Below, one piece after another: positions 1-64,000 of a stretch of 64,000 nt of DNA; position 1 is the stretch's first letter, and every line of letters starts with the position of its first letter. The position numbers were made by a program, and so were the translations under genes. This stretch comes from Streptomyces sp. NBC_01016 (GTDB lineage Bacteria > Actinomycetota > Actinomycetes > Streptomycetales > Streptomycetaceae), in NCBI RefSeq assembly GCF_026341035.1, contig NZ_JAPEOQ010000002.1, forward strand, positions 2,108,001-2,172,000, written 5' to 3'. Below the pieces are notes generated by a model. That model saw only the letters and a list, made by a program, of their open reading frames with translations. It was not told the origin of the DNA and did not search any database.

Positions 1-8
1 CGAGACGG

Positions 9-998
9 TCATGTGCGGCTCCGGTTCCGTCGGCGCCGACGCGCGCCGGACTGCTGAGGCTCTCCGACTCCACCGACCTTGTCGGCTTCGCTGTTCTCGA
101 AGGAGCGGGTGATGTCGAGGTAGACGTCCTCCAGCGAAGGCCGCTCGACGGACAGTCGCTCGAGCGTCGTGCCTTGGCTCAGTGCCCATCCGGTCAAGGA
201 GTGCAACAGGGCGGTAGGTTCTGGCACTTCGATGTGCACCAGGCCGTCCTTCACCGTCAGGCCCCTCGACACCGGCAGGTCCGCAAGTTCCGTGGCTTCC
301 GGCAGTTCGAAACGAATCCTGGCGAGTGCACGGTCCCTCCCGCCGAGTTTGGCCGGCGTGCCCGACTCGACGATCCGGCCGTCCGCGATCACGGCCACGG
401 AGTCGGCGAGCGCCTGCACCTCGTCCATGTAGTGCGTCGTCAGCACGATGGTGGTGCCGGAGTCCCGCAGTTCCCGTACCAGCTCCCAGGCGCTGCGCCG
501 CGCACTCGGGTCGAAGCCCGTGGTGGGCTCGTCGAGAAACAGCAGCCGCGGGTCTCCGACCACGCCGAGTGCCAGGTCCAGACGCCGCTTCTGCCCGCCG
601 GACAGGTCTTTGACCCTGGCACCCCGCCTCTCCTGCAGACCGACCAGTTCGATGACCTGGTCGACGTCCCGGGGCGCCCGGTAATACCCGGCATCTCGCG
701 CGATTGTCTCGCGCACGGAGAGATACGGTTCGACGGGGTTGTCCTGCAGGACCACCCCGACCCGCTCCCGCAACTCACCACTGGCCTCGGGGGCCTGGGG
801 GTCCACGCCGAGCACCTCCACCCGGCCCGTGTCCCGGCCGCGGAAACCCTCCAGAATCTCCAGGGTGGTCGTCTTGCCCGCGCCGTTGGGACCCAACAGT
901 GCGAAGATCTCGCCCTCAGCCACGGCGAAGTCGATGCCGCGCAGTACATCGCTACTTCCGTAGGCCTTCCGCAGGCCTTCCACCACGACCGCCGTCAC
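9..998 (-). CDS. ABC transporter ATP-binding protein (drug-export type)
   Basis: Cytoplasmic ATPase subunit that should power a membrane exporter. The 329-residue product has Walker A GPNGAGKTT (about residues 36-44), a Q-loop glutamine near 85, the signature LSGGQ (132-136), Walker B LLFLDEP (152-158) and an H-loop histidine in TTHYMDE. The C-terminal extension after the nucleotide-binding domain resembles the DrrA/CcmA-type drug and antibiotic exporters. The start is GTG at 998 with only a weak purine-rich leader. Its permease is not in the window; on this strand it would lie downstream, past base 1. The substrate cannot be told from the sequence. The low-complexity arginine-rich C-terminus is unusual but stays in frame to the stop. 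Confidence 0.93.
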   Translation of the reverse strand: MTAVVVEGLRKAYGSSDVLRGIDFAVAEGEIFALLGPNGAGKTTTLEILEGFRGRDTGRVEVLGVDPQAPEASGELRERVGVVLQDNPVEPYLSVRETIARDAGYYRAPRDVDQVIELVGLQERRGARVKDLSGGQKRRLDLALGVVGDPRLLFLDEPTTGFDPSARRSAWELVRELRDSGTTIVLTTHYMDEVQALADSVAVIADGRIVESGTPAKLGGRDRALARIRFELPEATELADLPVSRGLTVKDGLVHIEVPEPTALLHSLTGWALSQGTTLERLSVERPSLEDVYLDITRSFENSEADKVGGVGEPQQSGARRRRRNRSRT

Positions 999-1276
999 CG
1001 TGGCTGCTCTCGTTCGTCCATGTCGTTGCTCCTCCGTACCTGCTCCGAACGCCTCCGCGTGGGCCGCGGGCGGCTTCCGACGCTAGGGCGACGACGCGGC
1101 CGGAAAGGGGCCGTCTGGAACGGTCGGTGACGTGCGTCATGAAAAGGAGGACAGTTGTCAATCGCGAAGTCGGGTTGGGGGAGAGGCGCTGAGAGGACTC
1201 AGGTCCGATCCTCCTCGGTTCGTGATGACTCGATCGTGGTTCTGATCGTTGAGCGGGACACCCGCTACGCCTCAAG

Positions 1277-1494
1277 CGCTGTGCCGATAAGGCGTATCAA
1301 GGCGCGGCCTGCAACGTCCGAATCCCGTTCAAGCGACGGCAACGTCGCCACAACACCACCCACGCCAAGATCCGATGCGTCGGCGAGCAGCCATGGCCAC
1401 GCTCAAGTGCTGGCGCCTCCTGCGCAAACTGCGCTGCAGCACCAAGCGCATCACCGTGAGCGTCAAGGCCGTCATCTCGCAGCCGCGGCAGGAT
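1277..1494 (+). pseudogene. Decayed DDE transposase C-terminal fragment
   Basis: Only the tail of a DDE_Tnp_4-type (IS5-superfamily-like) transposase is left. From 1286 one frame reads DKAYQG and later HNTTHAKIR. At about 1390 the frame must shift by one base to continue with MATLKCWRLLRKLR and RITVSVKAV. The same blocks occur in the more complete copy at 38089-38858 (DKGYRG, MATLKTWRLLRKIR), which supports the assignment. No N-terminal half or terminal repeats are visible, so it is a dead remnant. The rest of 999-1508 shows no gene. Confidence 0.75.
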
Positions 1495-1508
1495 GAAAAC
1501 TCCTCACC

Positions 1509-1937
1509 TCAGCTGGTGCGCCTCACCGTGAGGAGGAGTGTGAGGGGGCCGGCTGGTAGCAGGAAGCGTCCGTGTTCGGCTGCGTCGAGGGCGGAGTTGA
1601 GCGGCCACCAGTCGAGTTTGAAGTCCTGCTCGGTGTCGGTGAGTTGCTGTGGTCCGAGGTGCAGGTTCTGGGCGAGGAAGAGGTGGATGCGGGCGGTTGA
1701 GGCCAGTGTCATGGCGTAGTTGCCCAGGGCGGTCCAGGACGATGCGGTGACGCCGGCCTCTTCTTTGAGTTCACGCTTTGCGCAGGTGAGTGCGTCTTCG
1801 CCGTCTTCGCGTCGTCCTCCGGGGAGGAACAGGAAGTCGCCGCCGTGGCCGGGGAAGGGGGCGCTGAGGATGGCGACTTTGCCGGTGTTGTCGAGGGCTG
1901 CGACGACGGATGCGTCGCGGGCGGGTGCATCGCTCAT
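1509..1937 (-). CDS. NUDIX hydrolase
   Basis: A 142-residue single-domain NUDIX protein, expected to hydrolyse a nucleoside diphosphate linked to another moiety (X). The Nudix box spans about residues 41-63 and keeps the glycine, the first glutamate (47), the RE pair (55-56), the EE pair (59-60) and the closing glycine. It is the last gene of the five-gene minus-strand unit and starts 18 bases after the hydrolase stop, so co-transcription is likely. A house-cleaning or pathway pyrophosphatase role is equally possible; the substrate is unknown. The start codon at 1937 is ATG. Confidence 0.9.
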   Translation of the reverse strand: MSDAPARDASVVAALDNTGKVAILSAPFPGHGGDFLFLPGGRREDGEDALTCAKRELKEEAGVTASSWTALGNYAMTLASTARIHLFLAQNLHLGPQQLTDTEQDFKLDWWPLNSALDAAEHGRFLLPAGPLTLLLTVRRTS

Positions 1938-1955
1938 GGGCGGTGAGCGTAGCGG

Positions 1956-2753
1956 TCACGCTGTGAGCCAGGCGGCGAACGGCACGGTGGTGACGGTGGG
2001 GTGGGCGATGCCGCGGCCGTGGAAGCCGTCCTCGCCGTATGCGTCCCCGTGGTCGGCGCACAGGATGATCAGCCAGGGGCGGGTGGCGGTGAGGCGGTCG
2101 ATGAGGCGTCCGAGGTGTGCGTCGGCGTAGGCCAGGGCGGCCTGTTGCGAGGCCGCTGTGTCGGCGTGTTCGTCGAGGTAGTGGCCGTGTGGGACGTGGG
2201 TTGCCGAGATGTTCACGAACAAGTAGAGCGGGTGCTCGGCGTATTGGGCGGCGAGGTCGAGGGCCGTGTCGACTTGGTGGCGGGTGGAGTCGGGCTCGGG
2301 CGAGCCGAACTCGGGGCGCCAGTGGTCTTCGTCGAACAGGTCGGGCAGCACGTTGCCGAGCGGGGTCTCGCGTGAGAAGTAGGTGACGCCGCCGACGCAT
2401 ACGGTGCGGTATCCGTGGGCGTTGAGGCCGCACAGGAGGTTGGGGGCGTCGAAGACGAAGGTTTGCTTGTCGACTTCTTTGAAGGCGGGCGGTCGGCATT
2501 CCCACAGCCGGGGTGGCTGCTGTGGGGAGGGCAGCTTGGGCAGGAATCCGGAGAAGAAGGCGATGTGCGCGGGGAGGGTGAAGGTGCCGGGTGTCCAGCG
2601 CCGTTCCCAGGTCCCGTTCGGCAGGAGGCGGGCCAGGTGCGGCGTCCGGCCCTGCGTGAGTGCCGTGGTAGCGACGTCGTAGCGCAGTGAGTCGAGGGTG
2701 ACGAAGAGGATCGGCGTGCCGGTGCCGATGATTTCGGCGGCGTTGATGTGCAC
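1956..2753 (-). CDS. Alkaline phosphatase/sulfatase-superfamily hydrolase (STM4013-like)
   Basis: A 265-residue metal-dependent hydrolase of the alkaline-phosphatase/sulfatase fold. An N-terminal metal ligand sits in VTLDSLRYD. A probable nucleophilic threonine lies in GTFTLPAH, a block typical of the superfamily, and C-terminal ligands are in ADHGDAYGEDGFHG. There is no signal peptide, so it is cytoplasmic, unlike classical sulfatases. It most resembles what I recall as the STM4013/SEN3800 family, which is also found beside radical SAM genes. The GTG start at 2753 lies 5 bases after the upstream stop, with GGGGAAAGG as ribosome site. It is likely to remove or transfer phosphate or a phosphoester in the same pathway as its neighbours. 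Confidence 0.8.
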   Translation of the reverse strand: MHINAAEIIGTGTPILFVTLDSLRYDVATTALTQGRTPHLARLLPNGTWERRWTPGTFTLPAHIAFFSGFLPKLPSPQQPPRLWECRPPAFKEVDKQTFVFDAPNLLCGLNAHGYRTVCVGGVTYFSRETPLGNVLPDLFDEDHWRPEFGSPEPDSTRHQVDTALDLAAQYAEHPLYLFVNISATHVPHGHYLDEHADTAASQQAALAYADAHLGRLIDRLTATRPWLIILCADHGDAYGEDGFHGRGIAHPTVTTVPFAAWLTA

Positions 2754-2758
2754 GCAGA

Positions 2759-3238
2759 TCAGGCCTTTCCCCGATACTCGATCGTTCCGCGGGCGGCGTC
2801 GTTGACGGGGATCGGGACGCGGTCCTGTGCGATGAGGTCTCGGATGGCGGCGAGTCCGGATTCCTCGGTGAGTGGCTTGCCGTCGGCGTCGAACAGCGCG
2901 ACGGTGACCTCGGCGGAGGGGGTCGTGCTGATGTGTGCGCTCGGAACGGAACCCAAGTCAGCTGTCACCAGGCCGAGTTCGTCGGGCTCGGTTGGTTCCT
3001 GCAGGGCGGTGACGAGGCACTTGTAGTGCAGTGCGTTGATGGCGCCGCGGGCGAAGCGCGTCGCGTACTGGGCGCTGATCGCCTCTCCGTCGTGGGCGAC
3101 GACGACATGGGAGGCCTTCTGGGTGACTACGAGGCAGGCGCCGAGCCACCAGGCGACGCCGGCATGGATCTGGCTGGGGTGGTGGCCCGTGGCACAGCCG
3201 TCGCGGATGACGGCTTTGGCGTCGATCGGGTTAAGCAC
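2759..3238 (-). CDS. Short phosphohexomutase-like protein (domain I only)
   Basis: The start is GTG at 3238, which overlaps the kinase stop by 8 bases; the open frame extends further upstream but there it only shadows the kinase. The 159-residue product resembles domain I of phosphoglucomutase/phosphomannomutase: HVVVAHDG, then FARGAINA, then a block ending DADGKPLTEESGLAAIRDL. That last block corresponds to the region just after the catalytic TASHNP loop in the family. Here the loop reads STTPSAE, so the usual phospho-serine motif is altered. Full mutases have about 450 residues and four domains, so this is either a minimal binding or regulatory homologue or a specialised enzyme. It is stably placed inside the operon, with overlaps on one side and 5 bases on the other. 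Confidence 0.6.
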   Translation of the reverse strand: MLNPIDAKAVIRDGCATGHHPSQIHAGVAWWLGACLVVTQKASHVVVAHDGEAISAQYATRFARGAINALHYKCLVTALQEPTEPDELGLVTADLGSVPSAHISTTPSAEVTVALFDADGKPLTEESGLAAIRDLIAQDRVPIPVNDAARGTIEYRGKA

Positions 3239-3866
3239 GGGTGCGCTCCAGGGTGTGCAGGATCTCGTGGGCGACTTGGTCGGGCGTCTTGTCGTCGGTG
3301 TCGATCCAGATGGCGCTCGGGTCCTGGGATGCGACAGCTTCGAAGTTGAAGAGGACCTGGTCGAGGCGGCCGGGCACGGTGAGCAGGTCGGTGTCGTCTT
3401 GTTTGAGGTCGCTCTTGGTGCGCATGCGGGCCTGCAGGGTCTCTGTGCGGCAGCGCAGGTAGAAGGTGTGGGTGGGCTGGACGATGTAGGGCAGGAACGG
3501 GGCGGCGAGTTGGCGGACCTGCTCGACGGGGATGCCGTGGGCGGCGGCATGGCAGGCGAGGACGGAGGACTGGTAGCGGTCGGCAATGACCGGGGTGGCG
3601 CTGCGGGCCGTGCGGACGCAGTCGGAGGAGTGCAGCAGGCCGGAGAGGTAGAAGCACAGCTGGGGCAGCGGTGCGAGGTGGCTGTTGGCGGCCTTTGACC
3701 AGTCGTTGTGGGGCCGGGGGAGAGTGTGCAGGCTCATGGCCTGGAGCCGGTGGGTGAGGAGATTTTCCAGCGTGGACTTCCCCATGCCTGAGGGGCCTTC
3801 CAGGGCGATGAACGGATGCTCGGTGTCGCCGTAGGTGCGTGGCGTATACGCGAGAGGCAGGTTCAC
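3231..3866 (-). CDS. Thymidylate-kinase-like P-loop nucleotide kinase
   Basis: A 211-residue kinase of the dTMP-kinase-like P-loop superfamily. The P-loop GPSGMGKST lies at residues 24-32, and the DR-type motif ADRYQSS corresponds to the DRY(x)SS of Tmk. A lid-like segment with arginines (RCRTETLQARMRTKSD) follows. It probably phosphorylates a nucleotide or similar small molecule. The GTG start at 3866 overlaps the radical SAM stop (GTGA), which implies translational coupling. It is divergent from housekeeping Tmk and lies in a pathway-like operon, so a modified nucleotide or a different acceptor is more likely than dTMP supply. Confidence 0.82.
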   Translation of the reverse strand: MNLPLAYTPRTYGDTEHPFIALEGPSGMGKSTLENLLTHRLQAMSLHTLPRPHNDWSKAANSHLAPLPQLCFYLSGLLHSSDCVRTARSATPVIADRYQSSVLACHAAAHGIPVEQVRQLAAPFLPYIVQPTHTFYLRCRTETLQARMRTKSDLKQDDTDLLTVPGRLDQVLFNFEAVASQDPSAIWIDTDDKTPDQVAHEILHTLERTRA

Positions 3867-4900
3867 AGGGTTCCTTCCGTGAAGGCGGTGACGTGTTGGG
3901 CGACGGCGGTTGCCAGAGCATGTGGATCGTCAAGGTGCTCGCGTAGGTCCATGCGCAGGTCGTCGCGGAGCAGGCAGGGCTGGAGGCCGCCGCCGTGGTC
4001 GACGCGCAGAGCCCAGAACCCCTCGATGCACTGGGAGCGCACAGGGCAGGTTCCGCACTGGCCGACGTGATGTCGGCCGAGATCGCGGTGGATGACGTCG
4101 ATCTCGATCCCGTCGACGCGGAAGACACGCCGTCCTTGCCCGACGCCGGCGATTTCCGTGTGCTCGTCGCTGGTGAGTGTGCGCAGGTAGCGGATCGCGT
4201 CGTCCGCGGAGACGGCAGCGTCGGCGTGCTGGCTGTTGAAGCCGGTGTCGACGAGTTCAATGAGCTGCACCGGCATCCGCCGTTCCAGCGCATAGTCGAG
4301 GATCGCTGCGATTTCGTGCTGGTTCTGGCGTTGCAGCAGGGTGTTCAGCTCGACGCGGGGCATGACCTCGCGGGCCGCCTCGATGCCGTCGAGGACGGCG
4401 CCGATGCCGTGCGGAACCCGCGCGATCTCCATCAGCGACTCGTCGGAGAAGTAGTGCAGCGACACCTTCACCTTGTCGAGTGGTGCGCCTGCCAGCCATG
4501 CCTGGTTGCGTCGTACCAGCAGACCGTTGGTGATCAGCGTGTATGAGGAATCCGGTGCGGACCGGGGGAGCTGTTCCAGGACGGGGCGTGCCCAGCGGGA
4601 GAGGAGGGGCTCGCCACCGGTGAAGTAGACGCGCTTGAGGCCGGCGTCCATGAGACCGGTGATGGTCTTCACGTACGCGGACGCGTCGAACTTCCGCTCG
4701 CGCGGCTTGTTGCTGCGATCGCGGTGAGCCTCGGGGGGCGGTACATCCCCTTCGTTGTGGCAGAACCAGCACAGGGCATTGCAGTGCGGCGTGAAGGAGA
4801 CCCGCAGTTGACCTCGGAGCGCGGCGAAGTTGCGCAGCGCGGTGAAGTCGGCCTCACCGCCGGGATGCCCGGGCGAGGAGAGACGCAAGGGAATGGACAT
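3863..4900 (-). CDS. MoaA-like radical SAM enzyme
   Basis: A 345-residue radical S-adenosylmethionine enzyme. The cluster motif CNALCWFC (cysteines 40, 44, 47) is followed by HNEG, and the SAM-binding GGEP is at 95-98. C-terminal cysteines at 282, 285, 291 and 309 suggest a second iron-sulfur cluster of the MoaA/twitch type, with spacing unlike MoaA (CxxCx13C). The open frame continues upstream, but the ATG at 4900 has a strong GGAGG 8 bases before it and the protein begins naturally there. It is the first gene of the five-gene unit. The reaction is unknown; nucleotide or sugar-phosphate rearrangement fits the neighbours. It is not a typical moaA locus because no other molybdopterin genes are present. 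Confidence 0.88.
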   Translation of the reverse strand: MSIPLRLSSPGHPGGEADFTALRNFAALRGQLRVSFTPHCNALCWFCHNEGDVPPPEAHRDRSNKPRERKFDASAYVKTITGLMDAGLKRVYFTGGEPLLSRWARPVLEQLPRSAPDSSYTLITNGLLVRRNQAWLAGAPLDKVKVSLHYFSDESLMEIARVPHGIGAVLDGIEAAREVMPRVELNTLLQRQNQHEIAAILDYALERRMPVQLIELVDTGFNSQHADAAVSADDAIRYLRTLTSDEHTEIAGVGQGRRVFRVDGIEIDVIHRDLGRHHVGQCGTCPVRSQCIEGFWALRVDHGGGLQPCLLRDDLRMDLREHLDDPHALATAVAQHVTAFTEGTL

Positions 4901-5055
4901 GGACGAGACCTCCGGGGGAATGGTGAATCGGGCTTGGTCGTCACCGAGTTGGATGCGGGCAGGGCTGGGCCACGCCCTCGTATATGGGGCGGGCGCAGGT
5001 GAGCAGGCTGATTCTCGATAGACGCGACAACAGGGGAGGAACCGACGGGGAGCGA

Positions 5056-5538
5056 TCACATGTGCTGACTCGTCCCGACGGCAGGGATGTCCTCGACGGA
5101 TACGAGACACCAGGCCACGGAACCGTCCGGACTGAATCCCCACGTGCCGTCCAACTCACCGATCAACGCGTCGACGAGAAACAAGCCCCGGCCCGACTCG
5201 GCGTATTCGCGGGCGGCTTGGGGAGACGGGACGGTCGCCGGCGTGGCGTCGTCCACCTCGATGCGGACGACCCCGGGCTCAGGGCTGCAGCTGCGGTACG
5301 TGACCGGTCTGTCGGCCCTGCTGTGCAGGAGCGCATTGGTCATCAGCTCCGACACGATCACCGCAAGAAGCTCGACGCGGTGCCTCGGCATGCGGCACGA
5401 GCCCGTAAGCCACTGCGTGCTCTCGAGACGTATGGCGCGCACCTCTTCAGGGGCAGGGCTGACGGTCCGCTCGACCGAGGTCGGCCACGGCAGTTCTGCC
5501 GATGCGGCCTTGGGTGCCGTGCTGGTCTGTGCAGGCAT
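5056..5538 (-). CDS. RsbW-like anti-sigma ATP-binding protein
   Basis: A 160-residue HATPase_c domain of the serine-kinase/anti-sigma type that is greatly expanded in streptomycetes. The N-box SELMTNALLHS, G1 box (IEVDDATP) and G2 box (ESGRGLFLVDAL) are all present. The ATG at 5538 has GGGAGG eight bases upstream; the longer frame to 5643 has no better start. It ends 155 bases before the radical SAM start on the same strand, so it may be transcribed into that operon or end just before it. No partner sigma factor or anti-anti-sigma factor is adjacent, so its target is unknown. Confidence 0.85.
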   Translation of the reverse strand: MPAQTSTAPKAASAELPWPTSVERTVSPAPEEVRAIRLESTQWLTGSCRMPRHRVELLAVIVSELMTNALLHSRADRPVTYRSCSPEPGVVRIEVDDATPATVPSPQAAREYAESGRGLFLVDALIGELDGTWGFSPDGSVAWCLVSVEDIPAVGTSQHM

Positions 5539-5602
5539 GCTGGTGCCTCCCCAAACATGGGTCGAACGGGAACACCCGCGCGAGCACCGCGCGCCGAGAT
5601 CC

Positions 5603-6097
5603 CTATACGGGCACATGGACGCGGACCGTTTTGCCGCCCCCATCGCGCAGGAACCAGGACAGCGCGCCGCCCAGGGCGTGGATGACGTCGAGCCCTCTTC
5701 CGCATTCGCTCTCGTCGTCGGCGCCCCCGCGTTCGCGGAAGCGGGAGAGGCCCGGGACGGGATCCGACACTTCGATGAGGAGCGCGCAGTCCTCCAGGAC
5801 AGCGAGACGGACGTTCATCATGTGGCCGGCCATGCGGCCGTGGCTGATGGCGTTGGTGGCGAGTTCAGATGCTATGAGCGTTGCGTCCTGCTGATCCCCG
5901 GACCACCGCCACATCACCAGCTGGCGCCGGGCGTGGAGCCGCACCAGCGGCACCACCTGGTCCACCATCGTGTAGTCCATGGACCACTCGGCCACCACGG
6001 GGGCCGTGGCGACTGGTTCACCAGTAGACACGATCACGGTGTCTCCCTCATCGGGTGTGGCCCGGCCACTGTCGACGAGGAAGTCCCCAGCGCCCAC
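5603..6097 (-). CDS. RsbW-like ATP-binding regulatory protein
   Basis: A 164-residue HATPase_c protein, the second of a tandem pair on this strand. The N-box is SELATNAISHG, the G1 box IEVSDPVPG and the G2 box ECGRGLDVIHAL. It lies 64 bases upstream of the similar gene at 5056-5538 but is clearly diverged from it, so this is an old duplication or an independent gain. Such proteins bind ATP and inhibit sigma factors or phosphorylate STAS-domain antagonists. The divergent gene at 6251 encodes an XRE regulator, and the 150 bases between them should hold both promoters. Confidence 0.85.
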   Translation of the reverse strand: MGAGDFLVDSGRATPDEGDTVIVSTGEPVATAPVVAEWSMDYTMVDQVVPLVRLHARRQLVMWRWSGDQQDATLIASELATNAISHGRMAGHMMNVRLAVLEDCALLIEVSDPVPGLSRFRERGGADDESECGRGLDVIHALGGALSWFLRDGGGKTVRVHVPV

Positions 6098-6250
6098 AGC
6101 GAATCCACTAGATCGTCTGGCCGGTTCACAACACCATGCCGACAGGAGCGGTTTCTGGCTTCCCGCTGGGAGGTACCCCCATCATGGGTAGGCTTCTCGA
6201 TCACTTCCTCGAAAGACTGAGGCTCACCAGCAGGCGCGATGGGGCACCTC

Positions 6251-7546
6251 ATGAGCGAGTACCAACCAGCGACGGCCTTACCCGAAGAGACCTTGCAGCT
6301 CCCGGAGCTGCGGGCAGCGATCAAGGCACACAACTTCGGCGAGGTGTTCCGCCTGGCCAAGGCCCACGCCGGGATCAGCTACTCCAAGTTGGCGGCCGAG
6401 TGCGACATCAAGCCGGAACGCGTGGGGTCCCTCGCAAGGGGAATCGGTAGCGTCACTACCTTCGACAAGATTGCCGCCATCGCGGATGCTCTGCGCATTC
6501 CAGGGCATCTGCTGGGACTCGCCGACCGGTCGTGGGAGGCGAAGAACACAGCCCGAGATGGAGCAACGGCATTGCGACGCAGGGAGTTTGTAAAAAAGGC
6601 ATCCGGGTCGATAGCGGCAGCGAGCCTCATCGCCCTGACTCCGCTGGAAACCGGGGGACGGCTCGGGGCGAGCGATGTCGAGCAACTACGGCGTCGGACG
6701 GCCCGGCTGCGCCGACTCGACGACGTGCTCGGTGGAGGCGACACCTTCAAGCTCTACCTAGGCGAGTTCCACGCGACACGGGGGCTCCTGCGCGATTCCA
6801 GCTACAGCGAAGCCACCGGGCGGGCTCTACGCTCCGTGCTCGCCGAACAGGCACAGCAGGCTGGCTGGGCTGCCTTCGACGCCGGACGCCACCCGGAGGC
6901 GCAGGGACTCTACGAGGCCAGCCATAGCGCGGCACAGGCCGCCGGCGACGTCGCACTCGAAGGTAACGCGCTCGCCTTCCTCGCCTACCAGCACTCGTCG
7001 ACCGACCGGGCCAAGGCAGTCGCCACAGCGATCGAGTCGTGCCGGACAGCGGGGCCGGGCTCACCGGCTGGAGTCCGCGCCCTGCTCCACGAGCGCCTGG
7101 CGTGGGCACAGGCAGTCGCAGGGAACCCACGCGAGACAGAGGCGGCCCTGCACACGGCCGAAGCCGCCCTGCGGGAACCGGACGGCAGCCCAGTCCCCGA
7201 CTGGGCTGCCTGGGTCGACACTGATGAGGTAGAGATCATGAAGGGCCGGTGCTGGACGGAACTCCGCCGCCCGCTGCGTTCGGTCCCTGTCCTCGAAGCC
7301 GTCCTGGCGCGCTTCAACGACACCCACGCCCGAGACAAAGCCCTCTACACGTCGTGGCTCGCCGAGTCCTACCTGTCCGCGAGCGAGGTCGAGGCCGCCG
7401 CCGTGACCGCAAGCCGCGTGCTCGACTTGTCCGCCGGTGTCGCATCGGTACGCCCCCGGCAGCGGCTCGCACCCACGCTGTCGGCGTTGGCGCAGCACCG
7501 AGGCTCACCGGAAGTCGATGACCTACTGGAGCGGGTACGGGCCTAA
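6251..7546 (+). CDS. XRE-family HTH regulator with TPR-like C-terminal half
   Basis: About 431 residues. The N-terminal part, up to residue 80, is a lambda-repressor-type helix-turn-helix (FRLAKAHAGISYSKLAAECD, then VGSLARG). The remainder is an alanine-rich all-helical region with repeated pairs of helices (for example AFDAGRHPEAQGLYEASHSA), as in TPR proteins that sense small peptides or assemble with partners. The start is ATG 6251; an in-frame ATG at 6239 adds four residues. It is transcribed away from the two RsbW-like genes and overlaps cutA by 4 bases at its 3' end. It is similar in form to the many single-copy Streptomyces XRE/TPR regulators; its regulon is unknown. Confidence 0.85.
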   Translation: MSEYQPATALPEETLQLPELRAAIKAHNFGEVFRLAKAHAGISYSKLAAECDIKPERVGSLARGIGSVTTFDKIAAIADALRIPGHLLGLADRSWEAKNTARDGATALRRREFVKKASGSIAAASLIALTPLETGGRLGASDVEQLRRRTARLRRLDDVLGGGDTFKLYLGEFHATRGLLRDSSYSEATGRALRSVLAEQAQQAGWAAFDAGRHPEAQGLYEASHSAAQAAGDVALEGNALAFLAYQHSSTDRAKAVATAIESCRTAGPGSPAGVRALLHERLAWAQAVAGNPRETEAALHTAEAALREPDGSPVPDWAAWVDTDEVEIMKGRCWTELRRPLRSVPVLEAVLARFNDTHARDKALYTSWLAESYLSASEVEAAAVTASRVLDLSAGVASVRPRQRLAPTLSALAQHRGSPEVDDLLERVRA

Positions 7547-7860
7547 CCGAGGTTCTTGTCGACCCAGCCCCGAAAGTCCTCCGACGATTCGGCGAAGACA
7601 ACCGCGTTCAACTCGGGCCGCTCCCACGGGTGATGCGCAAGAACGAACTCCTCCAGTTCGGAGTACCGGTCAGCGCGCGTCTTGAAGAGGACTCGGTACT
7701 CCTCGCCGGTGCCGAACTCCCCGTTGTGCCAGAACGCGGAGACGACCGGGCCGATAACCTGCGCGCCCGCGGCAAGCCGACTGCTGACGACGGCTTTGAC
7801 GAGGACAACTGCCTCATCCTGGGTAGCCGTTGCGGTGGCGACCTGAAGATAGTTCGTCAT
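7543..7860 (-). CDS. cutA: CutA divalent-ion tolerance protein
   Basis: A 105-residue protein, the usual length for the CutA1 family, small trimeric PII-like cytosolic proteins linked to divalent metal (copper) tolerance. Matching blocks are the N-terminal beta strand MTNYLQVATAT, the central AQVIGPVVSAFWHNGE and the C-terminal ELNAVVFAESSEDFRGWV. The ATG at 7860 is the natural start. It is convergent with the XRE gene and overlaps it by 4 bases, so the two must be expressed from opposite promoters. The family's cellular role is still debated. Confidence 0.9.
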   Translation of the reverse strand: MTNYLQVATATATQDEAVVLVKAVVSSRLAAGAQVIGPVVSAFWHNGEFGTGEEYRVLFKTRADRYSELEEFVLAHHPWERPELNAVVFAESSEDFRGWVDKNLG

Positions 7861-7907
7861 GCGCCAAGCCTAGGCACGACACGGGCCAGCGGGTAGAGCG
7901 CACCCGG

Positions 7908-8096
7908 TCACTCGGGGCGCGCGGACAGCTCTCGCACGACGATGAAGTGCCTCGGTGGCACGTTCGGCCTGTGGGGCCCGTCCAAGGCCTGGCAGTACGT
8001 CACCCCTTCCCGATCGTGTAGCACACCGGCCTTCCAGGCCGATGCCGCAGGCCGTGCATGTACCGCCAAATCCCATCGGGACCCTGAATTCGTCAT
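7908..8096 (-). CDS. Small hypothetical protein
   Basis: A 62-residue open frame beginning ATG 8096, with no clear ribosome site. The C-terminal half (DREGVTYCQALDGPHRPNVPPRHFIVV) looks structured, while the N-terminus is less convincing. It lies upstream of cutA on the same strand. No family is recognised. It could be a genuine small actinobacterial protein or a chance frame; codon third positions are GC-rich as in real genes. Confidence 0.4.
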   Translation of the reverse strand: MTNSGSRWDLAVHARPAASAWKAGVLHDREGVTYCQALDGPHRPNVPPRHFIVVRELSARPE

Positions 8097-8251
8097 CAGA
8101 TGTTTTCATGGCGCGGACCGTAGATGTCCCGGCCCGGTACCGTCTCGTGCTGCTTTGGGCGGACCACCGGATTACGCCGACGGTGGGAGGCGGACGGCAC
8201 CCCGCAGGCAGCATCAGCAGCAACAGCGAATCAGAATCAGATACTGCACTC

Positions 8252-8629
8252 ATGATGCACAGTGCCCATGAAGAAAAGGCCCCCTTTCGCTGTCCCAACT
8301 GGTGCGCGTCCCACAATGACGAGGAGAGGCGTACCGGCGAGGAGATCGACGACATCCTCCACATGGCGAAGACCGCCGATGTGCTGCCCGACCCGGACGA
8401 TGCCCGCGGCACTCCGTCGTGGGACGGCTTCACGGTCACCCTCTGCGCCGAGACCAACGAGGACGGTTCTCCGCGCCCAGGCCGGCTTGAGATCGTCATC
8501 GACCAGGCTCACTACTACGTCAAAACACCTCACGCTGCCCGTAGGCTCGAAGACGACCTGGAGTCCGTGCTGCATGCCGTGCGGGACTGGCGCGGAATCA
8601 TGGAAGTCGAGCAGTCACTGGCGCACTGA
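8252..8629 (+). CDS. DUF6907-type hypothetical protein
   Basis: A 125-residue cytosolic protein. The N-terminus carries CPNWCASHNDEE, a CPxWC...H pattern typical of the Streptomyces DUF6907 proteins, which may bind a metal. The rest alternates beta strands and helices (WDGFTVTLCAETNEDG, RLEIVIDQAHYYVK). The longer upstream open frame is unlikely, so ATG 8252 (or 8255) is chosen. Function is unknown. Such genes are frequent near XRE/TPR and RsbW-like clusters, which matches this neighbourhood. Confidence 0.65.
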   Translation: MMHSAHEEKAPFRCPNWCASHNDEERRTGEEIDDILHMAKTADVLPDPDDARGTPSWDGFTVTLCAETNEDGSPRPGRLEIVIDQAHYYVKTPHAARRLEDDLESVLHAVRDWRGIMEVEQSLAH

Positions 8630-8645
8630 CGAGCCTCTGCTTACG

Positions 8646-8910
8646 TCGAGCCCCACGTCCGGTCTTGGCCCAAACCCGCGACGGCATCGCGGATGCGAGA
8701 TCGGACACGACGCCGGCCCCTCCACCGTCCCAGCGTTCCTGTCGCCTTGTCGGGGTCGGTGTGGGCGGTCCATCCGCAGTCCAGCCCGTCGAAGACCTCG
8801 ACCCAGCCGACTTCGGCCTCACGGCTCCGGTTGAGGGTGCCCGCGTTCTAGACGAACGCGCTGTTGGCGAGCGTGGCCGCCTCCGCCCGCGCCCGTACGC
8901 GCGCACCGTT
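8646..8910 (-). pseudogene. Phage minor head (capsid) protein fragment, broken
   Basis: Read on the minus strand, the stretch gives RVRARAEAATLANSAFV, an in-frame TAG, then NAGTLNRSREAEVGWVEVFD and GLDCGWTAHTDPDKATGT. After a one-base frame change it gives HPRCRRGFGPRPDVGL. These blocks match, from memory, the C-terminal part of actinophage minor head/capsid-maturation proteins (VFDGxDCGWxxHxDPDKANGT ... HPxCRRAFGPRPDV). With a nonsense codon, a frameshift and no phage genes around it, it is a relic of a lost prophage. The remaining part of 8911-9259 shows nothing recognisable. Confidence 0.6.
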
Positions 8911-9259
8911 CCAGTAGGCCAACCGGAGTTCGGGGGTGCGCGCGAGTCGGCGCCCCTTGTCCGCTGCTCGGAGGGCGTGGGTGCTCGTCCGGGTTCGGAG
9001 GCTGGCTGGCGTGCACTGCCGCAGTCGTACCGTGGCGCAGTCTCATCGGCTGTGACGCGGGTTCGGAGATGGGTCGGCGCCGCCCAGAGTGAGCCACGGG
9101 GTGGCTGGTGAACGGCAACGCGGAAGGGACCGGATAGCCGCCGGTCGTGGCCCAACAGCCCATGTACTCAAAGCTCTTGTACGAGGGCGGTTCCGCTCTT
9201 GTTCGGCCCGACGGTGTGGTGGTCGCGTTCCATTCGCGATCAGTCAGAGGGGCCTGCTC

Positions 9260-9415
9260 ATGGCGCCACTTGTACTCACCACACTCATGCTCTGCACCGC
9301 GTTCGCCAAGGCCGGACCGTATGCCCTGGCCGATGTGCGGCTGTGCTTCACAGCGGGCAACGGACGCCATCGCCGGGGTGGCGCCCGGCACGCCGCGCGG
9401 GGAGGCCGTCGATGA
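9260..9415 (+). CDS. Small hydrophobic-start protein coupled to RsbW-like gene
   Basis: A 51-residue protein starting ATG 9260 with AGAGGGG eight bases upstream. The first half (MAPLVLTTLMLCTAFAKAGP) is hydrophobic and the second half is arginine- and histidine-rich. Its stop overlaps the start of the next gene (ATGA at 9412-9415), which indicates a translationally coupled pair. It is missed easily because of its size. The function is unknown; the pairing with an RsbW-like ATPase hints at a regulatory or membrane-tethering role, but that is inference. Confidence 0.55.
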   Translation: MAPLVLTTLMLCTAFAKAGPYALADVRLCFTAGNGRHRRGGARHAARGGRR

Positions 9416-9921
9416 ACGGCAAGCCACCGCTGCCGCGCCGCGTGGGACGCCGACCGGTGACCGTATGCCAGTGGACCGACCACACTCCCAACGTCACTGC
9501 CCTGGCCCGGACTGCCCTTCGACAAGTTCTGTTGCCGCTGAAGTTCGGCGAGGAGCAGGTTGACGATGTCGTGCTCGCCGTCTCCGAACTCGTCGCCAAT
9601 GCCACCGAACACGCGCCGGGGCCCTACGCCCTCCGGCTGCGCCGTACGAGCGGCGAGTACGTCTGTGAGGTCGAGGACACGGACCTGCACATGCCCCAGT
9701 TGCCTGTCTTCCCTGCTGCCGCGCCCTTCGGGCCCGTTCCCGACGCGCGGGGCGGCGGCATCGATGCGCTGCTGGCGGTGCTCGGCGAACGCGGGCGGGG
9801 GCTGCACATCGTCGATGAACTGACCCGTGGGGCCTGGGGCTTCACCGCGCGGGGAGCGGTGAAGGTGGCGTGGGCGGCCTTTCCCTGTCCAGTGCCGCGC
9901 ATTTGGTCGCGGTGTCCGTAG
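9412..9921 (+). CDS. RsbW-like ATP-binding regulatory protein
   Basis: A 169-residue HATPase_c protein, the third of its kind in the first 10 kb. The N-box is SELVANATEHA, the G1 box VEDTDLHMP and the G2 box ERGRGLHIVDEL. The ATG at 9412 has GGGGAGG six bases upstream and overlaps the stop of the 51-residue gene. It is expected to bind ATP and control a sigma factor or STAS protein. No such partner is adjacent. The sequence between the two ATP-binding motifs is less conserved than in the other two copies. Confidence 0.82.
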   Translation: MNGKPPLPRRVGRRPVTVCQWTDHTPNVTALARTALRQVLLPLKFGEEQVDDVVLAVSELVANATEHAPGPYALRLRRTSGEYVCEVEDTDLHMPQLPVFPAAAPFGPVPDARGGGIDALLAVLGERGRGLHIVDELTRGAWGFTARGAVKVAWAAFPCPVPRIWSRCP

Positions 9922-10328
9922 GAGACAGTCGCAGTGAGCGGGGATGCTGCATACGGCTGTGTTCGTCCAGCGGGACTCCGAGGGGCGACTGCAGTGGGCT
10001 TTCGGCTGCGGGGCGGGTTCCGTTTGTTGCCCCTCCGCAACCTCGCCCCCAGGTATGGAGTTGGCGGAGTGACACGGTCGAGGCCCGATGAAGACGGGGC
10101 GCTGAGGAAGTGCAGTGCGCCCTGGCGCTTGCGTCACCCGTTGGGGTGAACGGACTCCACTGATAGGCGTGTTGACCTGGACTTACGCGGCAACCCGGAA
10201 CCGGCGCCGCCGGATCCGGGTTTGCGGCCGATCGCCGGGGGGATGAAGCGGGTCACGCCAGAGAAAGCGAAGAGTAACCGTCCATAGCAATGGGTGACTT
10301 CGTGCTGGTGAGATCGGGGGGCCTCGGC
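9922..10328 (+). other. Intergenic region, no gene seen
   Basis: About 400 bases between the RsbW-like gene and the lipoprotein gene. Open frames here are arginine- and proline-rich with poor codon bias and no recognisable motif. It should include the promoter of the lipoprotein gene, but no convincing -10/-35 pair was picked out. Confidence 0.4.
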
Positions 10329-10889
10329 ATGGGGAATGCACTGCGGGCTGGGCTACTTGGGGCGAGCGCGGCCGCCATAACGCTGTTGGTGAGCGGGTGC
10401 GGGGGCGGTGTCGATCACGCGCCGAAGGGCCCGAAGGGTGGGACGGCGAAGCCTTCGGTATCGGTACCGGCCACCGCCACCGACGGTGGAGCGAACGCCG
10501 AGGAACGGGGAGCGCTACGTGCGTACGAAGCGATGTGGAAGGACGCGGCGGCGGCGTCGAGGACTGCGGACGAGCATCACCCACGGCTGAATGATCACGC
10601 GCAGGGTGGAGCGCTCGGGTTGCTGCGACTGACACAGCGAGAGACTCGCAAGGCAGGGAAAGTTGCGACTGGTGGGGCCGAGGTCGCTCCCAAGGTTGTC
10701 GACAGCCGCGATGGAGTCGTCGAAATCAATGACTGTGTGGACAGCACGTCCTGGGCCACGCAACGCAAGGGCAAGAGTTCCGAGGGTGCAGAGCCGGGAG
10801 GGCACCACTTCACCGAGGCCACTGTGAAGATGACCAAGCGCGGCTGGAAAGTCTCGGAACTTACGTGGCGGGGCGTGGGCACGTGTTGA
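10329..10889 (+). CDS. Secreted lipoprotein
   Basis: From ATG 10329 the product has about 186 residues with a lipoprotein signal peptide: a positively charged start, a hydrophobic core and lipobox LVSGC about 24 residues in. The mature part has an alanine- and lysine-rich linker followed by a compact domain (ALRAYEAMWKDAA, VVEINDCVDST, ATVKMTKRGWKVSELTW). This layout resembles secreted proteins that precede large membrane operons in streptomycetes. A longer start at 10290 is possible but puts extra residues before the signal. It overlaps the next gene, so the two are likely co-transcribed and export-linked with the Tad locus. Confidence 0.75.
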   Translation: MGNALRAGLLGASAAAITLLVSGCGGGVDHAPKGPKGGTAKPSVSVPATATDGGANAEERGALRAYEAMWKDAAAASRTADEHHPRLNDHAQGGALGLLRLTQRETRKAGKVATGGAEVAPKVVDSRDGVVEINDCVDSTSWATQRKGKSSEGAEPGGHHFTEATVKMTKRGWKVSELTWRGVGTC

Positions 10890-11836
10890 TCTGGAACGCG
10901 GCATCAAAATCGACGCGAACTCTACGGGTCTGTGTGGTGGGCGTACTCATCGTCGTCGGCTGTGCAGGGGTCTCTTGGGCGGGTGGAGATGGCAGCACAG
11001 ACTTCCTCGCACCGACGGTAGGGATGGAGTGCGCGTCGCCGCGGTGCGACATGGCCGCGAAGACGGAGGGAAGGCGGGGCGCTCCTCCATCGCGCAACCA
11101 ACGGGGCAGCAGTCGCGGTAGTGGCGCGGCTCGGCATGCGGGAGACGGCGGCAACGCGGGCACGGGTGGGAATTCGCCTGGTGGCGGTGGAAGTGCGATG
11201 GCGCCCGATGGGCCGCCGACGGTCGATTCCACGGGTTGTGAGTACTTGGTGGAAGGAGGGCTGTGCGTGTTGCCGCTGTTCGGGGCCGAGGACGCGGACG
11301 CCGAGCTGGCGGGCAAGGGTGGCGGAGAGAAGGGCGGCGGGGAGAAGATTCCCGTGGAGGTGGTTGCGCGGCAGGCGGTCGGCGAGTTGGTGATGCCGGA
11401 GCCGGTGATCCGGACGAGTCCGGATGAGAAGCGGGCGCAGCTGGTGCGGGTGCCGACGTGGTTGTGGATCGACAAGGGTGTGTGGGAGCCGGTCTCGAAG
11501 ACGGTGAAGGTGCCGGGGGTTTCGGTGACGGCGACCGCGACACCTGTCGAGACGATATGGGAGACGGGGGACGGGGCGTCCGTGGTGTGCGAGGGGCCGG
11601 GGACGCCGTACGCGAAGAAGTTCGCGGCCGATGCGTCGTCGCCGGACTGTGGTCACACCTATCGAAGGTCGTCGGCGGGCCAGCCGGACGACGCCTACAC
11701 GCTGACGGCCACGATCGTGTGGGACGTGCACTGGCACGGCGGCGGTCAGCAGGGTGCGGTGCCCGGGCTGCAGACGCAGGCTGAGGTGCCGTTGCGGGTA
11801 GCCGAGGCCCAGGCGCTGGTCACGGACGGGGCCTGA
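10883..11836 (+). CDS. Secreted hypothetical protein upstream of Tad locus
   Basis: About 317 residues, with an N-terminal signal or anchor (TLRVCVVGVLIVVGCAGVSWA), a glycine-rich linker and a C-terminal extracellular domain with cysteines and aromatic residues (VPTWLWIDKGVWEPVSKTV, TATIVWDVHWHGG). The GTG at 10883 overlaps the lipoprotein stop; a GTG at 10865 is also in frame. Homologues in Streptomyces are, in my recollection, often labelled ATP/GTP-binding protein, but no P-loop is visible here and I do not support that label. It sits directly before the pilus operon and is probably part of the surface structure. Confidence 0.65.
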   Translation: MLIWNAASKSTRTLRVCVVGVLIVVGCAGVSWAGGDGSTDFLAPTVGMECASPRCDMAAKTEGRRGAPPSRNQRGSSRGSGAARHAGDGGNAGTGGNSPGGGGSAMAPDGPPTVDSTGCEYLVEGGLCVLPLFGAEDADAELAGKGGGEKGGGEKIPVEVVARQAVGELVMPEPVIRTSPDEKRAQLVRVPTWLWIDKGVWEPVSKTVKVPGVSVTATATPVETIWETGDGASVVCEGPGTPYAKKFAADASSPDCGHTYRRSSAGQPDDAYTLTATIVWDVHWHGGGQQGAVPGLQTQAEVPLRVAEAQALVTDGA

Positions 11837-11944
11837 GCGGGGCGGGACGCGGCGACAGCCGCCGGTTCGTGCGCCGGGCGTGGCCCGGGCGGCGAGAAGC
11901 AGGGCCCGTTCTGAGGGCCTGAGAGCCAGTCAATTCTTGATCAT

Positions 11945-12688
11945 GTGGGGTGCGTTGTGGGTACTTCCTTGTCTTCTTCCGGGTCGGTGAACGGGGCCGG
12001 AGATGTGTGGGCTCGGCTTCGGTCGCAGTCGCGCGGTGGGCGGGCGGCGCCGCCGGGTGGGGATCCGGTTCGGGTGCGTTCGCGGGTGAGGCCGGGGCTG
12101 GTGGCGGTCGCGGTGGCCGGGATGCTGGCGTGCGGGGCGGTGTTTGCGTGGATTCTCTCCACGTCGGGCGAGCGGGCTGCGGTGTTGTCTGTGGTGCGGC
12201 CGGTGGCGGCGGGTGAGGTGATTCGGGCGGACGATCTGGGGGTGGTCCGGCTGGGGTTCGATGACGCCTCGCAGGTGGTTCCGGCAGGACAGCGGGGCGC
12301 GGTGGTGGGGCGGCGGGCGGTGCTTCCGCTGGCGGCCGGGACGTTGCTGGGGCCGGGGCAGGCGGGGCGTGCGGCGGCGTTTCCGCCGAGTGGCAAGGCG
12401 CAGATCGTGGTGGCGGTGGAGGCGGAGATGCTTCCCGACGGGTTGAGTGCCGGGCAGCGGGTCGCGCTGGTACCGGGAGTGCCGCCTGGTGGCCGCGTCG
12501 CGGAAGAGGAGGAGAAGCAGGCGGCGGACCCGCTGGTGGGGGTGGTGAACGCGGTCAGTCGCCCGCAGGCGGCCTCGGACAAGGGGGCGGTCACGGTGCT
12601 GGTGGATTCGGCGGCGGTGCGGGACGCGGCGCGGATCACCGATCCGCGGATCGCGGTGCTCGGTCCTGCCGTGACGGAGGTGCCGTGA
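11945..12688 (+). CDS. SAF-domain, CpaB/RcpC-like pilus assembly protein
   Basis: A 247-residue membrane-anchored protein: one transmembrane helix (LVAVAVAGMLACGAVFAWIL) followed by a SAF domain (VRPVAAGEVIRADDLGVV, later RRAVLPLAAGTLLGP), as in CpaB/RcpC proteins of Tad/Flp pili. The GTG at 11945 is the first in-frame start; a second GTG at 11957 is possible. The stop overlaps the start of the CpaE-like gene. It begins the main pilus operon; CpaB proteins help build the channel at the cell envelope. Confidence 0.75.
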   Translation: MGCVVGTSLSSSGSVNGAGDVWARLRSQSRGGRAAPPGGDPVRVRSRVRPGLVAVAVAGMLACGAVFAWILSTSGERAAVLSVVRPVAAGEVIRADDLGVVRLGFDDASQVVPAGQRGAVVGRRAVLPLAAGTLLGPGQAGRAAAFPPSGKAQIVVAVEAEMLPDGLSAGQRVALVPGVPPGGRVAEEEEKQAADPLVGVVNAVSRPQAASDKGAVTVLVDSAAVRDAARITDPRIAVLGPAVTEVP

Positions 12689-13503
12689 TGCGCAGACTCG
12701 TCGCGGTGGGGTCACTGAGCGGGGCGCCGGGGGTGACGGCATTGACACTGTCGCTGGCCGCCGCGTGGCCGACAGCGCAGGGAGGGGCGCAGCCGGTGGT
12801 GGTCGAGGCCGACGTGTCGGGTGGTGATCTCGCGACACGGTTCGGACTTCCTGAGAATGAGGGCTTGTTGATGCTCGCGGCCGGGGCGCGGCGGGACTCG
12901 GTCGGCAAGGAGTTGGAGGCCTGCGTGCTTCAGGCGCCCGGCGGGCTGCGGGTGGTGGTGGCGCCGTCGGGTGCGGAGCAGGCCGCGTCGTGTGTCGCGG
13001 AGATCGCCTCGTGCCTGCATGCGCTGCGGGGCGGTGAGACGGACGAAGGCGTGGTGCTGCTCGATCTGGGGCGGCTGACGGAGGGGCCCTCGCGTCACCT
13101 GGCGCGGGCCGCGGACCGGCTGGTGATCGTGTGCCGGGGGCGGGCCGAACCGCTGGTGCATGTCGCGGTGCGCGGGGAGTGGCTGGCCGAAGTCCCTGCG
13201 GAGCTGGTCGTGATGGGCCCCTGTTCGTACCCCCAGGTGGAGATCGCCGAGGCGTTGAAGGTGCGTCGTGAGCGGGTGCATCTGCTGGGCTGGGACGCGC
13301 GGGTGGCAGCTGCCCTGGACGGACGGGGGCGGGTGGGGCGCAGACGGTGGCGGCGCTCGCCGCTGACCGCCGGGGCGCGCGCACTGGCGGCGCGCCTGGT
13401 GGGCGCGGACGAGGGCGTGGCGGGGAAGGTCGGGGGTGAGCTGGCGCAGCTCGCCGGCCGTGCCTGGCCCAGCACTGCGTCGGCTGTGAGGGAGGAGCGG
13501 TGA
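12685..13503 (+). CDS. CpaE/TadZ-like MinD-fold protein with degenerate P-loop
   Basis: A 272-residue protein of the MinD/ParA fold. Beta strands and the region around LVAVGSLSGAPGVTALTLSLA and VVVEADVSGGDLATRFG match the family, but the deviant Walker A (KGGVGKTT) is replaced by SGAPGVTA. Both signature lysines are absent, so ATP hydrolysis is doubtful. In Tad loci CpaE/TadZ positions the apparatus at the membrane or pole, and degenerate P-loops occur in this group. The GTG 12685 and ATG 12688 both overlap the previous stop. The arginine-rich C-terminus may bind the membrane. Confidence 0.72.
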   Translation: MMRRLVAVGSLSGAPGVTALTLSLAAAWPTAQGGAQPVVVEADVSGGDLATRFGLPENEGLLMLAAGARRDSVGKELEACVLQAPGGLRVVVAPSGAEQAASCVAEIASCLHALRGGETDEGVVLLDLGRLTEGPSRHLARAADRLVIVCRGRAEPLVHVAVRGEWLAEVPAELVVMGPCSYPQVEIAEALKVRRERVHLLGWDARVAAALDGRGRVGRRRWRRSPLTAGARALAARLVGADEGVAGKVGGELAQLAGRAWPSTASAVREER

Positions 13504-14843
13504 GGCGGCAGGAGGCGTTGAGCGTGGTGGATGAGCAGGTCGCCGTCGAGGCGATGCGGGAGTCGGTGGGTCGCTCCCTGGCCGGGTTCGCGCATACGCG
13601 CACGGAGTCCGGGCTGCCCGTGCAGAACACCGCCGAACGGCGCTCGCTGGCCCGGCGGCTCCTGGGCGACGAGCTGACCGCCTACAACCAGACCCGCCTC
13701 ACCTCGGGGCGCACCGTACTGGATGACGGTGCGCGCGAGCGGATCGAACGCGCGGTGATGGAGGCGCTGTTCGGGCTGGGTCCGCTGGAGGAGCTGCTGG
13801 CCGACGAGCAGGTGGAGAACATTCAGATCAACGGCGCGGACCAGGTCTTCGTCCGCTACGCGGATGGTCGTGAGGAACGGCGGGGCGCGGTGGCGGCCTC
13901 CGATGCGGAACTCGTCGACCTGGTACGCCAGATTGCGGCCCGGGCGGGGCTGGAGGAGCGCCGTTTTGACCGGGGCTCCCCGGCGCTGAACGTGGCGCTG
14001 CCGGACGGCTCCCGCATGTTCGCGGTGATGGGTGTCTCGCACCGGGTGGGGCTGACGATCCGCAAGCACCGCTACAAGCAGGTCACCATGAAGGATCTGG
14101 TCGCCCGCCTTGAGGTGTGTGACGAGGCGATGGCCGACTTCCTGACGGCCGCCGTGCGGGACCGGAAGAACATCATGATCGGCGGTGGCACGAACGTCGG
14201 CAAGACCACCGTCGCCCGGGCGTTGATCTCCGCGATCCCGCCGGGGGAGCGTCTGGTCACCATCGAGGACACCTTCGAGCTCGGCCTGCACGAGAACCTG
14301 GAGGCTCACCCGAATGTGATGGCGCTGCAGGCCCGAGAGGCGAACCTGGAAGGTCAAGGCGCCATCGACCAGGCGGACTTGGTGCGCTGTGGGCTGCGCA
14401 TGTCGCCGGACCGGGTCATCGTCGGCGAGGTCCGTGGCTCCGAGATGGTCCCGATGTGCAACGCGATGTCGCAGGGCAACGACGGATCTCTGTCCACCAT
14501 CCACGCCTCCACCTCGGCGGGGGTGTTCACCAAGCTCGCCGCGTACGCGGCGCAGTCGCCCGAGCGGCTGTCGCTGGAGGCCACCAACCTGCTGATCGCC
14601 TCCGCGCTGCACTTCGTGGTGCACCTGGGCTGGGACCGCGCCGGCCGTCGCACGATCGACTCGGTGCGCGAGGTCGTCGGAGCAGATGGCGGCCAGGTCA
14701 TCTCCAACGAGATCTACCGGCCGGGCCCCGACGGCCGCGCCGTGGCCGGCGCGCCGCTGCGTACCGAAACCCTGGACGGCCTGGTCAACGCGGGACTCGA
14801 TGTCGCGCTGCTGCGCAGTGAGAGGTGGAGGAGCGCCGGATGA
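13500..14843 (+). CDS. cpaF: CpaF/TadA secretion ATPase
   Basis: A 447-residue type II/IV secretion ATPase that powers assembly of the Tad pilus. Walker A GGGTNVGKTT starts near residue 225. Other conserved parts are the Asp-box-like region (VTIEDTFELG), the Walker B region (DRVIVGEVRGSEM) and the His-box (LSTIHA). The N-terminal domain (about 1-190) contains RRLLGDELTAYN and IQINGADQVFVRY as in CpaF proteins. The GTG at 13500 overlaps the CpaE-like stop (GTGA). It is expected to form a hexamer at the cytoplasmic face with TadB and TadC. Confidence 0.93.
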   Translation: MRRQEALSVVDEQVAVEAMRESVGRSLAGFAHTRTESGLPVQNTAERRSLARRLLGDELTAYNQTRLTSGRTVLDDGARERIERAVMEALFGLGPLEELLADEQVENIQINGADQVFVRYADGREERRGAVAASDAELVDLVRQIAARAGLEERRFDRGSPALNVALPDGSRMFAVMGVSHRVGLTIRKHRYKQVTMKDLVARLEVCDEAMADFLTAAVRDRKNIMIGGGTNVGKTTVARALISAIPPGERLVTIEDTFELGLHENLEAHPNVMALQAREANLEGQGAIDQADLVRCGLRMSPDRVIVGEVRGSEMVPMCNAMSQGNDGSLSTIHASTSAGVFTKLAAYAAQSPERLSLEATNLLIASALHFVVHLGWDRAGRRTIDSVREVVGADGGQVISNEIYRPGPDGRAVAGAPLRTETLDGLVNAGLDVALLRSERWRSAG

Positions 14844-15718
14844 TGACGACACGAATGCTGTGGGGCCTGGCTCTGGGCATCGGATTCGCCTGCTCCATGG
14901 GCCTGTTCGCCTACGGACTGCGCGCACCGGCCGCGCGGAGCACCGCATCATGGCGCGGGCGGCTTCCGGCCTCGCTGAGCGGGCGCCGGCTGCTGTTCGC
15001 CGGCGCGGGCGCACTCGCCGTCGCCCTGCTCACCGGCTGGCCGGTCGGCGGACTGCTCGCCCTGGTCGGGGCGTTGACGCTGCCGCGGCTGCTGGGCGGG
15101 GACAGGCAGGCAGGAGCCCGCACCGAGGTACTGGAGGCCCTGGCCACCTGGGCGGAGATGCTGCGCGACACCCTGTCGGCCGCGGCCGGCCTGGAGCAGG
15201 CGATCCTCGCCACCGTGCCCGTCGCCCCACCCGCACTGAAGGAACCGGCCGAGGCGATGGCAGCGCGGATCAACGACGGGCAGTCGCTCGGGGACGCGCT
15301 GCGCGCCTTCGCCGACGACATCGATGACCCGGTCGCCGACATGGTCGTCGCGGCCCTGGCCATGGCCGCCGAACGCCAGGCACGCCAACTCGCGCCGCTG
15401 CTCGGTACGTTGGCACTCGCGACACGGGAACAGGTGACCATGCGGCTGCGGACCGAAGCCGGCCGGACCCGGGTACGTACCTCGGTACGCGTCATCACCG
15501 TCACCACCCTCGGCATGGCGGGCGGCCTGGTCGTCTTCAACCGGCCCTACCTGCAGCCGTACGGAACGACCGTGGGGCAGCTGGTGCTCGCCGTGATCGG
15601 GACGCTGTTCGGCCTGGGCCTGTGGTGGCTGGCGAAGACCGCGGCACTGCCGCAGGAACCGCGAGTCCTCAAAGCCGCCACCGCGGCCGGAACGGCCGGG
15701 GAGGTGAACGGCCGGTGA
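14840..15718 (+). CDS. TadB-like pilus platform membrane protein
   Basis: A 292-residue integral membrane protein with a GspF-type domain. Two N-terminal hydrophobic segments, a cytoplasmic helical domain (TWAEMLRDTLSAAAGLEQAI, typical of T2SS-F proteins) and two C-terminal helices (VITVTTLGMAGGLVVF and LVLAVIGTLFGLGLWWLA) are visible. The ATGATG at 14840 overlaps the cpaF stop; the upstream in-frame start at 14825 is weaker. It forms the inner-membrane platform with TadC. Confidence 0.88.
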   Translation: MMTTRMLWGLALGIGFACSMGLFAYGLRAPAARSTASWRGRLPASLSGRRLLFAGAGALAVALLTGWPVGGLLALVGALTLPRLLGGDRQAGARTEVLEALATWAEMLRDTLSAAAGLEQAILATVPVAPPALKEPAEAMAARINDGQSLGDALRAFADDIDDPVADMVVAALAMAAERQARQLAPLLGTLALATREQVTMRLRTEAGRTRVRTSVRVITVTTLGMAGGLVVFNRPYLQPYGTTVGQLVLAVIGTLFGLGLWWLAKTAALPQEPRVLKAATAAGTAGEVNGR

Positions 15719-16617
15719 CCGGCATCCTGCTCGGCATCGGCTTCGGCGCCTTCATGGCCCTGGCCGTCTACGGCCTGCATCCACCGCGGCCGTCCCTGGC
15801 ACAGCGAGTGGCCGCGCTTCGCCAACCGCTGCCCGTACCCCTGCCGTCCATGGCCAGGGCGGGAGGACGGGGTGGCTGGGCGGCGCGCGCCGGACGCGGT
15901 GCCGTCCCCGCACTCACAGCGATCGGCCTGCCCGGCAGCTCCCTTGGACGGGATCTGCGGCTCGCGGAGGTGGAGGCGGAGCACTTCCTGGCGGAGAAGG
16001 CCGCGGCCGGACTCGTCGGCGTGATCGCGCCCGGAGCGGCGATGGCGGCCTTGTGGGCACTCACCGGGACGGGTCCCGGCTGGCAGGCTTCCGCCGCGGG
16101 ATCTCTGGCGGTCGGCGCCGTGCTGTTCTTCACCCCGGACCTGGGCGTACGCGCGACCGCGCGGCGGCGCCGCGACGAACTGCGGCACACGCTGTCGGTC
16201 TTCCTCAACCTCACCGTCGTCGCCCTGGCCGGCGGCGCCGGAGTGCACCAGGCCCTGGGGGATGCCGGCGCCTCCGTGCACGGCTGGGCCGCCGCCCAAC
16301 TGCGGCGCGCACTGACCGCCGCCGAGGTCTCCCGCACCAACGTCTGGCACGAGATCGGCGAACTCGGCCGCCACAGCGACGTACGCGAACTCACCGAACT
16401 CGCCGCGACGGTCTCCCTCGCGGGCAGTGAAGGAGCCAAGATCCGGGCCTCGTTGGAGGCGAAGGCGAGCGCGATGCGCACCCGCCGCCTCACCGAGAAC
16501 GACGGCGCCGCACAGGCCGCGACGGAACGGATGTCACTGCCGGTCGTCGTCCTGTTCACCGCGTTTCTGATCTTCATCGGGTTCCCGGCGATGCACAAAG
16601 TCCTCGCCGGCTTCTGA
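15715..16617 (+). CDS. TadC-like pilus platform membrane protein
   Basis: A 300-residue integral membrane protein, the second GspF-type platform component. It has an N-terminal helix (TGILLGIGFGAFMALAVYGL), a central pair of helices, a cytoplasmic domain (LSVFLNLTVVALAGGAGVHQ, a T2SS-F hallmark) and a C-terminal helix (VVVLFTAFLIFIGFPAMH). The GTG at 15715 overlaps the TadB stop; the frame open to 15622 only shadows tadB. It is followed by 66 bases holding a GC hairpin and the pilin ribosome site. Confidence 0.88.
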   Translation: MTGILLGIGFGAFMALAVYGLHPPRPSLAQRVAALRQPLPVPLPSMARAGGRGGWAARAGRGAVPALTAIGLPGSSLGRDLRLAEVEAEHFLAEKAAAGLVGVIAPGAAMAALWALTGTGPGWQASAAGSLAVGAVLFFTPDLGVRATARRRRDELRHTLSVFLNLTVVALAGGAGVHQALGDAGASVHGWAAAQLRRALTAAEVSRTNVWHEIGELGRHSDVRELTELAATVSLAGSEGAKIRASLEAKASAMRTRRLTENDGAAQAATERMSLPVVVLFTAFLIFIGFPAMHKVLAGF

Positions 16618-16639
16618 CACCCGTACGACCCGCAACACT

Positions 16640-16665
16640 CCCCGGGCCCTCACGGCCCACGGGGA
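16640..16665 (+). promoter_or_regulatory. GC hairpin in the pilin leader
   Basis: Between tadC and the pilin gene the sequence can fold into a hairpin: CCCCGGGCC, a short loop, then GGCCCACGGGG, paired with a 2-base bulge. It lies just before AGGAGG and ATG 16684. It could be a partial terminator or an mRNA-stabilising structure that gives the pilin transcript different dosage from the platform genes. That role is inference. Confidence 0.35.
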
Positions 16666-16683
16666 CACATCAGGAGGTTCGTC

Positions 16684-16881
16684 ATGCAGATGCACACCAT
16701 CCCCGCCACGGCCCGGCGCTGGGGCCACTGGATCAAAGAGAAGAACAAGAAGGGCGGAGACGCCGGGATGACCACCGAAGCCGTCATCGTCATCGCCCTG
16801 ATGGCCATCCTGGCCATGACCGTCGTCGGGATCATCGCGGCGAAGGTCACCGCCAAGGCCAACGGAATCGACCTTGGATAG
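16684..16881 (+). CDS. Flp-type pilin precursor
   Basis: A 65-residue prepilin. A basic leader (RRWGHWIKEKNKKGGDAG) precedes MTTEAVIVIALMAILAMTVV, a hydrophobic helix with a glutamate at mature position +4 or +5 after GM, as in type IV/Flp pilins that are cut after glycine by a prepilin peptidase. The start at 16684 has a strong AGGAGG. It is the major subunit of the predicted Tad pilus. The nearest peptidase gene in this window is at 32215, 15 kb away. Confidence 0.85.
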   Translation: MQMHTIPATARRWGHWIKEKNKKGGDAGMTTEAVIVIALMAILAMTVVGIIAAKVTAKANGIDLG

Positions 16882-17341
16882 CTGGCCACGAGCCCGAACC
16901 CGAAGCTGGGCCCGGGCATCGGCTCGGATTCGGGGCCGGTTCCGGTCGCTGTCCGGCGGGGCGGCGGCCGACCGGGGCTCGGTGACCACCGAACTGGTGG
17001 TGGCCATGCCGCTGTTGGCGACGCTGCTGTTGCTGATCGTGCAGTTCGCGCTGGCCGCGCACGCCCAGCACATCGCTCAGACGGCCGCCTCGCGCGCCCT
17101 GGCAGCCGCCCGCGCCGAGGACTCGACCGCCGCCGCGGGCAGCGCGCGGGCCTCGTCCACCCTCGAACTGCTGGGCGGAAGGGTGCTGCAGCATCCGGCC
17201 GTGGACGTGCGGCGCGGCGCCGCACAGGTCACCGTGAGCGTGCACGGCGGCGTGGCCGCCGTCGTACCGGGCCTCGATCTGCAGGTGACAGGGCATGCGG
17301 CCGGGCCGGTCGAACGCTGGTCGTCACCGGCGGGGGAGTGA
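16874..17341 (+). CDS. TadE-like pseudopilin
   Basis: A 155-residue TadE-family minor pilin. After a basic stretch comes DRGSVTTELVVAMPLLATLL, the TadE motif (serine, valine, then glutamate in a hydrophobic helix), followed by a periplasmic-type domain. The start is TTG 16874 overlapping the pilin stop by 8 bases, so it is probably translated by coupling. It would be inserted in the membrane and incorporated in or guide the pilus. Confidence 0.82.
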   Translation: MDSWPRARTRSWARASARIRGRFRSLSGGAAADRGSVTTELVVAMPLLATLLLLIVQFALAAHAQHIAQTAASRALAAARAEDSTAAAGSARASSTLELLGGRVLQHPAVDVRRGAAQVTVSVHGGVAAVVPGLDLQVTGHAAGPVERWSSPAGE

Positions 17342-17345
17342 GCGA

Positions 17346-17780
17346 ATGCGTCGACGCCGACTGTCCGCCGTAGCGGCGCGGGCACGCGACGAGCGGGGCT
17401 CGGTCTCCACCGAACTCGTCCTGCTCACACCGCTGTTGATTCTCATCCTGCTCATCGCCGTCGACTTCGGACGGCTCGCCGGAGCCCGCCTCGATGCAGA
17501 CGAAGCCGCCCACCAGGCCGCCCGCGCCGCCTCCCTGGCCCGATCCGGACCGCAAGGGAACACCGAGGCGCAGTCGGCCGCAACGGCCAGCCTCAACGGA
17601 GCCGGCTCGTCCTGCCGCAACCCGCACATCGCCGCGATCACCGGCGGCTTCCAGCCCGGCAGCGTGGTGACGGTACGCGTCACCTGCCACGTCGACCCGG
17701 ACACCCCCGGTCTGCCGGACCACACCATCGCCGCACGGGCCACCTCCGTCGTCGATCTCTACCGAGGAGTACGCGGATGA
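17346..17780 (+). CDS. TadE-like pseudopilin
   Basis: A 144-residue second TadE-type protein: basic start, RDERGSVSTELVLLTPLLIL (the TadE glutamate helix), then an alanine-rich domain with one cysteine pair (SCRNPH, VRVTCHV). ATG 17346 lies 4 bases after the previous stop. The next gene starts inside its stop codon (ATGA). It is a paralogue of 16874-17341, as is normal in actinobacterial Tad clusters, which often carry two TadE-type and one TadG-type protein. Confidence 0.82.
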   Translation: MRRRRLSAVAARARDERGSVSTELVLLTPLLILILLIAVDFGRLAGARLDADEAAHQAARAASLARSGPQGNTEAQSAATASLNGAGSSCRNPHIAAITGGFQPGSVVTVRVTCHVDPDTPGLPDHTIAARATSVVDLYRGVRG

Positions 17781-18250
17781 GGCGGCACCACAAGCGGCAG
17801 GTACGGATGCCAGCGGCGATGCGGGCTGATGACGGACAGATCACCGCGATGGTGGTGGTCATGGCCGCGGCACTGATCCTGTTCGCCGGGCTCGTCATCG
17901 ACGGCGGACTTGCCCTCGCGGGCAAGGTGCGGGCCGCCGACACCGCACAGGAAGCGGCCCGCTCCGCCTGCCAGATGGTCGACCTCGACCACCTGCGCGC
18001 CACCCAGGAAATGCGTCTGGACACGGGCCCGGCACGCACCGCCGCACTGGCCCGGGCCACGGCGGCCGGGGACAGCGCCCGGGTCCGCGTCACCGGCGAC
18101 CAGGCCACCGTCTCCGTCACACACCACCAGCCCACCCAAGTCCTCTCCCTGGTCGGCATCGGCACCCTCACCACACACGCCCAGGCCACCGCCCGCATCG
18201 AACGCGGCACCACCACACCCTGGGACGAGGCCGACGGAGGGACACCGTGA
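17777..18250 (+). CDS. TadG-like pilus-associated membrane protein
   Basis: A 157-residue protein with an N-terminal RADDGQITAMVVVMAAALIL helix, the form typical of TadE/TadG-like Flp-pilus proteins, then a soluble domain (KVRAADTAQEAARSACQMV). It overlaps its predecessor (ATGA) and the next gene (GTGA). It is shorter than full TadG proteins of Proteobacteria and has no VWA domain, so it belongs to the actinobacterial short type. Confidence 0.78.
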   Translation: MRRHHKRQVRMPAAMRADDGQITAMVVVMAAALILFAGLVIDGGLALAGKVRAADTAQEAARSACQMVDLDHLRATQEMRLDTGPARTAALARATAAGDSARVRVTGDQATVSVTHHQPTQVLSLVGIGTLTTHAQATARIERGTTTPWDEADGGTP

Positions 18251-20988
18251 CCCGCACGTCCCGCGAGATCACAACACCCCACGGACGGCGGACACTTCGG
18301 GGCGCGGCTGTCGTCATCGTGCGGCTGCTGGTGAGCGCCGCCGCCCTGACGATTGCCGTGGCCGGCATCCCGTACGCGCTGCTCCTGAGCGTCGGCGCAC
18401 CCTGGCCCGAACAAGTCCACTCGCTGGACGACCTCGCCGGTCACCTGGGCCAGCCCGTCAGCGACACCTTCATCCTGCACCTGCTGGCCTACACCGCCTG
18501 GACGTTCTGGGCCTACGCCATGGCCATCCTGGCCCGCGAGACACTTGGTGTGGTGCGCCACTTCCCAGAGCTCGTACGGGAAACGGGTGCGCTGCGCCTT
18601 CACGCAGCAGCCCTGCCGGCCCACCGGGCCGCCGCCGCGCTGCTGGTCGGCACTCTGCTGCTGGCGCTCGTCGGACTGTGGCGCCTGCCCACCGCCCACG
18701 CGGCCACCACCACTGGCGGCCCGCTCCCACTGCAACGAGTCGTGGCCACGGCGCCACAGCACCCAGCGGCACCATCCGCCCAGGAGGGCGAGCGCCACCG
18801 CGGCGAGCCGAAAGTACCCGCGTACGTGCAATACACCGTGGAACCCGGAGACACCCTGTGGGACATCGCGGCCGCGCACCTGGGCGACCCGGTCAAGTGG
18901 CCACGGATCTACCAACTCAGCTGCACCATCCGCCAGTCGAACGGGGAACTACTCTCCGACCCCGACCTCATCAGACCAGGCTGGGAGCTACGCATCCCAG
19001 CCGCCCACGACCGCACACCACCGCACGAACCGGACGGCCCGAAGCCCGACAGGCCCGCGCCGAAGCCGGAACCGGCTCCAACCCCTTCAACGCCCCCGTC
19101 ACCGGAGACGGCCACACCGCACCAACAGGCAGCACCACCGACGAAACCTGCACGACACCCTGAGCAGCGGCCGGAATCCGACACACGTGCCAGTGCGCAG
19201 CGGCCAGTGACCATCGGCGTCGGCGGCGCCTCCTTCATCGGCATCACCACCGCGGCCGGCATCACCGCAGCCCTCGCCTTCGCACGCCGCCGCGCGGCCC
19301 GACACCGCGAACCCACCCTCGGCCACGACGAAGTGACGAGCGAACCGGCCCTCGACACTGCCGTCCAACGCGCCCACCACGGCACCCTGTCCGCGCGATC
19401 CGCTCGCCACGACACGGATGACGATCTGCCCCGCATGCCGCAGCCCGCTGAGCCCCTGCCTGCGGGCACGGTCTCCATCGCCGAATGTGCTGGCCGCGAG
19501 GTGTTGGTCGACGCCCTGTCCGTCCCCGGCGGAGTGCACCTCACCGGCCCGGGCGCCGAGGACGCCACCCGGGCTCTGACGATCGCCATCGCCACCGCCG
19601 CTCAACGCCTACGGCCCGGGCTGGCCGCCGTACGACTCCTCATCCCTGCCGCGACACTTGCCCGGCTCCTGCCTGCCGGCCCGCGAGGCTTCGCCGCGGG
19701 GTGGAGCGTCACCGACGACTTCGGCACCGCGGTCGATGCCGCCGAACACGCTCTCCTGGAACACGCGCGCCACGAACAGGGCGTATCGGGAAGTGAGTTG
19801 GTCCATGACGAGGCCACCGCCTCGGCTATGTCCGTCTTCCTGGCCGACGTCACAGCCCTCGGCAACGAGCAGGGTCCACGACTGGCAGCGCTCGCGGCGC
19901 GCGCCGCCCCGGGGCGCCTGGCGGTCCTCACCCTCGGCAGCGCTTCTCGCACATCCACGGCGGTACATGTCCAGGAAGACGGATCCGCCCACGGAGACAT
20001 TCCGGCACTGTCCAGCGCGACCCTGTTCACCCTCGCACCCACCCCGGCTGCCGAACTGCTCACCACACTGCTCGCCGCCCACGGACAACAGGTCCAGGCA
20101 GCCGACACCGATCCGCCGGCCCCCGCCCAGAACGCGCCGCCCGCTACGACGAAGGCGCCCAGGCCATCGGCCGCACCCACAGTGCAGGACAACACCCTCC
20201 AAGGCCGACAAGAGCCAGACACTACGAGCCGCCCCGTTCACCTGCGCCTCTTCGGAGGATTCGCCCTCACGATCCGCGGTGAAGAATGCGTCCTGGCCGA
20301 CGCGCGAAAAGAAGGAACCCGCGAATACCTCTCCCTGCTCGCCGCCCACCCGGGCGGACTGCACGCCGAGGAAATCGCCGACAAGATGAACCTCAGCGGC
20401 AGCCCGGAGGAGAGAAACCCGCGGATCGCCAACCTGCGCCGCGCCGCCCGCCGCCTCCTGCGGGACGCCACCGGCACCAAAAGCCCGGCCTTTGTTGTCC
20501 TGAGCGGGGATCGTCAGCGTCTTGACCCGCAGTTGGTCGCCACGGACACCTCGGCCTTCATCGACGCGCTGCGGCAAGCGGCAGCCGAGACGACGACGTA
20601 CGCACGCGCCGACGCCCTGCGCCGCGCGGCCGAGACCTACCGCGGTCCGCTGTGCGACGGCGCCGATTACCTGTGGGTCGAGGGCCCACGCCTGGCTTTG
20701 CACCGGCAGGCCGTGGACGCGCTGATGCTCCTCGCCGACCACATGGCGCAGCACTCCGCCGACCCCGAACCGGCGCTCGCCCTCCTCAACCAGGCCGCCG
20801 ACTTCGACCCCACCAACGAGCGCGTCTACCGGCGCATCATCAAACTTCAGCGCGCCGTCGGCCGCGACGACGCGGCCCACCGCACGCTCGCGCTCCTCAC
20901 CCACCGCCTCGCAGACATCGACGAGCACCCCGAGCCAGCCACCACCGCACTACTGCACGACGCCCCACAGGCGACGGTCGCCCGATAG
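18247..20988 (+). CDS. Membrane-LysM-BTAD fusion protein
   Basis: A 913-residue multidomain protein and the last gene of the Tad operon. About three hydrophobic helices (1-160) are followed by a LysM domain near residues 194-255 (VEPGDTLWDIAAAHLGD, PDLIRPGWELRIP). Next come a proline-rich linker, another helix near 325 (VGGASFIGITTAAGITAALA) and a nucleotide-free central region. A C-terminal BTAD/SARP-like domain from about 664 (LRLFGGFALTIRGE, then a helical region) has an OmpR-type winged helix. A LysM (peptidoglycan-binding) and a transcription-type domain in one membrane protein suggests wall-state sensing. The GTG at 18247 overlaps the TadG-like stop. Confidence 0.85.
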   Translation: MTRTSREITTPHGRRTLRGAAVVIVRLLVSAAALTIAVAGIPYALLLSVGAPWPEQVHSLDDLAGHLGQPVSDTFILHLLAYTAWTFWAYAMAILARETLGVVRHFPELVRETGALRLHAAALPAHRAAAALLVGTLLLALVGLWRLPTAHAATTTGGPLPLQRVVATAPQHPAAPSAQEGERHRGEPKVPAYVQYTVEPGDTLWDIAAAHLGDPVKWPRIYQLSCTIRQSNGELLSDPDLIRPGWELRIPAAHDRTPPHEPDGPKPDRPAPKPEPAPTPSTPPSPETATPHQQAAPPTKPARHPEQRPESDTRASAQRPVTIGVGGASFIGITTAAGITAALAFARRRAARHREPTLGHDEVTSEPALDTAVQRAHHGTLSARSARHDTDDDLPRMPQPAEPLPAGTVSIAECAGREVLVDALSVPGGVHLTGPGAEDATRALTIAIATAAQRLRPGLAAVRLLIPAATLARLLPAGPRGFAAGWSVTDDFGTAVDAAEHALLEHARHEQGVSGSELVHDEATASAMSVFLADVTALGNEQGPRLAALAARAAPGRLAVLTLGSASRTSTAVHVQEDGSAHGDIPALSSATLFTLAPTPAAELLTTLLAAHGQQVQAADTDPPAPAQNAPPATTKAPRPSAAPTVQDNTLQGRQEPDTTSRPVHLRLFGGFALTIRGEECVLADARKEGTREYLSLLAAHPGGLHAEEIADKMNLSGSPEERNPRIANLRRAARRLLRDATGTKSPAFVVLSGDRQRLDPQLVATDTSAFIDALRQAAAETTTYARADALRRAAETYRGPLCDGADYLWVEGPRLALHRQAVDALMLLADHMAQHSADPEPALALLNQAADFDPTNERVYRRIIKLQRAVGRDDAAHRTLALLTHRLADIDEHPEPATTALLHDAPQATVAR

Positions 20989-21424
20989 GCGTGGCCTCCC
21001 TAACGGGTACGCTTCGGGACCCTGACCCACCACGCCACCAGTTGACCCATACCGAGGGCAAGACCGACCTACGTTGGTGTTCCCGGTGCTGGATTTTCGC
21101 TGGTTGTGGTGTTCTTCAGGTGGGTCTGTCGGACGCTGATTGGTCTTGAGCCCGTTCGTCGGCGCGTCCGGACCGGACATGCGGGTAGTCGTCGAGGGCC
21201 TGATGCCAGGCGGATGTCCGCGGCACTGACGATCTGGATTTTCGGATCTGTAGGGCGGTACGGGCCCTGGCATCGGCGCCCGGCTTGCCTCGTCGGACGC
21301 TACGGGTGGACTTGGACGTAGCGGCTGTTCGCCGCGGCAAGTTCAGCGCTTCGAGCCGCGCGTCGCTGCACGGAGCCGGGCCGCGCTCGATCGGCTGAGT
21401 CGTGTCGGCGGTAGCCTGCTCGAC
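20989..21424 (+). other. Intergenic region, no gene seen
   Basis: About 430 bases after the pilus operon. No open frame with good codon bias, no tRNA and no clear hairpin terminator were found. It probably contains the promoter of the next gene. Confidence 0.4.
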
Positions 21425-22414
21425 GTGCCGCAGAAGTATGTCGAGTTCCGCCTTGCTTCGGAGGACATCTCCACCGTCCGATTCGGCATGTCGCCAGGGC
21501 ATGAGATCGTCCACGCGGTGCGGACCCTCAGCCGACCGCAGGAGCAGCCGCTGCAGTGGGGATGGCTGCGCGCCGTTCGCGACGATGTCCCGCGGGAGTC
21601 CCTCGAGTTGCTGCGCCTCGTCGTGGGCGAAACCGGGTACGCACCCGATCTGTTCACGTCGGCCGCGTCGTGGGATCTCACGCCTGCGGACGAGATCGAG
21701 CGGCTGCGACAGGCGCCGCTCGAGCCGATCTCGGTCGACCTGCGCAAGCGCGCGGTCCGCAGCGCCGGCGTCGCGCGGGCCGCGCTCGAGAGGATGGCGG
21801 CCGATCCCGCGAGGATCCGCGCCATGATCGTGCGCCACGTCGAGGCGCTCTGGGAGGCCGCACTCGCGCCCTACTGGGCGCAGATCGAACGCATCCTTCA
21901 CGCGGACATCGGCTCTCGGGTGCGACGGATGACCGCGGACGGTCTGGCCGGGATGGCGGCCGATCTCGGCGAAGCCGTCGAGTGGAGCGCCGACACCGGC
22001 TTCGACACCGTGCGCGTGCGGATGGAACGACACGAGGAGATCGTCGACTGCCAGGGGCGGGGCCTCGTGCTCGTGCCGTCGTTCTTCGGGCGCCACTGCG
22101 CGGTGCTCACGGAGCCGCCCGCGCAGCCGACGCTGTTCTACCCCGCGCTCGGTGTGTCCGAGGTGTGGCATCGTGCCGATTCGACGGACGCGCTGGCGGG
22201 CCTGCTCGGGGAGAGCCGCGCCGCGGTGCTCGTCGCGCTCGGCGCGCCGCTGTCCACGACGGAGACAGCAGGAGAGGCCGGCATCGCGGCTTCCACCGCA
22301 TCCCACCACCTCGATGCCCTGCGCGCCGCCGGGCTCATCGCGTCCCGGCGTGCCGGGCGGCGCGTGCTGCACGCGCGCACGCCGCTCGGCGATGCGCTCG
22401 TCCACCGCGTCTGA
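21425..22414 (+). CDS. ArsR-like winged-helix transcriptional regulator (DUF5937 type)
   Basis: A 329-residue protein. The C-terminal 70 residues form an ArsR/SmtB-type winged helix (ESRAAVLVALGAPLSTTETA, GIAASTASHHLDALRAAGLI). The N-terminal 250 residues match the DUF5937-type domain seen in actinobacterial ArsR-like regulators. No metal-binding cysteines are evident, so it is unlikely to be a metal sensor. The start is GTG 21425. The convergent VOC-protein gene is 35 bases downstream. Its target genes are unknown. Confidence 0.82.
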   Translation: MPQKYVEFRLASEDISTVRFGMSPGHEIVHAVRTLSRPQEQPLQWGWLRAVRDDVPRESLELLRLVVGETGYAPDLFTSAASWDLTPADEIERLRQAPLEPISVDLRKRAVRSAGVARAALERMAADPARIRAMIVRHVEALWEAALAPYWAQIERILHADIGSRVRRMTADGLAGMAADLGEAVEWSADTGFDTVRVRMERHEEIVDCQGRGLVLVPSFFGRHCAVLTEPPAQPTLFYPALGVSEVWHRADSTDALAGLLGESRAAVLVALGAPLSTTETAGEAGIAASTASHHLDALRAAGLIASRRAGRRVLHARTPLGDALVHRV

Positions 22415-22449
22415 CGCGGCGGACGAGCGCATCCGGGGCCGGCGCCGGG

Positions 22450-22902
22450 TCACCGACCGGGAACGAGGTCCGGTCCCGCGCCGTGCTCGGCGACGTACGC
22501 CTCCGGACCCTGCTCGCTGGCCTGGGGCTCCATGTAGAGGAACTCGATGACGTTGCCGTCCGGGTCCTCGAGGGAGCGCCCGTACATGAACCCGTGGTCC
22601 TGCGCGGCGCGCGGCTCACGGCCGCCCGCGGTGACACCGGCGTCGACGGTCCTGTCGACGTGGTCCCGCGAGTCGCGCGAGAACGACAGCAGCACCTGGG
22701 CGACCGTGTGCGGGTCGGCGATCTGCTTGTCGGTGAACTGCGAGAAGTGCCCGTGGGTGAGCACCATGAAGCTCGTGTTCTCGTCCCAGACGACACACGC
22801 GGCGTTCTCGTCGGTGAACATCGGGTTGATGGCGCACCCGAGCGCCGTGTAGAAGGCCTTGCTGCGCTCGAGGTCGGTTGTGGTGATGTTGACGAAGATC
22901 AT
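22450..22902 (-). CDS. VOC-family (glyoxalase/dioxygenase-fold) protein
   Basis: A 150-residue protein of the vicinal-oxygen-chelate fold: MIFVNITTTDLERSKAFYTA at the N-terminus and SLEDPDGNVIEFLYMEP at the C-terminus, the paired beta-alpha-beta modules of the family. ATG 22902 has AGGAG six bases upstream. Close relatives are often called glyoxalase or bleomycin-resistance-like, but the substrate cannot be inferred. It is convergent with the ArsR-like regulator, which might or might not control it. Confidence 0.87.
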   Translation of the reverse strand: MIFVNITTTDLERSKAFYTALGCAINPMFTDENAACVVWDENTSFMVLTHGHFSQFTDKQIADPHTVAQVLLSFSRDSRDHVDRTVDAGVTAGGREPRAAQDHGFMYGRSLEDPDGNVIEFLYMEPQASEQGPEAYVAEHGAGPDLVPGR

Positions 22903-23255
22903 GAGGTCTCCTCATATCGCATGGACGGGTCCTGCGGTTGCTGAGCTCAGCCTGGCGCCAGGGTCGTGGGCATCCAATCGATTCGACGTGGGTCGAAAGG
23001 TCATGGTGCCGGGTGTGTTAATCGCGAGCGTCGACCGGGATTGCTGGCCGCCGCGAAGGCGGGCGGCAGGTCGGCCGGCAGAACCGACCGCCTCAGTGGA
23101 GGGCGCCCGCCGCCATCGCATGAAACGGTCGCCCGGCCGAGCCGCGAAGCTGCCGGTGGGCGGCACGCCGGCTGCTGGTTCGATGACCGCCGACCGGGGC
23201 GTTTCCACTGCTGTGTGGGCCGCGCCGCCGTTCCGCTTCAACATGTAGCGGGTTG
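22903..23255 (+). other. Intergenic region, no gene seen
   Basis: About 350 bases upstream of the VOC gene. Only low-quality frames are present. The right edge abuts the IS630 remnant, so part may be scar sequence from that element. Confidence 0.35.
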
Positions 23256-23525
23256 GTTACGGCAAGCCTGAACGTCCACAAAGCCGCCGACCTGCGAAAG
23301 TTCGCCCGAGGCCGGGAGTGGCTGACCATCTACGACCTCCCGCCCTACGCACCCGACCTCAACCCCGTTGAAGGGATCTGGTCACTGCTGCGACCAGACT
23401 GGCTCTCCAGCGTCGCCTTCAGCACAACCGAACACCTCATCCAGCGCATCCGACGCGGCTTACGGCACATCCAGTACCGCAGCGACCTCATAGACGGCTG
23501 CCTTGCCGAGACCGGTCTGACCACC
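23256..23525 (+). pseudogene. IS630 transposase 3' remnant
   Basis: Only the C-terminal third of an IS630-type DDE transposase survives: LNVHKAADLRKFARGREW, the catalytic glutamate block APDLNPVEGIWSLLR and RGLRHIQYRSDLIDG. The N-terminal HTH and the first two catalytic aspartates are missing. The frame runs on into the next small gene by chance. It is a different lineage from the two intact IS630 copies at 36928 and 60644. Confidence 0.75.
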
Positions 23526-23561
23526 CGATCCAGCGGATTCGGTACCGACACCGCCGTGGTC

Positions 23562-23669
23562 ATGCCGTGGTGGTTGTGGGCCCTCGTGGGGGCTGTCTTC
23601 GGCGTGCTGCTTGTGGCCATCGTCAAGAACATCCGTGACGCGGGCCGGCTGGCGAAGGCGAACCGATGA
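23562..23669 (+). CDS. 35-residue membrane protein
   Basis: ATG 23562 gives a 35-residue protein, a single hydrophobic helix (WWLWALVGAVFGVLLVAIV) and a basic tail (KNIRDAGRLAKANR). Its stop overlaps the ATG of the next gene (ATGA, 23666-23669). It is the first of four overlapping genes for tiny membrane proteins, an arrangement reminiscent of the spread (spd) genes of Streptomyces plasmids, but sequence identity to those cannot be claimed. Confidence 0.55.
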   Translation: MPWWLWALVGAVFGVLLVAIVKNIRDAGRLAKANR

Positions 23670-23922
23670 AGCTGCGCCTGAAGTACCGGCTGAAGTTGAT
23701 GGGGCGCATCCGGACCCGCCGAAGCAGCTCAAGGTCCGAGAGATTGTGGTCTACCTCGCCCTCGCCGTCGTCATCTACGGCGCCATGGGGCTCATCATTG
23801 GCGACTGGCAGATGGCGATCGTCCTGGGGATCAGTGTCACCGGGTCTCAGGTCATCTACCAGTGGTGGTGGCGCCGCACCGGCCAGCCCGAGTACGAAGA
23901 CGTGGACGGTGAAGATGAGTAG
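23666..23922 (+). pseudogene. Small membrane protein, apparent one-base frameshift
   Basis: The natural start is ATG 23666 (overlapping the previous stop), reading MKLRLKYRLKLMGRIR. The frame then breaks near 23710 at CGGACCCGCC. One extra base in that C run would continue it as PPKQLKVREIVVYLALAVV, a transmembrane segment, and VIYQWWWRRTGQPEYEDV to the stop at 23922. The downstream frame has good coding bias and overlaps the next start. It is therefore either a recent pseudogene or a base-call error. Confidence 0.6.
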
Positions 23923-24106
23923 GTACCTGCGCCGCCTCGTGCGAATAGTCCTCGCTGTGGTCGGCCTCTTCGCCGTCTGCTGGGTCGGCCGCGCCCTGGG
24001 GGACGGGGATACCGGCATCCAAGCGGTGATCACCGCCCTCGCCCTCCAAGCCGTTCACCACTTCCGTGCCTGGCGCGCCGAACGGCCGGAAGGTCGAAGA
24101 CGATGA
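23915..24106 (+). CDS. Small membrane protein
   Basis: ATG 23915 gives 63 residues, with a hydrophobic helix (IVLAVVGLFAVCWVGRAL), a second weaker one (IQAVITALALQAVHHF) and a basic C-terminus. It overlaps its predecessor by 8 bases (ATGAGTAG) and the next gene by 4 (ATGA), so the four genes are coupled. No family is recognised. Confidence 0.55.
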   Translation: MSRYLRRLVRIVLAVVGLFAVCWVGRALGDGDTGIQAVITALALQAVHHFRAWRAERPEGRRR

Positions 24107-24453
24107 TCAATACGGTGCTCGTCCGGAGCATGTACGCGCTGTTCTTCGGCGGCATGTTCGCCTACGTCGCTCAGGGCCTCTTCCATGACGGTTGGGTGTC
24201 GGCGGCTTTCGGTGCCGTCACCGTCGCCGTCTGCGCTGTCTGGAACCTGCGCCGTGCCACGGTGCAGCGCGACCGGCGCCTCGGCCGCACCGGCACATGT
24301 ATCAGTCGGTTCCTGCTCACCCGTACCGGCCTGGTGGTCGTCCTCGTCGTACTGGCGCTGTGTGCGGCGCTCGTCATCGCGGTCGGCGACGACGACTGCC
24401 CCTCGATGGACTCCGCTGGTAAGTGCCGCATGCCCCGGCACATGAACTGGTAG
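24103..24453 (+). CDS. Small membrane protein
   Basis: A 116-residue protein, last of the overlapping series. It contains hydrophobic segments ALFFGGMFAYVAQGLF, AAFGAVTVAVCAVW and GLVVVLVVLALCAALVIAV, and a short outer tail with two cysteines (DDDCPSMDSAGKCR). It starts ATG 24103. The group looks like a membrane module carried with mobile DNA, as the IS630 remnant lies immediately upstream. Confidence 0.6.
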   Translation: MINTVLVRSMYALFFGGMFAYVAQGLFHDGWVSAAFGAVTVAVCAVWNLRRATVQRDRRLGRTGTCISRFLLTRTGLVVVLVVLALCAALVIAVGDDDCPSMDSAGKCRMPRHMNW

Positions 24454-24553
24454 CCGCACAGGCAAGAGCCGTGGGCGGGGTACATGGGACGGCGTCACTG
24501 AGCCCACGGCGCAGACCCCAAGTGGCGCAGGGTGGCGTGGCTTCCAGGCTCCG

Positions 24554-25279
24554 TCAAACTGCGGTGGGGGCAGCGAGCGTCGGGTCTTGGCCGGAGTGGC
24601 GCAGCGCCTTGGAGACGAAACCGGACGCCACCAGCTCGGTCACGAGCTCGTTGAGGAACCGTGTGGTCTTCGGGCTTCGCCCCCTTGTGGTGCCCACGGC
24701 CTGCCGGATCGTCATGAACGCGGGCTCCAGCAGACGCAGTTCGGCCGTCTGGGAAACGTGCACGGTCAGTGGTTGGCGGATGCCGGCCGCTACGTCCAGG
24801 TCCTCGGCATGGAAGATGTCGACCCCCTCGTCACCGCGTACCACGGTGGCGTGGTGCAGGGTGCGACTCAGGTAGAGGTCGTACGCGGACCCCTTCTTGA
24901 CGCCGATGCGTACTCCGTCGCGGTCGACGTCGGCGGCAGAGGTGAATGCTGCGTCCACTGGTGCCGCGTACACCCCCTCGATGTGCACGTACGGCGTGCT
25001 GAATGCGACGTCCTTCTCGCGGTCTGGATCGACGGCCAGGAAGCACAGGTCGGCGTGACCCTCGGACATCGCGGCGTATGACTTGCGGGCCGCATCGAAG
25101 CAGCTGAACTGCACGGGCAGTTCCAGACGTGCGGCAACCTCGCGGGCGAGCTCGACAGTGACTCCGGACGGCTCGTCTGGAGTGCCCTGGGCGAGGACTG
25201 GATTGCCGAGGTCGATGGAGGCGCGCAGCACCCCGGTGGGGGCGAGGTCGCGGGCAATCTCTGCATCTGTGGGCGTCAT
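24554..25279 (-). CDS. Solute-binding-protein-like (SBP_bac_3) protein without signal peptide
   Basis: A 241-residue periplasmic-binding-protein type II fold: GVLRASIDLGNPVLAQG, SGVTVELAREVAARLELPVQF, DLCFLAVDPDREKDVAFSTP and VGTTRGRSPKTTRFLNELV follow the family's order. The N-terminus (MTPTDAEIARDLAP) has no signal sequence or lipobox, and no transporter genes are next to it. It is probably cytoplasmic and could bind an amino acid or similar ligand as a sensor. ATG 25279 is the clear start. The window gives no partner enzyme. Confidence 0.8.
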   Translation of the reverse strand: MTPTDAEIARDLAPTGVLRASIDLGNPVLAQGTPDEPSGVTVELAREVAARLELPVQFSCFDAARKSYAAMSEGHADLCFLAVDPDREKDVAFSTPYVHIEGVYAAPVDAAFTSAADVDRDGVRIGVKKGSAYDLYLSRTLHHATVVRGDEGVDIFHAEDLDVAAGIRQPLTVHVSQTAELRLLEPAFMTIRQAVGTTRGRSPKTTRFLNELVTELVASGFVSKALRHSGQDPTLAAPTAV

Positions 25280-25883
25280 GCTCCGAGCCTAGGCGGCAGT
25301 TGCTCGATCGTTCGAGGTCGAAGGTTCAAGGGTCGGTAAGGAAGATCGCGTCTGCGTTCCGCATGAGTGCGCCTTGTTGAAGCCCTTGAGGGCCCGGCTC
25401 AGCCCACCGCTCAATCCGGGTTCCCGTCCCTTCCGCCGTCGACCTACACGTATGTGGAGCGGGCGTGGTTCATGGCGTCCAGCCAATAGGCGGGTGGGAC
25501 GCCGCCGGTGCCCGCCGGGCTCCAGGGTCAGATGTCGTGGCAAACACCGGTGAAGGGCTCGTCTTCGCGCCGGCCCGACGCCGGGGTGCTGGGTGCTCCT
25601 GGCTTGATTGAGTTCGGATCAGTGGACCTTGCAGGCCCGTCGAGAGTCGAAGTCCTGCAGTACGTCGAGTCCCTCGTCCTTCCATGGGGCTCGAACCCGG
25701 CGTCCTGCTTGCACAGGAGCACCCTGCGGGGCACGTACCGGCTGGTCACGGCCCGGTCTGCCATGGCGGGCCGGGCCAGCCTGCATATCGGTGGATGAAC
25801 CTGTCCCGATCTACTCCCCACACCCCTCCGCCTCTCGCTTCGTGTCTCACTTTCCGCTCACTTCCCCTGCAGCTTCCGCTCCA
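25280..25883 (+). other. Gene-poor region
   Basis: About 600 bases with no supportable gene. A fragment at about 25690-25710 (read on the minus strand) has a GGGTTCGAGCC string like a tRNA T-loop, but no cloverleaf can be drawn around it. The region leads into the repeat-rich block. Confidence 0.35.
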
Positions 25884-25949
25884 CCTCCTCTCCCTTCCTC
25901 TTCCCCCTTCCCCTTCTCCTCTCTTCCTCCTCCTTCCTCTTCTCCTCCT
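25884..25949 (+). repeat. 66-nt uninterrupted polypyrimidine tract
   Basis: Every base from 25884 to 25949 is C or T on the plus strand, embedded in a longer C/T-rich stretch from about 25825. This is exceptional strand asymmetry for a GC-rich genome. Such tracts can form triplex (H-DNA) or act as transcription or replication pause sites. No coding use is evident. Confidence 0.85.
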
Positions 25950-26017
25950 GTACCGGCCGGCCCCCAGGAGGTCTGGGAGGCCTGGAGGCGGCACGAGGCG
26001 GAGCCGCAGGTGCCGCC

Positions 26018-26121
26018 GTGCCGGGCCGCCGTGCCGGGCCGCCGTGCCGGGCCGCCGTGCCGGGCCGCCGTGCCGGGCCGCCGTGCCGGGCCGCCGTGCC
26101 GGGCCGCCGTGCCGGGCCGGT
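26018..26121 (+). repeat. 8 x 13-bp tandem repeat
   Basis: The unit GTGCCGGGCCGCC is repeated about eight times in perfect register from 26018, the last copy imperfect. Because 13 is not a multiple of 3 it cannot be a neutral in-frame peptide repeat. It lies between the pyrimidine tract and the promoter region of the AAA cassette. It is likely a variable-number repeat. Confidence 0.85.
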
Positions 26122-26225
26122 TGGTTCGGACGTGTGCTCGAATTGCGGGTTTGCCGGCGCCCGCAGGCCGCCTGGCAATCGGTCGCCCCGCGTGCCGCGC
26201 ACGACGCAAAGCGTCGCCGCTTCCC

Positions 26226-26343
26226 GAATTCCCCGGAATTCCGGTCGTGAATTCACGAGAATTCCAGCATTATCAAGCCGGAATCCCGCTTCAGGTCGGG
26301 CCCGAGTCGAGCTATATTTAAATTGTTCCCGAAAAGGCGGGAA
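26226..26343 (+). promoter_or_regulatory. Clustered GAATTC motifs and AT-rich patch upstream of the AAA cassette
   Basis: GAATTC occurs four times in 40 bases (26226, 26236, 26249, 26259; spacings 10, 13, 10), with a related GGAATCC after it. An AT-rich core (TATATTTAAATT, 26313-26324) and an inverted repeat TTCCCG/CGGGAA (26326-26331 / 26338-26343) follow. This looks like a promoter with operator repeats, or possibly an iteron-type origin, for the cassette starting at 26417. Confidence 0.5.
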
Positions 26344-26416
26344 CGGGAAATGCGAAAGCGGCCCGGCGGGGGAATTTCCGAACGGGTGGCCGAATTCAGA
26401 AAAAGGGGTGATTCGG

Positions 26417-26710
26417 TTGGACGGGCGGAAAGTGAACGCGGTCGAGCTGCGGCAGGCGGACGCGTTGCACTGGATCGAGTTCGAAACGCTGGTGTGCCAG
26501 GACGCCTGGGAGGAGCTCGGGTTCGGCAGGTTCGGTGAACCGGTCACGTTCGCCGGGACGTTGATGGAGGTCGAGAACGGCCACACGATGGGGCGGGCCT
26601 GGTCCCGGATCCGGGTGAGCGTCACCGCCCCCAACACCCGCCGCAGGACCGACATCGAGTCGGTGCTCGGCGCGCACGTCACGGTCACCCTGACCGACCT
26701 CGACGGCTGA
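26417..26710 (+). CDS. 97-residue hypothetical protein, first gene of AAA/VWA cassette
   Basis: From TTG 26417, with AAGGGG eight bases upstream (GTG 26408 and GTG 26432 are alternatives), it reads MDGRKVNAVELRQADALHWI ... FETLVCQDAWEELGFG and ends with beta-rich WSRIRVSVTAPNTRRRTDIE and HVTVTLTDLDG. No known family is recognised. It is small, soluble and mixed alpha/beta. A strong GC hairpin follows its stop. Its place before the AAA and VWA genes suggests that it serves the same system, perhaps as adaptor or regulator. Confidence 0.6.
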   Translation: MDGRKVNAVELRQADALHWIEFETLVCQDAWEELGFGRFGEPVTFAGTLMEVENGHTMGRAWSRIRVSVTAPNTRRRTDIESVLGAHVTVTLTDLDG

Positions 26711-26726
26711 CATTTAGGCCCGGCAC

Positions 26727-26752
26727 GGGCCCGCCGCACACCCGGCGGGCCC
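26727..26752 (+). terminator. GC hairpin after 97-residue gene
   Basis: A perfect 10-bp stem (GGGCCCGCCG / CGGCGGGCCC) with a 6-base loop lies 16 bases after the stop. There is no U-tract, as is usual in actinomycetes. Confidence 0.65.
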
Positions 26753-26939
26753 ACCCGGCCCCAGCCGTTCGACCGCCGCCCGAGCGCGGCACCCCCCTGA
26801 GTCAGACCCTGCACCGAGACCGCATGAGGCCGGTGCCACGGCACCCCCATGCCCGAACCGGCCGCCACCACGACGGCGCGGCGGGTGGCAGGAACCCCCA
26901 CCGAATTTCTCCTTTACCCAGTGAGAGGAAGGCTTCGCC

Positions 26940-28102
26940 ATGGCCACACCCACCCCGCCGCCATCGCCTCAACCCGCCCCGCCCGCCGCCCTGTTGCCCA
27001 CCGCTCCGGGTAAGGCCCGCCCCGGTGAACTACGGGCCCGGGTGGCCGCGATCCTGGCCGTGAGCCCGCAGGGCCGTTACACGGTCACCGAGCTGGCCAA
27101 GCAGCTGGGGCACTCCGGGGGAGCGGTCGGCAACGCCTGCGAGACGCTGGTCACCCGGGGCGAGGCCGAACGGGTCGGCCACAAACCCCGCACCTACCAG
27201 GCGACTTCGACCACCGGGCCGCCGCCCAGCCGACCTCCAACCCCACCCCGCCCTCGGCGGCGGTGCCCCGCCCGCGCCCCGCACCCGCACCTGCGTCGGG
27301 CGGGCGCCCGGCCCCGATCACCCGCCCGAACGGGCAGACGTATCACCCGAGGGCGCTGGAGAACCTGCCCGATGTCGAGGCCCTGCAACGCCTGCGCGAG
27401 GCGAGCGTCCCGGTGTTGTTGTACGGGCCGCCGGGCACGGGCAAGACCTCCCTGATCGAGGCGGCCTTCCCCGACCTGATCACGGTGGCGGGCGACGGGG
27501 ACACCACGGTCGGGGACCTGGTCGGCGAGTACACCCAAACCGATGCGGGCGGCTACGAGTTCATCTACGGACCCCTGGTGGCCGCGATGATGGAGGGTCG
27601 CGCCCTCCTCCTGGATGACGCCACCCTGATCTCCCCGAAGGTCCTGGCCGCCCTCTACCCGGCCCTGGACGGGCGCCGCCAGATCCAGGTCAAGGCGCAC
27701 AAGGGCGAGACGATCGAGGCGGCCGACGGCTTCTACGTGATCGCCGGACACAACCCCGGCGTGCACGGCGCGGTCCTCACCGAGGCGCTCGCCTCACGGT
27801 TCAGCATGCAGATCCAGGTGGCCTCCGACTACGACCTCGCCAAAGCCCTGAAGATCAACGCGACGGCGGTACGGATCGCCCGCAACATCGCCACCCGGCA
27901 GGCGGGCGGCGAACTCGGCTGGGCCCCGCAACTACGCGAACTGATCGCCTTCCAGAAGATCGCCGACGTACTCGGCGCGGACGTCGCCTTCGCCAACCTG
28001 GTCGGCATCGCACCCCTCGAGGACCGGGACACGGTCGCCGAGATCGTCACCAAGGCCATCGGCCGCCCCATCACCGCCCTCGCCCTGGGCCGCCAACTCT
28101 GA
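26940..28102 (+). CDS. Winged-helix plus MoxR/CobS-like AAA ATPase, frameshifted in linker
   Basis: ATG 26940 (GAGGAAGG seven bases upstream) opens a frame encoding a winged helix (ELRARVAAILAVSPQGRYTV, GGAVGNACETLVTRGEAERV, KPRTYQAT). Near 27217 (ACCGGGCC) the frame must slip by one base. The sequence then continues as a proline-rich linker and an AAA domain: Walker A YGPPGTGKTS, Walker B region ALLLDDA, and ASRFSMQIQV. It ends at 28102. One missing G in the run would restore a single ~387-residue fusion, the form I recall for Streptomyces homologues. The ATPase resembles MoxR/CobS proteins that work with VWA partners, and one is encoded next. Confidence 0.75.
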
Positions 28103-28114
28103 TCGCCCCCGGCC

Positions 28115-28144
28115 GGGCCGGGCACCCCTCACACCGCCCGGCCC
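28115..28144 (+). terminator. GC hairpin after AAA gene
   Basis: A 9-bp perfect stem (GGGCCGGGC / GCCCGGCCC) with a 12-base loop, 12 bases after the AAA stop. Confidence 0.6.
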
Positions 28145-28188
28145 CTGCGCACCCCGAACTCGCCTCCCCTGGAAGGGAATGACACGCC

Positions 28189-30021
28189 ATGCCCGCATCG
28201 ACGACGCTCCTGAACAGTCACCTCCAGCACACCCCGCCCGCCGTGACCGACGACGAACTGGCCGCTGCCTGCTGGGAGGACGACGGCGGCCCCGCCGCCC
28301 TGCCCCGGCGCGGCCCGCAGGCCGGGCACTGGCTGCGGATCTCGGCCGCGCTGACCGAGCGGCTGCCCGAACTCGCCGACCGCGACGACGTGATCGTCAC
28401 CTGCGAACCGGGCACCCGCTCCGGCGCCCCGGCCGCCTTCATGCCCACCCTGGCCGCCCTGGAGATCGACGCCGCCCTCTTCGCCCCGCACCCCGCACAC
28501 ACCATCGACCCCCTCGAACCCGGCGACGAGGAGAACTACCCGGCCGCCTGGGGTGCCTTCGTCCACGAGGCCGCCCACGCCGCCCACTCCCACTGGTCCA
28601 CCCCACCCGAACTGCGCGGCACCGCCCTGGGCGCCGCCTCCGCCCTGCTGGAGGAATCCCGCGCCGAGGCCGCCCACCTCAGGCGCCGCCCGCATGACCG
28701 ACGCTGGCTGCGCGCCGCCGTCCACGCCCTGATCCTGGATGAGTTCACCACCCAGGCCCCGGCCGCAGGTGATGTGTGGCAGGCCGCGCACGCCGCTGGT
28801 CTCCTCCTCGCCCGCCGCGACGCAGGCATCCTCGATGAGGCGGAGACCGACCCGGTCGCCCACCTCCTCACCGCCCGCCTCGGCCGCGACCTCCTGGCCA
28901 CCCTCGCCGACATCTGGAGTGCCGCACACACTACGGCCGACGACGACGAACAGGCGATGCTCGCCCACGGCCGCGCCTGGTGTGATGCCCTCACCGCCGA
29001 CCCCGACCGGCCCGCCCCCACCCCACCATTGCAAGCTGCCCCGGACACCGAACTCGCCGAAGCGATCAGCCAGTCCGTCGACGCCGTACACGCCACCGAA
29101 CACGCCGCCACCCAGGCCCGTGAGCAGGCGAGCGCCGCCCAGCGCGCCCGCACCCAAGCCCGCACGTCCCAGGCCGAACACGCCCGCACCTCGGCCGCGT
29201 TGGCCAAGAAGATCTTCGCCCCCGGCGCCCGCCCCTTCGACCCGCACGACCCCGACGGGCCCGCCTGGTCCCCGCTGCGCGGCACCCGCACCCCCACCAC
29301 CCAAGAGAAGGCGGCAGCAGGGCGTCTGGCCCGGGGCCTGCGGGCCGCTTCCTACCGTGAACGCACCCAGACGACGGTGGCCTCGCAGGCCCCGCCGGGA
29401 CGGCTGAACATGCGTCAGGCCCTGGCCCGCGATGCCCAGCGGGCGGCCGGGGCCACCCCGACCGCGACCCCGTTCACCCGCACCGTGCACCACCACACCC
29501 CGACCCCGCCGCTGCGGGTCGGCATCGCGGTCGACGTTTCCGGCTCCATGGGCGAGGCCGAAGGACCGATCGCCTCGGCCGCCTGGATCGTGGCCCGCGC
29601 CACCTCCCTGAGCGACCCCGACTCGCGCGCCGCGACCATCGCGTACGACTGCTGCCTGACCGCGATCACCGCACCGGGCCGCACCCCGGCCCAGGTGCCG
29701 CGCTTCCACGCGAACGGCTTCGGCCACAACCTCGCCGAAGCCCTCGACGCCCTGGACGCCGCCCTCGGCCTCAGCCGCCCGGGCGCCGGACGCCTGGTGG
29801 TCATCGCCTCCGACGGCGCCTACGCCGAAGACGAACACACCGCCGCCACCACCCGCATCCAGGCCCTGCGCGCCAGCGGCTGCGCGGCCCTCTGGCTCGC
29901 CTTCGAACCCGACCCCACCCCCTGCCCTGGCACCACCCTCCTCCAACTCACCGACCCCGCCCAGGCCGCCGCCCAGATCAGTACCGCCGCCCAGGCCGCC
30001 CTCGCCACCACCCACACCTGA
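28189..30021 (+). CDS. HExxH metallopeptidase-like plus VWA-domain protein
   Basis: A 610-residue protein. An N-terminal domain has a zinc-protease-type motif in FVHEAAHAAHSHW near residues 125-137, with acidic residues downstream (LLEESRAEAAH) that could be the third ligand. An alanine- and glutamine-rich helical, probably coiled-coil region spans about 290-345. A C-terminal VWA domain has a MIDAS motif DVSGSM near 449 and RLVVIASDGAY near 540. A MoxR-type AAA ATPase and a VWA protein form a known remodelling pair (for example CobS/CobT, MoxR/VWA), but the built-in protease-like domain is unusual. ATG 28189 has a GGAAGGG leader. Confidence 0.85.
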   Translation: MPASTTLLNSHLQHTPPAVTDDELAAACWEDDGGPAALPRRGPQAGHWLRISAALTERLPELADRDDVIVTCEPGTRSGAPAAFMPTLAALEIDAALFAPHPAHTIDPLEPGDEENYPAAWGAFVHEAAHAAHSHWSTPPELRGTALGAASALLEESRAEAAHLRRRPHDRRWLRAAVHALILDEFTTQAPAAGDVWQAAHAAGLLLARRDAGILDEAETDPVAHLLTARLGRDLLATLADIWSAAHTTADDDEQAMLAHGRAWCDALTADPDRPAPTPPLQAAPDTELAEAISQSVDAVHATEHAATQAREQASAAQRARTQARTSQAEHARTSAALAKKIFAPGARPFDPHDPDGPAWSPLRGTRTPTTQEKAAAGRLARGLRAASYRERTQTTVASQAPPGRLNMRQALARDAQRAAGATPTATPFTRTVHHHTPTPPLRVGIAVDVSGSMGEAEGPIASAAWIVARATSLSDPDSRAATIAYDCCLTAITAPGRTPAQVPRFHANGFGHNLAEALDALDAALGLSRPGAGRLVVIASDGAYAEDEHTAATTRIQALRASGCAALWLAFEPDPTPCPGTTLLQLTDPAQAAAQISTAAQAALATTHT

Positions 30022-30031
30022 CACACCCACA

Positions 30032-30060
30032 CCCGGCGGGACACACCACGCCCCGCCGGG
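30032..30060 (+). terminator. GC hairpin after VWA gene
   Basis: A perfect 9-bp stem CCCGGCGGG / CCCGCCGGG around an 11-base loop, 10 bases after the stop. Confidence 0.65.
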
Positions 30061-30117
30061 CCCCACCCCCAACCGAACAACACACCAACCTGCACCGCAC
30101 CGAACGGAGAACACGTC

Positions 30118-30591
30118 ATGACCAGCATCGCCGAACGCGCCCAGGCCGCCGCCGTCTACATCCGCCACAACACCGCCCTCAGCCCGCACGGCCAGTACCG
30201 GGGCGCCGAACACGCCCGCACCGCCGTCCGCCTCGCCGCCGCCCTCGGCCTGCCCCTCGACCAGATCACCACCACCCCCGACCACCTGCGCCGCCGCACA
30301 ACGATCGGCGAGCCGGTCCTCGCGACCGCCGCCTGCCCCGAGTCCGGCGACACGTACACCTTCCTGGCCCGCTTCCCCCTGTACGACGAGGACGCCTTCG
30401 AACTCCTCGGCCCCTGCCCCGAATGCGCCGCCCCGGTACCCCTCGCCGAGATCCGCCACCTCGCCGACCTCGGCACCCACCTCACCCGCACCCTCACCCG
30501 CGAAGACTGCGACCGCCAGAACGCCCTGCCACCCACTTTCGACGACGACCCCGCACACACCGACACCTGCCGCTTCGGCGCCTGCACCTGA
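30118..30591 (+). CDS. Hypothetical protein of AAA/VWA cassette
   Basis: A 157-residue protein starting ATG 30118 with GGAG upstream. The N-terminal half is helical (AERAQAAAVYIRHNTALSPH, HARTAVRLAAALGLPLDQI). The C-terminal half carries a CPxC pair (GPCPECAAPV) plus other cysteines (TACPESGDTY, DTCRFGACT), a possible zinc-ribbon-like site. No family is recognised. It lies between two strong hairpins, so it may be a separately terminated transcript of the cassette. Confidence 0.65.
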   Translation: MTSIAERAQAAAVYIRHNTALSPHGQYRGAEHARTAVRLAAALGLPLDQITTTPDHLRRRTTIGEPVLATAACPESGDTYTFLARFPLYDEDAFELLGPCPECAAPVPLAEIRHLADLGTHLTRTLTREDCDRQNALPPTFDDDPAHTDTCRFGACT

Positions 30592-30602
30592 CACACCCCC
30601 AC

Positions 30603-30634
30603 GGCGGGCGCGGCACCCACACACCGCGCCCGCC
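30603..30634 (+). terminator. GC hairpin after 157-residue gene
   Basis: A perfect 11-bp stem GGCGGGCGCGG / CCGCGCCCGCC with a 10-base loop, 11 bases after the stop. Confidence 0.7.
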
Positions 30635-30712
30635 ACCGGGACCCGCGAACACACCACACCAACTTCGACCACCCACACATCGCCCCGCCAGAAAACAAGG
30701 AGAGACACCACC

Positions 30713-31129
30713 ATGCGCATCACCGACCGCGACATCCTCACCATGATCCTCAACACCACGGCCACCGACTCCGCAACGGACTGGCACCTCATCGGCGACA
30801 CCCTCTACGCCCCGGGTTCCCCGACGAATCCCCAACTCGTCATCAGCGCCGCGATCCTGCGGACCGACCGCACCAACACCGCCTTCGCCCTCACGCTCCA
30901 CGTCCTGCACCACGAACACGGCGAACTGGACCGCACCCGCCTCGACTTCGACCAGGACGGCGACCCCTTCGAGATCGTCATCCTCAACCACACCAACGGC
31001 ACCGCCCGACCAGGGTCGAGGCTGGCCACCTGGTGGCAGCAGGCTGAGGCATACGTACACCTGTGGCAGCACACCCCAGGAACGCCGCCCAGCCCGGCTA
31101 GCGGCCCCGCGAGTGAGTTCGCGCGCTGA
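30713..31129 (+). CDS. Hypothetical protein, last gene of AAA/VWA cassette
   Basis: A 138-residue soluble protein starting ATG 30713 with AAGGAGAG nine bases upstream. It has alternating strands and helices (DRDILTMILNTTATDSATDW, NTAFALTLHVLHHEHGELD, PFEIVILNHT). The N-terminal ITDRDILTMILNT might be an oligomer helix. No family is recognised. Placement and codon use make it real, and it closes the five-gene cassette. Confidence 0.65.
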   Translation: MRITDRDILTMILNTTATDSATDWHLIGDTLYAPGSPTNPQLVISAAILRTDRTNTAFALTLHVLHHEHGELDRTRLDFDQDGDPFEIVILNHTNGTARPGSRLATWWQQAEAYVHLWQHTPGTPPSPASGPASEFAR

Positions 31130-31139
31130 ACGTTCCGTG

Positions 31140-31167
31140 CAGGGCTGGTCGTGCCCACCCAGCCCTG
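31140..31167 (+). terminator. Hairpin ending the cassette
   Basis: A perfect 9-bp stem CAGGGCTGG / CCAGCCCTG with a 10-base loop, 10 bases after the stop. Confidence 0.65.
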
Positions 31168-31695
31168 GGCCACCGCACCAATGACCGCCAGCCCGCCCTC
31201 ACCCCACGCACACGCCCGCACGCGCAACTCGTCACGGCCGAAGGGAGGGGCCCGGCAGTCGCCTACCTCAACGCTCCGTCCCCAGGGCCTGCCCGCCGAG
31301 GGGCCCTGCGGGCTGCGCGGCGAAGGCCGACGCCACGTCGCGGTTCGCCTCGTGATGTCGCGGCCATAAGACCGTCAACCGCGAGGCCTTCGGCTGAAGT
31401 CGGGAGCCTCCCGCTGGAGCCGTTGGGATCACCCGATGTGGTGGTCGTGCTGACGGCTGCGGTCGGCGGCCGGGTGACGTGGACACAATCGCAGTGAGTC
31501 CTCCCTCCGCGGTGTTCTCGTCCCGCCGGGGCCGCACATGAAGGACAGGAAGGAGCAGACAACTGAACCTGCGTACCACCCCGCCAGCGCATCCAGGAAG
31601 CGAACCTGCGTCGGCGTCCGCGCCTTCGCCGACGCCGAGCGTGCCGACTCCCTGGCCATGCCACGCCGACATCACTGCTGCGCACGGAGGCCGGG
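31168..31695 (+). other. Intergenic region, no gene seen
   Basis: About 530 bases after the cassette. Frames are short and arginine- or proline-rich. No tRNA, att-like repeat or transposase remnant was recognised. The last 15 bases include GGAGG for the next gene. Confidence 0.4.
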
Positions 31696-32157
31696 ATGAC
31701 GCGCTCCGCCGTTCACCGACCGTACCGACGCGACGTTCATCGACTGCTCCTCGCGGCCCGCGACCGTCTCCGGGCAGGGGAAGACGATGACCGCGTAAGC
31801 CTCGCCGCTGTCCTGGTGCAAGCTGCTGACAGTTTCGATGACGCCGACCCACTGCAGGCGCCGGCGTCGTGGATCGTCCGTGAGGCGGCGGCCCTCCTGT
31901 TGCGGCATGCGGATCCCGACGGGCCGACGCGGCTGACGGACCCGGACCTGCTGTGCCATCTCTCAGTCTTGGACGGCCTCGCTGTAAAGGCGCTCGTGCC
32001 GCTGCTCGACGACGTGACCACCACGCTTTCAGTGCGCCCGGTCATCGAACTGGCCCTGCCGGAACCATCTCAGAGAGACGCGACGGAACAGGGCTACGTG
32101 GAGCGCGGCGAGTCCGACCCTGACCGGTCGGGGGTGCAGCGTGGACGAGCAGGGTGA
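31696..32157 (+). CDS. Hypothetical protein
   Basis: ATG 31696 with GGAGG five bases upstream gives a 153-residue, leucine-rich, mainly helical cytosolic protein (DVHRLLLAARDRLRAGEDDD, VSLAAVLVQAADSFDDADP, WIVREAAALLLRHAD). The C-terminal 30 residues are probably disordered. No family is recognised. It lies upstream of the prepilin peptidase gene on the same strand with a short gap. Confidence 0.55.
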   Translation: MTRSAVHRPYRRDVHRLLLAARDRLRAGEDDDRVSLAAVLVQAADSFDDADPLQAPASWIVREAAALLLRHADPDGPTRLTDPDLLCHLSVLDGLAVKALVPLLDDVTTTLSVRPVIELALPEPSQRDATEQGYVERGESDPDRSGVQRGRAG

Positions 32158-32214
32158 AGCGTCGGTAATCGGCCTGCGGTGCACCTCGCCGGTGACTGGG
32201 AAGCGGAGGTCGGC

Positions 32215-32865
32215 ATGCTCGTGATCCTGGCAGGCGTGTACAGCCTCATCGCCGGGCTAGCGGTGCCCAGGGCGGTGGACTTCGCCACCGGCGGATCCAG
32301 CTCTGCGCAGTCGCCTGCACGGCGGGGGCCGGGCTATGGCCTGGGGAGCGGCGCGGTGTTGTGCGGGGTGTGTGCCAGTACGGCGTACACGGTCGGCTGG
32401 CGCCCGGAGTTGGTGCTCTGGCTGGTGGTCGCTTGGCTACTCGTCGTGCTGGCGTGCGTCGATCTGGCGGTGCGCAGGCTGCCCGACGTGATCACGTTGC
32501 CGTTGGCGGCCCTGGTCGTTGCCGGCCTCGCGCTGGCCTCCCAACTCCCGCGGACTGGTGGCTCGTTCGGTGCCGCCATACTGGGCGGTGCCCTGTTGGT
32601 GGGCAGCTACTTCCTGCTGTTTCTGGCCGTGCCGGACGGGATCGGGTTCGGTGATGTGAAGACCGCGCTGACGACCGGCGCCATCGCGGGCTGGTATGGC
32701 TGGCACCCCTTCGTGGTCGGGGCGTTGACGGCGCCACTGCTGGGTGTGGGGTACGTGCTGGTGGTGCGGATGCGCCGTGCCGCCCAGGGCGCGGTGGCGT
32801 TCGCGTATGGCCCGTTCCTGGCCCTCGGGGCGTGGGTCGCGGTGCTGGTCGGGGCGGTCAGATAG
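32215..32865 (+). CDS. Type IV prepilin peptidase (A24-like, TadV/CpaA type)
   Basis: A 216-residue polytopic membrane aspartyl peptidase. The two catalytic aspartates lie in ACVDLAVRRLPDVITLPL (the first, after a transmembrane segment) and in GIGFGDVKTALTTG (the GxGD motif). About six hydrophobic helices are visible. ATG 32215 has GGAGG five bases upstream; an in-frame GTG at 32179 is a weaker choice. It would cleave prepilin leaders at the membrane. No peptidase is in the Tad operon at 12-21 kb, so this may serve that pilus in trans. Confidence 0.87.
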   Translation: MLVILAGVYSLIAGLAVPRAVDFATGGSSSAQSPARRGPGYGLGSGAVLCGVCASTAYTVGWRPELVLWLVVAWLLVVLACVDLAVRRLPDVITLPLAALVVAGLALASQLPRTGGSFGAAILGGALLVGSYFLLFLAVPDGIGFGDVKTALTTGAIAGWYGWHPFVVGALTAPLLGVGYVLVVRMRRAAQGAVAFAYGPFLALGAWVAVLVGAVR

Positions 32866-32925
32866 TCGGTGATTGTCACGCGCACTACGCGGTAGCGCCG
32901 GTTCGTGGGCTTTGCCCCGCATGTC

Positions 32926-33570
32926 TCACCTGGCAAGCGGCCGCCACAATGCCCGCTCATCAGGATCAGTGGGTGTACCCCACGTCAGCGCTCCGTCGAT
33001 CAACCCTGGCTTCGCGCCGGTGGCCAAGGACGGCACTTCGAAGATGTCGGCCATCTCCTCCAAGTAGCACGACAGTGACTCGAACTCCACAGCCCGCTCG
33101 GCGTACTTGCTCCACGACCACAGCTTCCCGGTTTCCGCATCCAGACAGAGGCCGAAGAGGCGATCTGTGTCTGAGCAGAACGGGACCCACGAAGCGCGCC
33201 ACAGCAGAAACTCCTCACCTGGCTCACTGCGACGGTTATTCAACTCGTCCTCATGCTGCTGCATCTCCAGCATGCTCCGGTACTTTCGGATCACCGAATC
33301 GAACTTCATCGGCGCCCAGTTACCCAACAAGAACCGCACCCACGGGCCGGGCAGCACTCCCGGACAGTGGCGCCACAAGGCCCTGAGCCCCGCCGGGATA
33401 CGCACGCCCAGTTCCTGCTGCAGGGCATCGATCTCTGCATCGGACGCTCCGGGAAGGAGCTTGTCCGTGGTCGCCGGAGCGTGCTGATGCAGCCACGACT
33501 GACTGGATACGGCGCCAGGCGTCAGCGACCTGGCGTTCCTCCATGGCTTGCGCATGCTGTATGTCATCAC
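32926..33570 (-). CDS. SMI1/KNR4 (SUKH) family protein
   Basis: A 214-residue protein with the SMI1/KNR4 pattern: PGASDAEIDALQQELGVRIP, AGLRALWRHCPG, then WVPFCSDTDRLFGLCLDAET and SLSCYLEEMADIFE. SUKH proteins are often immunity proteins against polymorphic toxins, but many have unknown roles. No toxin gene is adjacent. It is convergent with the prepilin peptidase gene and 60 bases from it. The start at 33570 may be later (in-frame methionines at residues 2 and 6). Confidence 0.82.
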   Translation of the reverse strand: MMTYSMRKPWRNARSLTPGAVSSQSWLHQHAPATTDKLLPGASDAEIDALQQELGVRIPAGLRALWRHCPGVLPGPWVRFLLGNWAPMKFDSVIRKYRSMLEMQQHEDELNNRRSEPGEEFLLWRASWVPFCSDTDRLFGLCLDAETGKLWSWSKYAERAVEFESLSCYLEEMADIFEVPSLATGAKPGLIDGALTWGTPTDPDERALWRPLAR

Positions 33571-34083
33571 TCACGACCGACACGCTACCCAGCCATTAGC
33601 AGCGACACCGATCAATCAGGACGTGTGCACCCAGGAGTTCGTTGGTCGGGTGCGTGGAGTTCCCGGCCGGTGCGGGTTCGAGATCGATGCTCTCGTTGTG
33701 GGGCGCGGGGCCCTCAACTGTCGATTCGTGGGTCGTGACCCGGGCAGTGTCCTTGTCGGCCGCCACGAGTTGGGTGATCACCAGCACCCGGATCCGTCGA
33801 CTGTGACCAGTAGCAACATCGTGGCTTGAAGAGGTGCGGGCATTCTTGCGTCTCAGGGCAGGGGCAGAAACGGCCGACTCCGGGGCCACTTGGAGTGGCC
33901 TCGCTGTGTGCTGTTGCTGCGGCGCCGGCTCACTTGGCTGCCTCGATCCGCTTGGTGACGTGCGCCTGTCGGTCGATTCCTGGGAGGTGCGGAAGGGGCC
34001 GGCGGTACGCTCGATGCCCGCGTTCCCGACCTGGTCGGCGGCGCGGACGGGGGACGGCCGGCGAGCACTCAGGGAGCGGTGCG
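33571..34083 (+). other. Intergenic region with IS scar
   Basis: About 500 bases without an intact gene. A fragment of an IS630 transposase lies on the minus strand at 33715-33826 (separate entry). The right part has no convincing frame before the GTG at 34084. Confidence 0.4.
33715..33826 (-). pseudogene. IS630 transposase N-terminal fragment
   Basis: On the minus strand the frame gives VLVITQLVAADKDTARVTTH. The intact IS630 protein at 60644 has VPVIAQLVAADEDTVRDVIH at the same kind of place, a close match in the N-terminal HTH region. The surrounding frame matches poorly, so only about 110 bases of the old element are left. Confidence 0.5.
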
Positions 34084-34851
34084 GTGGATGTACTGACGTT
34101 GGTGTCCGCGTTCGTGGCGCTGGTCGGCGCTGCCACGACGGCGGTGCTCGGCTACTGGACGCAGCGACGCCTGCGTCTTGTCGAACAGCGGAACCTGATG
34201 GACTCCTATGGGGCCTCGCTGGCCTGGGCCGCATACGATCTGCAGTCCAGGTTGTACAACATCCTGCGCGGCCATGAGACCGATCGCTCGCAGGGCCCGC
34301 ATCACGGATTCGTGAGCTCCTTTCATGTGCAAGGCACGCCGAAGCAGCGGGAGTTTGTGCGCCGGAGCACTGTGTTCGTGCTCGCCGAGTACCTGGGGTG
34401 GGTGGAGATTCTCCGGCAGGACATCCAGTTCCTCGACCTCGGACAGTCACGGGCCAATCGGAACGCCGTAGAGATCATCTCGTCCATCAGTACAGCTCTG
34501 AACCGAACTGTTTCTGCGGGCGACGACATACTGCGTCTCTGGCGCGCCGAGCAACGGGCCATCGGAGAACTGATGGTGCATTCGCATGGAGAGCCAGGAC
34601 GTCGCAAGTGCCTGGGCTACGCCGAGTTCTGCGAGAAGCTCGAGGGTGATGACGTGTTCCGCCGGTGGTTCACTCCGCTCCTCGAGGACATCGACCGGCT
34701 CGCTGAGGACACCGCGCAGGCTGCACCCCGTCTCGCGGAGCTCCAGCAGAAACTCATCAACCTCATCGACGTGCTGGATCCGAAGGCAGAGCGATTCCCG
34801 CAGTTTCGTCAGCGGACCAGCGCGGACCTGAGTGCCGGAAGGGGCGCCTGA
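34084..34851 (+). CDS. Membrane-anchored hypothetical protein
   Basis: GTG 34084 (AGGGAG about nine bases before) gives 255 residues: an N-terminal transmembrane helix (LTLVSAFVALVGAATTAVLGYW), then a long helical cytoplasmic domain with conserved-looking aromatic residues (SYGASLAWAAYDLQSRLYNI, FVLAEYLGWVEILRQD, CLGYAEFCEKLEGDDVFRRWF). Similar proteins occur widely in streptomycetes as single genes. The function is unknown. The open frame upstream of 34084 has no supported start. Confidence 0.75.
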   Translation: MDVLTLVSAFVALVGAATTAVLGYWTQRRLRLVEQRNLMDSYGASLAWAAYDLQSRLYNILRGHETDRSQGPHHGFVSSFHVQGTPKQREFVRRSTVFVLAEYLGWVEILRQDIQFLDLGQSRANRNAVEIISSISTALNRTVSAGDDILRLWRAEQRAIGELMVHSHGEPGRRKCLGYAEFCEKLEGDDVFRRWFTPLLEDIDRLAEDTAQAAPRLAELQQKLINLIDVLDPKAERFPQFRQRTSADLSAGRGA

Positions 34852-35051
34852 AATGCTTGCTCCAGGAGCCCGGTGCGGCCCCGGCCTGCCGGAGCTTCTG
34901 TTTGTCCTAGTCGGTCACTTTGTGTGAGCGGGCTCGGTCGCAACGCATCCGAGGTGTCACTGCACTCCTGAGTACATGACGAGGGCGAGGCAGACCCGTT
35001 GGAGGTGTTCCGCCGGTGCGTTGCTGCGCTGAGCGCGGCGTCCCGTCCCGG

Positions 35052-35092
35052 AAAATAGTAGCCATAGACATAGTAGCTGTGTACTCTATTTT
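35052..35092 (+). promoter_or_regulatory. MarR-type operator/promoter
   Basis: A 7-bp inverted repeat, AAAATAG (35052-35058) and CTATTTT (35086-35092), encloses two direct repeats ATAGTAGC (35055 and 35070). It is AT-rich in a GC-rich context and ends two bases before the ATG of the MarR gene. This is the pattern expected for autoregulation by the MarR dimer. No ribosome site lies before that ATG, so the transcript may be leaderless. Confidence 0.6.
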
Positions 35093-35094
35093 GT

Positions 35095-35592
35095 ATGAGC
35101 AAGGGTTCATCGCCGGGCCCCACGCCCGGCTACCTGGTATGGCGGCTCGCCAACAAGTGGCGTGTCGCGGTCGATCGCGCGGTGGCTCCGCTGGGTCTCA
35201 CCCACGCGCAGTACGTACTGGTTGCGTCACTGCACGGCATGCAGCGCACCGGCGGGCGGCCCAGTCAGCGCCAACTCGCCGACCACACCGGCCTGGAGGC
35301 GTTGTACGTCTCGAAGCTGGCGCGCGCCCTGGAGTCGGCCGACCTGATCGAGCGCACCCGCGATCCGCGCGACCCACGCGCCGTGCAGCTCGCGCTCACC
35401 GGGCAAGGGCAGGCTGTCACGCGGCAGGCCATCACGGTGGTCCAGGAACTGCTTCAGCAGCTACTGGAGCCGCTCGGCGGCCTCGACGCCCCGCGCACGC
35501 GCGCGTTCACCGACGAGCTGACGACCCTGCTCGACGCACCTCTCGCTCCAGCCGTACCGAACGACCAGAGCACTCAGAGGAGAACACCATGA
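35095..35592 (+). CDS. MarR-family transcriptional regulator
   Basis: A 165-residue MarR-type winged helix: N-terminal dimer helix (YLVWRLANKWRVAVDRAVAP), recognition region (PSQRQLADHTGLEALYVSKL, ARALESADLIERTRDPRDPR) and C-terminal helices (LLQQLLEPLGGLD). It is probably a repressor that senses a small phenolic or similar ligand. It lies directly behind the predicted operator and overlaps the next gene by 4 bases (ATGA), so the pair is an autoregulated operon. No Shine-Dalgarno sequence precedes the ATG. Confidence 0.92.
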   Translation: MSKGSSPGPTPGYLVWRLANKWRVAVDRAVAPLGLTHAQYVLVASLHGMQRTGGRPSQRQLADHTGLEALYVSKLARALESADLIERTRDPRDPRAVQLALTGQGQAVTRQAITVVQELLQQLLEPLGGLDAPRTRAFTDELTTLLDAPLAPAVPNDQSTQRRTP

Positions 35593-36047
35593 CCACCACC
35601 ACATCCATCGCCACCGCGCCCGCTGTCGACGCCCGCGGCCTCGCCCTGGCGCACTATGCCGCCCGCGGCGTACTGGAGCATGTCCTGGCCCGGCACGGCG
35701 CCACGTTCCAGCAGCAGGTCACCCTGCGCACCGCCATCACCGCCGCGACCCCGCAGACGCCGGACGACCTCATCACCCAGGTCCAGGGCTCCCTCAAGGC
35801 CGATCCGGCCGACATCCGCGCCACCCTCGACGAACTGCTGGCCAAGCAACTGCTCGTCGCCGACGGAGCGCACCTGCGCCCCACGGACGCGGGGCGCGAG
35901 CTGCTCGCCGCCACCGGCGCGGAGACCGCCCCCATCTCCGCCCGCATCTGGGGCGGGATCCCCACCGAGGACCTGGCCGCCGCCGGCCGCGTTCTCGCCC
36001 GGGTCACAGAGCGCGCCAACGCGGAGCTTGCGGCGCTGACCGCCTGA
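35589..36047 (+). CDS. Winged-helix-like protein in MarR operon
   Basis: A 152-residue protein. Its C-terminal part (ADPADIRATLDELLAKQLLV, HLRPTDAGRELLAATGAE) looks like a MarR-type wing, while the N-terminus is a helical domain (ARGLALAHYAARGVLEHVLA). It starts at ATG 35589 inside the MarR stop. It is likely a paired regulator or a target of the MarR protein. No enzyme gene is in the operon, so the physiological cue is not evident. Confidence 0.7.
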   Translation: MTTTTSIATAPAVDARGLALAHYAARGVLEHVLARHGATFQQQVTLRTAITAATPQTPDDLITQVQGSLKADPADIRATLDELLAKQLLVADGAHLRPTDAGRELLAATGAETAPISARIWGGIPTEDLAAAGRVLARVTERANAELAALTA

Positions 36048-36060
36048 CCTCCCGATCAGC

Positions 36061-36084
36061 CCTGTAACTGGGCCTGATTACAGG
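36061..36084 (+). repeat. Inverted repeat CCTGTAA...TTACAGG
   Basis: A 7-bp perfect inverted repeat with a 10-base loop, 14 bases after the MarR operon. A 12-bp perfect palindrome (TGATCCGGATCA) lies at 36104-36115. The first may be a weak terminator; the second looks like a regulator site. Confidence 0.5.
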
Positions 36085-36444
36085 GTGGTTCGATTACGGT
36101 CCTTGATCCGGATCATGTAGGCGTGGAGATTCCGGCACGGCATGCGAAGCCGTCGCATCCGCCATGAGCGCGCAGCAATCCGAGGTCAACGCTCGCCAGT
36201 CCGCTCGTAAGGAAGGCTGAGACGCCGCAGCGGCGGAGCCGGCCGCCGGCGAAGCGTGCCGGATCGCGTATCAGGCATCCCGCGAGCAGCAGATCAAGGC
36301 GGCACAACCGCCACGCAAGCATCCCTGAAGAAAGAACAGCACAACATCAACCCCGCGAATACCCGGTGGTCAAAACGCTAGATTTGCTGTTGGGTGCCCT
36401 CATCGATCGGGCATTCAGCAGTGTTGATCGGTGAGGAAATTCTG
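36085..36444 (+). other. Intergenic region with possible relic small frame
   Basis: At 36164-36328 a frame begins MSAQQSEVNARQSARKEG, has a TGA at 36218, and then runs on for 35 alanine-rich codons to a second stop. It may be a broken small gene or chance. Nothing else is seen in the region. Confidence 0.3.
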
Positions 36445-36834
36445 GTGGCCTTTCGTTACATCCCTTCGGTCGTACTGTTCCTCGTGGCGGCCGCTTCTGC
36501 GGCTGTCTATCTGATCCTCATGGTCAGGTGGATGCCGACCCGATCCTTCAAAATCAAAGCAGCCACCACTCCCGCGGTCATGGCGGTGATGTCTGTCCTC
36601 ACCTACCTGGGCGGGGGATACAGGGTTAATGATGTGCTGATCCTCTGCACGCTCGTCCTGTTGACGATCCCGCTCGGATTTCTGGGGCACCAACAGGAAG
36701 TTGCCGCATGGGCACTCCGCGAGGAGAACGGAGAGGGTGAAACCAACGACTTCCCTCAGAGCGCGTTGGTGCAAACGGCAATCGCGGGCTTCGCGGCCAT
36801 CGTCGTGTTTGTCTGGATCAGGCAGTCGGTTTAG
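36445..36834 (+). CDS. Hypothetical four-helix membrane protein
   Basis: GTG 36445 has GAGGAA six bases upstream and gives 129 residues starting right at a membrane helix (YIPSVVLFLVAAASAAVYLI). Three more helices follow (PAVMAVMSVLTYLGGG, VLILCTLVLLTIPLGFLG and VQTAIAGFAAIVVFVWI). Longer starts at 36394 or 36421 are possible. No family is recognised. It is followed by the IS630 element, whose insertion did not disrupt it. Confidence 0.65.
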   Translation: MAFRYIPSVVLFLVAAASAAVYLILMVRWMPTRSFKIKAATTPAVMAVMSVLTYLGGGYRVNDVLILCTLVLLTIPLGFLGHQQEVAAWALREENGEGETNDFPQSALVQTAIAGFAAIVVFVWIRQSV

Positions 36835-36927
36835 AACGGCCTCACACTGAGGGTCTTCCAACCTGGCTGTCGGGTTGGGTTGTTGAGCTGACACACCGGC
36901 GAAGCCCCTGGTAGACGGGTTCACGAC

Positions 36928-38016
36928 CTAGTGACCTGAGTCGTTAATGCGTGTGCAGTACGCGGCGAGGGTGTCGAGGATGTCGTCGGCGGTCTTCGTC
37001 CAGATGAACGGCTTGGGGTTCTTGTTCCACTCGTTGATCCAGCCGCGGATGTCCCGTTCGAGTTCGACGACGCTGCGGTGGGCCGAGCGGCGGAGTTTGC
37101 GGCAGGTCAGCTCGGCGAACCAGCGCTCGACGAGGTTGAGCCAGGACGCAGAGGTGGGGGTGAAGTGCAGGTGGAACCGGGGATGCCGCAGTAGCCACTT
37201 CTTGACCGGCTCGGTCTTGTGAGTGGCGTAGTTGTCCAGGACCAGGTGAAGGTCGAGGTCCTTGGGGACGGCGGCGTCGATGACCTTCAGGAAACGGAGG
37301 AACTCCTGGTGGCGGTGGCGGCGGTAATGCTGGGCTATGACCGACCCGGAGACGATGTCCAGGGCGGCGAACAGACTGGTCGTGCCGTGCCGGACGTAGT
37401 CGTGCGTCATCTTCGCCGGCACCGTCGGCGCCATCGGTAACACGGGCTGGGTTCGGTCCAGGGCCTGGATCTGCGACTTCTCGTCCACCGCCAGGACCAG
37501 GGCGTTCTCCGGTGGAGAGAGGTAAATGCCCACCACGTCACGGACCTTGGTCACAAACTGCGGGTCGGTCGACAGCTTCCACGTCTCCACGATGTGCGGC
37601 TTGAGGCCGAACGCCCGCCAGATCCGCGAGACAGCCGACTGCGACATCCCCGCCGCTTCGGCCATCGACCGCGTCGACCAGTGCGAATCACCCGCCGGCG
37701 GGGCCTGGTCAAGGGTTCTGGCCACCAGGGCTTCGACCTGCTCGTCCGTGATCTTCCGAGGCGCCCCCGAACGCGGCTGGTCCACCAGGGCATCCAGTCG
37801 GTCAGCGGTAAAACGTGCCCGCCACTTGCGCACCGTCTCCCGCGAGACGCCAAGGTCCTTCGCGACCTGCGCGTTCGGTCGTCCTTCCGCGCACGCCAGC
37901 ACGACCCTCGACCGTAGCACCAGCGCCTGAGACGCGGTCTGCTTGCGCAACCAGCCCCGCAGCACGCGGCGTTCGTGGTCGGAGAGCTCCAGTGGCAACG
38001 GCGTCGGACCAGGCAT
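36928..38016 (-). CDS. IS630 transposase
   Basis: A 362-residue DDE transposase. The N-terminal HTH pair includes VLRGWLRKQTASQALVLRSR and AQVAKDLGVSRETVRKW. Catalytic residues lie in ALVLAVDEKSQI, DLHLVLDNYATHK and SASWLNLVERWFAEL. All three DDE segments are intact. Its stop codon TAG (36928-36930) coincides with the terminal TA target base pair, so the last codon is supplied by the element end and target. It starts at ATG 38016, 45 bases inside the right repeat. Confidence 0.92.
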   Translation of the reverse strand: MPGPTPLPLELSDHERRVLRGWLRKQTASQALVLRSRVVLACAEGRPNAQVAKDLGVSRETVRKWRARFTADRLDALVDQPRSGAPRKITDEQVEALVARTLDQAPPAGDSHWSTRSMAEAAGMSQSAVSRIWRAFGLKPHIVETWKLSTDPQFVTKVRDVVGIYLSPPENALVLAVDEKSQIQALDRTQPVLPMAPTVPAKMTHDYVRHGTTSLFAALDIVSGSVIAQHYRRHRHQEFLRFLKVIDAAVPKDLDLHLVLDNYATHKTEPVKKWLLRHPRFHLHFTPTSASWLNLVERWFAELTCRKLRRSAHRSVVELERDIRGWINEWNKNPKPFIWTKTADDILDTLAAYCTRINDSGH

Positions 38017-38061
38017 TACCCCACCCTACAACCGCCCATGAACTTACGACTCAGGACACTA
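36929..38061 (-). mobile_element. Intact IS630-family element
   Basis: Imperfect terminal inverted repeats flank the transposase: left GTGACCTGAGTCGTTAA (from 36931) and right, read inward, GTGTCCTGAGTCGTAAG (from 38059). TA lies immediately outside each end (36929-36930 and 38060-38061), the target duplication expected for IS630. The element is about 1.13 kb. Confidence 0.8.
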
Positions 38062-38088
38062 GATTTCCCGACCCACCAGAGACTTCCT

Positions 38089-38858
38089 GTGCTTGTCTAC
38101 CCGTGCGGGCTGGATGTCTCCAGCTGTTCCCTGCGGTTCCTCGCCGCCAAGTTGCGCGAGCACCGTCGCCAGATCGGGAGCCGCCGGCGTCGACTGAGTG
38201 CCAACAGGCAGGCCCTGCTCGCGCTGGCGCATCTGCGGAACGGGACGACCTACGCCCAACTCGCGGCAGGTTTCCAGGTCGGGTCGAGCGCGGTCTACCG
38301 ATACGTGACCGAAGCAGTCAACCTGCTCGCGACGCTCGCGCCGACCCTGACCGAGGCCGTCCGAGCGGCATCTGCCAAGGCGTACGTCCTGTTGGATGGG
38401 ACGCTCCTACCCATCGACCGGGTGGCTGCCGGCCGGCCGTTCTACTCCGGCAAGCACCGCCGGCACGGGATGAACGTGAAGGTCCTCGCGGACCCGTTCG
38501 GCCGACTGCTGTGGGCATCGCCCGCATTGCCCGGCTCGGTCCACGAGGTTCGGGCGGCTCGGCAGCACGGCATCATCGACGCCCTCAACCAAGCGCAGAT
38601 CGCCTGCTGGGCGGACAAGGGCTATCGCGGCGCCGACGGCACGGTCCGTGTCCCACACTGGGGCCGATAGGAGACGCTCTCCGCAGGCCAACAACCGGTG
38701 AACCGGTCCCACGCGAAGATCCGGGCTCCGTCGAGCAGGCCATGGCCACCCTGAAGACCTGGCGGCTTCTGCGCAAGATCCGCAGTCCCACGACCCGCAT
38801 CAGCAGCCTGGTTCGGGCCGTCCTCGCCCAACACTGCACCGCCTCGATCGCAGGTTGA
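38089..38858 (+). pseudogene. DDE_Tnp_4-type transposase, broken by a stop and a frameshift
   Basis: GTG 38089 opens VLVYPCGLDVSSCSLRFLAA, then the HTH (LLALAHLRNGTTYAQLAAGF) and catalytic blocks AYVLLDGTLLPIDRVA, YSGKHRRHGMNVKVLADP and CWADKGYRGADG. A TAG at 38668-38670 replaces what should be a tryptophan codon in WGRWETLS. Past it the frame continues (QQPVNRSHAKIR) until a one-base shift near 38730, then MATLKTWRLLRKIR to 38858. Two lesions mean it cannot be active. Confidence 0.85.
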
Positions 38859-38901
38859 AGACGCAGCCAATGGAGCTGACCGCCGTGGAAGACTGAGAAC
38901 T

Positions 38902-39453
38902 ATGCGAAGACGGATGGCACGAGGAGCAGCATCCTGGGTGGGCCCGTTGGTGTTGCTGGCCGTCGGCTGCTCGACGTCCACGTCATCCCAGCCGGATTCT
39001 CCATCCTCCTCGGCTAGCCGGCCGGACGCTCCTAGCAGTCCGCATGCAACCTGCACTGACACGGCGCCAGTCTCTTCCGGCTCTGTGCCGACCGCCGTGC
39101 ATGACTTCGACAAGAAGCGCAGATGGTACGGCGCTGACGACCTGTGGGTGGCCAAACCCGACCTTCTGAATCATGCGGATGAACGCGACGAGAGGTACCG
39201 CACGAAATACCCTTCGATAACGCTGGACGCCCAGGGGCACGTGACTGCCCAGAAAGGCGCCCCGCACGTCGATGTCGCACGACTGGACCAACCCGGCTCC
39301 GCGCGCGGTAGTACTGGTGGATTTGCCACCACCAACGGTGATCGGCAGTGGTGGCCGACGGTCATCAGCTTCCCCGGGCCCGGCTGTTGGAAGGTGACCG
39401 AAACCCTCGGCTCCACCAAAGTCCGCTTCACCATGCACATCGCACCACGCTGA
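38902..39453 (+). CDS. Secreted lipoprotein
   Basis: A 183-residue protein with a lipoprotein signal: MRRRMARGAASWVGPLVLLA and lipobox LAVGC, then a long serine/proline linker and a folded domain with two cysteines (TCTDTAPVSSG, FPGPGCWKVTETLGSTKVRF). That last block recalls small beta-sandwich lipoproteins common in streptomycetes. It starts at ATG 38902 (ATG 38914 alternative). No partner gene is visible. Confidence 0.78.
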   Translation: MRRRMARGAASWVGPLVLLAVGCSTSTSSQPDSPSSSASRPDAPSSPHATCTDTAPVSSGSVPTAVHDFDKKRRWYGADDLWVAKPDLLNHADERDERYRTKYPSITLDAQGHVTAQKGAPHVDVARLDQPGSARGSTGGFATTNGDRQWWPTVISFPGPGCWKVTETLGSTKVRFTMHIAPR

Positions 39454-39577
39454 GCGAGTCCAGGCTCAGGCCGGGTCGGCAGGCCACCCGGACGCCACCT
39501 CACCTCGGTTGCAGGCGCTGCCGAAGCCCGCATTCGCGTCCCGACCCGCTCAATCTGAGGCACTGTGAACGGAGTTG

Positions 39578-39613
39578 ACGGCGGGGTGAGACCTTGGGGC
39601 CCCTCCCCGCCGT
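39578..39613 (-). terminator. Hairpin between convergent genes
   Basis: ACGGCGGGG (39578-39586) pairs perfectly with CCCCGCCGT (39605-39613) around an 18-base loop, 16 bases downstream of the minus-strand regulator. It may stop transcripts from both sides. Confidence 0.55.
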
Positions 39614-39628
39614 GTGCCGTGTGGACTG

Positions 39629-40438
39629 TTACGCGCCGGAGTCGGTGGCTGATGTGGACGGTCGGGCGAGGCGGTAGGTGCGCGGCCTGTCGCTGATCTG
39701 TTCAGCGATGTGCTGCTTGGTCAGTGTGACCAGGGCGTTGGCGATGGCGCCCGAGGACTTCTCGATGATGCGGCTGATCCGGGTGGCGGTGAACGCCTCT
39801 TCCGGGTGGGTCCGCAGGTGCTCGATCACCATCTGGCGCAGTCCGCCGGGCGCCAGCCGTCGCTTGCCGTCCGCTGCGGCGGGCGGGGCCGGGGCGTGAT
39901 CGGGCACCGTCCGCCCCGGCGTTTCCGTGGCAGAGGTCTCCTTGCCGGGTTGTGGTGCGCTGCCTTCGTGGGAGTCGCCGTTCACCGGCCTGTTCTCGTG
40001 GGTGTCGAGCTCCGCTTCCGAGCTCGAAAGCGCCACGGCACCCTGGGTGTTGGCCGGGTGAGTGGGGCCCTCGGCCGGTACGGGGTCCAGTCCGGGGCTC
40101 TGGTCCTGGGGTGCGGGATCCTCGGCCGCTGATTCGTCGGGCGCTGCGGGGGTGGAGTGCCAGCGGTCGGGTGTGCGGCCGGTGCCGGAGTGGCCGCCCC
40201 GCTTGCGGGCCGCCAGTCCGGCTTCTTCCAGGAGGGTCAGGGCTTTGCCGGTGGTGGAGCGGCCGAGTCCGGCGGCGAGGGAGAGTTCGGCGGTGGTGGC
40301 TCCGTGGGGGCGGGTGGCGAGTTCGGCGTGGACGGCGGCGGGTGCGCCGGTCAGCGCGGGCAGCGGTTGGGGTGCGGGTGTCGGGGTCGGGTGCAGTACG
40401 TGCACCGAGGCGGTGGTTTGGGTTTGGGTGTCGGACAT
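39629..40438 (-). CDS. Two-winged-helix DNA-binding protein
   Basis: From ATG 40438 the product has 269 residues. An N-terminal winged helix (LATRPHGATTAELSLAAGLG, RSTTGKALTLLEEAGLAARK) is followed by a long charged/proline linker and a second winged helix (GGLRQMVIEHLRTHPEEAFT, SSGAIANALVTLTKQHIAEQ, RPRTYRLARP). The C-terminal module is clearly homologous to the N-terminal module of the AAA protein at 26940. It is therefore probably a regulator of the same mobile-element system. The frame open to 40651 lacks a better start; GAGGG precedes ATG 40438. Confidence 0.82.
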   Translation of the reverse strand: MSDTQTQTTASVHVLHPTPTPAPQPLPALTGAPAAVHAELATRPHGATTAELSLAAGLGRSTTGKALTLLEEAGLAARKRGGHSGTGRTPDRWHSTPAAPDESAAEDPAPQDQSPGLDPVPAEGPTHPANTQGAVALSSSEAELDTHENRPVNGDSHEGSAPQPGKETSATETPGRTVPDHAPAPPAAADGKRRLAPGGLRQMVIEHLRTHPEEAFTATRISRIIEKSSGAIANALVTLTKQHIAEQISDRPRTYRLARPSTSATDSGA

Positions 40439-40858
40439 GGTGGGGCCCTCAACTTCCGGCAATTCGATATTGGTTGGGTGAGGTCCCCGGCCGGGGTGCG
40501 GTGCGTGTGGCATCGCGGTGTCCGATGGGGCGCGTGCGCTGCGCGGAGATCCCGATCGGAGCCGGTCCGATGCCGGAGGGTTCACCGATCGTGAACCGCT
40601 CGGCAGCGGGCCGGTTCGACCATGGACGCTCCATAGGGTGTTGGCTGTCAAGCACAGTCGGGAAAGACTCTGTGCTGGTCAACGAGGCCGGGTGTGGCTC
40701 ATGGACGCGTGTCGTGCGTGGCTCGTGCAGAGTGGCCGCCCGGCCTCGGTGGGGGTCCTGGTCTGCTGATTGAGATGTGCGTTCCGGTCGCTGTCTATGG
40801 AGCTGACGACGGGATTCCCGAACAGCGGCACGAGTCCTGGCGCAAAGAGGAGTCGGGC
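40439..40858 (+). other. Region upstream of IS110 and of the wHTH gene
   Basis: About 420 bases containing the promoter region of the minus-strand winged-helix gene and, further right, the undefined left end of the IS110 element. No separate gene was supported. IS110 elements lack terminal inverted repeats, so the junction could not be fixed. Confidence 0.4.
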
Positions 40859-42064
40859 ATGACGCAACGGCACGACGTGATCTGGGTCGGCATCGACATC
40901 GGGAAGAAGCACCACTGGATGGCCGCCGTCACCGGCGAGGGCACCCTCGCCTGGTCCCGGCAGGTCCGCAACGACGAGGGCGCCCTGCTGGATGCCATCG
41001 ACCGGGCCCTCGGCCTCGCGGACGAGGTCCGCTGGGCCGTGGACATGCGGAACACAATGGCGGCACTGCTGCTGGCGTTGCTGGCCGTTCGCGGGCAGCG
41101 GGCCAGCTACGTCGCCGGCCGCACCGTCCACCACATGGCCGCGACCTACCGCGGGGAGGCCAAGACCGATGCCCGCGACGCGTTCGTGATCGCGGAGACG
41201 GCACGGCTGCGCCGGGACCTGGGCACCATAGCCGTCCCGGAACAACTGGTCAGCTGCCTCTCGCTGCTGACCGCGCATCGCGGCGATCTCATCGCCGACC
41301 GGGTGCGCATGCTCAACCGCATGCGCTGCGTGCTGTCCGGATACTTCCCCGTGCTGGAGGCGGCGTTCGACTACGCCAACCGCCGGGGCGCCCTGGTGCT
41401 CCTCACCGGCTATCAGACCCCGCAGGCCCTGCGCCGCTGCGGCGCCCGGCGGCTGGCCGCATGGCTGGCCCGGCGGAAGGTACGGGGCGCGCAGGCCGTC
41501 GCGGAGCAGGCCCTGGACGCAGCGGGCCGCCAGCACATCATGCTCACAGAGCAGGAGGTCGCCGCTCAGATCGTGGCCGACATCGCCACCCAGATCCTGC
41601 AGCTGGACGAGCGGCTGAAACAGCTCAATGCGCAGATCCGGGAGGTCTTCCATCGGCATCCGCAGGCCAAGGTGATCGAATCCATGCCGGGGATGGGCCC
41701 GTTGCTGGGGGCCGAGCTGATCGCCGCGACCGGGGATCTCACCGCCTACCCGGACGCGGGCCACCTCGCGTCCGCGGCCGGCCTGGTACCGGTGCCGCGC
41801 GACTCGGGTCAGCGCACGGGAAATCTGCACCGGCCGGTGCGTTACAGCCGCCGTCTGCGCAGAGTCTTCTACCTCTCCGCGCAGACCAGCATGGTGCGAG
41901 CAGGCCCGAACCAGCAGTACTACCGAAAGAAGCGAGCCGAGGGCCGCAACCACGTCCAGGCCGTCATGGCTCTCGCCAGACGACGCACCGACGTGCTGTG
42001 GGCCCTGCTGCGCGACAACCGACTCTTCACCCCGGAGCCGCCGATCCGCCTCCACGGCAGTTGA
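40859..42064 (+). CDS. IS110-family transposase
   Basis: A 401-residue DEDD transposase/recombinase. The N-terminal RuvC-like domain begins VIWVGIDIGKKHHWMAAVTG (catalytic aspartate) and continues with EVRWAVDMRNTMAALL and KTDARDAFVIAETARLRRD. The C-terminal transposase_20 domain has VIESMPGMGPLLGAELIAAT and HLASAAGLVPVPRDSG. ATG 40859 has AGAGGAG eight bases upstream; the open frame to 40694 is not needed. It appears intact, and the bridge-RNA-type flanks of such elements would lie just outside. Confidence 0.92.
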   Translation: MTQRHDVIWVGIDIGKKHHWMAAVTGEGTLAWSRQVRNDEGALLDAIDRALGLADEVRWAVDMRNTMAALLLALLAVRGQRASYVAGRTVHHMAATYRGEAKTDARDAFVIAETARLRRDLGTIAVPEQLVSCLSLLTAHRGDLIADRVRMLNRMRCVLSGYFPVLEAAFDYANRRGALVLLTGYQTPQALRRCGARRLAAWLARRKVRGAQAVAEQALDAAGRQHIMLTEQEVAAQIVADIATQILQLDERLKQLNAQIREVFHRHPQAKVIESMPGMGPLLGAELIAATGDLTAYPDAGHLASAAGLVPVPRDSGQRTGNLHRPVRYSRRLRRVFYLSAQTSMVRAGPNQQYYRKKRAEGRNHVQAVMALARRRTDVLWALLRDNRLFTPEPPIRLHGS

Positions 42065-42305
42065 CTTCGCCATTGAGACTCTGCTCGTGCCGGGAGTCGA
42101 GCGACGTAGCTGATCGGCCCGGTTGCTGGCTGGATCTGGATCGGTGCCGGCTGCGAGAGCGGTGGTGTGGGGCGCAAGCGCCATGGGTTGCAGTGGCCGA
42201 ACTGACCCTGCGTGGCCCCTTGTTGTCGGCTCCGGCGTATCCTCCGGCGCATACGGCCCATGAGGCACAGGGGAATCGTCCGAAGTAGCGGGAGACGACG
42301 CGCTG

Positions 42306-42773
42306 ATGGCAACCACCGCACCTGCTCCATCACACGACAGGACGCAGGATCGTATAGCGGCGACGCTCACGTCCCTGCAGAGCGATCTGGCCCGCGCCGA
42401 GGGCAAGGCGAGCTTGCTGCTGGCCCTGTCCGGAGCTGTCCTTGTTGCGCTGGTCTCGACGGTCAAGGACCTGCATCTGCCGGCGCCGGCCGTCGTGATC
42501 GGGGCCGTCGGCGGCGCAGCGCTATTGGCCTCGACGGTGCTGCTCCTGCTTGCGGTGCGGCCGGATCTCGGTGGGCCGGGCTGGCCGAGTTGGTCCCGGC
42601 TGACCCGCGAGGAGCTCAACGACTGTCTGGCGATGGGCTATCGCGTGGAGCACCTGCGCTACATGGCCGCACTCGCCCGACGGAAGTTCCTGCTGCTCCG
42701 GGTGGCGGTCGACTGCCTGCTGGGTGGGCTGGGCCTGTTGGCGGCAGCGGTCGTGCTCTCCCGGGCATTGTGA
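42306..42773 (+). CDS. Pycsar-effector-like (DUF5706) membrane protein
   Basis: A 155-residue protein: a helical lead (DRIAATLTSLQSDLARAEGK), two adjacent membrane helices (ASLLLALSGAVLVALVSTV and VIGAVGGAALLASTVLLLLAV), a cytoplasmic helical stretch (ELNDCLAMGYRVEHLRYM) and a final membrane helix (LLGGLGLLAAAVVLSRAL). This order, with the AxGKAS-type start of the first helix, matches the DUF5706 domain that includes the membrane effectors of Pycsar anti-phage systems. No cyclase gene is adjacent, so it is an orphan here and its defence role is inference. Confidence 0.7.
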   Translation: MATTAPAPSHDRTQDRIAATLTSLQSDLARAEGKASLLLALSGAVLVALVSTVKDLHLPAPAVVIGAVGGAALLASTVLLLLAVRPDLGGPGWPSWSRLTREELNDCLAMGYRVEHLRYMAALARRKFLLLRVAVDCLLGGLGLLAAAVVLSRAL

Positions 42774-42984
42774 GCTCGGCGGAGGGCGGCGCTGCCCGGT
42801 AAGTCCGGCAGGCGTGCGTGTGGCGGCAGGGAGTCTCAAGCGGATCGTGCCTGCGGGCCGATGGTGCACAGATTGTCCATATGTGGCATCTGGTCGGTTG
42901 CGATGGCGCAGGCCTGGCTCGCGCTGGGGACCGAGCGGCCTCGAGCGGGAGATCCGATCGATGCGTGAACCGGGTTGGTGATGG

Positions 42985-43800
42985 TCATGCGGGCGGTGGT
43001 GGCGTCTCTGGTTGGCGGGTCGCGAGGTGGGCGTGGATCTGTCGGGCCCGGTCTGGGCCGATGTGCAGTTCGGTGCGCAGTCTCCACACGCTTGCCGGCC
43101 GTCCGGTTGTGGTGCGGGCGGTGGTGTCCAACGCTGCGGCGCGGGCCCACAGATCGGCGTCTGTCGTGCCGTCCGAGCTGGGGTGGGCCGGCGGTACTGG
43201 AGGCGGTGGCACGGGCGTGTCGACGGTGCTGTTGTCCGTAACGGCGGTTGCTCCGGTATTGGTGTGTGGCGAGAGAGCGCGGGGGAGCGCCGCTTCGGCT
43301 ATCGAGGATGGCGGGGGCGTGTTCGGTTCGGGACGCGGGGCCGCTGTGGTGTCGGTCGGGGTGGGCAGGTTGGCGATGATGCGGCGGTAGGCCGCGATCG
43401 TTTCGGTGAGGAGGATCAGGAGCAACGCCGGGGTGAGGTGCAGAAGCACTGCTGCCGGATCTGCCCGACGGGGCCAGCCGATCTGTCCGTCGGGCCAGAG
43501 GGATTCCCAGCTGTTCATCAGTGCCGCGGCCGATCCTGCCGACCAGCGCAGGGCTGTTGACCATCCGGGTGGGCGGATGCCCCAGGCGGCGAGGCGGGCG
43601 TCGGCGTACAGGACGACGGCGAGTGCGGCGCCGAGCATGGGGTCGAGGAGGATCGCGATCGGGAGCGGGACGCCTCGGGAGCGGGCGAAGAGGGTGACGT
43701 TGACGGTGGTGAAGACCAGCGCGAGGGCTCCGACCGCGCACAGCGTTCGGGTCATGGTGCGCAGCAGGCGGATGGCCTCGTGTTGGTCGGGTGGGTTCAC
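42985..43800 (-). CDS. DUF2637-like membrane protein of conjugative locus
   Basis: A 271-residue protein from GTG 43800, which overlaps the NlpC/P60 stop (GTGA). It has four hydrophobic helices (LCAVGALALVFTTVNVTLFA; AILLDPMLGAALAVVLYADA; a weaker segment around residue 85; AAVLLHLTPALLLILLTETI), a disordered proline-rich linker and a C-terminal small domain (TGRPASVWRLRTELHIGPDR). The first part fits DUF2637, frequent in streptomycete mobile elements. It is last in the T4SS operon. The frame open further upstream is a shadow of the lytic enzyme. Confidence 0.75.
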   Translation of the reverse strand: MNPPDQHEAIRLLRTMTRTLCAVGALALVFTTVNVTLFARSRGVPLPIAILLDPMLGAALAVVLYADARLAAWGIRPPGWSTALRWSAGSAAALMNSWESLWPDGQIGWPRRADPAAVLLHLTPALLLILLTETIAAYRRIIANLPTPTDTTAAPRPEPNTPPPSSIAEAALPRALSPHTNTGATAVTDNSTVDTPVPPPPVPPAHPSSDGTTDADLWARAAALDTTARTTTGRPASVWRLRTELHIGPDRARQIHAHLATRQPETPPPPA

Positions 43801-44744
43801 CGGCCGCCTCCCGTACCGGTGTTGGTGGCGGAGGGGCGGGTGGCGCCCTGGAAGGTGGGGGAGTTGGTGTTGGCGCTGGTTTCGCGGACGACGGCGCCGG
43901 GGTGTGGGGCGTCGATGGCGCGGTTGTTGCCGGTGTAGATGGCGACGTGGGTGATGTTGTTGCGGTGGGGGCCGTAGAAGAGGAGGTCGCCGGGGGCGAG
44001 TGGGGGTGGGTTGGGCAGGGGTGGGCCTGCGGTGTGCTGGGCCTGGGCGACGCGGGGGAGTTGGATGCCGGCGGCGCGGTAGGCGGCTTGGGTGAGGCCG
44101 GAGCAGTCGAAGCCGCCTTCGGCGGGGCCGTCGCCGCCCCAGACGTAGGGCTGGCCGAGTTGGGCGCGGGCGTAGGTGACGGCCTTGGCGGCAGAGCTGT
44201 TGGGGGCGGGGGTGGCGGCTGCGTATTGTGCGGCGGTCTTGAGGACTTTGTCGACGTACCAGTCGGCGTGGTTGTAGTGCCAGATCGCGCGGCGGAGGTT
44301 TTTGCCGTTCTTCGCGCCGTTGGCGCACAGGAGGCGGGCGGCGGCGTAGACGGCGTCGACCGGGTCCCACGGTGTTGGTGGCTTCTTCCCGCCGGGTGGG
44401 ACCGGGTACGCGTAGGCCGGAAACGTGGTCGGCATGAACTGCATTGGGCCCTGGGCTCCTGCGGAGGAGCGCATGGTGGGGTGGCGGCCGTGGTTGGTTT
44501 CGACCTTGCCGATGGCCGCGAGGATCGTCCAGGACAGGCCGGGGCATTCCGGTGCCGCGCGCTGGTAGAGGGCGAGGTAGGCGGGTGGGATGTCGGCGAG
44601 GGCCTGTTTGCTCGGGGAGGCCGATGCACCGTTGCCGGGCAGCATCGAGGTGAGGGCTGCGGCGGCGGTGAGGGCGGCGAGCAGGGTCAGGGTGAGGAGG
44701 GCGCAGCTGATTCCGGCGGCGGCTTTGCCGGTGCCGCTGGTCAT
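43797..44744 (-). CDS. SLT transglycosylase plus NlpC/P60 cell-wall hydrolase
   Basis: A 315-residue exported peptidoglycan hydrolase. A signal/anchor (SCALLTLTLLAALTAAAALT) is followed by an SLT-like lysozyme domain with its catalytic glutamate in LAAIGKVETNHGRH and the block GAQGPMQFMPTTF. The C-terminal NlpC/P60 domain has its cysteine in FDCSGLTQAAYRAAG and histidine in NITHVAIYTGNN. Such two-domain enzymes open the wall for conjugative type IV secretion in Gram-positive bacteria. ATG 44744 overlaps the replication-relaxation stop (ATGA). Confidence 0.9.
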   Translation of the reverse strand: MTSGTGKAAAGISCALLTLTLLAALTAAAALTSMLPGNGASASPSKQALADIPPAYLALYQRAAPECPGLSWTILAAIGKVETNHGRHPTMRSSAGAQGPMQFMPTTFPAYAYPVPPGGKKPPTPWDPVDAVYAAARLLCANGAKNGKNLRRAIWHYNHADWYVDKVLKTAAQYAAATPAPNSSAAKAVTYARAQLGQPYVWGGDGPAEGGFDCSGLTQAAYRAAGIQLPRVAQAQHTAGPPLPNPPPLAPGDLLFYGPHRNNITHVAIYTGNNRAIDAPHPGAVVRETSANTNSPTFQGATRPSATNTGTGGGR

Positions 44745-45739
44745 GGTGTGTCGGTGGGTGGGCGGGGTGGTGTGGGGCGCCAGGGCAGGGTGGTGTGGCG
44801 GCCGGGGGCCGGGAGGGTGGTTTCGGGGGTGCCTGCGGGGCTCAGGTCGGGCCAGTGGGTGGCGAGTTGGGGGAGTGTGAGGCGGTCGGTGGGTGCGGTT
44901 GTGGTGGTGAGGGGGAGCCAGGCGGGGGCGGTGGGGGTGAAGAGTCCGGTGTTGGTGGTGGCGAGGGGCAGTTCGAGGCGGTCGGTGGTGTCGGCGAGTC
45001 GTTGGCGGAGGGCGGTTTCGCGGCGGGTGGTGGAGGTGTGGATGAGGAGGGGTGTGCGGGTGCCGGTGGTGGCGGCGAGGGCGGCGTAGCCGGGGAGTTT
45101 GGCTTCGACGCGGGCGAGGTTGTAGCTGCCGGTGTCGTATTCGAGGAAGAACGGCAACAGCCACCCGGGGCCGGTGGCTCCGGTGTTGTTGGTGTGGTGG
45201 GCGTAGGCGTCGGGGTGGATCCAGTCGCCCCACAGGCGGGTGGCGGAACGTTCGGACAGCCAGAGCTGCAAGAAGCCTTCTGTGGTGGCCAGTTGGGTGA
45301 GGAGGGTGTTGACGCCGAGGGTGTGTTCGAGGGTGGGGGAGAAGGCGATGCGGGCGGTGTGGTCTTTGCGCCAGCCGGTGGCGGGGAGGTCGACGCCGGC
45401 GCGGGCGGCGAGGAGTTCGGCTCCGGCTTTGCCGAGGGTGTAGTGCTCGGGGGCGGAGCCGTGGGTGCGCAGGGGGCGGAAGGAGTCGACGACGTTCAGG
45501 TGGTAGAGCTCGCGCAGGCGGCGGTTGGTGGTGCGGGAGCTGGTGAAGGCGAGGGCGTGGATGTGGTGGGTGGTGAGGACCTTGTGTTCGTGGAGCATTT
45601 CGATGAGCCACAGGTCGCGGGCGGTGAGGCGGGTGGCGAGGTGGGCGAGGTCGGTGCGGGCGCGTGCGGGTGGGGTGGGTCGTCTGCGGCGTATGGCGGC
45701 GCGGGGGACGTAGCCGGGGTTGGGGGTGGATGCGGGCAT
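44741..45739 (-). CDS. Replication-relaxation family protein
   Basis: A 332-residue protein with an N-terminal winged helix (LTARDLWLIEMLHEHKVLTT, SSRTTNRRLRELYHLNVVDS) and a C-terminal nuclease-like alpha/beta domain (FLEYDTGSYNLARVEAKLPG, where glutamate, aspartate and a later EAK resemble PD-(D/E)xK). It matches the replication-relaxation family found in actinobacterial plasmids and ICEs. It may take part in DNA processing for transfer or replication. It lies 30 bases after VirD4, with GAGGAG before ATG 45739, and overlaps the wall-hydrolase gene. Confidence 0.85.
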   Translation of the reverse strand: MPASTPNPGYVPRAAIRRRRPTPPARARTDLAHLATRLTARDLWLIEMLHEHKVLTTHHIHALAFTSSRTTNRRLRELYHLNVVDSFRPLRTHGSAPEHYTLGKAGAELLAARAGVDLPATGWRKDHTARIAFSPTLEHTLGVNTLLTQLATTEGFLQLWLSERSATRLWGDWIHPDAYAHHTNNTGATGPGWLLPFFLEYDTGSYNLARVEAKLPGYAALAATTGTRTPLLIHTSTTRRETALRQRLADTTDRLELPLATTNTGLFTPTAPAWLPLTTTTAPTDRLTLPQLATHWPDLSPAGTPETTLPAPGRHTTLPWRPTPPRPPTDTP

Positions 45740-45769
45740 GGCGGTGAACTCCTCGGCCGGGGTGGGTGG

Positions 45770-48172
45770 TTAGAGGGGGAGGTGGGTGGAGTGGGAGGGG
45801 GTGGCGCCGACGCGGGCGGAGGCGGCGGCGCGCAGGGTGTCGGAGCGGCCGTCGGCCGGGGCGGGGAGGGGGCGGGTGGTGAGGGTGAAGGCGGCTGTTT
45901 CGGCGCCGTGGGACAGGAGGTGGGCGGCGGCTTGGTAGGGGCCGAGGTGGGCGAGGTCGTGGGCCGCCAACGTGGGGAGGGTGTGGCGTTCGAGGAGGCC
46001 GGCGTCTTCGGGGGAGGCGTTGAAGAAGACTTTGTTGCGGGCGTTGGCGGAGATGCCTTCGCGCAGATCGCGGGGGAGCTGGGCGAGGTTTTGGTGGGCG
46101 AGGGTCATGGCGAGGCGGTAGCCGCGGGCCTCGGCGAGCATGTCTTCGAGGGGGTAGGGGAGGTTGAGGAAGTTGTGGGCCTCGTCGACGTACAGTCCGG
46201 CGTCGATGCGGGTGTGCTCGGCTTGGCGGGCGCGGGCGGAGGCGGCCTGCCAGGTCTTGGCGACGATGAAGGAGCCGAGCAGGCGGGAGGTTTCCTCGCC
46301 GAGGGCTCCTTTGGGGAGGCGGGCGAGGAGGATGCCGCCGTCGAGGATGTCGGGGAGGTGGAAGGTGGATTCTCCGGAGGCGATGGCGGCGCGGGCGAAG
46401 GGGCGCAGCAGGAAGGCGCGGAGTTTGTTCATGACGGGGCCGATGACGGCGGCGCGGGAGGGTTCGGACAGGGACTCGTACCAGGTCCAGAACCCTTTGA
46501 GGACGGGGTCCTTGATGGTGGGGATCATGCGGAGCCGGTAGGCGGGCTCGCCGAGGAGGCGGGGGACGTCGGCGAGGGTGACGAGGCGGTGGGTGAGTTG
46601 GGCGTGGCGGAGCAGGGTGAGGCAGGCGGCGCGCATGACGTCGTCGGTGCGGGGTCCCCAGAACGCGGTGAAGATGCGGCGGAAGATGCCGGTGATGTTG
46701 TCGACGACGACGTCGATGTCGGCGCCGTCGAGCACGTTGAGGCAGGGCGGGGTGTGGGGGTCGTCGGGGTCGATGACGACCAATTTGTCGGCGCAGGCGG
46801 CGGGGAGGCGGTGCAGGAGGTCGGTGACGAGGTCGCCCTTGGGGTCGATGACGATGGCGCCGCGCCCGGCGTGGACGTCGTCGAGGACGAGGTGGGTGAT
46901 GAGGGTGGACTTGCCGGAGCCGGTGGCGCCCATGAGGTGCAGGTGCTGGCGGGCGTCGGTGACGGCGAGGCCGACGCCGCGGCGGGTGCCGGTATCGGAT
47001 GCGCCCAGCGGTTTGATGCTGGGTCCGGGTTGGGGGATGGCCGGGGGTGGGGCGATGGAGCGGGCTCCGGCGCGGGCGAGGCCGGGGGCGTCCGGGTCGG
47101 TGGGCAGGTGGGCGAGGGCGGCGAGTTCGGGCACGGACAGCAGGTCCGCCCGGTGGGGGAAGGTGCGGGCGGCGAGGACGGGGTGGGGGTGGTGCAGGCG
47201 GTGGCGGTTGAGCCAGTTGCGGGCGCTGTAGAGGGCGAAGGCGGAGGCGAGGGCGTGCGCGCGGCCGCGCAGCCGGGCCTCGGGGTTGGTGGTCTTCGCC
47301 GGCAGGGTGCAGGCGTAGCGCAGGGCGACTTCCCATTGGGGGCCGGTGAGTTTGGAGACGGTGTCGCGGACCTCGACGCCGTGCGAGGGGTCCGGTTTGG
47401 CGGCGGTGGTGCGCTGCGGGGCGTGTGTGAACAGTCGGAACAGGGCGGGCAGCCGTGAGGGGGTGTGTCCGGCCTTGAGGCGGCGGGCCGCGCGTCGGGC
47501 GGAGCGGAGTCGGCGGCCGGTGGCGGGGCGGGCCAGGACCTGGACGAGTGCTCTCTCGTTCTCGTCCAGGCCGGTGGCGGCCTGGAGCAGGGCGCGCAGC
47601 GGGTCGCTCTTGTGGTCGGTGCGCAGGGGCAGGACCTCGGGGCGGGCCAGCCGCAGCACCCCCGCCGTGCACAAGTCCCCTTCGGGGATGAGTGGTTGGG
47701 CGGCGTCGGTGAGGGTGGTGTGGGCGCCGGGCCAGGCGGCTTCCACCGCGCGGCGCACCAGTGTGGTGGGCAGGCTGCCGGGCAGCCACACCCGTACGGT
47801 CAGGCCGTCGCTGGTCCAGGCGTATTCGAAGGCGAGGTGCGGCTGCCCGTGGAGCAGGCGCTGGTACCAGGGGCGCAGCAGCCCGGACAGCTGCGCCCAC
47901 AGCACCTGGCCGCCGCGCTCGGGAACGGTAGGCGGGGCGAGGATCGTCACCAGGTGTGCCCCCTGGGCGAGCGCGTGTTGGCGACGGCGGTGCACGATCC
48001 GGCGCAGGGCCAGCATCCCGCCCGCCCCGAGGACGACTGTCGGGGCGATCCAGGGCCAGGCAGTGGTCAGGAAGGCGGTGCCCCCGTCGATTGCGGGAGC
48101 CCACAAGGCGCCGGGGTTGGTGAGGAAGGTGCGGAGCAGGCCGCCGGTGCTGTCGGCGGCGGTCGGGTTCAC
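45770..48172 (-). CDS. VirD4/TraG-like type IV coupling ATPase
   Basis: An 800-residue protein. N-terminal membrane segments (residues 1-60) are followed by an extended domain of unknown fold. A HerA/FtsK-type ATPase domain has Walker A GATGSGKSTLITH near residues 414-426, Walker B-like AIVIDPKGDLVTDL, and the C-terminal block IDAGLYVDEAHNFLNLPYPL. Coupling proteins bring the relaxosome to the channel. GTG 48172 overlaps the VirB4 stop (GTGA). No FtsK-like TraB, the usual streptomycete transfer ATPase, is present in the window. Confidence 0.87.
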   Translation of the reverse strand: MNPTAADSTGGLLRTFLTNPGALWAPAIDGGTAFLTTAWPWIAPTVVLGAGGMLALRRIVHRRRQHALAQGAHLVTILAPPTVPERGGQVLWAQLSGLLRPWYQRLLHGQPHLAFEYAWTSDGLTVRVWLPGSLPTTLVRRAVEAAWPGAHTTLTDAAQPLIPEGDLCTAGVLRLARPEVLPLRTDHKSDPLRALLQAATGLDENERALVQVLARPATGRRLRSARRAARRLKAGHTPSRLPALFRLFTHAPQRTTAAKPDPSHGVEVRDTVSKLTGPQWEVALRYACTLPAKTTNPEARLRGRAHALASAFALYSARNWLNRHRLHHPHPVLAARTFPHRADLLSVPELAALAHLPTDPDAPGLARAGARSIAPPPAIPQPGPSIKPLGASDTGTRRGVGLAVTDARQHLHLMGATGSGKSTLITHLVLDDVHAGRGAIVIDPKGDLVTDLLHRLPAACADKLVVIDPDDPHTPPCLNVLDGADIDVVVDNITGIFRRIFTAFWGPRTDDVMRAACLTLLRHAQLTHRLVTLADVPRLLGEPAYRLRMIPTIKDPVLKGFWTWYESLSEPSRAAVIGPVMNKLRAFLLRPFARAAIASGESTFHLPDILDGGILLARLPKGALGEETSRLLGSFIVAKTWQAASARARQAEHTRIDAGLYVDEAHNFLNLPYPLEDMLAEARGYRLAMTLAHQNLAQLPRDLREGISANARNKVFFNASPEDAGLLERHTLPTLAAHDLAHLGPYQAAAHLLSHGAETAAFTLTTRPLPAPADGRSDTLRAAASARVGATPSHSTHLPL

Positions 48173-50022
48173 AGCGTGAGTCCGCTCAGGTCGGGCAGCC
48201 CGTACGGATCCCCGCTGTCGCTGTCGACGGGTGTGGTGTCCTCGCCGGTCTGGAGTTCTGCCGGGTCGGTGGTGATGAGGGTGTGTTCGTGCTCGGAGGC
48301 CAGGGGGCTGAAGGAGACCTTGGTGCGGCCGGCCAGCAGCAGGGCGCAGCCGCGCGGGGCGGCGAGAAGGTGGTGGCGTTCGCCCTGGGAGAGGTGGAAG
48401 GCTCCTGCGATCTGGCCGATCGCCTGCGGGGCCTGGCGCATGAGGAGTTGGGTGGCGGCGTTGGAGACGATGGCGCGTCCGAGGTCACAGGCGAGGACGT
48501 CGTCGGCGTCCTGGGTGACCAGCGCCAGGCCGGTCCAGTGTTTGCGGGCGGCCTTGGCCATCCGGAACAGGAAGCGGGCCCCTGAACCCTCGCGCATCAG
48601 CGTCCACGCCTCGTCGACCACGACGAGGCGGCGGCGCAGGGTGCGGGTGTGGGCGACCTGGCGCCAGATCACGTCCAGGGCGAGCAGCATGCCCGCCGCC
48701 TTCAGCTCTTCGGGAATGTCACGCAGGGCGAAGACGACGAGGTGTCCGGTGGGGCGGGTGGTGGTGGCGCCGCAGAACAGCTGGCGGTGCGAGCCGGTCA
48801 CGTACGGGGCCAGGCGCATCGCGAGGTCGGCGGCGGCCGGCTCGGAAAGGGCGGTCAGTTGGGCGGCGAGGTCGGCGAGCAGCGGGGCGGGCCGGGTCCA
48901 GGTGTGCGGATCGCTGGTGATGCCGGCCTGCTGGTAGGTGGCCAGGACGGCCCGGTCCAGGACGGCGCGTTCGCCGGCGGCCAGGTCGCCGCCGAGCAGC
49001 ACGCTGAGGAAGGTGTGCAGGAACAGCACCCGCCGGGTCAGTAGGTCGTCGCCCTCCGCGGAGGCGGTGGCGGTGGTGGGGAGGTCGAAGGGGTTGAGGC
49101 GGACGGTCGGGTCGCCGAGGCGGATGACGGTGCCGCCGACCGATTCGGCGAGGCGCAGGTATTCGTCCTCCGGGTCGACGACCATCGCCTCGACGCCGGT
49201 GAACAGCAGCCGCAGCAGCTCCAGTTTGGTCAGGTACGACTTGCCGGCGCCGGAGCGGGCCAGGGTGATGGAGTTGTAGTTGTCCTGCGCGAAGCGGTCC
49301 CACATCACCAGCGACCCGGACGTGGTGTTGATCCCGTACAGGACGCCGCCGGGCGCCATCGCCGACTCGCAGGGCAGGTCGGCGGAGGCGAACGGGAAAC
49401 AGGCCGCCAGCGCTTCGGTGTCGAAGGTGCGCCGCACCTTCAGGGTGTCCAGGCCGAGCGGCAGCGTGGCCAGCCAGCCCGGCAGCGCCCGGTAGGTGGC
49501 CGGAGCGGTGGAAACGAGCAACGACTCGGCGATCGCCCGGACTTGCGCGGCCTCGTCGGCCAGCTGGCCCTCGCTGGTGCCGTAGACGGTCATGTACAGG
49601 CCGAGGCGGAAGAGTTTCCCCTCGCCGCGGGCGATCCGGTAGGCGAGGTGGGCGGCGTCCTGGGCGGCGGCCTCGGTGTCCGGGTCGTCGAGGCGACCGT
49701 GATCCAGGGTGTGGCGGCGGGAGGACTCCAGGCGGGCCCGCTGCTTCTTCAGCTGGACGGCGGCCCGGGCGGAGGGGACCGGCTCGATGTGCAGGGCGAC
49801 ATCCAGGCGGCCGGGGTAGGTGAGCAGCGGGTCGAGCCAGCCGGGCAGCACCTCGGCCGGATAGCCGGTGACCACCAGGGTGGTGGCCAGCAGGTCCCCG
49901 ACCGCGAGCGTGCGGGCGTGCACCTCGATCGCGTCCGGGCCCAGCTGTGCGAACTCCTGTCGTACGGAGACGAGTTCGCCGGGCGGCGGCGGGGTGGTGG
50001 TGCGGCGGAAGGGGAATGGCAT
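48169..50022 (-). CDS. VirB4-like type IV secretion ATPase
   Basis: A 617-residue protein from ATG 50022. The N-terminal half holds the VirB4 CagE/TrbE-type domain (TLAVGDLLATTLVVTGYPAE, LPGWLATLPLGLD). The C-terminal half is the ATPase with Walker A TLARSGAGKSYLTKL, a DPEDEY motif, Walker B RRLVVVDEAWTLM and an RQAPQAIGQI region. It drives pilus or channel assembly and substrate transfer. The frame extends to 50094, but ATG 50022 starts one base after the preceding stop, which fits operon structure. It is cytoplasmic and membrane-associated. Confidence 0.9.
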   Translation of the reverse strand: MPFPFRRTTTPPPPGELVSVRQEFAQLGPDAIEVHARTLAVGDLLATTLVVTGYPAEVLPGWLDPLLTYPGRLDVALHIEPVPSARAAVQLKKQRARLESSRRHTLDHGRLDDPDTEAAAQDAAHLAYRIARGEGKLFRLGLYMTVYGTSEGQLADEAAQVRAIAESLLVSTAPATYRALPGWLATLPLGLDTLKVRRTFDTEALAACFPFASADLPCESAMAPGGVLYGINTTSGSLVMWDRFAQDNYNSITLARSGAGKSYLTKLELLRLLFTGVEAMVVDPEDEYLRLAESVGGTVIRLGDPTVRLNPFDLPTTATASAEGDDLLTRRVLFLHTFLSVLLGGDLAAGERAVLDRAVLATYQQAGITSDPHTWTRPAPLLADLAAQLTALSEPAAADLAMRLAPYVTGSHRQLFCGATTTRPTGHLVVFALRDIPEELKAAGMLLALDVIWRQVAHTRTLRRRLVVVDEAWTLMREGSGARFLFRMAKAARKHWTGLALVTQDADDVLACDLGRAIVSNAATQLLMRQAPQAIGQIAGAFHLSQGERHHLLAAPRGCALLLAGRTKVSFSPLASEHEHTLITTDPAELQTGEDTTPVDSDSGDPYGLPDLSGLTL

Positions 50023-50023
50023 T

Positions 50024-50926
50024 TCAGGCACCTGCCAGGGGATATGTGTCGGGGGCGGCGGCCAGGCGCAGGGTGTGCGCGGCCTGGTCGGCATCGAGCG
50101 GGGTGAGGGTGAGGTCGGCGGCCTCCAGGGCGCGGGCCGCCTCGGTCAGCCGGTGGCCGGCCCGGCCCGCCTGGGCGGGCGAGGCCTCCCGGGCGATGAT
50201 CAGGACCTGCCGGGTGAGCAGGTCCCGGTCGGCCGCGAGCTGGTCGAGGAAGGCGGCGTGGGCGCGGGCCGCCTGCTCCAGAGCCGGGTGCGGCAGCTGC
50301 GGGGCGCAGGTGGTCAACTCGTCGACGAGCGGGCCCACATCGAGGCGGTGGGCGCGCACCAGCAGCTGGGTGGGGCCGGTCAGCGAGTTCAGCCAGCGGG
50401 CGAACGCCTCGGTCAGCGCCTGCTGCTCGCCGCCGGTGCGCAGATGGAAGTTGACCGTGGAACAGGCGGCCACGGCCGCGCGGCCGTCCGCGCCGAGATC
50501 CAGCACACCGGACTCACCGATGGCCCGGCAGGGGAGGTTCAGCGGCGTGGGGGCGGGGGTGTGCTGGGTGCGCCAGGCGGCCGGTGTGGTGGCGGGTAGG
50601 GGTGGGATGCCTTCGGGGGCGGGGACGCGGCGTTTGGGTGCGCGGTGGAAGCGGAGGGCGGCCAGCAGCATCCGGTCCATGCCGATGCCGTCCCTGCGGC
50701 CGACGGCGACCACCGTGACGGTGAGGGCGATCGGCGTGATCAGGGCGAGGTAGGCGAGCGGGGCCATCACGGGGCGGGCGGCCCAGTAGCCGCCGTACAG
50801 GACGAGCGCGGTGACGGCCAGGATCAGGGTCTGGCGGGCCGTCAGGGGGCCGAGGATCTGATCGCTCTTGGCGACGTCGGCGGGGATCTTGGCGGGGGAG
50901 ACGTACTCCTCGTCGGGCGAGGGCAT
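50024..50926 (-). CDS. PrgI-family (VirB3-like) T4SS membrane protein
   Basis: A 300-residue protein from ATG 50926, with GGAGGTGA five bases upstream (GTG 50935 is an alternative that overlaps the previous stop). The N-terminal part matches PrgI/VirB3: VSPAKIPADVAKSDQILGPL, then two helices (LILAVTALVLYGGYWAA and LALITPIALTVTVVAV). The C-terminal 170 residues form an extra soluble alpha/beta domain (LRTGGEQQALTEAFARWLNS, LLTRQVLIIAREASP), longer than classical PrgI. It works with VirB4. Confidence 0.82.
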   Translation of the reverse strand: MPSPDEEYVSPAKIPADVAKSDQILGPLTARQTLILAVTALVLYGGYWAARPVMAPLAYLALITPIALTVTVVAVGRRDGIGMDRMLLAALRFHRAPKRRVPAPEGIPPLPATTPAAWRTQHTPAPTPLNLPCRAIGESGVLDLGADGRAAVAACSTVNFHLRTGGEQQALTEAFARWLNSLTGPTQLLVRAHRLDVGPLVDELTTCAPQLPHPALEQAARAHAAFLDQLAADRDLLTRQVLIIAREASPAQAGRAGHRLTEAARALEAADLTLTPLDADQAAHTLRLAAAPDTYPLAGA

Positions 50927-50931
50927 CGAGG

Positions 50932-52947
50932 TCACCTCCGAGGTGAGGGGGCGGCGGGCGGTTCCAGGGGGAGCCGCAACTGCATCGGCTGGATGGGGCG
51001 TTGGCGTACGCGGGCGGCCGGGACCGGCAGGGCCAGTTGCCGGGCACGGACCGGGGCGGACCCGGCACGCGATCGGCCCGGCGACGGTGCGGGCGTGGCT
51101 GTGGCCGTGGGTGCGTGTGCGGGCGTCGCGGTCGGTGGTGCTGGGCGGGGGACGCGGTCGGCGCGGACGGGAAGCCAGGTCTGGGTCGCCCTGCCGGGAT
51201 GGGCCGGAACCCGGGAGGCAGGGACGGGCAGGACCAGTTGGCGGGAGCGGGTGGCCTGGGCGGGGTGGGGCACGTGGGGCACGGGGTGGGGCGAGCGTGG
51301 GGCTGCGGCGAGGGTGCGGGAAGGTGGCGCGGCGGGGGCCGATGTGGCGGCGCCGCTACTGCTGCCCGGCGTACCCACAGGAGTCGCCGGGGGCGTGGGG
51401 CTCGGGCCCGGTGCGTGGGGCGCACCGCCCGGGCCAGCGCCTCCTCCAGGCCCGCGCGGTGGCCCGCCAACTCCCGGCCCAGGGCTGGGGTTTCCTGGTG
51501 CGGCAGGCCGGTTGCCGCCTCGCCGGGGGCCGCGCCCTCCCGGCCCACCGCGCGGCGGCCTGCCACCCGGGCCACCGGCACCGCCCGGTCGGCCACGGGG
51601 CCCGGGCGGGCGCCTGCCGCCCCGACCGCCGGCCCCGGGGCGGCCCTGACCGCCGCCGCGCATGAGTGCACTCCCGGCGCCGGGGGCCACGGAGTTGAGC
51701 AGCTGCAATAGGGCGACGTTCTTGAAGAGCCGCAGCACGCCCCCGCCCTGCGGCGCGGTGATCGGCGTACCGCGCAGAATGACCTGCGTGCACCAGCCGG
51801 GAATCTTGAACAGCACCCAGAACAGGGCCAGTCCGGCCAGCCGGGTGCCCAGCTCGCTCGGCTTCGTGATGCCCAGCACCAACGTGTCGGGGGCGAACAA
51901 CAGCTTCAGGGACAGGATGAACGCGATGGACTGCGCGACCTGGATGATCAGACACCCGGACAGTCCCCGCCACCACAGCCGGGCGATGCCGTCGGTGAGC
52001 GGGTGCGCGTGGCAGGACAGCGCGAGGGGAGCGGCCACGGCGAGGATCGCGATGACCGCGACCCGCACGATGTAGCCGAACAGCACGGCGAGGGCCATCA
52101 CCAGCAACAGCAGGGCGAACAGCACGAGATAGAGCTGGCCGCGGGCGATGAACAACGGGTAGATCATCTTCGCCAGGCCCTTGCCGACGTCACTGGTGTC
52201 GGAGCCCATCACCGCGCGGGCCAGCGCATTGGCCAGCGCGATCGCCTTGCTCATCACCAGCAGCGAGGACGACGCCGCGACCATGCCCAGCAGCAGCCGC
52301 GGGGCGATCTGTTTGAGCGCGTAGCGGCTCTGCACGGTCTCGTAGCCCATCACCGTGACACCGCCGGCCAGGAAGAACAGCACGTACATGGTGATCGCGG
52401 CGGCCAGCGAGCCCTGCCACAGCCGCTTCACCGACGCCTGTTTGGTGACGTCCGGGGTGGACAGCAGGGTGTTGCCCAGCAGTTCACGGACGGGCTTCAT
52501 CATCGCCTCGACCACGGAGCCCAGCAGCGCGGTGACGGCATCGATGACCATGCCGGGCACGTCGAAGAAGCTGGAGAAGCCGGTGCCCTTGTCGCAGTCG
52601 CTCGCATCGCCGTCCGCCTCACAGGCAGACGGAGCGGGACCCGGGGCCGGCTCGCGTGGCGACGGTTCGTGCGGCCTGGGGGAGTGATGCCCCGGGGCTG
52701 GAGCAGGCCCCGGCGACGGACTGGGACGCGGCGGGCTCGAATCGGCACCTGGGGGCGCCGGGGGAGCGGGCCCTGGAGCGGGCGCGGGGCCCGGTTCGGG
52801 TGGCGCCATCGGCGCGGCGGCCGCACCTGCGACGACTGCGGCCGCTGCGACGGGTGAACCGGCTGTCAGGGTGAGAGCGACGATGATGAGCGTGGCCACG
52901 AGGAGTCGGCCGGTACGGCGGCGTGTGTGACGGCGGGTGAGGGACAT
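50932..52947 (-). CDS. VirB6/TrbL-like polytopic T4SS protein
   Basis: A 671-residue protein from ATG 52947. A signal-like helix (LLVATLIIVALTLTAGSPVA), a long proline-rich outer linker (about 45-110), then at least six membrane helices (AITMYVLFFLAGGVTVMGY, LLLGMVAASSSLLVMSKAI, LYLVLFALLLLVMALAVLFG, VAVIAILAVAAPLALSCHA and others) form the channel-like part. A glycine/proline/arginine-rich tail, about 240 residues and probably disordered, follows. The architecture fits the conjugal TrbL/VirB6 membrane platform in Gram-positive T4SS. Confidence 0.8.
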   Translation of the reverse strand: MSLTRRHTRRRTGRLLVATLIIVALTLTAGSPVAAAAVVAGAAAAPMAPPEPGPAPAPGPAPPAPPGADSSPPRPSPSPGPAPAPGHHSPRPHEPSPREPAPGPAPSACEADGDASDCDKGTGFSSFFDVPGMVIDAVTALLGSVVEAMMKPVRELLGNTLLSTPDVTKQASVKRLWQGSLAAAITMYVLFFLAGGVTVMGYETVQSRYALKQIAPRLLLGMVAASSSLLVMSKAIALANALARAVMGSDTSDVGKGLAKMIYPLFIARGQLYLVLFALLLLVMALAVLFGYIVRVAVIAILAVAAPLALSCHAHPLTDGIARLWWRGLSGCLIIQVAQSIAFILSLKLLFAPDTLVLGITKPSELGTRLAGLALFWVLFKIPGWCTQVILRGTPITAPQGGGVLRLFKNVALLQLLNSVAPGAGSALMRGGGQGRPGAGGRGGRRPPGPRGRPGGAGGPGGRPPRGGPGGRGPRRGGNRPAAPGNPSPGPGVGGPPRGPGGGAGPGGAPHAPGPSPTPPATPVGTPGSSSGAATSAPAAPPSRTLAAAPRSPHPVPHVPHPAQATRSRQLVLPVPASRVPAHPGRATQTWLPVRADRVPRPAPPTATPAHAPTATATPAPSPGRSRAGSAPVRARQLALPVPAARVRQRPIQPMQLRLPLEPPAAPSPRR

Positions 52948-52949
52948 GG

Positions 52950-53327
52950 TCAGGCCCCCACGATCTCTTTGAGGACCGTGACCAGGACGGGCGCGAGGAT
53001 GGCCAGCCCGTAGCCGATCGCGGCGGCCTTCAACGCCCGCTTGGACGACTCGACTTCCCCCGGATCCCCGCCGGCCATCAGGTAGCGCAGCCCGCCGAAA
53101 GTGAGGAAGAGGGTGGCGAGCCCGGCGAGGATACCGATGATCCAATTCCGCAGATTGTTGATGACCGTCGGCACATCCGCGACGGCCCACGTGGCCGGGG
53201 GACTCGACAGCAGCGCCAGCACGGTGACGGCGGCCACGAACAGGACCCGGGCCATGCCCCGGACGACCCGCCGGGAGACCGGCCGACGTACCCAGACCCG
53301 CAGCGTCTGCGGCACAGATGCGAGCAC
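52950..53327 (-). CDS. VirB2/TrbC-like pilin or channel subunit
   Basis: A 125-residue protein from GTG 53327, which has GGAGGTG eight bases upstream; ATG 53255 is a later alternative. A signal helix (MARVLFVAAVTVLALLSSPP) is followed by the pilin-type core: NNLRNWIIGILAGLATLFLT, a short polar loop (GGDPGEVESSKRALKAA) and a second helix (IGYGLAILAPVLVTVLKEIV). Such two-helix small proteins precede VirB6-like genes in Gram-positive T4SS operons. It is the first structural gene of the operon and lies 2 bases before VirB6. Confidence 0.75.
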   Translation of the reverse strand: MLASVPQTLRVWVRRPVSRRVVRGMARVLFVAAVTVLALLSSPPATWAVADVPTVINNLRNWIIGILAGLATLFLTFGGLRYLMAGGDPGEVESSKRALKAAAIGYGLAILAPVLVTVLKEIVGA

Positions 53328-53652
53328 GGACACACACCTCCAACAAGGCGACGACGGCCAAGACCGCAGTGAGAGACGAACCAAGGAGCCAGGCGATGAA
53401 GCAGCCCGGGGTGGTGCACAACAGCGGCTCGTCGCCGGGGCCGGGCAGGCCCGCATCAGCGCTTCACCTCCTTCACGAGGAAAGGTGAGCCGCGAAACGC
53501 GGGGAGGGGCGGGATCGGGTGTCAGCACGAGACGCCGTGCCCGAACCCCGGCAACGAGCGGGGTGGCGAGTGCATCCGCGGCGCCGACGGTGCGACGGAT
53601 GCGCTCACCTATCAAGGAGAAAACCGCGACCGGACCGTGCCACCGGCGCGCT
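53328..53652 (-). other. Intergenic region before the T4SS operon
   Basis: About 325 bases. The leader of the VirB2-like gene occupies its left edge. No further gene is convincing. The promoter of the transfer operon should be here. Confidence 0.4.
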
Positions 53653-54432
53653 TCAGTCCCCCTGGGTTCGCAGTGCCGCGGCGAGCCGCTCCTCGGCCGC
53701 CGCGCGGTGTCGGAACGCCGAGCGCACACTTACGCCCACCGCACTCGCCGCCTTCGCCATCGGCCGCTTCTCCAGGCGTGTCTGCGTGACGAGTTCGCCC
53801 TCCAGCTCGCTCAACACCCCGGCGGCGACGGCCCGTTCCACGACCGCGATCACCTCGGCCATGCCGCCGGTACCGTAGAGCGGGGCGCCCACGGTGTTCT
53901 CCTCCAGCGACACCACCGGTGCGCGGCGGGAGCGCTGCGCGGCGTACAGGAGGCGGTGGGCGGCCCGGTCCCCGGCCCGCACCAACCGCAACCCCACCTG
54001 CGCCTCCCGCCCCGACAGGCCCACGAGCTCGAGGGCCACCGCGGCCAGCGCCTCCTGCTCGACCTCGCAGACCTCCAGCTCCGCCAGGCGCGGCAGCCGG
54101 CCCACCGCGCGCCGCAGCCCCGGCAGCGCGAAGGCCACCGCGACGGTGTCCCACGGCGCCCCCTGCCGCGCCCGGCGCCGCAACACCTCCGCCCACACCC
54201 GAGCGCGGACCGACTCGGTGCAACTGGGGTGCACCAGCCGGGAACGGACCGCGGCCAACGGCCACATCCCACCCGCCGACGCACCGGCGAACAGCGCGGC
54301 CGGCAGCACCAGCGGCAGCGGCTCACAGGACAGCCGCTGGAAGACGGCCTCCACCTCCTCCAGCGGCGACAGGCGACGGACCGCTCGCACGGACGGAACG
54401 ACAGAACGAGTACGGGTGCGGGTGGAGTGCAC
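53653..54432 (-). CDS. HTH DNA-binding protein (sigma-like C-terminal) of transfer region
   Basis: A 259-residue, strongly helical and arginine-rich protein. The last 60 residues (ELEGELVTQTRLEKRPMAKA, SAVGVSVRSAFRHRAAAEER) look like a sigma-70 region-4 type helix-turn-helix. The rest includes a helical domain (EVEAVFQRLSCEPLPLVLPA, TVAVAFALPGLRRAVGRLPR) without a recognised family. It lies upstream of and in the same direction as the T4SS operon and could be its regulator. The assignment as a sigma factor is uncertain because region 2 was not found. Confidence 0.65.
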   Translation of the reverse strand: MHSTRTRTRSVVPSVRAVRRLSPLEEVEAVFQRLSCEPLPLVLPAALFAGASAGGMWPLAAVRSRLVHPSCTESVRARVWAEVLRRRARQGAPWDTVAVAFALPGLRRAVGRLPRLAELEVCEVEQEALAAVALELVGLSGREAQVGLRLVRAGDRAAHRLLYAAQRSRRAPVVSLEENTVGAPLYGTGGMAEVIAVVERAVAAGVLSELEGELVTQTRLEKRPMAKAASAVGVSVRSAFRHRAAAEERLAAALRTQGD

Positions 54433-55085
54433 GGCGGGCTCCTAGCCTCGATGCGCGGCGAAACCGGACACCGCTCATCGCGCCAGCCACCCCCGCCACG
54501 CCCGCACCAACAGAGCGCCACACCCCCGCAGTTGTCCTGCCGCAGGCCTGCCAGGGTCCCGTCCACGCCGTGGCAGATCAGCCGTTGACCAGTACCTTTA
54601 CTCGCGTATCGACGTCACAGGAAACCGCCGAAAATACTTCTGACACCGCGACGCCCGGCTGCGCTCCGCCTCGCGGCGTGGTGTCAGCCCGGACGCGGTA
54701 TCCGCATGGCAGATCACACGCTGACCTGCGTTTTCCTCGACCGGCCCGCGGTCCCGCGTCCGAGAGACAGGGGCGGGGTCTACTCATGTCACAGGGACTC
54801 GTTGTGCCAGGACAGGAGTTGATCCAACTCGGCCACAGCCAAGACGCTTTCCCAGTCTGTTGCACAGATCAGGGAGATGTCCGGGCCCGTTCACGTGCGT
54901 TGGCGTTCGCCTGGTCTTCGGTTGGGGTTCGGGACACGGCTTCCTCTGAACGGGGCCGGACGCGGGATGAGACGGAAGCTGAGACGGCGGCCAGTGGCTG
55001 TCTGAGGTCGTCCCGCTGGTCAGGCAGGTGCGACAGAAACGTACGGTGGCGTGTGTTTGCCCATGATCTCGAGTCGAGGAGCGCT
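54433..55085 (+). other. Intergenic region, no gene seen
   Basis: About 650 bases between the transfer operon and the hydrolase gene. The frame from ATG 54786 (plus) is short of coding bias, and nothing recognisable was found. It may hold the boundary of the mobile element. Confidence 0.35.
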
Positions 55086-55889
55086 GTGCCGAACCCCGCT
55101 GCCGCAGAGCCTGTTGTTCTCCACCACCTTGCGCAGGGCCAGGGCCAGGGCCAGGGGGAGGGGGTGGTGCTGGTCCACGGTGTGGGCGGCTCCCTCGCCA
55201 CGAGTTGGGGCAGTCTGCCGGAACACCTCGCTGAGCATCATCACGTCGTTACCGTCGACAATCCCGGCTCAGGTCTCAGCCCTCTGCCCAACAGTCCACT
55301 CAACCTGGACTACCTCGCTGACAACATCGCCATGACGGCCGAGCATGCTGGTCTTGAACGCTACGGCGTCGTGGGCTACTCGATGGGCAGCTCGATCGCG
55401 GTGCGGCACGCCATCCGTCACCCCGAGCGCACCGCCACGCTGGCGCTGGTCGCCGGGTTCGCCAGGCCGGACGACCGACTGCGTCTGGCACTGCGCAATT
55501 GGCGCGCTCTGATGAACGGGGATCCGCAGGTACTCGGGCGCTATCTCATGCAGCTTTCCTGTGGACCATCCAGCCTGTCCGGGCTGAACGATGACGACAT
55601 CGACCGGATCGCCAGGGAAACCGGCACCGGACTCCAGCCGGGTACCCGCCGACACATCGACCTTGCTCTGGGAATCGACGTCCGCGCCGACCTTCCGAAC
55701 CTTGACCTGCCCACTCTGGTCGTCGCCGCATCCCAGGACATACTCGTCGCGCCCAGCCACTCGGACGAACTCGCCGATGGAATCCAGGGAAGCCGCCTGG
55801 TCCATGTACAGGCCGGTCATGACGCTCCGTCTGAACAGCCGGCAGCCATCGCCGCCCACATCCGTGCCCTTGTCAGTGGGAACTCTTGA
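55086..55889 (+). CDS. Alpha/beta hydrolase
   Basis: A 267-residue alpha/beta hydrolase. The oxyanion region is VVLVHGVGGSLAT, the nucleophile elbow GYSMGSS, the acid lies in VVAASQDILVAP and the histidine in VQAGHDAPSEQP. GTG 55086 has GAGGAG upstream. It is similar in length to haloperoxidase/esterase-like members such as PcaD or RsbQ-type proteins. The substrate is unknown. No operon partner is visible. Confidence 0.87.
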   Translation: MPNPAAAEPVVLHHLAQGQGQGQGEGVVLVHGVGGSLATSWGSLPEHLAEHHHVVTVDNPGSGLSPLPNSPLNLDYLADNIAMTAEHAGLERYGVVGYSMGSSIAVRHAIRHPERTATLALVAGFARPDDRLRLALRNWRALMNGDPQVLGRYLMQLSCGPSSLSGLNDDDIDRIARETGTGLQPGTRRHIDLALGIDVRADLPNLDLPTLVVAASQDILVAPSHSDELADGIQGSRLVHVQAGHDAPSEQPAAIAAHIRALVSGNS

Positions 55890-56019
55890 GTCAGGGCGCA
55901 GTTGGACCCGCTGCCTGACCTCTACATCGAGGAGGTGGCACCGGGGGCGGTGTAGTTGACGGGACCGTCGAACTGGGCCGAGGGGCCCCTGACGGTGGCC
56001 GGCCGGCGACAATCGCCCC

Positions 56020-56145
56020 ATGCGTGCACTCCTGACCGCCGGCACACCACTCGCGTGGACCGTGACCGAGATCGCGTGGCCCGCCGTCGCCCCGGACCAG
56101 GTGCTGGTGGAGGTCGCCACCGCAGGGCTGAGAACCTGCTCCTGA
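56020..56145 (+). pseudogene. Truncated zinc-type alcohol dehydrogenase/quinone reductase
   Basis: ATG 56020 reads MRALLTAGTPLAWTVTEIAW and VAPDQVLVEVATAGL, the start of an MDR-family oxidoreductase, but the frame ends at 56145 after 41 codons instead of about 320. No continuation was found downstream, so only the N-terminal scrap remains. Confidence 0.55.
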
Positions 56146-56559
56146 AGGTGGTATGGCTGCTCGCCGAGCGTCCAAGCGGACGGTCAACCTGGGGGCGGGC
56201 TTGCCACTCGGGGGATACCCCTGGGTGGGCCGATCAGAGGCTCGACTGCTGTCACAAACCATTCCGGGAGCCGGACCGCCTCACCTTCTGAATGACAGCG
56301 GATTGTGACAACGAATCGGCGATCCGGGCAGCTCCCGGTGGCCGTTTCCGATCTTGCTCCGGGGGAGGAACGTTTATGAGAAGCCTTTTGGTCCTGCGGG
56401 AGCGGTATGCCGCCCAGGCCGTGTTGTTCCGCGATCTCGTCGAGCCCCCGGTGCACGCATCTACTTGTCTTTGGGTGTGGCTCTCCCTGAGTGAGGGGCA
56501 TGCAGTCCGTATTTGGTAGGTATCTCGTTCGGGTTGGACGGCCGTGTGATCATGTCCAC
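56146..56559 (+). other. Region without a supported gene
   Basis: About 410 bases between the truncated oxidoreductase and the CPT-like gene. No coding frame with good bias or motif was recognised. Confidence 0.35.
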
Positions 56560-57108
56560 ATGACTGGTCGGATCATCTTCCTCAACGGGACGTCCAGTTC
56601 GGGGAAGTCGAGCATCGCCCGGGAGTTGCTCGACATCCTGGACGACGGCGTTTTCTCCTATTTGGCGGTCGACAGTTTCAACGCCATGCGTACGAAGCGG
56701 GACCTCGCGCAGGAAGACCTCGACGCTGCTCTGCGCCGGACGAGGATGGGCTTCCATCGTTCGATCGCGGCCATGGCTGAGGTGGGCAACGATGTCGTCG
56801 TCGATCATGTACTGAGCGAGCCGTGGCGGCTGATCGACTGCCTGAGCGTGCTGCCCCCAGAGGATGTGCTGTTCGTCGGTGTCCGCTGCTCACTGGAAGA
56901 ACTCGTCCGCAGAGAAAAGGCCCGTGGTGATCGTCTTTCGGGTCTTGCGGCGATGCAGTACGACTTGGTCCATGAGCATGGTGATTACGACGTCGAATGC
57001 GACACCGGCACGGCCGATCCGCGCGAATGCGCCGAGTTGATCAAAAAGTTCCTCTCTGATCGGCCAACGCCCACCGCCTTCACTCGTCTTCGCTCGCGAT
57101 ATCTCTGA
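56560..57108 (+). CDS. Chloramphenicol 3-O-phosphotransferase-like kinase
   Basis: A 182-residue P-loop kinase of the CPT type. It begins TGRIIFLNGTSSSGKSSIAR (Walker A GTSSSGKSS), with the acidic active-site region AVDSFNAM, the block VVVDHVLSEPWRLIDCL, VLFVGVRCSLEELVRREKAR and the C-terminal RPTPTAFTRLRSR, as in CPT of S. venezuelae. It would phosphorylate a small hydroxylated compound or antibiotic. ATG 56560 is the start. The stop touches the ISKra4 left end, so the last residues may have been altered by the insertion. Confidence 0.85.
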   Translation: MTGRIIFLNGTSSSGKSSIARELLDILDDGVFSYLAVDSFNAMRTKRDLAQEDLDAALRRTRMGFHRSIAAMAEVGNDVVVDHVLSEPWRLIDCLSVLPPEDVLFVGVRCSLEELVRREKARGDRLSGLAAMQYDLVHEHGDYDVECDTGTADPRECAELIKKFLSDRPTPTAFTRLRSRYL

Positions 57109-57115
57109 TGACCGT

Positions 57116-58666
57116 TCAGGCCGTCAGGCAGTATTCGGCCTGGTCGGAGCCTGAATTGAGTCGTTGGTGTTCGGCCTGGACATGGAAGTTCCAGTACGCC
57201 GGGAAGTCGTTGTTACTGATGATGGCGCGGAGGATGAGGAGGGCCTCGGCGCCCGGGACGCTCCATCTGCTGCCAGTAATGTCGAGTCTGTCGGCGACGA
57301 GGTGGCGGGCTGCGCCTTCGATGACACCGCTTGCGATCGGCCAGCCGGCGGCGAGAGCCTGGTCGTAGTGGACGAAGTCGGCGTTTTTGTCGAGGTATTG
57401 GCAGGCTTTGTCGGCAGCCGTACGTTGATCCCCTGTCAGTTTGCGGTGGTCGGCCTCGGCGCGGATCTCGTCGGCGGCCTGTTGGGCGGATCCGCGAAGG
57501 ATGCGGGCGGCCTTGACGGCGATCCAGTCCTCGGCGTCCGCATCGGCGGGGGCGTGGAAGCAGCGGGAGGCGGCCCAGAGTTTCTCGATCACATGCACCA
57601 GGTCGAGGACAATGTGGATGTTCACGCCGCGGCGCTTGGCCTCGGCCTGGATCAGGTCGAGTTGGTGGCGGGCGCCGTCGACGAGTACCACCCAGCTCCT
57701 GCGGTGCTGCGGGTCACGGGCCTGGGCCTGGTCGAAGGCGGCGGCGATGATGTACTCGGGATCGTGCTCGACCGATCCGGTCAGCCATTTGGCCTGCGCT
57801 TTCGGCCCGGGACGCGGGACGCGGAGGGTGCTGCGGCCGCCCGGTGGGGCGATGACATCGTGCGGGCGGCGCACTGCCGGGTCGGCGTCGTAGACGGCGG
57901 CCAGGGTCGCCATGCGTTTCCGGTTGCCCTTCTCGCCGATGGCCAGGCGGGTGCGGAAGGTTCGCTGCGCGCGCTCGGCCGCCTTGCGGGTGGCTTCGCG
58001 CAGGTGGCCCGGGCGCATGACGATGCCCTTGCCGTCCACGGACAGCACCAGCAGCGTCGCCGCGCTCGCCGGCATGGGGGTGCGGGCGGCATAGAACGCG
58101 GCCACGTCCACCGCCGCGGCCCGCACAAGATGTTCGACCTGGCGTTTGCCCACCACCTTCCCGCAGGATCGGGTGATCGCCTCCATCGCGGTGTCGTAAG
58201 AACCGCGCACTGCCTCGAGTACCGCCAGCCTGCGCACCCCGAGGCTGTGCCGCTCGTTGGGCAGGCCGAGTACTGCATCGGCCGGATAGCAGTTGGGTCG
58301 GCCTGGCGACCTGAGCGCGCACCGGGTCACCCTCACTGTTCCGACGACGGTGGCCAGTTCGCGGTTATGCCCGCGCTCCAGGCGGGTGCGTCCGTCGCTG
58401 AGGGCCGCACGCGAGCACGGGCCCAACGCGCTCAGCTCTGCTTCCTCGCGGCTCGCGCGCAGATCAAGGTGGGCCTGCAGCAGTAGCCGGGCCAGTTCCC
58501 GGCCCCGCATCGCGGCCATCTCCTCCACCTCCTGATGGGGCAGGGCCAGCGTGGACGGGCCGGAGAGATCGCAGGTCAGCTGAGTGAAGAAAGAAACCGC
58601 GCGGGCAAACGGGTCAGCCATCGCGGCATGCTCGTAGTCTTCCATCGGGCTCTCGTTCCGGGGCAT
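57116..58666 (-). CDS. ISKra4-family transposase
   Basis: A 516-residue transposase. The N-terminal part includes ARLLLQAHLDLRASREEAEL and a cysteine-containing CALRSPGRPNCYPAD segment. Core blocks are LLVLSVDGKGIVMRP, SWVVLVDGARHQLDLIQAEA, VNIHIVLDLVHVIEKLW and GVIEGAARHLVADRLDITGSRWS. It starts at ATG 58666 and appears intact. It is transcribed toward the CPT-like gene and ends 8 bases past that gene's stop. Confidence 0.9.
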   Translation of the reverse strand: MPRNESPMEDYEHAAMADPFARAVSFFTQLTCDLSGPSTLALPHQEVEEMAAMRGRELARLLLQAHLDLRASREEAELSALGPCSRAALSDGRTRLERGHNRELATVVGTVRVTRCALRSPGRPNCYPADAVLGLPNERHSLGVRRLAVLEAVRGSYDTAMEAITRSCGKVVGKRQVEHLVRAAAVDVAAFYAARTPMPASAATLLVLSVDGKGIVMRPGHLREATRKAAERAQRTFRTRLAIGEKGNRKRMATLAAVYDADPAVRRPHDVIAPPGGRSTLRVPRPGPKAQAKWLTGSVEHDPEYIIAAAFDQAQARDPQHRRSWVVLVDGARHQLDLIQAEAKRRGVNIHIVLDLVHVIEKLWAASRCFHAPADADAEDWIAVKAARILRGSAQQAADEIRAEADHRKLTGDQRTAADKACQYLDKNADFVHYDQALAAGWPIASGVIEGAARHLVADRLDITGSRWSVPGAEALLILRAIISNNDFPAYWNFHVQAEHQRLNSGSDQAEYCLTA

Positions 58667-58708
58667 CGAATGGTTTCGTCACCCTCGACGCTAGGGGCGA
58701 GAGCCCTC

Positions 58709-59296
58709 TTACTCACCGGCGCGAGACGGCACCGCGGAGTCGTTGCCCCGCCCCGGCGCACGCCCCCGCGGCGTCACATCCCGCGAAGCAAACAAACCTG
58801 GCGACACCTCGGCGATCCAGCCCCGACCACTCAGCCGCTTCAGTTTCGAACGGAACCCCTCCACCTTGCTCTTGTCCGTCGACAAACCCAGCACGGAGCA
58901 CAGCTGATGTGCCCGCATCGGATGCACCGCATCGGCGAGCGCCTCCACGATGTCCACATACGCACCCGGCAGCGCATCCACCCCGACCTGGTCCGTCCAC
59001 TGCGGCACCAGTCGCACCCCGACCGGCGAGCCGGCTTCGAATCGGTCCGCCTCCACCATCGGCTCCTCAGACGACCTCGTGTCGTGCTCGGGCTCCGTCT
59101 CCTCATCCGGCCTGGTGACCGGATCGTCCCCGGACAGGATCTCCGTCATCGTGTCCCGGGTTATCTCCAACCGGGAGACCACGTCTTCCTGCTCGGCCAG
59201 CTGCCCCGCCAACTCCTCGATTCGACCACGCAGTTCCACGATCCGCTCTCGCGCGCGAGACTCCCGCCGCTCCAACTCTTCCAGCCACGACACCAT
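58709..59296 (-). CDS. IS accessory protein: coiled coil plus winged helix
   Basis: A 195-residue protein from ATG 59296 (an in-frame start at 59308 adds four residues). The N-terminal 45 residues form a coiled coil (ELERRESRARERIVELRGRI, EELAGQLAEQEDVVSRLEI). After an acidic linker, a winged helix is predicted (YVDIVEALADAVHPMRAHQL, DKSKVEGFRSKLKRLSGRGW). It ends 43 bases before the transposase. Such proteins recur next to transposases in streptomycetes and may assist target or end binding; the role is not established. Confidence 0.7.
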   Translation of the reverse strand: MVSWLEELERRESRARERIVELRGRIEELAGQLAEQEDVVSRLEITRDTMTEILSGDDPVTRPDEETEPEHDTRSSEEPMVEADRFEAGSPVGVRLVPQWTDQVGVDALPGAYVDIVEALADAVHPMRAHQLCSVLGLSTDKSKVEGFRSKLKRLSGRGWIAEVSPGLFASRDVTPRGRAPGRGNDSAVPSRAGE

Positions 59297-59385
59297 CGCC
59301 GCCCCCAAGAACCCGAGCCCTGGACACGACGATCCGGCAAACCACCGCGATCAGCAACGACCGAGTTCAAAAGGGTCACCGGAGA

Positions 59386-60054
59386 AGAGCTGCACCCCTT
59401 GTCTTTCACGGTGAGGCCGAGGACCTGTGCCAGTGCTGGTGCCATGTCCAGGAGTTGATAGGTGCTGATCGTTGCGCCCTTCAAGGCTTCGAGCCCGGAA
59501 GCGATACTCAGCCCGGCTGCCTCTCGCAGGTCGACCTTCGTCATCTTGGCGTTGTCGAAGTGCGCTCGGTCCAGGGTTGAGCCGGGGAAGGTGACGTTGG
59601 TGAGCACGGCTCCGCCGAAGTCGACGTCGCGCAGGAGGCAGTCCACGAACGCGACGTTCTTCAGCTTGGCCAGGCGGGCGTTCACCGAGTCGAACTTGCA
59701 GTTGTAGAAAGTGACGCGGTTCATGTGGGAGCCGGGGAGTTCCGTGCCGGCTAGGACCACCTCGTTACACTCGCTGTCCATCCAGGTGGTCTCTGCGAGG
59801 TCGGTCCCCACCATGCGCACGGTATGGAGCCAGATGTCATCGAACTGGGAGCGCCGGTAGCGGCCACGCGTCAAAGTCACCGCGGAGAACGCGGACTCGG
59901 TGAATCCAGAGCCGCCGCCATCCACGTCCTCGAAACCGCAGTCCTCGAAATGGAGCCACTCGTAGGTGCCCTCTCTTTCCATTACCCCGGTGAACGGCGT
60001 AAGGCGGTGCGCGTACGGAAGCTTGGCGAGTTCGCGGGGAGATCTGGCTCGCAT
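59386..60054 (-). pseudogene. Pentapeptide-repeat protein, 3' end cut by ISKra4
   Basis: ATG 60054 (GGAG seven bases before) starts MRARSPRELAKLPYAHRLTP. About 130 residues of pentapeptide repeats follow (SAFSAVTLTRGRYRRSQFDD, VLTNVTFPGSTLDRAHFDNA) and then the C-terminal STYQLLDMAPALAQVLGLTV. Related proteins end close to there. The native stop is missing; the frame runs on into ISKra4 from about 59385 for some 70 residues. It may still make a functional fold with a foreign tail. Confidence 0.7.
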
Positions 60055-60546
60055 CAGGTTCTCCAGGAGGTACGGGCCGATCAACGGCCCGGGGCAGGGG
60101 GGACTCGCCCAGGCGTCATCAGCATGGTTGAGGGCAAGAAGGGAGCTCCCTGTCTATCGCGGCTCGCGGGACTTTACCCAATCGCCGAGATCCGAAAATC
60201 TGCTGCCTGAATAGCTGGCGTCACGCGGAAGATGGGCAGGCGTAAGGGAAATATGCCGCATAGCGCATCCGGACTGGGCGCCGGGACCTGAGAGCAGGGA
60301 GCACCGTGTGTGTCCGCGGAACCCTAACGGTAGCCAACTACCCTTGCTCAGGTGGATGTTGGGGCCATCCCTGAGGGAGTGGTGGGCGTCACTCGTCCCG
60401 CGCGGCGAGTTCCGTGACATTCATTTTGCGCTCGGCATACTCATCGCCCGTTCTCGCGGATTGGCTGACGTCCGTTCTGGACGAACCTCGCGCTGGGCTC
60501 GCCCCCCAAGAGTGATTACACAGGGCTACACGTTCGTCCGCCGTAG
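60055..60546 (+). other. Intergenic region, no gene seen
   Basis: About 490 bases upstream of the pentapeptide gene and before the IS630 element. It should contain the promoter of the pentapeptide gene. No coding frame is convincing. Confidence 0.4.
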
Positions 60547-60643
60547 CTAGTGCTGTGACCGCGTAGGTTCACCGGTTCTGGTCCGCGTCCAGGCCGGGGC
60601 CGATTGGATGGGGCGGACATCACATACCGTGTGTGGAGACGTG

Positions 60644-61762
60644 ATGGCGGAGCCGGTCAAAGTTCGCCGACTGACGGATCAAGAGGGGCAGCGCCTGCAG
60701 CAGATCGTGCGGCGAGGCAGTACCAGTTCCGTGCGCTACCGGCGCGCGATGATGCTGCTGGCTTCGGCCGGCGGGAATCGGGTCCCGGTCATCGCACAGC
60801 TGGTCGCGGCCGATGAGGACACAGTCCGGGACGTCATTCACCGCTTCAACGAGATCGGCCTGGCATGCCTGGACCCTCGGTGGGCGGGAGGTCGTCCCCG
60901 CCTGCTGAACACTGACGACGAGGACTTCGTCGTCGCGACGGCCACCACACGCCCGGCCAAGCTCGGCCAGCCGTTCACCCGCTGGTCGAGCCGCAAACTC
61001 TGCACCTACCTGCGAAGGGTTCACGGCCGGGTGATCCGTATAGGCCGCGAGGCCCTGCGCTGCCTACTGGTCCGACGCGGCATCACCTTCCAGCGCACCA
61101 AGACGTGGAAGGAGTCCACCGACCCCGAGCGCGACACCAAACTGGACCGCATCGAGTACGTCCTGGATCACCTAACCGATCGTGTTTTCGCGTTCGACGA
61201 GTTCGGGCCGCTCGGTATCCGCCCCACCGCAGGCTCCTGCTGGGCACGACAGAGTCGGCCCGACCGGATTCCGGCGACCTATCACCGCACTCATGGAGTG
61301 ACCTACTTTCACGGCTGCTACTCGGTCGGCGACGACACGCTGTGGGGCGTGAACCGTCGCCACAAGGGCGCCGCTCAGTCCCTGGCCGCGCTGAAGTCGA
61401 TCCGTGCCGCCCGGCCCGACGGCGCCCCCATCTACGTGATCATGGACAACCTGTCCGCGCACAAGGGCACCAAGATCCGCGCTTGGGCGAAGAAGCACCG
61501 GGTGGAGCTGTGCTTCACCCCTACCAATGCCTCGTGGGCCAACCCGATCGAGGCGCACTTCGGACCCTTGCGGCAGTTCATCCTGGCGAACTCCAACCAT
61601 CCCAACCACGCTGTGCAGACCTGGGCCCTGCACCGCTACCTGCGCTGGCGCAACACCGACGCCCGCCACCCGGACATCCTGGCGGCCCAGCGCAGGGAAC
61701 GCGCCCGCATCCGCAGTGAGAAGGGCATCCGGTGGGGCCGCCCCGCCGCGCGAGCGGCGTGA
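60644..61762 (+). CDS. IS630 transposase
   Basis: A 372-residue DDE transposase from ATG 60644 (the frame also opens at 60608). The N-terminal HTH includes VPVIAQLVAADEDTVRDVIH. Catalytic blocks are RVFAFDEFGPLGIRPT, PIYVIMDNLSAHKGTKIRAW and TNASWANPIEAHFGPLRQF. All three acids are present. It differs in sequence from the IS630 at 36928 and is the probable parent of the fragment at 33715. It is followed by the passenger gene 46 bases downstream. Confidence 0.92.
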   Translation: MAEPVKVRRLTDQEGQRLQQIVRRGSTSSVRYRRAMMLLASAGGNRVPVIAQLVAADEDTVRDVIHRFNEIGLACLDPRWAGGRPRLLNTDDEDFVVATATTRPAKLGQPFTRWSSRKLCTYLRRVHGRVIRIGREALRCLLVRRGITFQRTKTWKESTDPERDTKLDRIEYVLDHLTDRVFAFDEFGPLGIRPTAGSCWARQSRPDRIPATYHRTHGVTYFHGCYSVGDDTLWGVNRRHKGAAQSLAALKSIRAARPDGAPIYVIMDNLSAHKGTKIRAWAKKHRVELCFTPTNASWANPIEAHFGPLRQFILANSNHPNHAVQTWALHRYLRWRNTDARHPDILAAQRRERARIRSEKGIRWGRPAARAA

Positions 61763-61808
61763 TCAATCCAGGTGCAACCCGTGAGCCCTGCCTCATAGCC
61801 TCGGCCCC

Positions 61809-62267
61809 ATGACTGACCATGCTTTCGTCCCCGACGACTTCGTCGTCCCCACGGACCTCATCACCCCACAGTTCCGTCTGGAGCCTCTGGGACCCCAGCA
61901 CAACGCCGCCGACCACGCCGCCTGGACCAGCAGCATCGAGCACATCCGTGCGACCCCTGGCTTCCAGGACCGAGGATGGCCTCCTGCCGACGGGATGGCC
62001 CTGGACGCGAACCTCGCCGACCTGCAGAGTCACGCGGACGACTTCGCTCAGCGCCGCGGATTCACCTACACCGTCATCGAGACCGCCAGCGGCGAGGTGA
62101 TCGGTTGCGTCTACATCTATCCCTCCCGCAGCGACGACCACGACACCGACGTCCGCTCCTGGGTCCGTGCCGACAGAGCCGAGTTGGACGCGCCCTTGCA
62201 TGCGGCCATCACGACCTGGCTGTCCACGAACTGGCCCCTCGGAACTCTCAACTATCAGCCCCGCTGA
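61809..62267 (+). CDS. GNAT-type N-acetyltransferase-like protein, IS passenger
   Basis: A 152-residue protein starting at ATG 61809. The pattern (TPQFRLEPLGPQHNAADHAA, FTYTVIETASGEVIGCVYIY and WVRADRAELDAPLHAAITTW) is that of actinobacterial acetyltransferase-fold proteins, though the CoA-binding loop is not classical. It is inside the inverted repeats of the IS630 element, so it is mobile cargo. The substrate is unknown; self-advantage (for example drug or toxin modification) is speculation. Confidence 0.72.
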   Translation: MTDHAFVPDDFVVPTDLITPQFRLEPLGPQHNAADHAAWTSSIEHIRATPGFQDRGWPPADGMALDANLADLQSHADDFAQRRGFTYTVIETASGEVIGCVYIYPSRSDDHDTDVRSWVRADRAELDAPLHAAITTWLSTNWPLGTLNYQPR

Positions 62268-62371
62268 CCAACATGTGGTCCCGCAGCGACCACCCATACC
62301 GACCGCTGCGGGACACCTGGCCTTCGAATGGCCCGACTGCGGGATGGAATGCCTTCCCGGTCACAGCACTA

Positions 62372-63378
62372 GGTCGTTTCTGATGGCTCTTGCTGGGTGG
62401 GTGGATCAGTGCGGGTGCTGGGCATGCGGGTCGTATGGTGCGACGCCATGAACTGACGGACGCGCAGTGGCAGAAGATCGAGTCGCTGTTGCCGGGAAAC
62501 GGTGCCCCGGGTGGGCAGTGGGCGGATCACCGCCGAGTCATCAACGGCGTACTGTTCCGGGCCCGTACCGGGGTGCCGTGGCCGGATCTGCCCGAGCGGT
62601 ACGGGCCGTGGCAGACCGTCTATGAGCGCCATCGCCGCTGGTCGGCCGACGGAACCTGGCAGCGGATCCTGACAGAGCTGCAGATCGAGGCCGCCGCGAG
62701 CGACCCGGACGGTGCCCTGGCCCGCACGGCGGCGAAGGAGGCCGAGTGGGCGGTGAACATCGACTCCACGTCCTGCCGGGCTCATCAGCATGCGGCCGGG
62801 GCCCGGCACCGGCCGCCGGGTGACTTCCCGCAAAAGGGGGCGGGGCGCGTGTGGAGGCCGATGGACGCGAGGCACTGGGACGTTCCCGGGGCGGACTGAC
62901 CAGCAAGGTCCATTTCCTGGCCGATGACCGGGCCCGCCCGCTGGTCTGGCAGACCTCGCCCGGCCAGCGGGGCGACAACCCCATGCTCGTCCCGGTACTG
63001 GAGTGCCTGCGGATCGCCCGGCGCGGGCCGGGGCGGCCCCGCACCCGCCCGGACCGGCTCCGCGGAGACAAGGCCTACTCCAGCCGCGACACCCGCGCCT
63101 ACCTGCGCGGACGGCACATCAAGGTGACCATCGCCCAACCCGAGGACCAACGCAGCAACCGTCTGCGGCGGGGCCGGGCCGGCGGCCGGCCTCCGGCCTT
63201 CGACACAGGCCAGTACCGCCGCCGCAGTGCCGCCGAACGGTGCGTCAGCAAGTGGAAGCAGTTCCGTGCGGTCGCCAGCCGTTACGACAAGCGCGACTAC
63301 ATCTTCAACGGCACCCTGGCCGTCGCAGCAGTCGTCATCTGGCTCCGCGACACCGTCCAAGAGCCATCAGAAACGCCC
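62372..63378 (+). mobile_element. IS5-family element abutting the IS630 element
   Basis: Terminal inverted repeats of 21 bp with one mismatch: 62372-62392 contains GTTTCTGATGGCTCTTG and 63358-63378 contains its reverse complement. TA lies outside both ends (62370-62371 and 63379-63380). The left TA is the same TA that forms the end of the IS630 copy, so this element landed next to or at the edge of that one. Confidence 0.8.
62435..62899 (+). CDS. IS5-family transposase, ORF A
   Basis: A 154-residue upstream half of an IS5-type transposase (IS427-like): RHELTDAQWQKIESLLPGNG, INGVLFRARTGVPWPDLPER, YERHRRWSADGTWQRIL, WAVNIDSTSCRAHQHAAGAR (first catalytic aspartate in NIDST). It ends shortly after CAAAAGGGGG (62830-62839). 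A -1 slip there would join it to ORF B. It starts at ATG 62435. Confidence 0.85.
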   Translation: MVRRHELTDAQWQKIESLLPGNGAPGGQWADHRRVINGVLFRARTGVPWPDLPERYGPWQTVYERHRRWSADGTWQRILTELQIEAAASDPDGALARTAAKEAEWAVNIDSTSCRAHQHAAGARHRPPGDFPQKGAGRVWRPMDARHWDVPGAD

Positions 63379-63381
63379 TAG
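62851..63381 (+). CDS. IS5-family transposase, ORF B (-1 frameshift product)
   Basis: The downstream half in the -1 frame: EALGRSRGGLTSKVHFLADD, VWQTSPGQRGDNPMLVPVLE, LRGDKAYSSRDTRAYLRGRH (second aspartate), RRRSAAERCVSKWKQFRAVA (catalytic glutamate) and RYDKRDYIFNGTLAVAAVVI. The ORF-only start at 62851 is unlikely to be used. The A and B halves overlap by about 50 bases around the slippery run, the usual mode in this IS group. Both halves look intact. Confidence 0.83.
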   Translation: MEADGREALGRSRGGLTSKVHFLADDRARPLVWQTSPGQRGDNPMLVPVLECLRIARRGPGRPRTRPDRLRGDKAYSSRDTRAYLRGRHIKVTIAQPEDQRSNRLRRGRAGGRPPAFDTGQYRRRSAAERCVSKWKQFRAVASRYDKRDYIFNGTLAVAAVVIWLRDTVQEPSETP

Positions 63382-63798
63382 ACGAGAGCAGGGCCGAGTA
63401 TGGGCTCCGCGTGGCGGACGCGTCGGGGCGGACTGGCTTCCGGGCCAGTCGGCGGTGGCAGGGGCGCGGCCGGTGTGCCGATCACGACCGAACAGCACGT
63501 CGACGACGTCCTGGCTCTGCCCGTCAATTCTGTTTCACTTGCCGTGTCTTGTCGGTGCCCCGCCGGGAGTGGTTGAACACCAGCCGACTGTTACAGACGG
63601 CAGGCGGCGTGCAGGCGTGCGCTTGCTATCTACCGCTGCCTATGGACAAAGTCATGCCCGGAAAGGGAGTTGTGGGTGTGGCCGGAGGCGTAGTGGGCGG
63701 ATGCCACTTGGTGACATGGGTTGGCACGATCACCCCTGCTTTTTCTCCTTGATGGGTGTCAGCACGTTTCGGCGCCCGGCCCGTTCAGCGCGCCTGTC
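63382..63798 (+). other. Intergenic region, no gene seen
   Basis: About 415 bases. No coding frame with clear bias and no RNA gene was recognised. It follows the IS5 right end, so it is likely the promoter region of the partial gene at 63799. Confidence 0.4.
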
Positions 63799-64000
63799 AT
63801 GACCGACTCCCGCCCACGTACGTCCCCCAAGACGTCGCTGCCCATCACCCTCTGGCTCCCCACCCCCGACGACCTGGCCGCCCTGCCCATTCCGACGGCC
63901 GTTCTGCCGACCTGGGCGATCGAGAAGATCCACGCCGAGTTCACCCGCCGCCCTGGCCGCCCGTCCACCGGACTCCTGCGCCTGGCCATCAACGACAGCG
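63799..64000 (+). CDS. Partial gene running off the window, unidentified
   Basis: ATG 63799 begins MTDSRPRTSPKTSLPITLWL and continues with PDDLAALPIPTAVLPTWAIE and KIHAEFTRRPGRPSTGLLRL with good codon bias to the last base. The proline-rich start and placement recall the N-termini of DNA-methyltransferase-type genes of streptomycete mobile elements, but only 67 residues are visible and the family is not proven. Confidence 0.5.
   Translation, partial: MTDSRPRTSPKTSLPITLWLPTPDDLAALPIPTAVLPTWAIEKIHAEFTRRPGRPSTGLLRLAINDS

Follow-up and report, generated by a model that had tools for sequence, protein, structure and literature searches.

We think that a tightly packed set of five genes in a Streptomyces-type host, coding for a radical SAM enzyme (RSAM), a Tmk-family kinase (KIN), a small mutase-like protein (MUT), a sulfatase-fold hydrolase (SULF) and a NUDIX hydrolase (NUDIX), is best read as a horizontally moving pathway to a modified nucleoside or nucleotide, a view in which we place about as much belief as doubt. 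The cassette occurs in actinobacteria, Paenibacillaceae, plasmids and phage-like contigs, and its product is perhaps antibiotic-like or defensive.

The cassette and its neighbours in the window

The window is a stretch of 64,000 nucleotides from Streptomyces sp. NBC_01016, in which the cassette forms five minus-strand open reading frames in the order RSAM-KIN-MUT-SULF-NUDIX. An initial sequence-only reading had proposed this layout, and the coordinates of the reading frames bear it out together with all four junctions, which are, in order, a 4-base GTGA overlap, an 8-base overlap, a 5-base gap and an 18-base gap. Its calls of a radical SAM enzyme, a Tmk-like kinase, a sulfatase-fold hydrolase and a NUDIX protein are likewise upheld by Pfam domains above their cut-offs (Radical_SAM 64.9 bits, Thymidylate_kin 37.2 bits against 27, Sulfatase 52.1, NUDIX 51.0), with PGM_PMM_I on MUT falling under its own (13.7 bits against 22.5). 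Each of the two HATPase_c_2 proteins upstream is at best an accessory, the one nearer the cassette perhaps a regulator. An ABC transporter beside the cassette (9-998) was considered as a member and rejected, as this neighbour is not constant at other loci.

Table 1. Features of the cassette and its upstream region in the window (some of the 72 gene-called loci are duplicates)
Feature	Position	Strand	Remarks
RSAM: radical SAM enzyme, MoaA/AbmM-like	3863..4900	-	345 aa, ATG start with GGAGG a few bases before it
KIN: Tmk-family P-loop (nucleotide) kinase	3231..3866	-	211 aa, GTG start; Thymidylate_kin
MUT: stand-alone phosphomannomutase domain I without TASHNP loop	2759..3238	-	159 aa, GTG start
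SULF: alkaline-phosphatase-superfamily hydrolase, STM4013/SEN3800 family	1956..2753	-	265 aa, GTG start; NF038075
NUDIX: hydrolase, Nudix box intact	1509..1937	-	142 aa, ATG start
HATPase_c_2 (RsbA-like) protein, upstream of cassette	5056..5643	-	cluster in 21/72 gene-called loci
Second HATPase_c_2 protein, upstream of cassette	5603..6097	-	
NsdA-family TPR/HTH regulator, divergent	6239..7546	+	cluster in 18/72 gene-called loci

A conserved unit with a core of three genes

In the host's bacterial family the RSAM gene is present in 19 of 297 genomes, and in all 19 it is followed, with the order kept, by KIN, MUT and SULF, and in 18 by NUDIX too. Among 70 distinct loci (82 minus 12 duplicates of the same RSAM stretch), 50 hold all five genes; three of the loci counted as full cassettes (L059, L060 and L084) had been labelled by our script as carrying the second NUDIX type, whose proteins fit the Nudix-box pattern in only 10 of 17 cases, and have their own NUDIX present. 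Genes were called with a simple script that cut or missed some of them, for example shortening the first HATPase of the window. Chance does not explain the cassette, since 50 of the 70 distinct loci have the same genes in the same order and the junction lengths recur; MUT and RSAM co-occur with p = 2e-30 when genomes are counted without regard to kinship. In addition, dN/dS lies between 0.13 and 0.69 for all five genes over six pairs of loci. A conserved neighbourhood, as opposed to scattered homologues, had been set beforehand as the test of such a unit; gene order is kept across loci, and scattering was not seen.

The five genes are not equal members of this unit. RSAM, KIN and NUDIX are found together in 64 of the 70 loci, 50 of which have MUT and SULF lodged between KIN and NUDIX, and since the other 14 consist of this trio alone, we regard RSAM-KIN-NUDIX as the core. 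MUT and SULF occur both (51/70) or neither (19/70), and are an optional pair, inseparable so far. The five-gene set proposed from the sequence thus stands as a conserved unit, with a core smaller than had been supposed.

The radical SAM enzyme and its kinase

RSAM carries a CX3CX2C core followed by HNEG, and an auxiliary CX2CX5CxE...PC set. The core is intact in 25 of 26 cassette RSAMs (in L091 the second core cysteine is a serine), and CX2CX5CxE is found in all 26, in 3/3 proteins of the AbmM group and in 0/11 Streptomyces MoaA, while the radical SAM proteins of the CYTH group have an X7 spacing instead of X5 (10/10). On alignment with AbmM (8wm2), the CHNEG and CGTCx5CxE...LR...PCL stretches of both proteins coincide. 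The auxiliary cysteines, at first thought unusual, are therefore common to AbmM of albomycin biosynthesis. The motif set was derived from AbmM itself with no published family definition behind it, and SPASM domains contain a CX2CX5C stretch as well, which weakens the argument; identity between RSAM and AbmM is only about 25% over 285 residues.

A profile of 27 RSAMs, built without AbmM or MoaA, scores MoaA highest (109 bits), then AbmM 8wm2 (80.9), PqqE (52.7) and BlsE (49.7), with viperin-like enzymes at 44 bits or less; MoaA, AbmM, BlsE and the viperins act on nucleotides or nucleosides, and PqqE is not known to. Comparison with MoaA and viperin had been suggested at the outset, and its outcome was mixed: RSAM does not reach the curated cut-off of either (MoaA models 118.3 bits against 325.25, 114.7 against 284.05 and 113.3 against 231; viperin NF038283 47.1 against 180), yet by fold MoaA is the closest among the VIA-align matches listed (Z 27), ahead of SuiB (21.8), SkfB (20.7) and PqqE (20.0). 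AbmM, at Z 18.7, lies behind the viperins (about 20) and these peptide-modifying enzymes, whose substrates are not nucleotides, among the matches listed, which speaks against an AbmM-like reading. A BFVD fold search with RSAM gave general radical SAM proteins among the matches listed. MoaA's own hallmarks, CX2CX13C and a C-terminal GG, are absent from 26/26 cassette RSAMs and both present in 11/11 Streptomyces MoaA controls, and the tree sets the cassette RSAMs apart from MoaA with support 97/98. Branches to AbmM are long and leave its kinship with RSAM unsettled, and a radical SAM gene adjoining a kinase in L108 groups with the CYTH-linked proteins, outside the cassette group. The tree holds no viperin because none of the 148 genomes of the class searched had one above cut-off (two matches, both below).

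KIN frames fit the Walker A pattern in 64 of the 68 called, and the window's KIN does not reach the dTMP kinase model TIGR00041 (54.2 bits against 83.25). The PADLOC models PDC-M51B and VakA, the latter presumably the viperin-associated kinase, score 45.1 and 28.5 bits on it, and 70.6 and 46.6 bits on the KIN of P. kobensis (L101).

A mutase domain that is probably no mutase

The sequence-only reading had spoken of a phosphohexomutase-like protein, and this was right as to fold and improbable as to role. A profile of 33 MUT proteins matches the Xanthomonas phosphoglucomutase 5bmn (E 4.5e-7), and a confident model (pLDDT 93.9) leads Foldseek to PMM/PGM structures (best E 1.3e-8, query TM 0.75), so that the weak PGM_PMM_I call is supported. 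MUT is, however, 158-181 aa long in the 33 aligned proteins, and not a multi-domain enzyme of about 450 aa, and the SHN of the TASHNP catalytic serine loop is found in 0/33; it is present in four Streptomycetaceae PMM frames that served as a control and were themselves chosen as containing SHNP. With the serine loop missing, MUT is probably not a mutase.

For SULF, earlier assigned to the phosphatase/sulfatase fold, the fold holds and the family can be named more exactly, since NF038075 (STM4013/SEN3800, named but uncharacterised) scores 344.5 bits against 250; its nucleophile is presumed to be the threonine of TLPAH. Our search for STM4013 gave only sigma-54 work, unrelated in the part of the paper at hand (PMC3844500).

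Mobile settings and changing flanks

Flanks differ among loci, frequently with regulators upstream. Of 133 plasmid records, 60 were listed; two of these are copies of the cassette and the others are mostly annotated as MoaA. Two related IMG/VR contigs (L129 and L130) carry the core trio near endolysin and minor tail genes, one of them also with a large terminase subunit. Matches to RSAM in known phage records all stay under 80% coverage, those listed having identities of about 23-31%, and hence no orthologue is found there. RSAM, an MFS transporter and NUDIX form a gene run in L100 and L102 (with Pfam applied to the L102 pair alone), and in L105 an MFS transporter and a short NUDIX-like remnant lie beside RSAM; such runs may reflect export plus triphosphate removal. 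No transporter is constant beside the cassette in actinobacteria. An HD protein family appears in the flanks of six loci, one member matching YfbR-like proteins, and in L101 RSAM and KIN are followed by an NDK (92.5 bits), a run that would suit a route from NMP through NDP to NTP.

What the cassette might make

The claim that the set makes a modified nucleotide or sugar phosphate drew partial support, in that the genes are conserved together and their enzymes fit phosphorylated nucleotides or sugars. We lean to a nucleoside or nucleotide because of the RSAM-profile scores, the motifs shared with AbmM, the Tmk-like KIN, the NDK of L101, the MFS/NUDIX runs, the HD flanks and the parallel with thmA-C discussed below. 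Against it stand the low AbmM identity, the unresolved tree, the order of folds, the lack of a constant transporter and a mismatch with AbmG, AbmM's partner. In such a pathway, RSAM would remodel a nucleotide at its sugar or base by means of a 5'-deoxyadenosyl radical and probably an auxiliary Fe-S cluster, possibly inserting sulfur in the style of AbmM; KIN would raise a mono- to a diphosphate, and the third phosphate would be added by a nucleoside diphosphate kinase, whether general or dedicated. NUDIX could then return triphosphate to monophosphate, either as a safeguard for the producer or as the last step of the pathway, while SULF would take off a phosphate with MUT as its phosphosugar-binding, non-catalytic partner. 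The end product would most likely be an antimetabolite, and a nucleoside natural product seems at least as likely as a signalling or defence metabolite.

The main rival is a viperin-like defence nucleotide, in which RSAM would make a chain-terminating or antiviral nucleotide, KIN would maintain its triphosphate and NUDIX would limit self-harm. This we think rather unlikely. The PADLOC matches of KIN, with higher scores in L101, the patchy spread and plasmid copies, the core trio on phage-like contigs and the frequent upstream regulators all suit it, whereas RSAM lies far below the viperin cut-off and has auxiliary cysteines that, to our knowledge, viperins do not possess, and the MFS transporter adjoining RSAM in Firmicutes argues for export.

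Sugar-phosphate or nucleotide-sugar editing, with RSAM remodelling the sugar, MUT binding a hexose phosphate and SULF and NUDIX stripping phosphate, is favoured by the phosphomannomutase domain I fold of MUT and by the phosphosugar enzymes that the SULF and NUDIX families include. We find it improbable, as MUT has lost its catalytic loop, MUT and SULF are missing from 19 of the 70 loci that keep RSAM, and nucleotides are what both KIN and the NDK of L101 suggest. Less probable again is a cofactor-like pathway, where RSAM would cyclise a purine nucleotide in the manner of MoaA and the other enzymes would trim a pterin-like or other cofactor; MoaA is the best-scoring solved homologue and, among the matches listed, the closest fold, but the cassette RSAMs lack its motifs and group apart from it, and a patchy, mobile distribution is unlike that of a cofactor pathway.

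Returning to the nucleoside pathway, a bolder version would see here an undescribed, widespread class of mobile radical SAM nucleotide cassettes whose new sulfur-modified or rearranged nucleoside would serve as a weapon or against viruses, and in which a dead PMM domain would have become the dedicated partner of an STM4013-type phosphatase; we offer this tentatively, as something we doubt more than we believe. What is already gained is a link between an unnamed, recurring actinobacterial gene set and the handful of radical SAM routes by which unusual nucleosides are known to be made. Should we be right, the set would furnish a compact three-to-five-gene target in the search for a new nucleoside antimetabolite, a first clue to what STM4013-family hydrolases do and an example of a mutase domain that has become a non-catalytic partner. 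The plasmid and phage-like copies make the question of antibiotic or defence directly testable.

Comparison with known systems

That no named system has this gene set agrees with the literature we searched, where no paper describes it (most subscription papers lie outside that search's reach). MoaA is the strongest match to the RSAM profile and, among the matches listed, the nearest fold, and differs in its CX2CX13C motif and GG tail. SULF belongs to the same hydrolase family as that of the STM4011-STM4015 cassette, with 41-51% identity to three members, but its remaining members are a different pair of radical SAM proteins together with STM4014 and STM4015; neither STM4011 nor STM4012 matches RSAM in any meaningful way, and in the window SULF has KIN, MUT and NUDIX as neighbours rather than STM4011, STM4012, STM4014 or STM4015. 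Prokaryotic viperins with an associated kinase (VakA), a comparison already drawn in the sequence-only reading, combine a radical SAM enzyme with a Tmk-like kinase as the cassette does with RSAM and KIN; RSAM departs from them by its sub-threshold score and extra cysteine set, and the cassette adds NUDIX and the MUT-SULF pair.

AbmM, the enzyme of albomycin biosynthesis that swaps sulfur for oxygen, shares CHNEG and CX2CX5CxE...PC with RSAM, and a sulfur swap by RSAM would be an analogy only. Its partner AbmG is, in the accessible part of the paper, a deoxycytidine-kinase homologue (PMC9032320), whereas KIN is Tmk-like; the frame we took for AbmG by its P-loop (L149:291-1106) has no KIN-profile match and only a blastp hit of E 0.015 over 37 residues. 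The two AbmM regions, of 36 and 20 kb, yielded no homologue of MUT, SULF or NUDIX in their called frames. The albucidin cluster was set aside as a mismatch by annotation, having two radical SAM proteins and a ribonucleotide reductase in the text available, where the cloned fragment also holds a thymidylate kinase (PMC7074753).

The closest working analogue would be thmA-C of Photorhabdus, where, according to the portion of the report at hand, a radical SAM enzyme, a nucleoside kinase and a triphosphatase lead to 4'-thiothymidine, ThmB is distantly homologous to AbmG, and ThmC is a nucleoside triphosphatase, the word NUDIX not appearing in the main text (PMC12691670). The likeness is one of roles: a minimal set of radical SAM enzyme, kinase and triphosphate hydrolase in variable surroundings. 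As described there, thmA-C has three genes only and its hydrolase serves self-resistance, the triphosphatase alone conferring it (PMC12691670). The same order of predicted activities, from radical SAM enzyme through nucleos(t)ide kinase to triphosphate hydrolase, is found in 64 of our 70 loci.

What do the five genes encode?

The gene junctions of the five-gene set are those given by the sequence-only reading, which had proposed a radical SAM/kinase/mutase-like/hydrolase/NUDIX operon, and family searches find a radical SAM protein (RSAM), a Tmk-like kinase (KIN), a sulfatase-fold hydrolase (SULF) and a NUDIX hydrolase, together with a very weak match to phosphomannomutase domain I (MUT). An RSAM profile built from 27 proteins (26 of cassette type and the distant L108) scores MoaA at 109 bits, AbmM, the sulfur-for-oxygen-swapping enzyme of albomycin biosynthesis, at 80.9, PqqE at 52.7, BlsE at 49.7 and viperin-like enzymes at 44 bits or less. 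The predicted structure (pLDDT 88.3) is nearest MoaA (Z 27), followed by SuiB, SkfB, viperins and PqqE (Z 20-22), BlsE (19.0) and AbmM (18.7), and RSAM scores under the curated cut-offs for both MoaA and viperin. MoaA's CX2CX13C and GG tail, present in 11/11 MoaA controls, are found in none of the 26 cassette RSAMs, every one of which has an auxiliary CX2CX5CxE that is also seen in 3/3 AbmM-group proteins and 0/11 MoaA controls. By alignment, RSAM and AbmM have in common CHNEG and a CGTCx5CxE...LR...PCL stretch, the latter weak on score alone (14.3 bits). In the tree, the 26 cassette RSAMs form one group (97/98), separate from MoaA, AbmM and a CYTH-linked group, with relations between the groups not resolved.

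That last group, a sister group of CHNEG radical SAM proteins, has its own auxiliary CX2CX7CxE (10/10), and a common gene family lies downstream of its radical SAM gene at L109, L112, L116, L122 and L123, being CYTH by Pfam in the two members tested (L116 and L122). It has the look of another nucleotide or polyphosphate cassette, and the pair at L113 (see table) is a possible two-gene thionucleoside unit.

MUT is confidently a single phosphomannomutase domain I, and since the TASHNP loop is missing from its sequence we read it as a putative binding domain. SULF is a member of the STM4013 family. Three further members were examined, all from the STM4011-4015 cassette, which comprises two radical SAM proteins other than RSAM, the hydrolase, STM4014 and STM4015 and was seen on Streptomyces, Methylobacterium and Paenibacillus plasmids (L133, L134 and L135). 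SULF shares with these three TLD, the nucleophile-site F-T and DHG; at the places where they read TYASH or TYAAH and DHGT, it reads TLPAH and DHGD.

Locations of the cassette and of related or neighbouring features
Feature	Location	Strand	Observation
Five-gene cassette in the window	4900 to 1509	minus	
RSAM gene, otherwise intact	L091:7983-9023		serine in place of the second cysteine in the core radical SAM motif
Paenibacillus kobensis RSAM-KIN-nucleoside diphosphate kinase	L101:6211-12912		adjoin uncharacterised nucleotidyltransferase (NTP_transf_5), Mur ligase, lysine/ornithine-hydroxylase-like protein
Type I-E CRISPR-Cas operon, Streptomyces albidoflavus plasmid	L132:1-5224		~5 kb from the cassette
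Gene near the cassette	L129:5831-6427; L130:11130-11915		start Phd-antitoxin-like by eye (GLREGRAKFGDLVNRAEYAG)
Sister-group unit	L111:6874-8969		Tmk-like kinase, CYTH protein, radical SAM gene in a row
Wenjunlia vitaminophila pair	L113:7902-9565		AbmM relative, then directly deoxynucleoside kinase (58.6 bits)

How conserved is the cassette, and does it move?

Some RSAM match occurs in 296/297 genomes of the same family, RSAM at 345 bits or above in only 19, and the best match in the remainder is 72.9 bits, i.e. MoaA level. KIN, MUT and SULF follow RSAM in the same order in all 19, and NUDIX comes next in 18, the nineteenth (L048) having a second KIN in its position. The MUT profile reaches at least 142 bits in exactly these 19 genomes, with the next match at 75 bits, and the weaker matches, among those listed, are mostly frames of ordinary phosphomannomutase length. 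A scan of named-species genomes gave 79 loci, 59 of cassette type (L049-L107) and 20 distant, and viral contigs gave three and one, respectively. Of 82 loci, 12 were discarded as duplicates. Among the 70 distinct loci that this left, 50 have the full set and 14 RSAM-KIN-NUDIX (the core trio); L095 has RSAM-KIN-MUT-SULF and a second KIN, L101 has RSAM-KIN, and the other four (L100, L102, L105 and L106) have RSAM without KIN. MUT and SULF are present together in 51 and absent together from 19. Spacings of -4, -8 or -17, -4 and about 20 bases between successive genes turn up repeatedly, and dN/dS over the five genes is 0.13 to 0.69 (six pairs of loci). RSAM is broken into two frames at L047, L098, L099, L103 and L104, through either sequencing error or decay of the copy.

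In 72 gene-called loci, some of them duplicates, the RSAM cluster occurs in 69 and the other four cassette genes in 51-66; outside the five genes the counts fall steeply (a HATPase cluster in 21, an NsdA-like regulator in 18), with regulators directly upstream in many loci and, by gene clustering with one member of each Pfam-checked, a relaxase family around seven loci and an HD/YfbR-like family around six. The core trio lies close to endolysin and minor tail genes on two related IMG/VR contigs, L129 and L130; L129 has a large terminase subunit (592 residues, 131.7 bits), and a search of L130 and L128 for such a subunit found none. All five genes are present on one S. albidoflavus plasmid. Given these phage-like and plasmid copies and the varied surroundings, the cassette is mobile, in part at least via such DNA. 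On the plasmid (L132), the downstream genes include two small ones for lasso-peptide B2. The L129 copy of the gene with the Phd-antitoxin-like start had no match in PHROGs.

What might the cassette make?

At L101, the nucleoside diphosphate kinase after KIN would finish the route to a triphosphate; the nucleotidyltransferase, Mur ligase and hydroxylase-like neighbours suggest that these genes are part of a larger natural-product cluster. At L100 and L102, the genes after RSAM encode a transporter and a NUDIX protein (by Pfam in L102, MFS_1 162.5 bits and NUDIX 59.3 bits); at L105 a transporter gene comes next, with a 64-residue frame that is in our reading a short NUDIX-like remnant. In the main NUDIX cluster the Nudix box is intact in 54/54 proteins; in a second cluster the pattern fits 10/17.

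The main rival explanation is that the cassette makes a viperin-like defence nucleotide, and KIN does resemble the PADLOC models VakA and PDC-M51B, while the phage-like contigs carrying the core trio point the same way. Our own reading comes from 4'-thiothymidine: according to PMC12691670, three genes (radical SAM enzyme, nucleoside kinase, nucleoside triphosphatase) are enough to yield a nucleoside antibiotic in E. coli, and the triphosphatase on its own confers resistance. The same paper has AbmM replacing oxygen with sulfur donated by the enzyme's own iron-sulfur cluster. Sulfur insertion would be one possible RSAM reaction only, and merits testing first because of the motif match to AbmM. 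A literature search found no paper naming the cassette's gene set. We file it as a radical SAM, kinase, triphosphatase nucleoside cassette with the MUT-SULF pair as a new accessory, and, since annotation assigns it the same three roles as the 4'-thiothymidine genes, read it as a putative device of the same kind; those roles are, again by annotation, filled by other protein families, a Tmk-like kinase and NUDIX.
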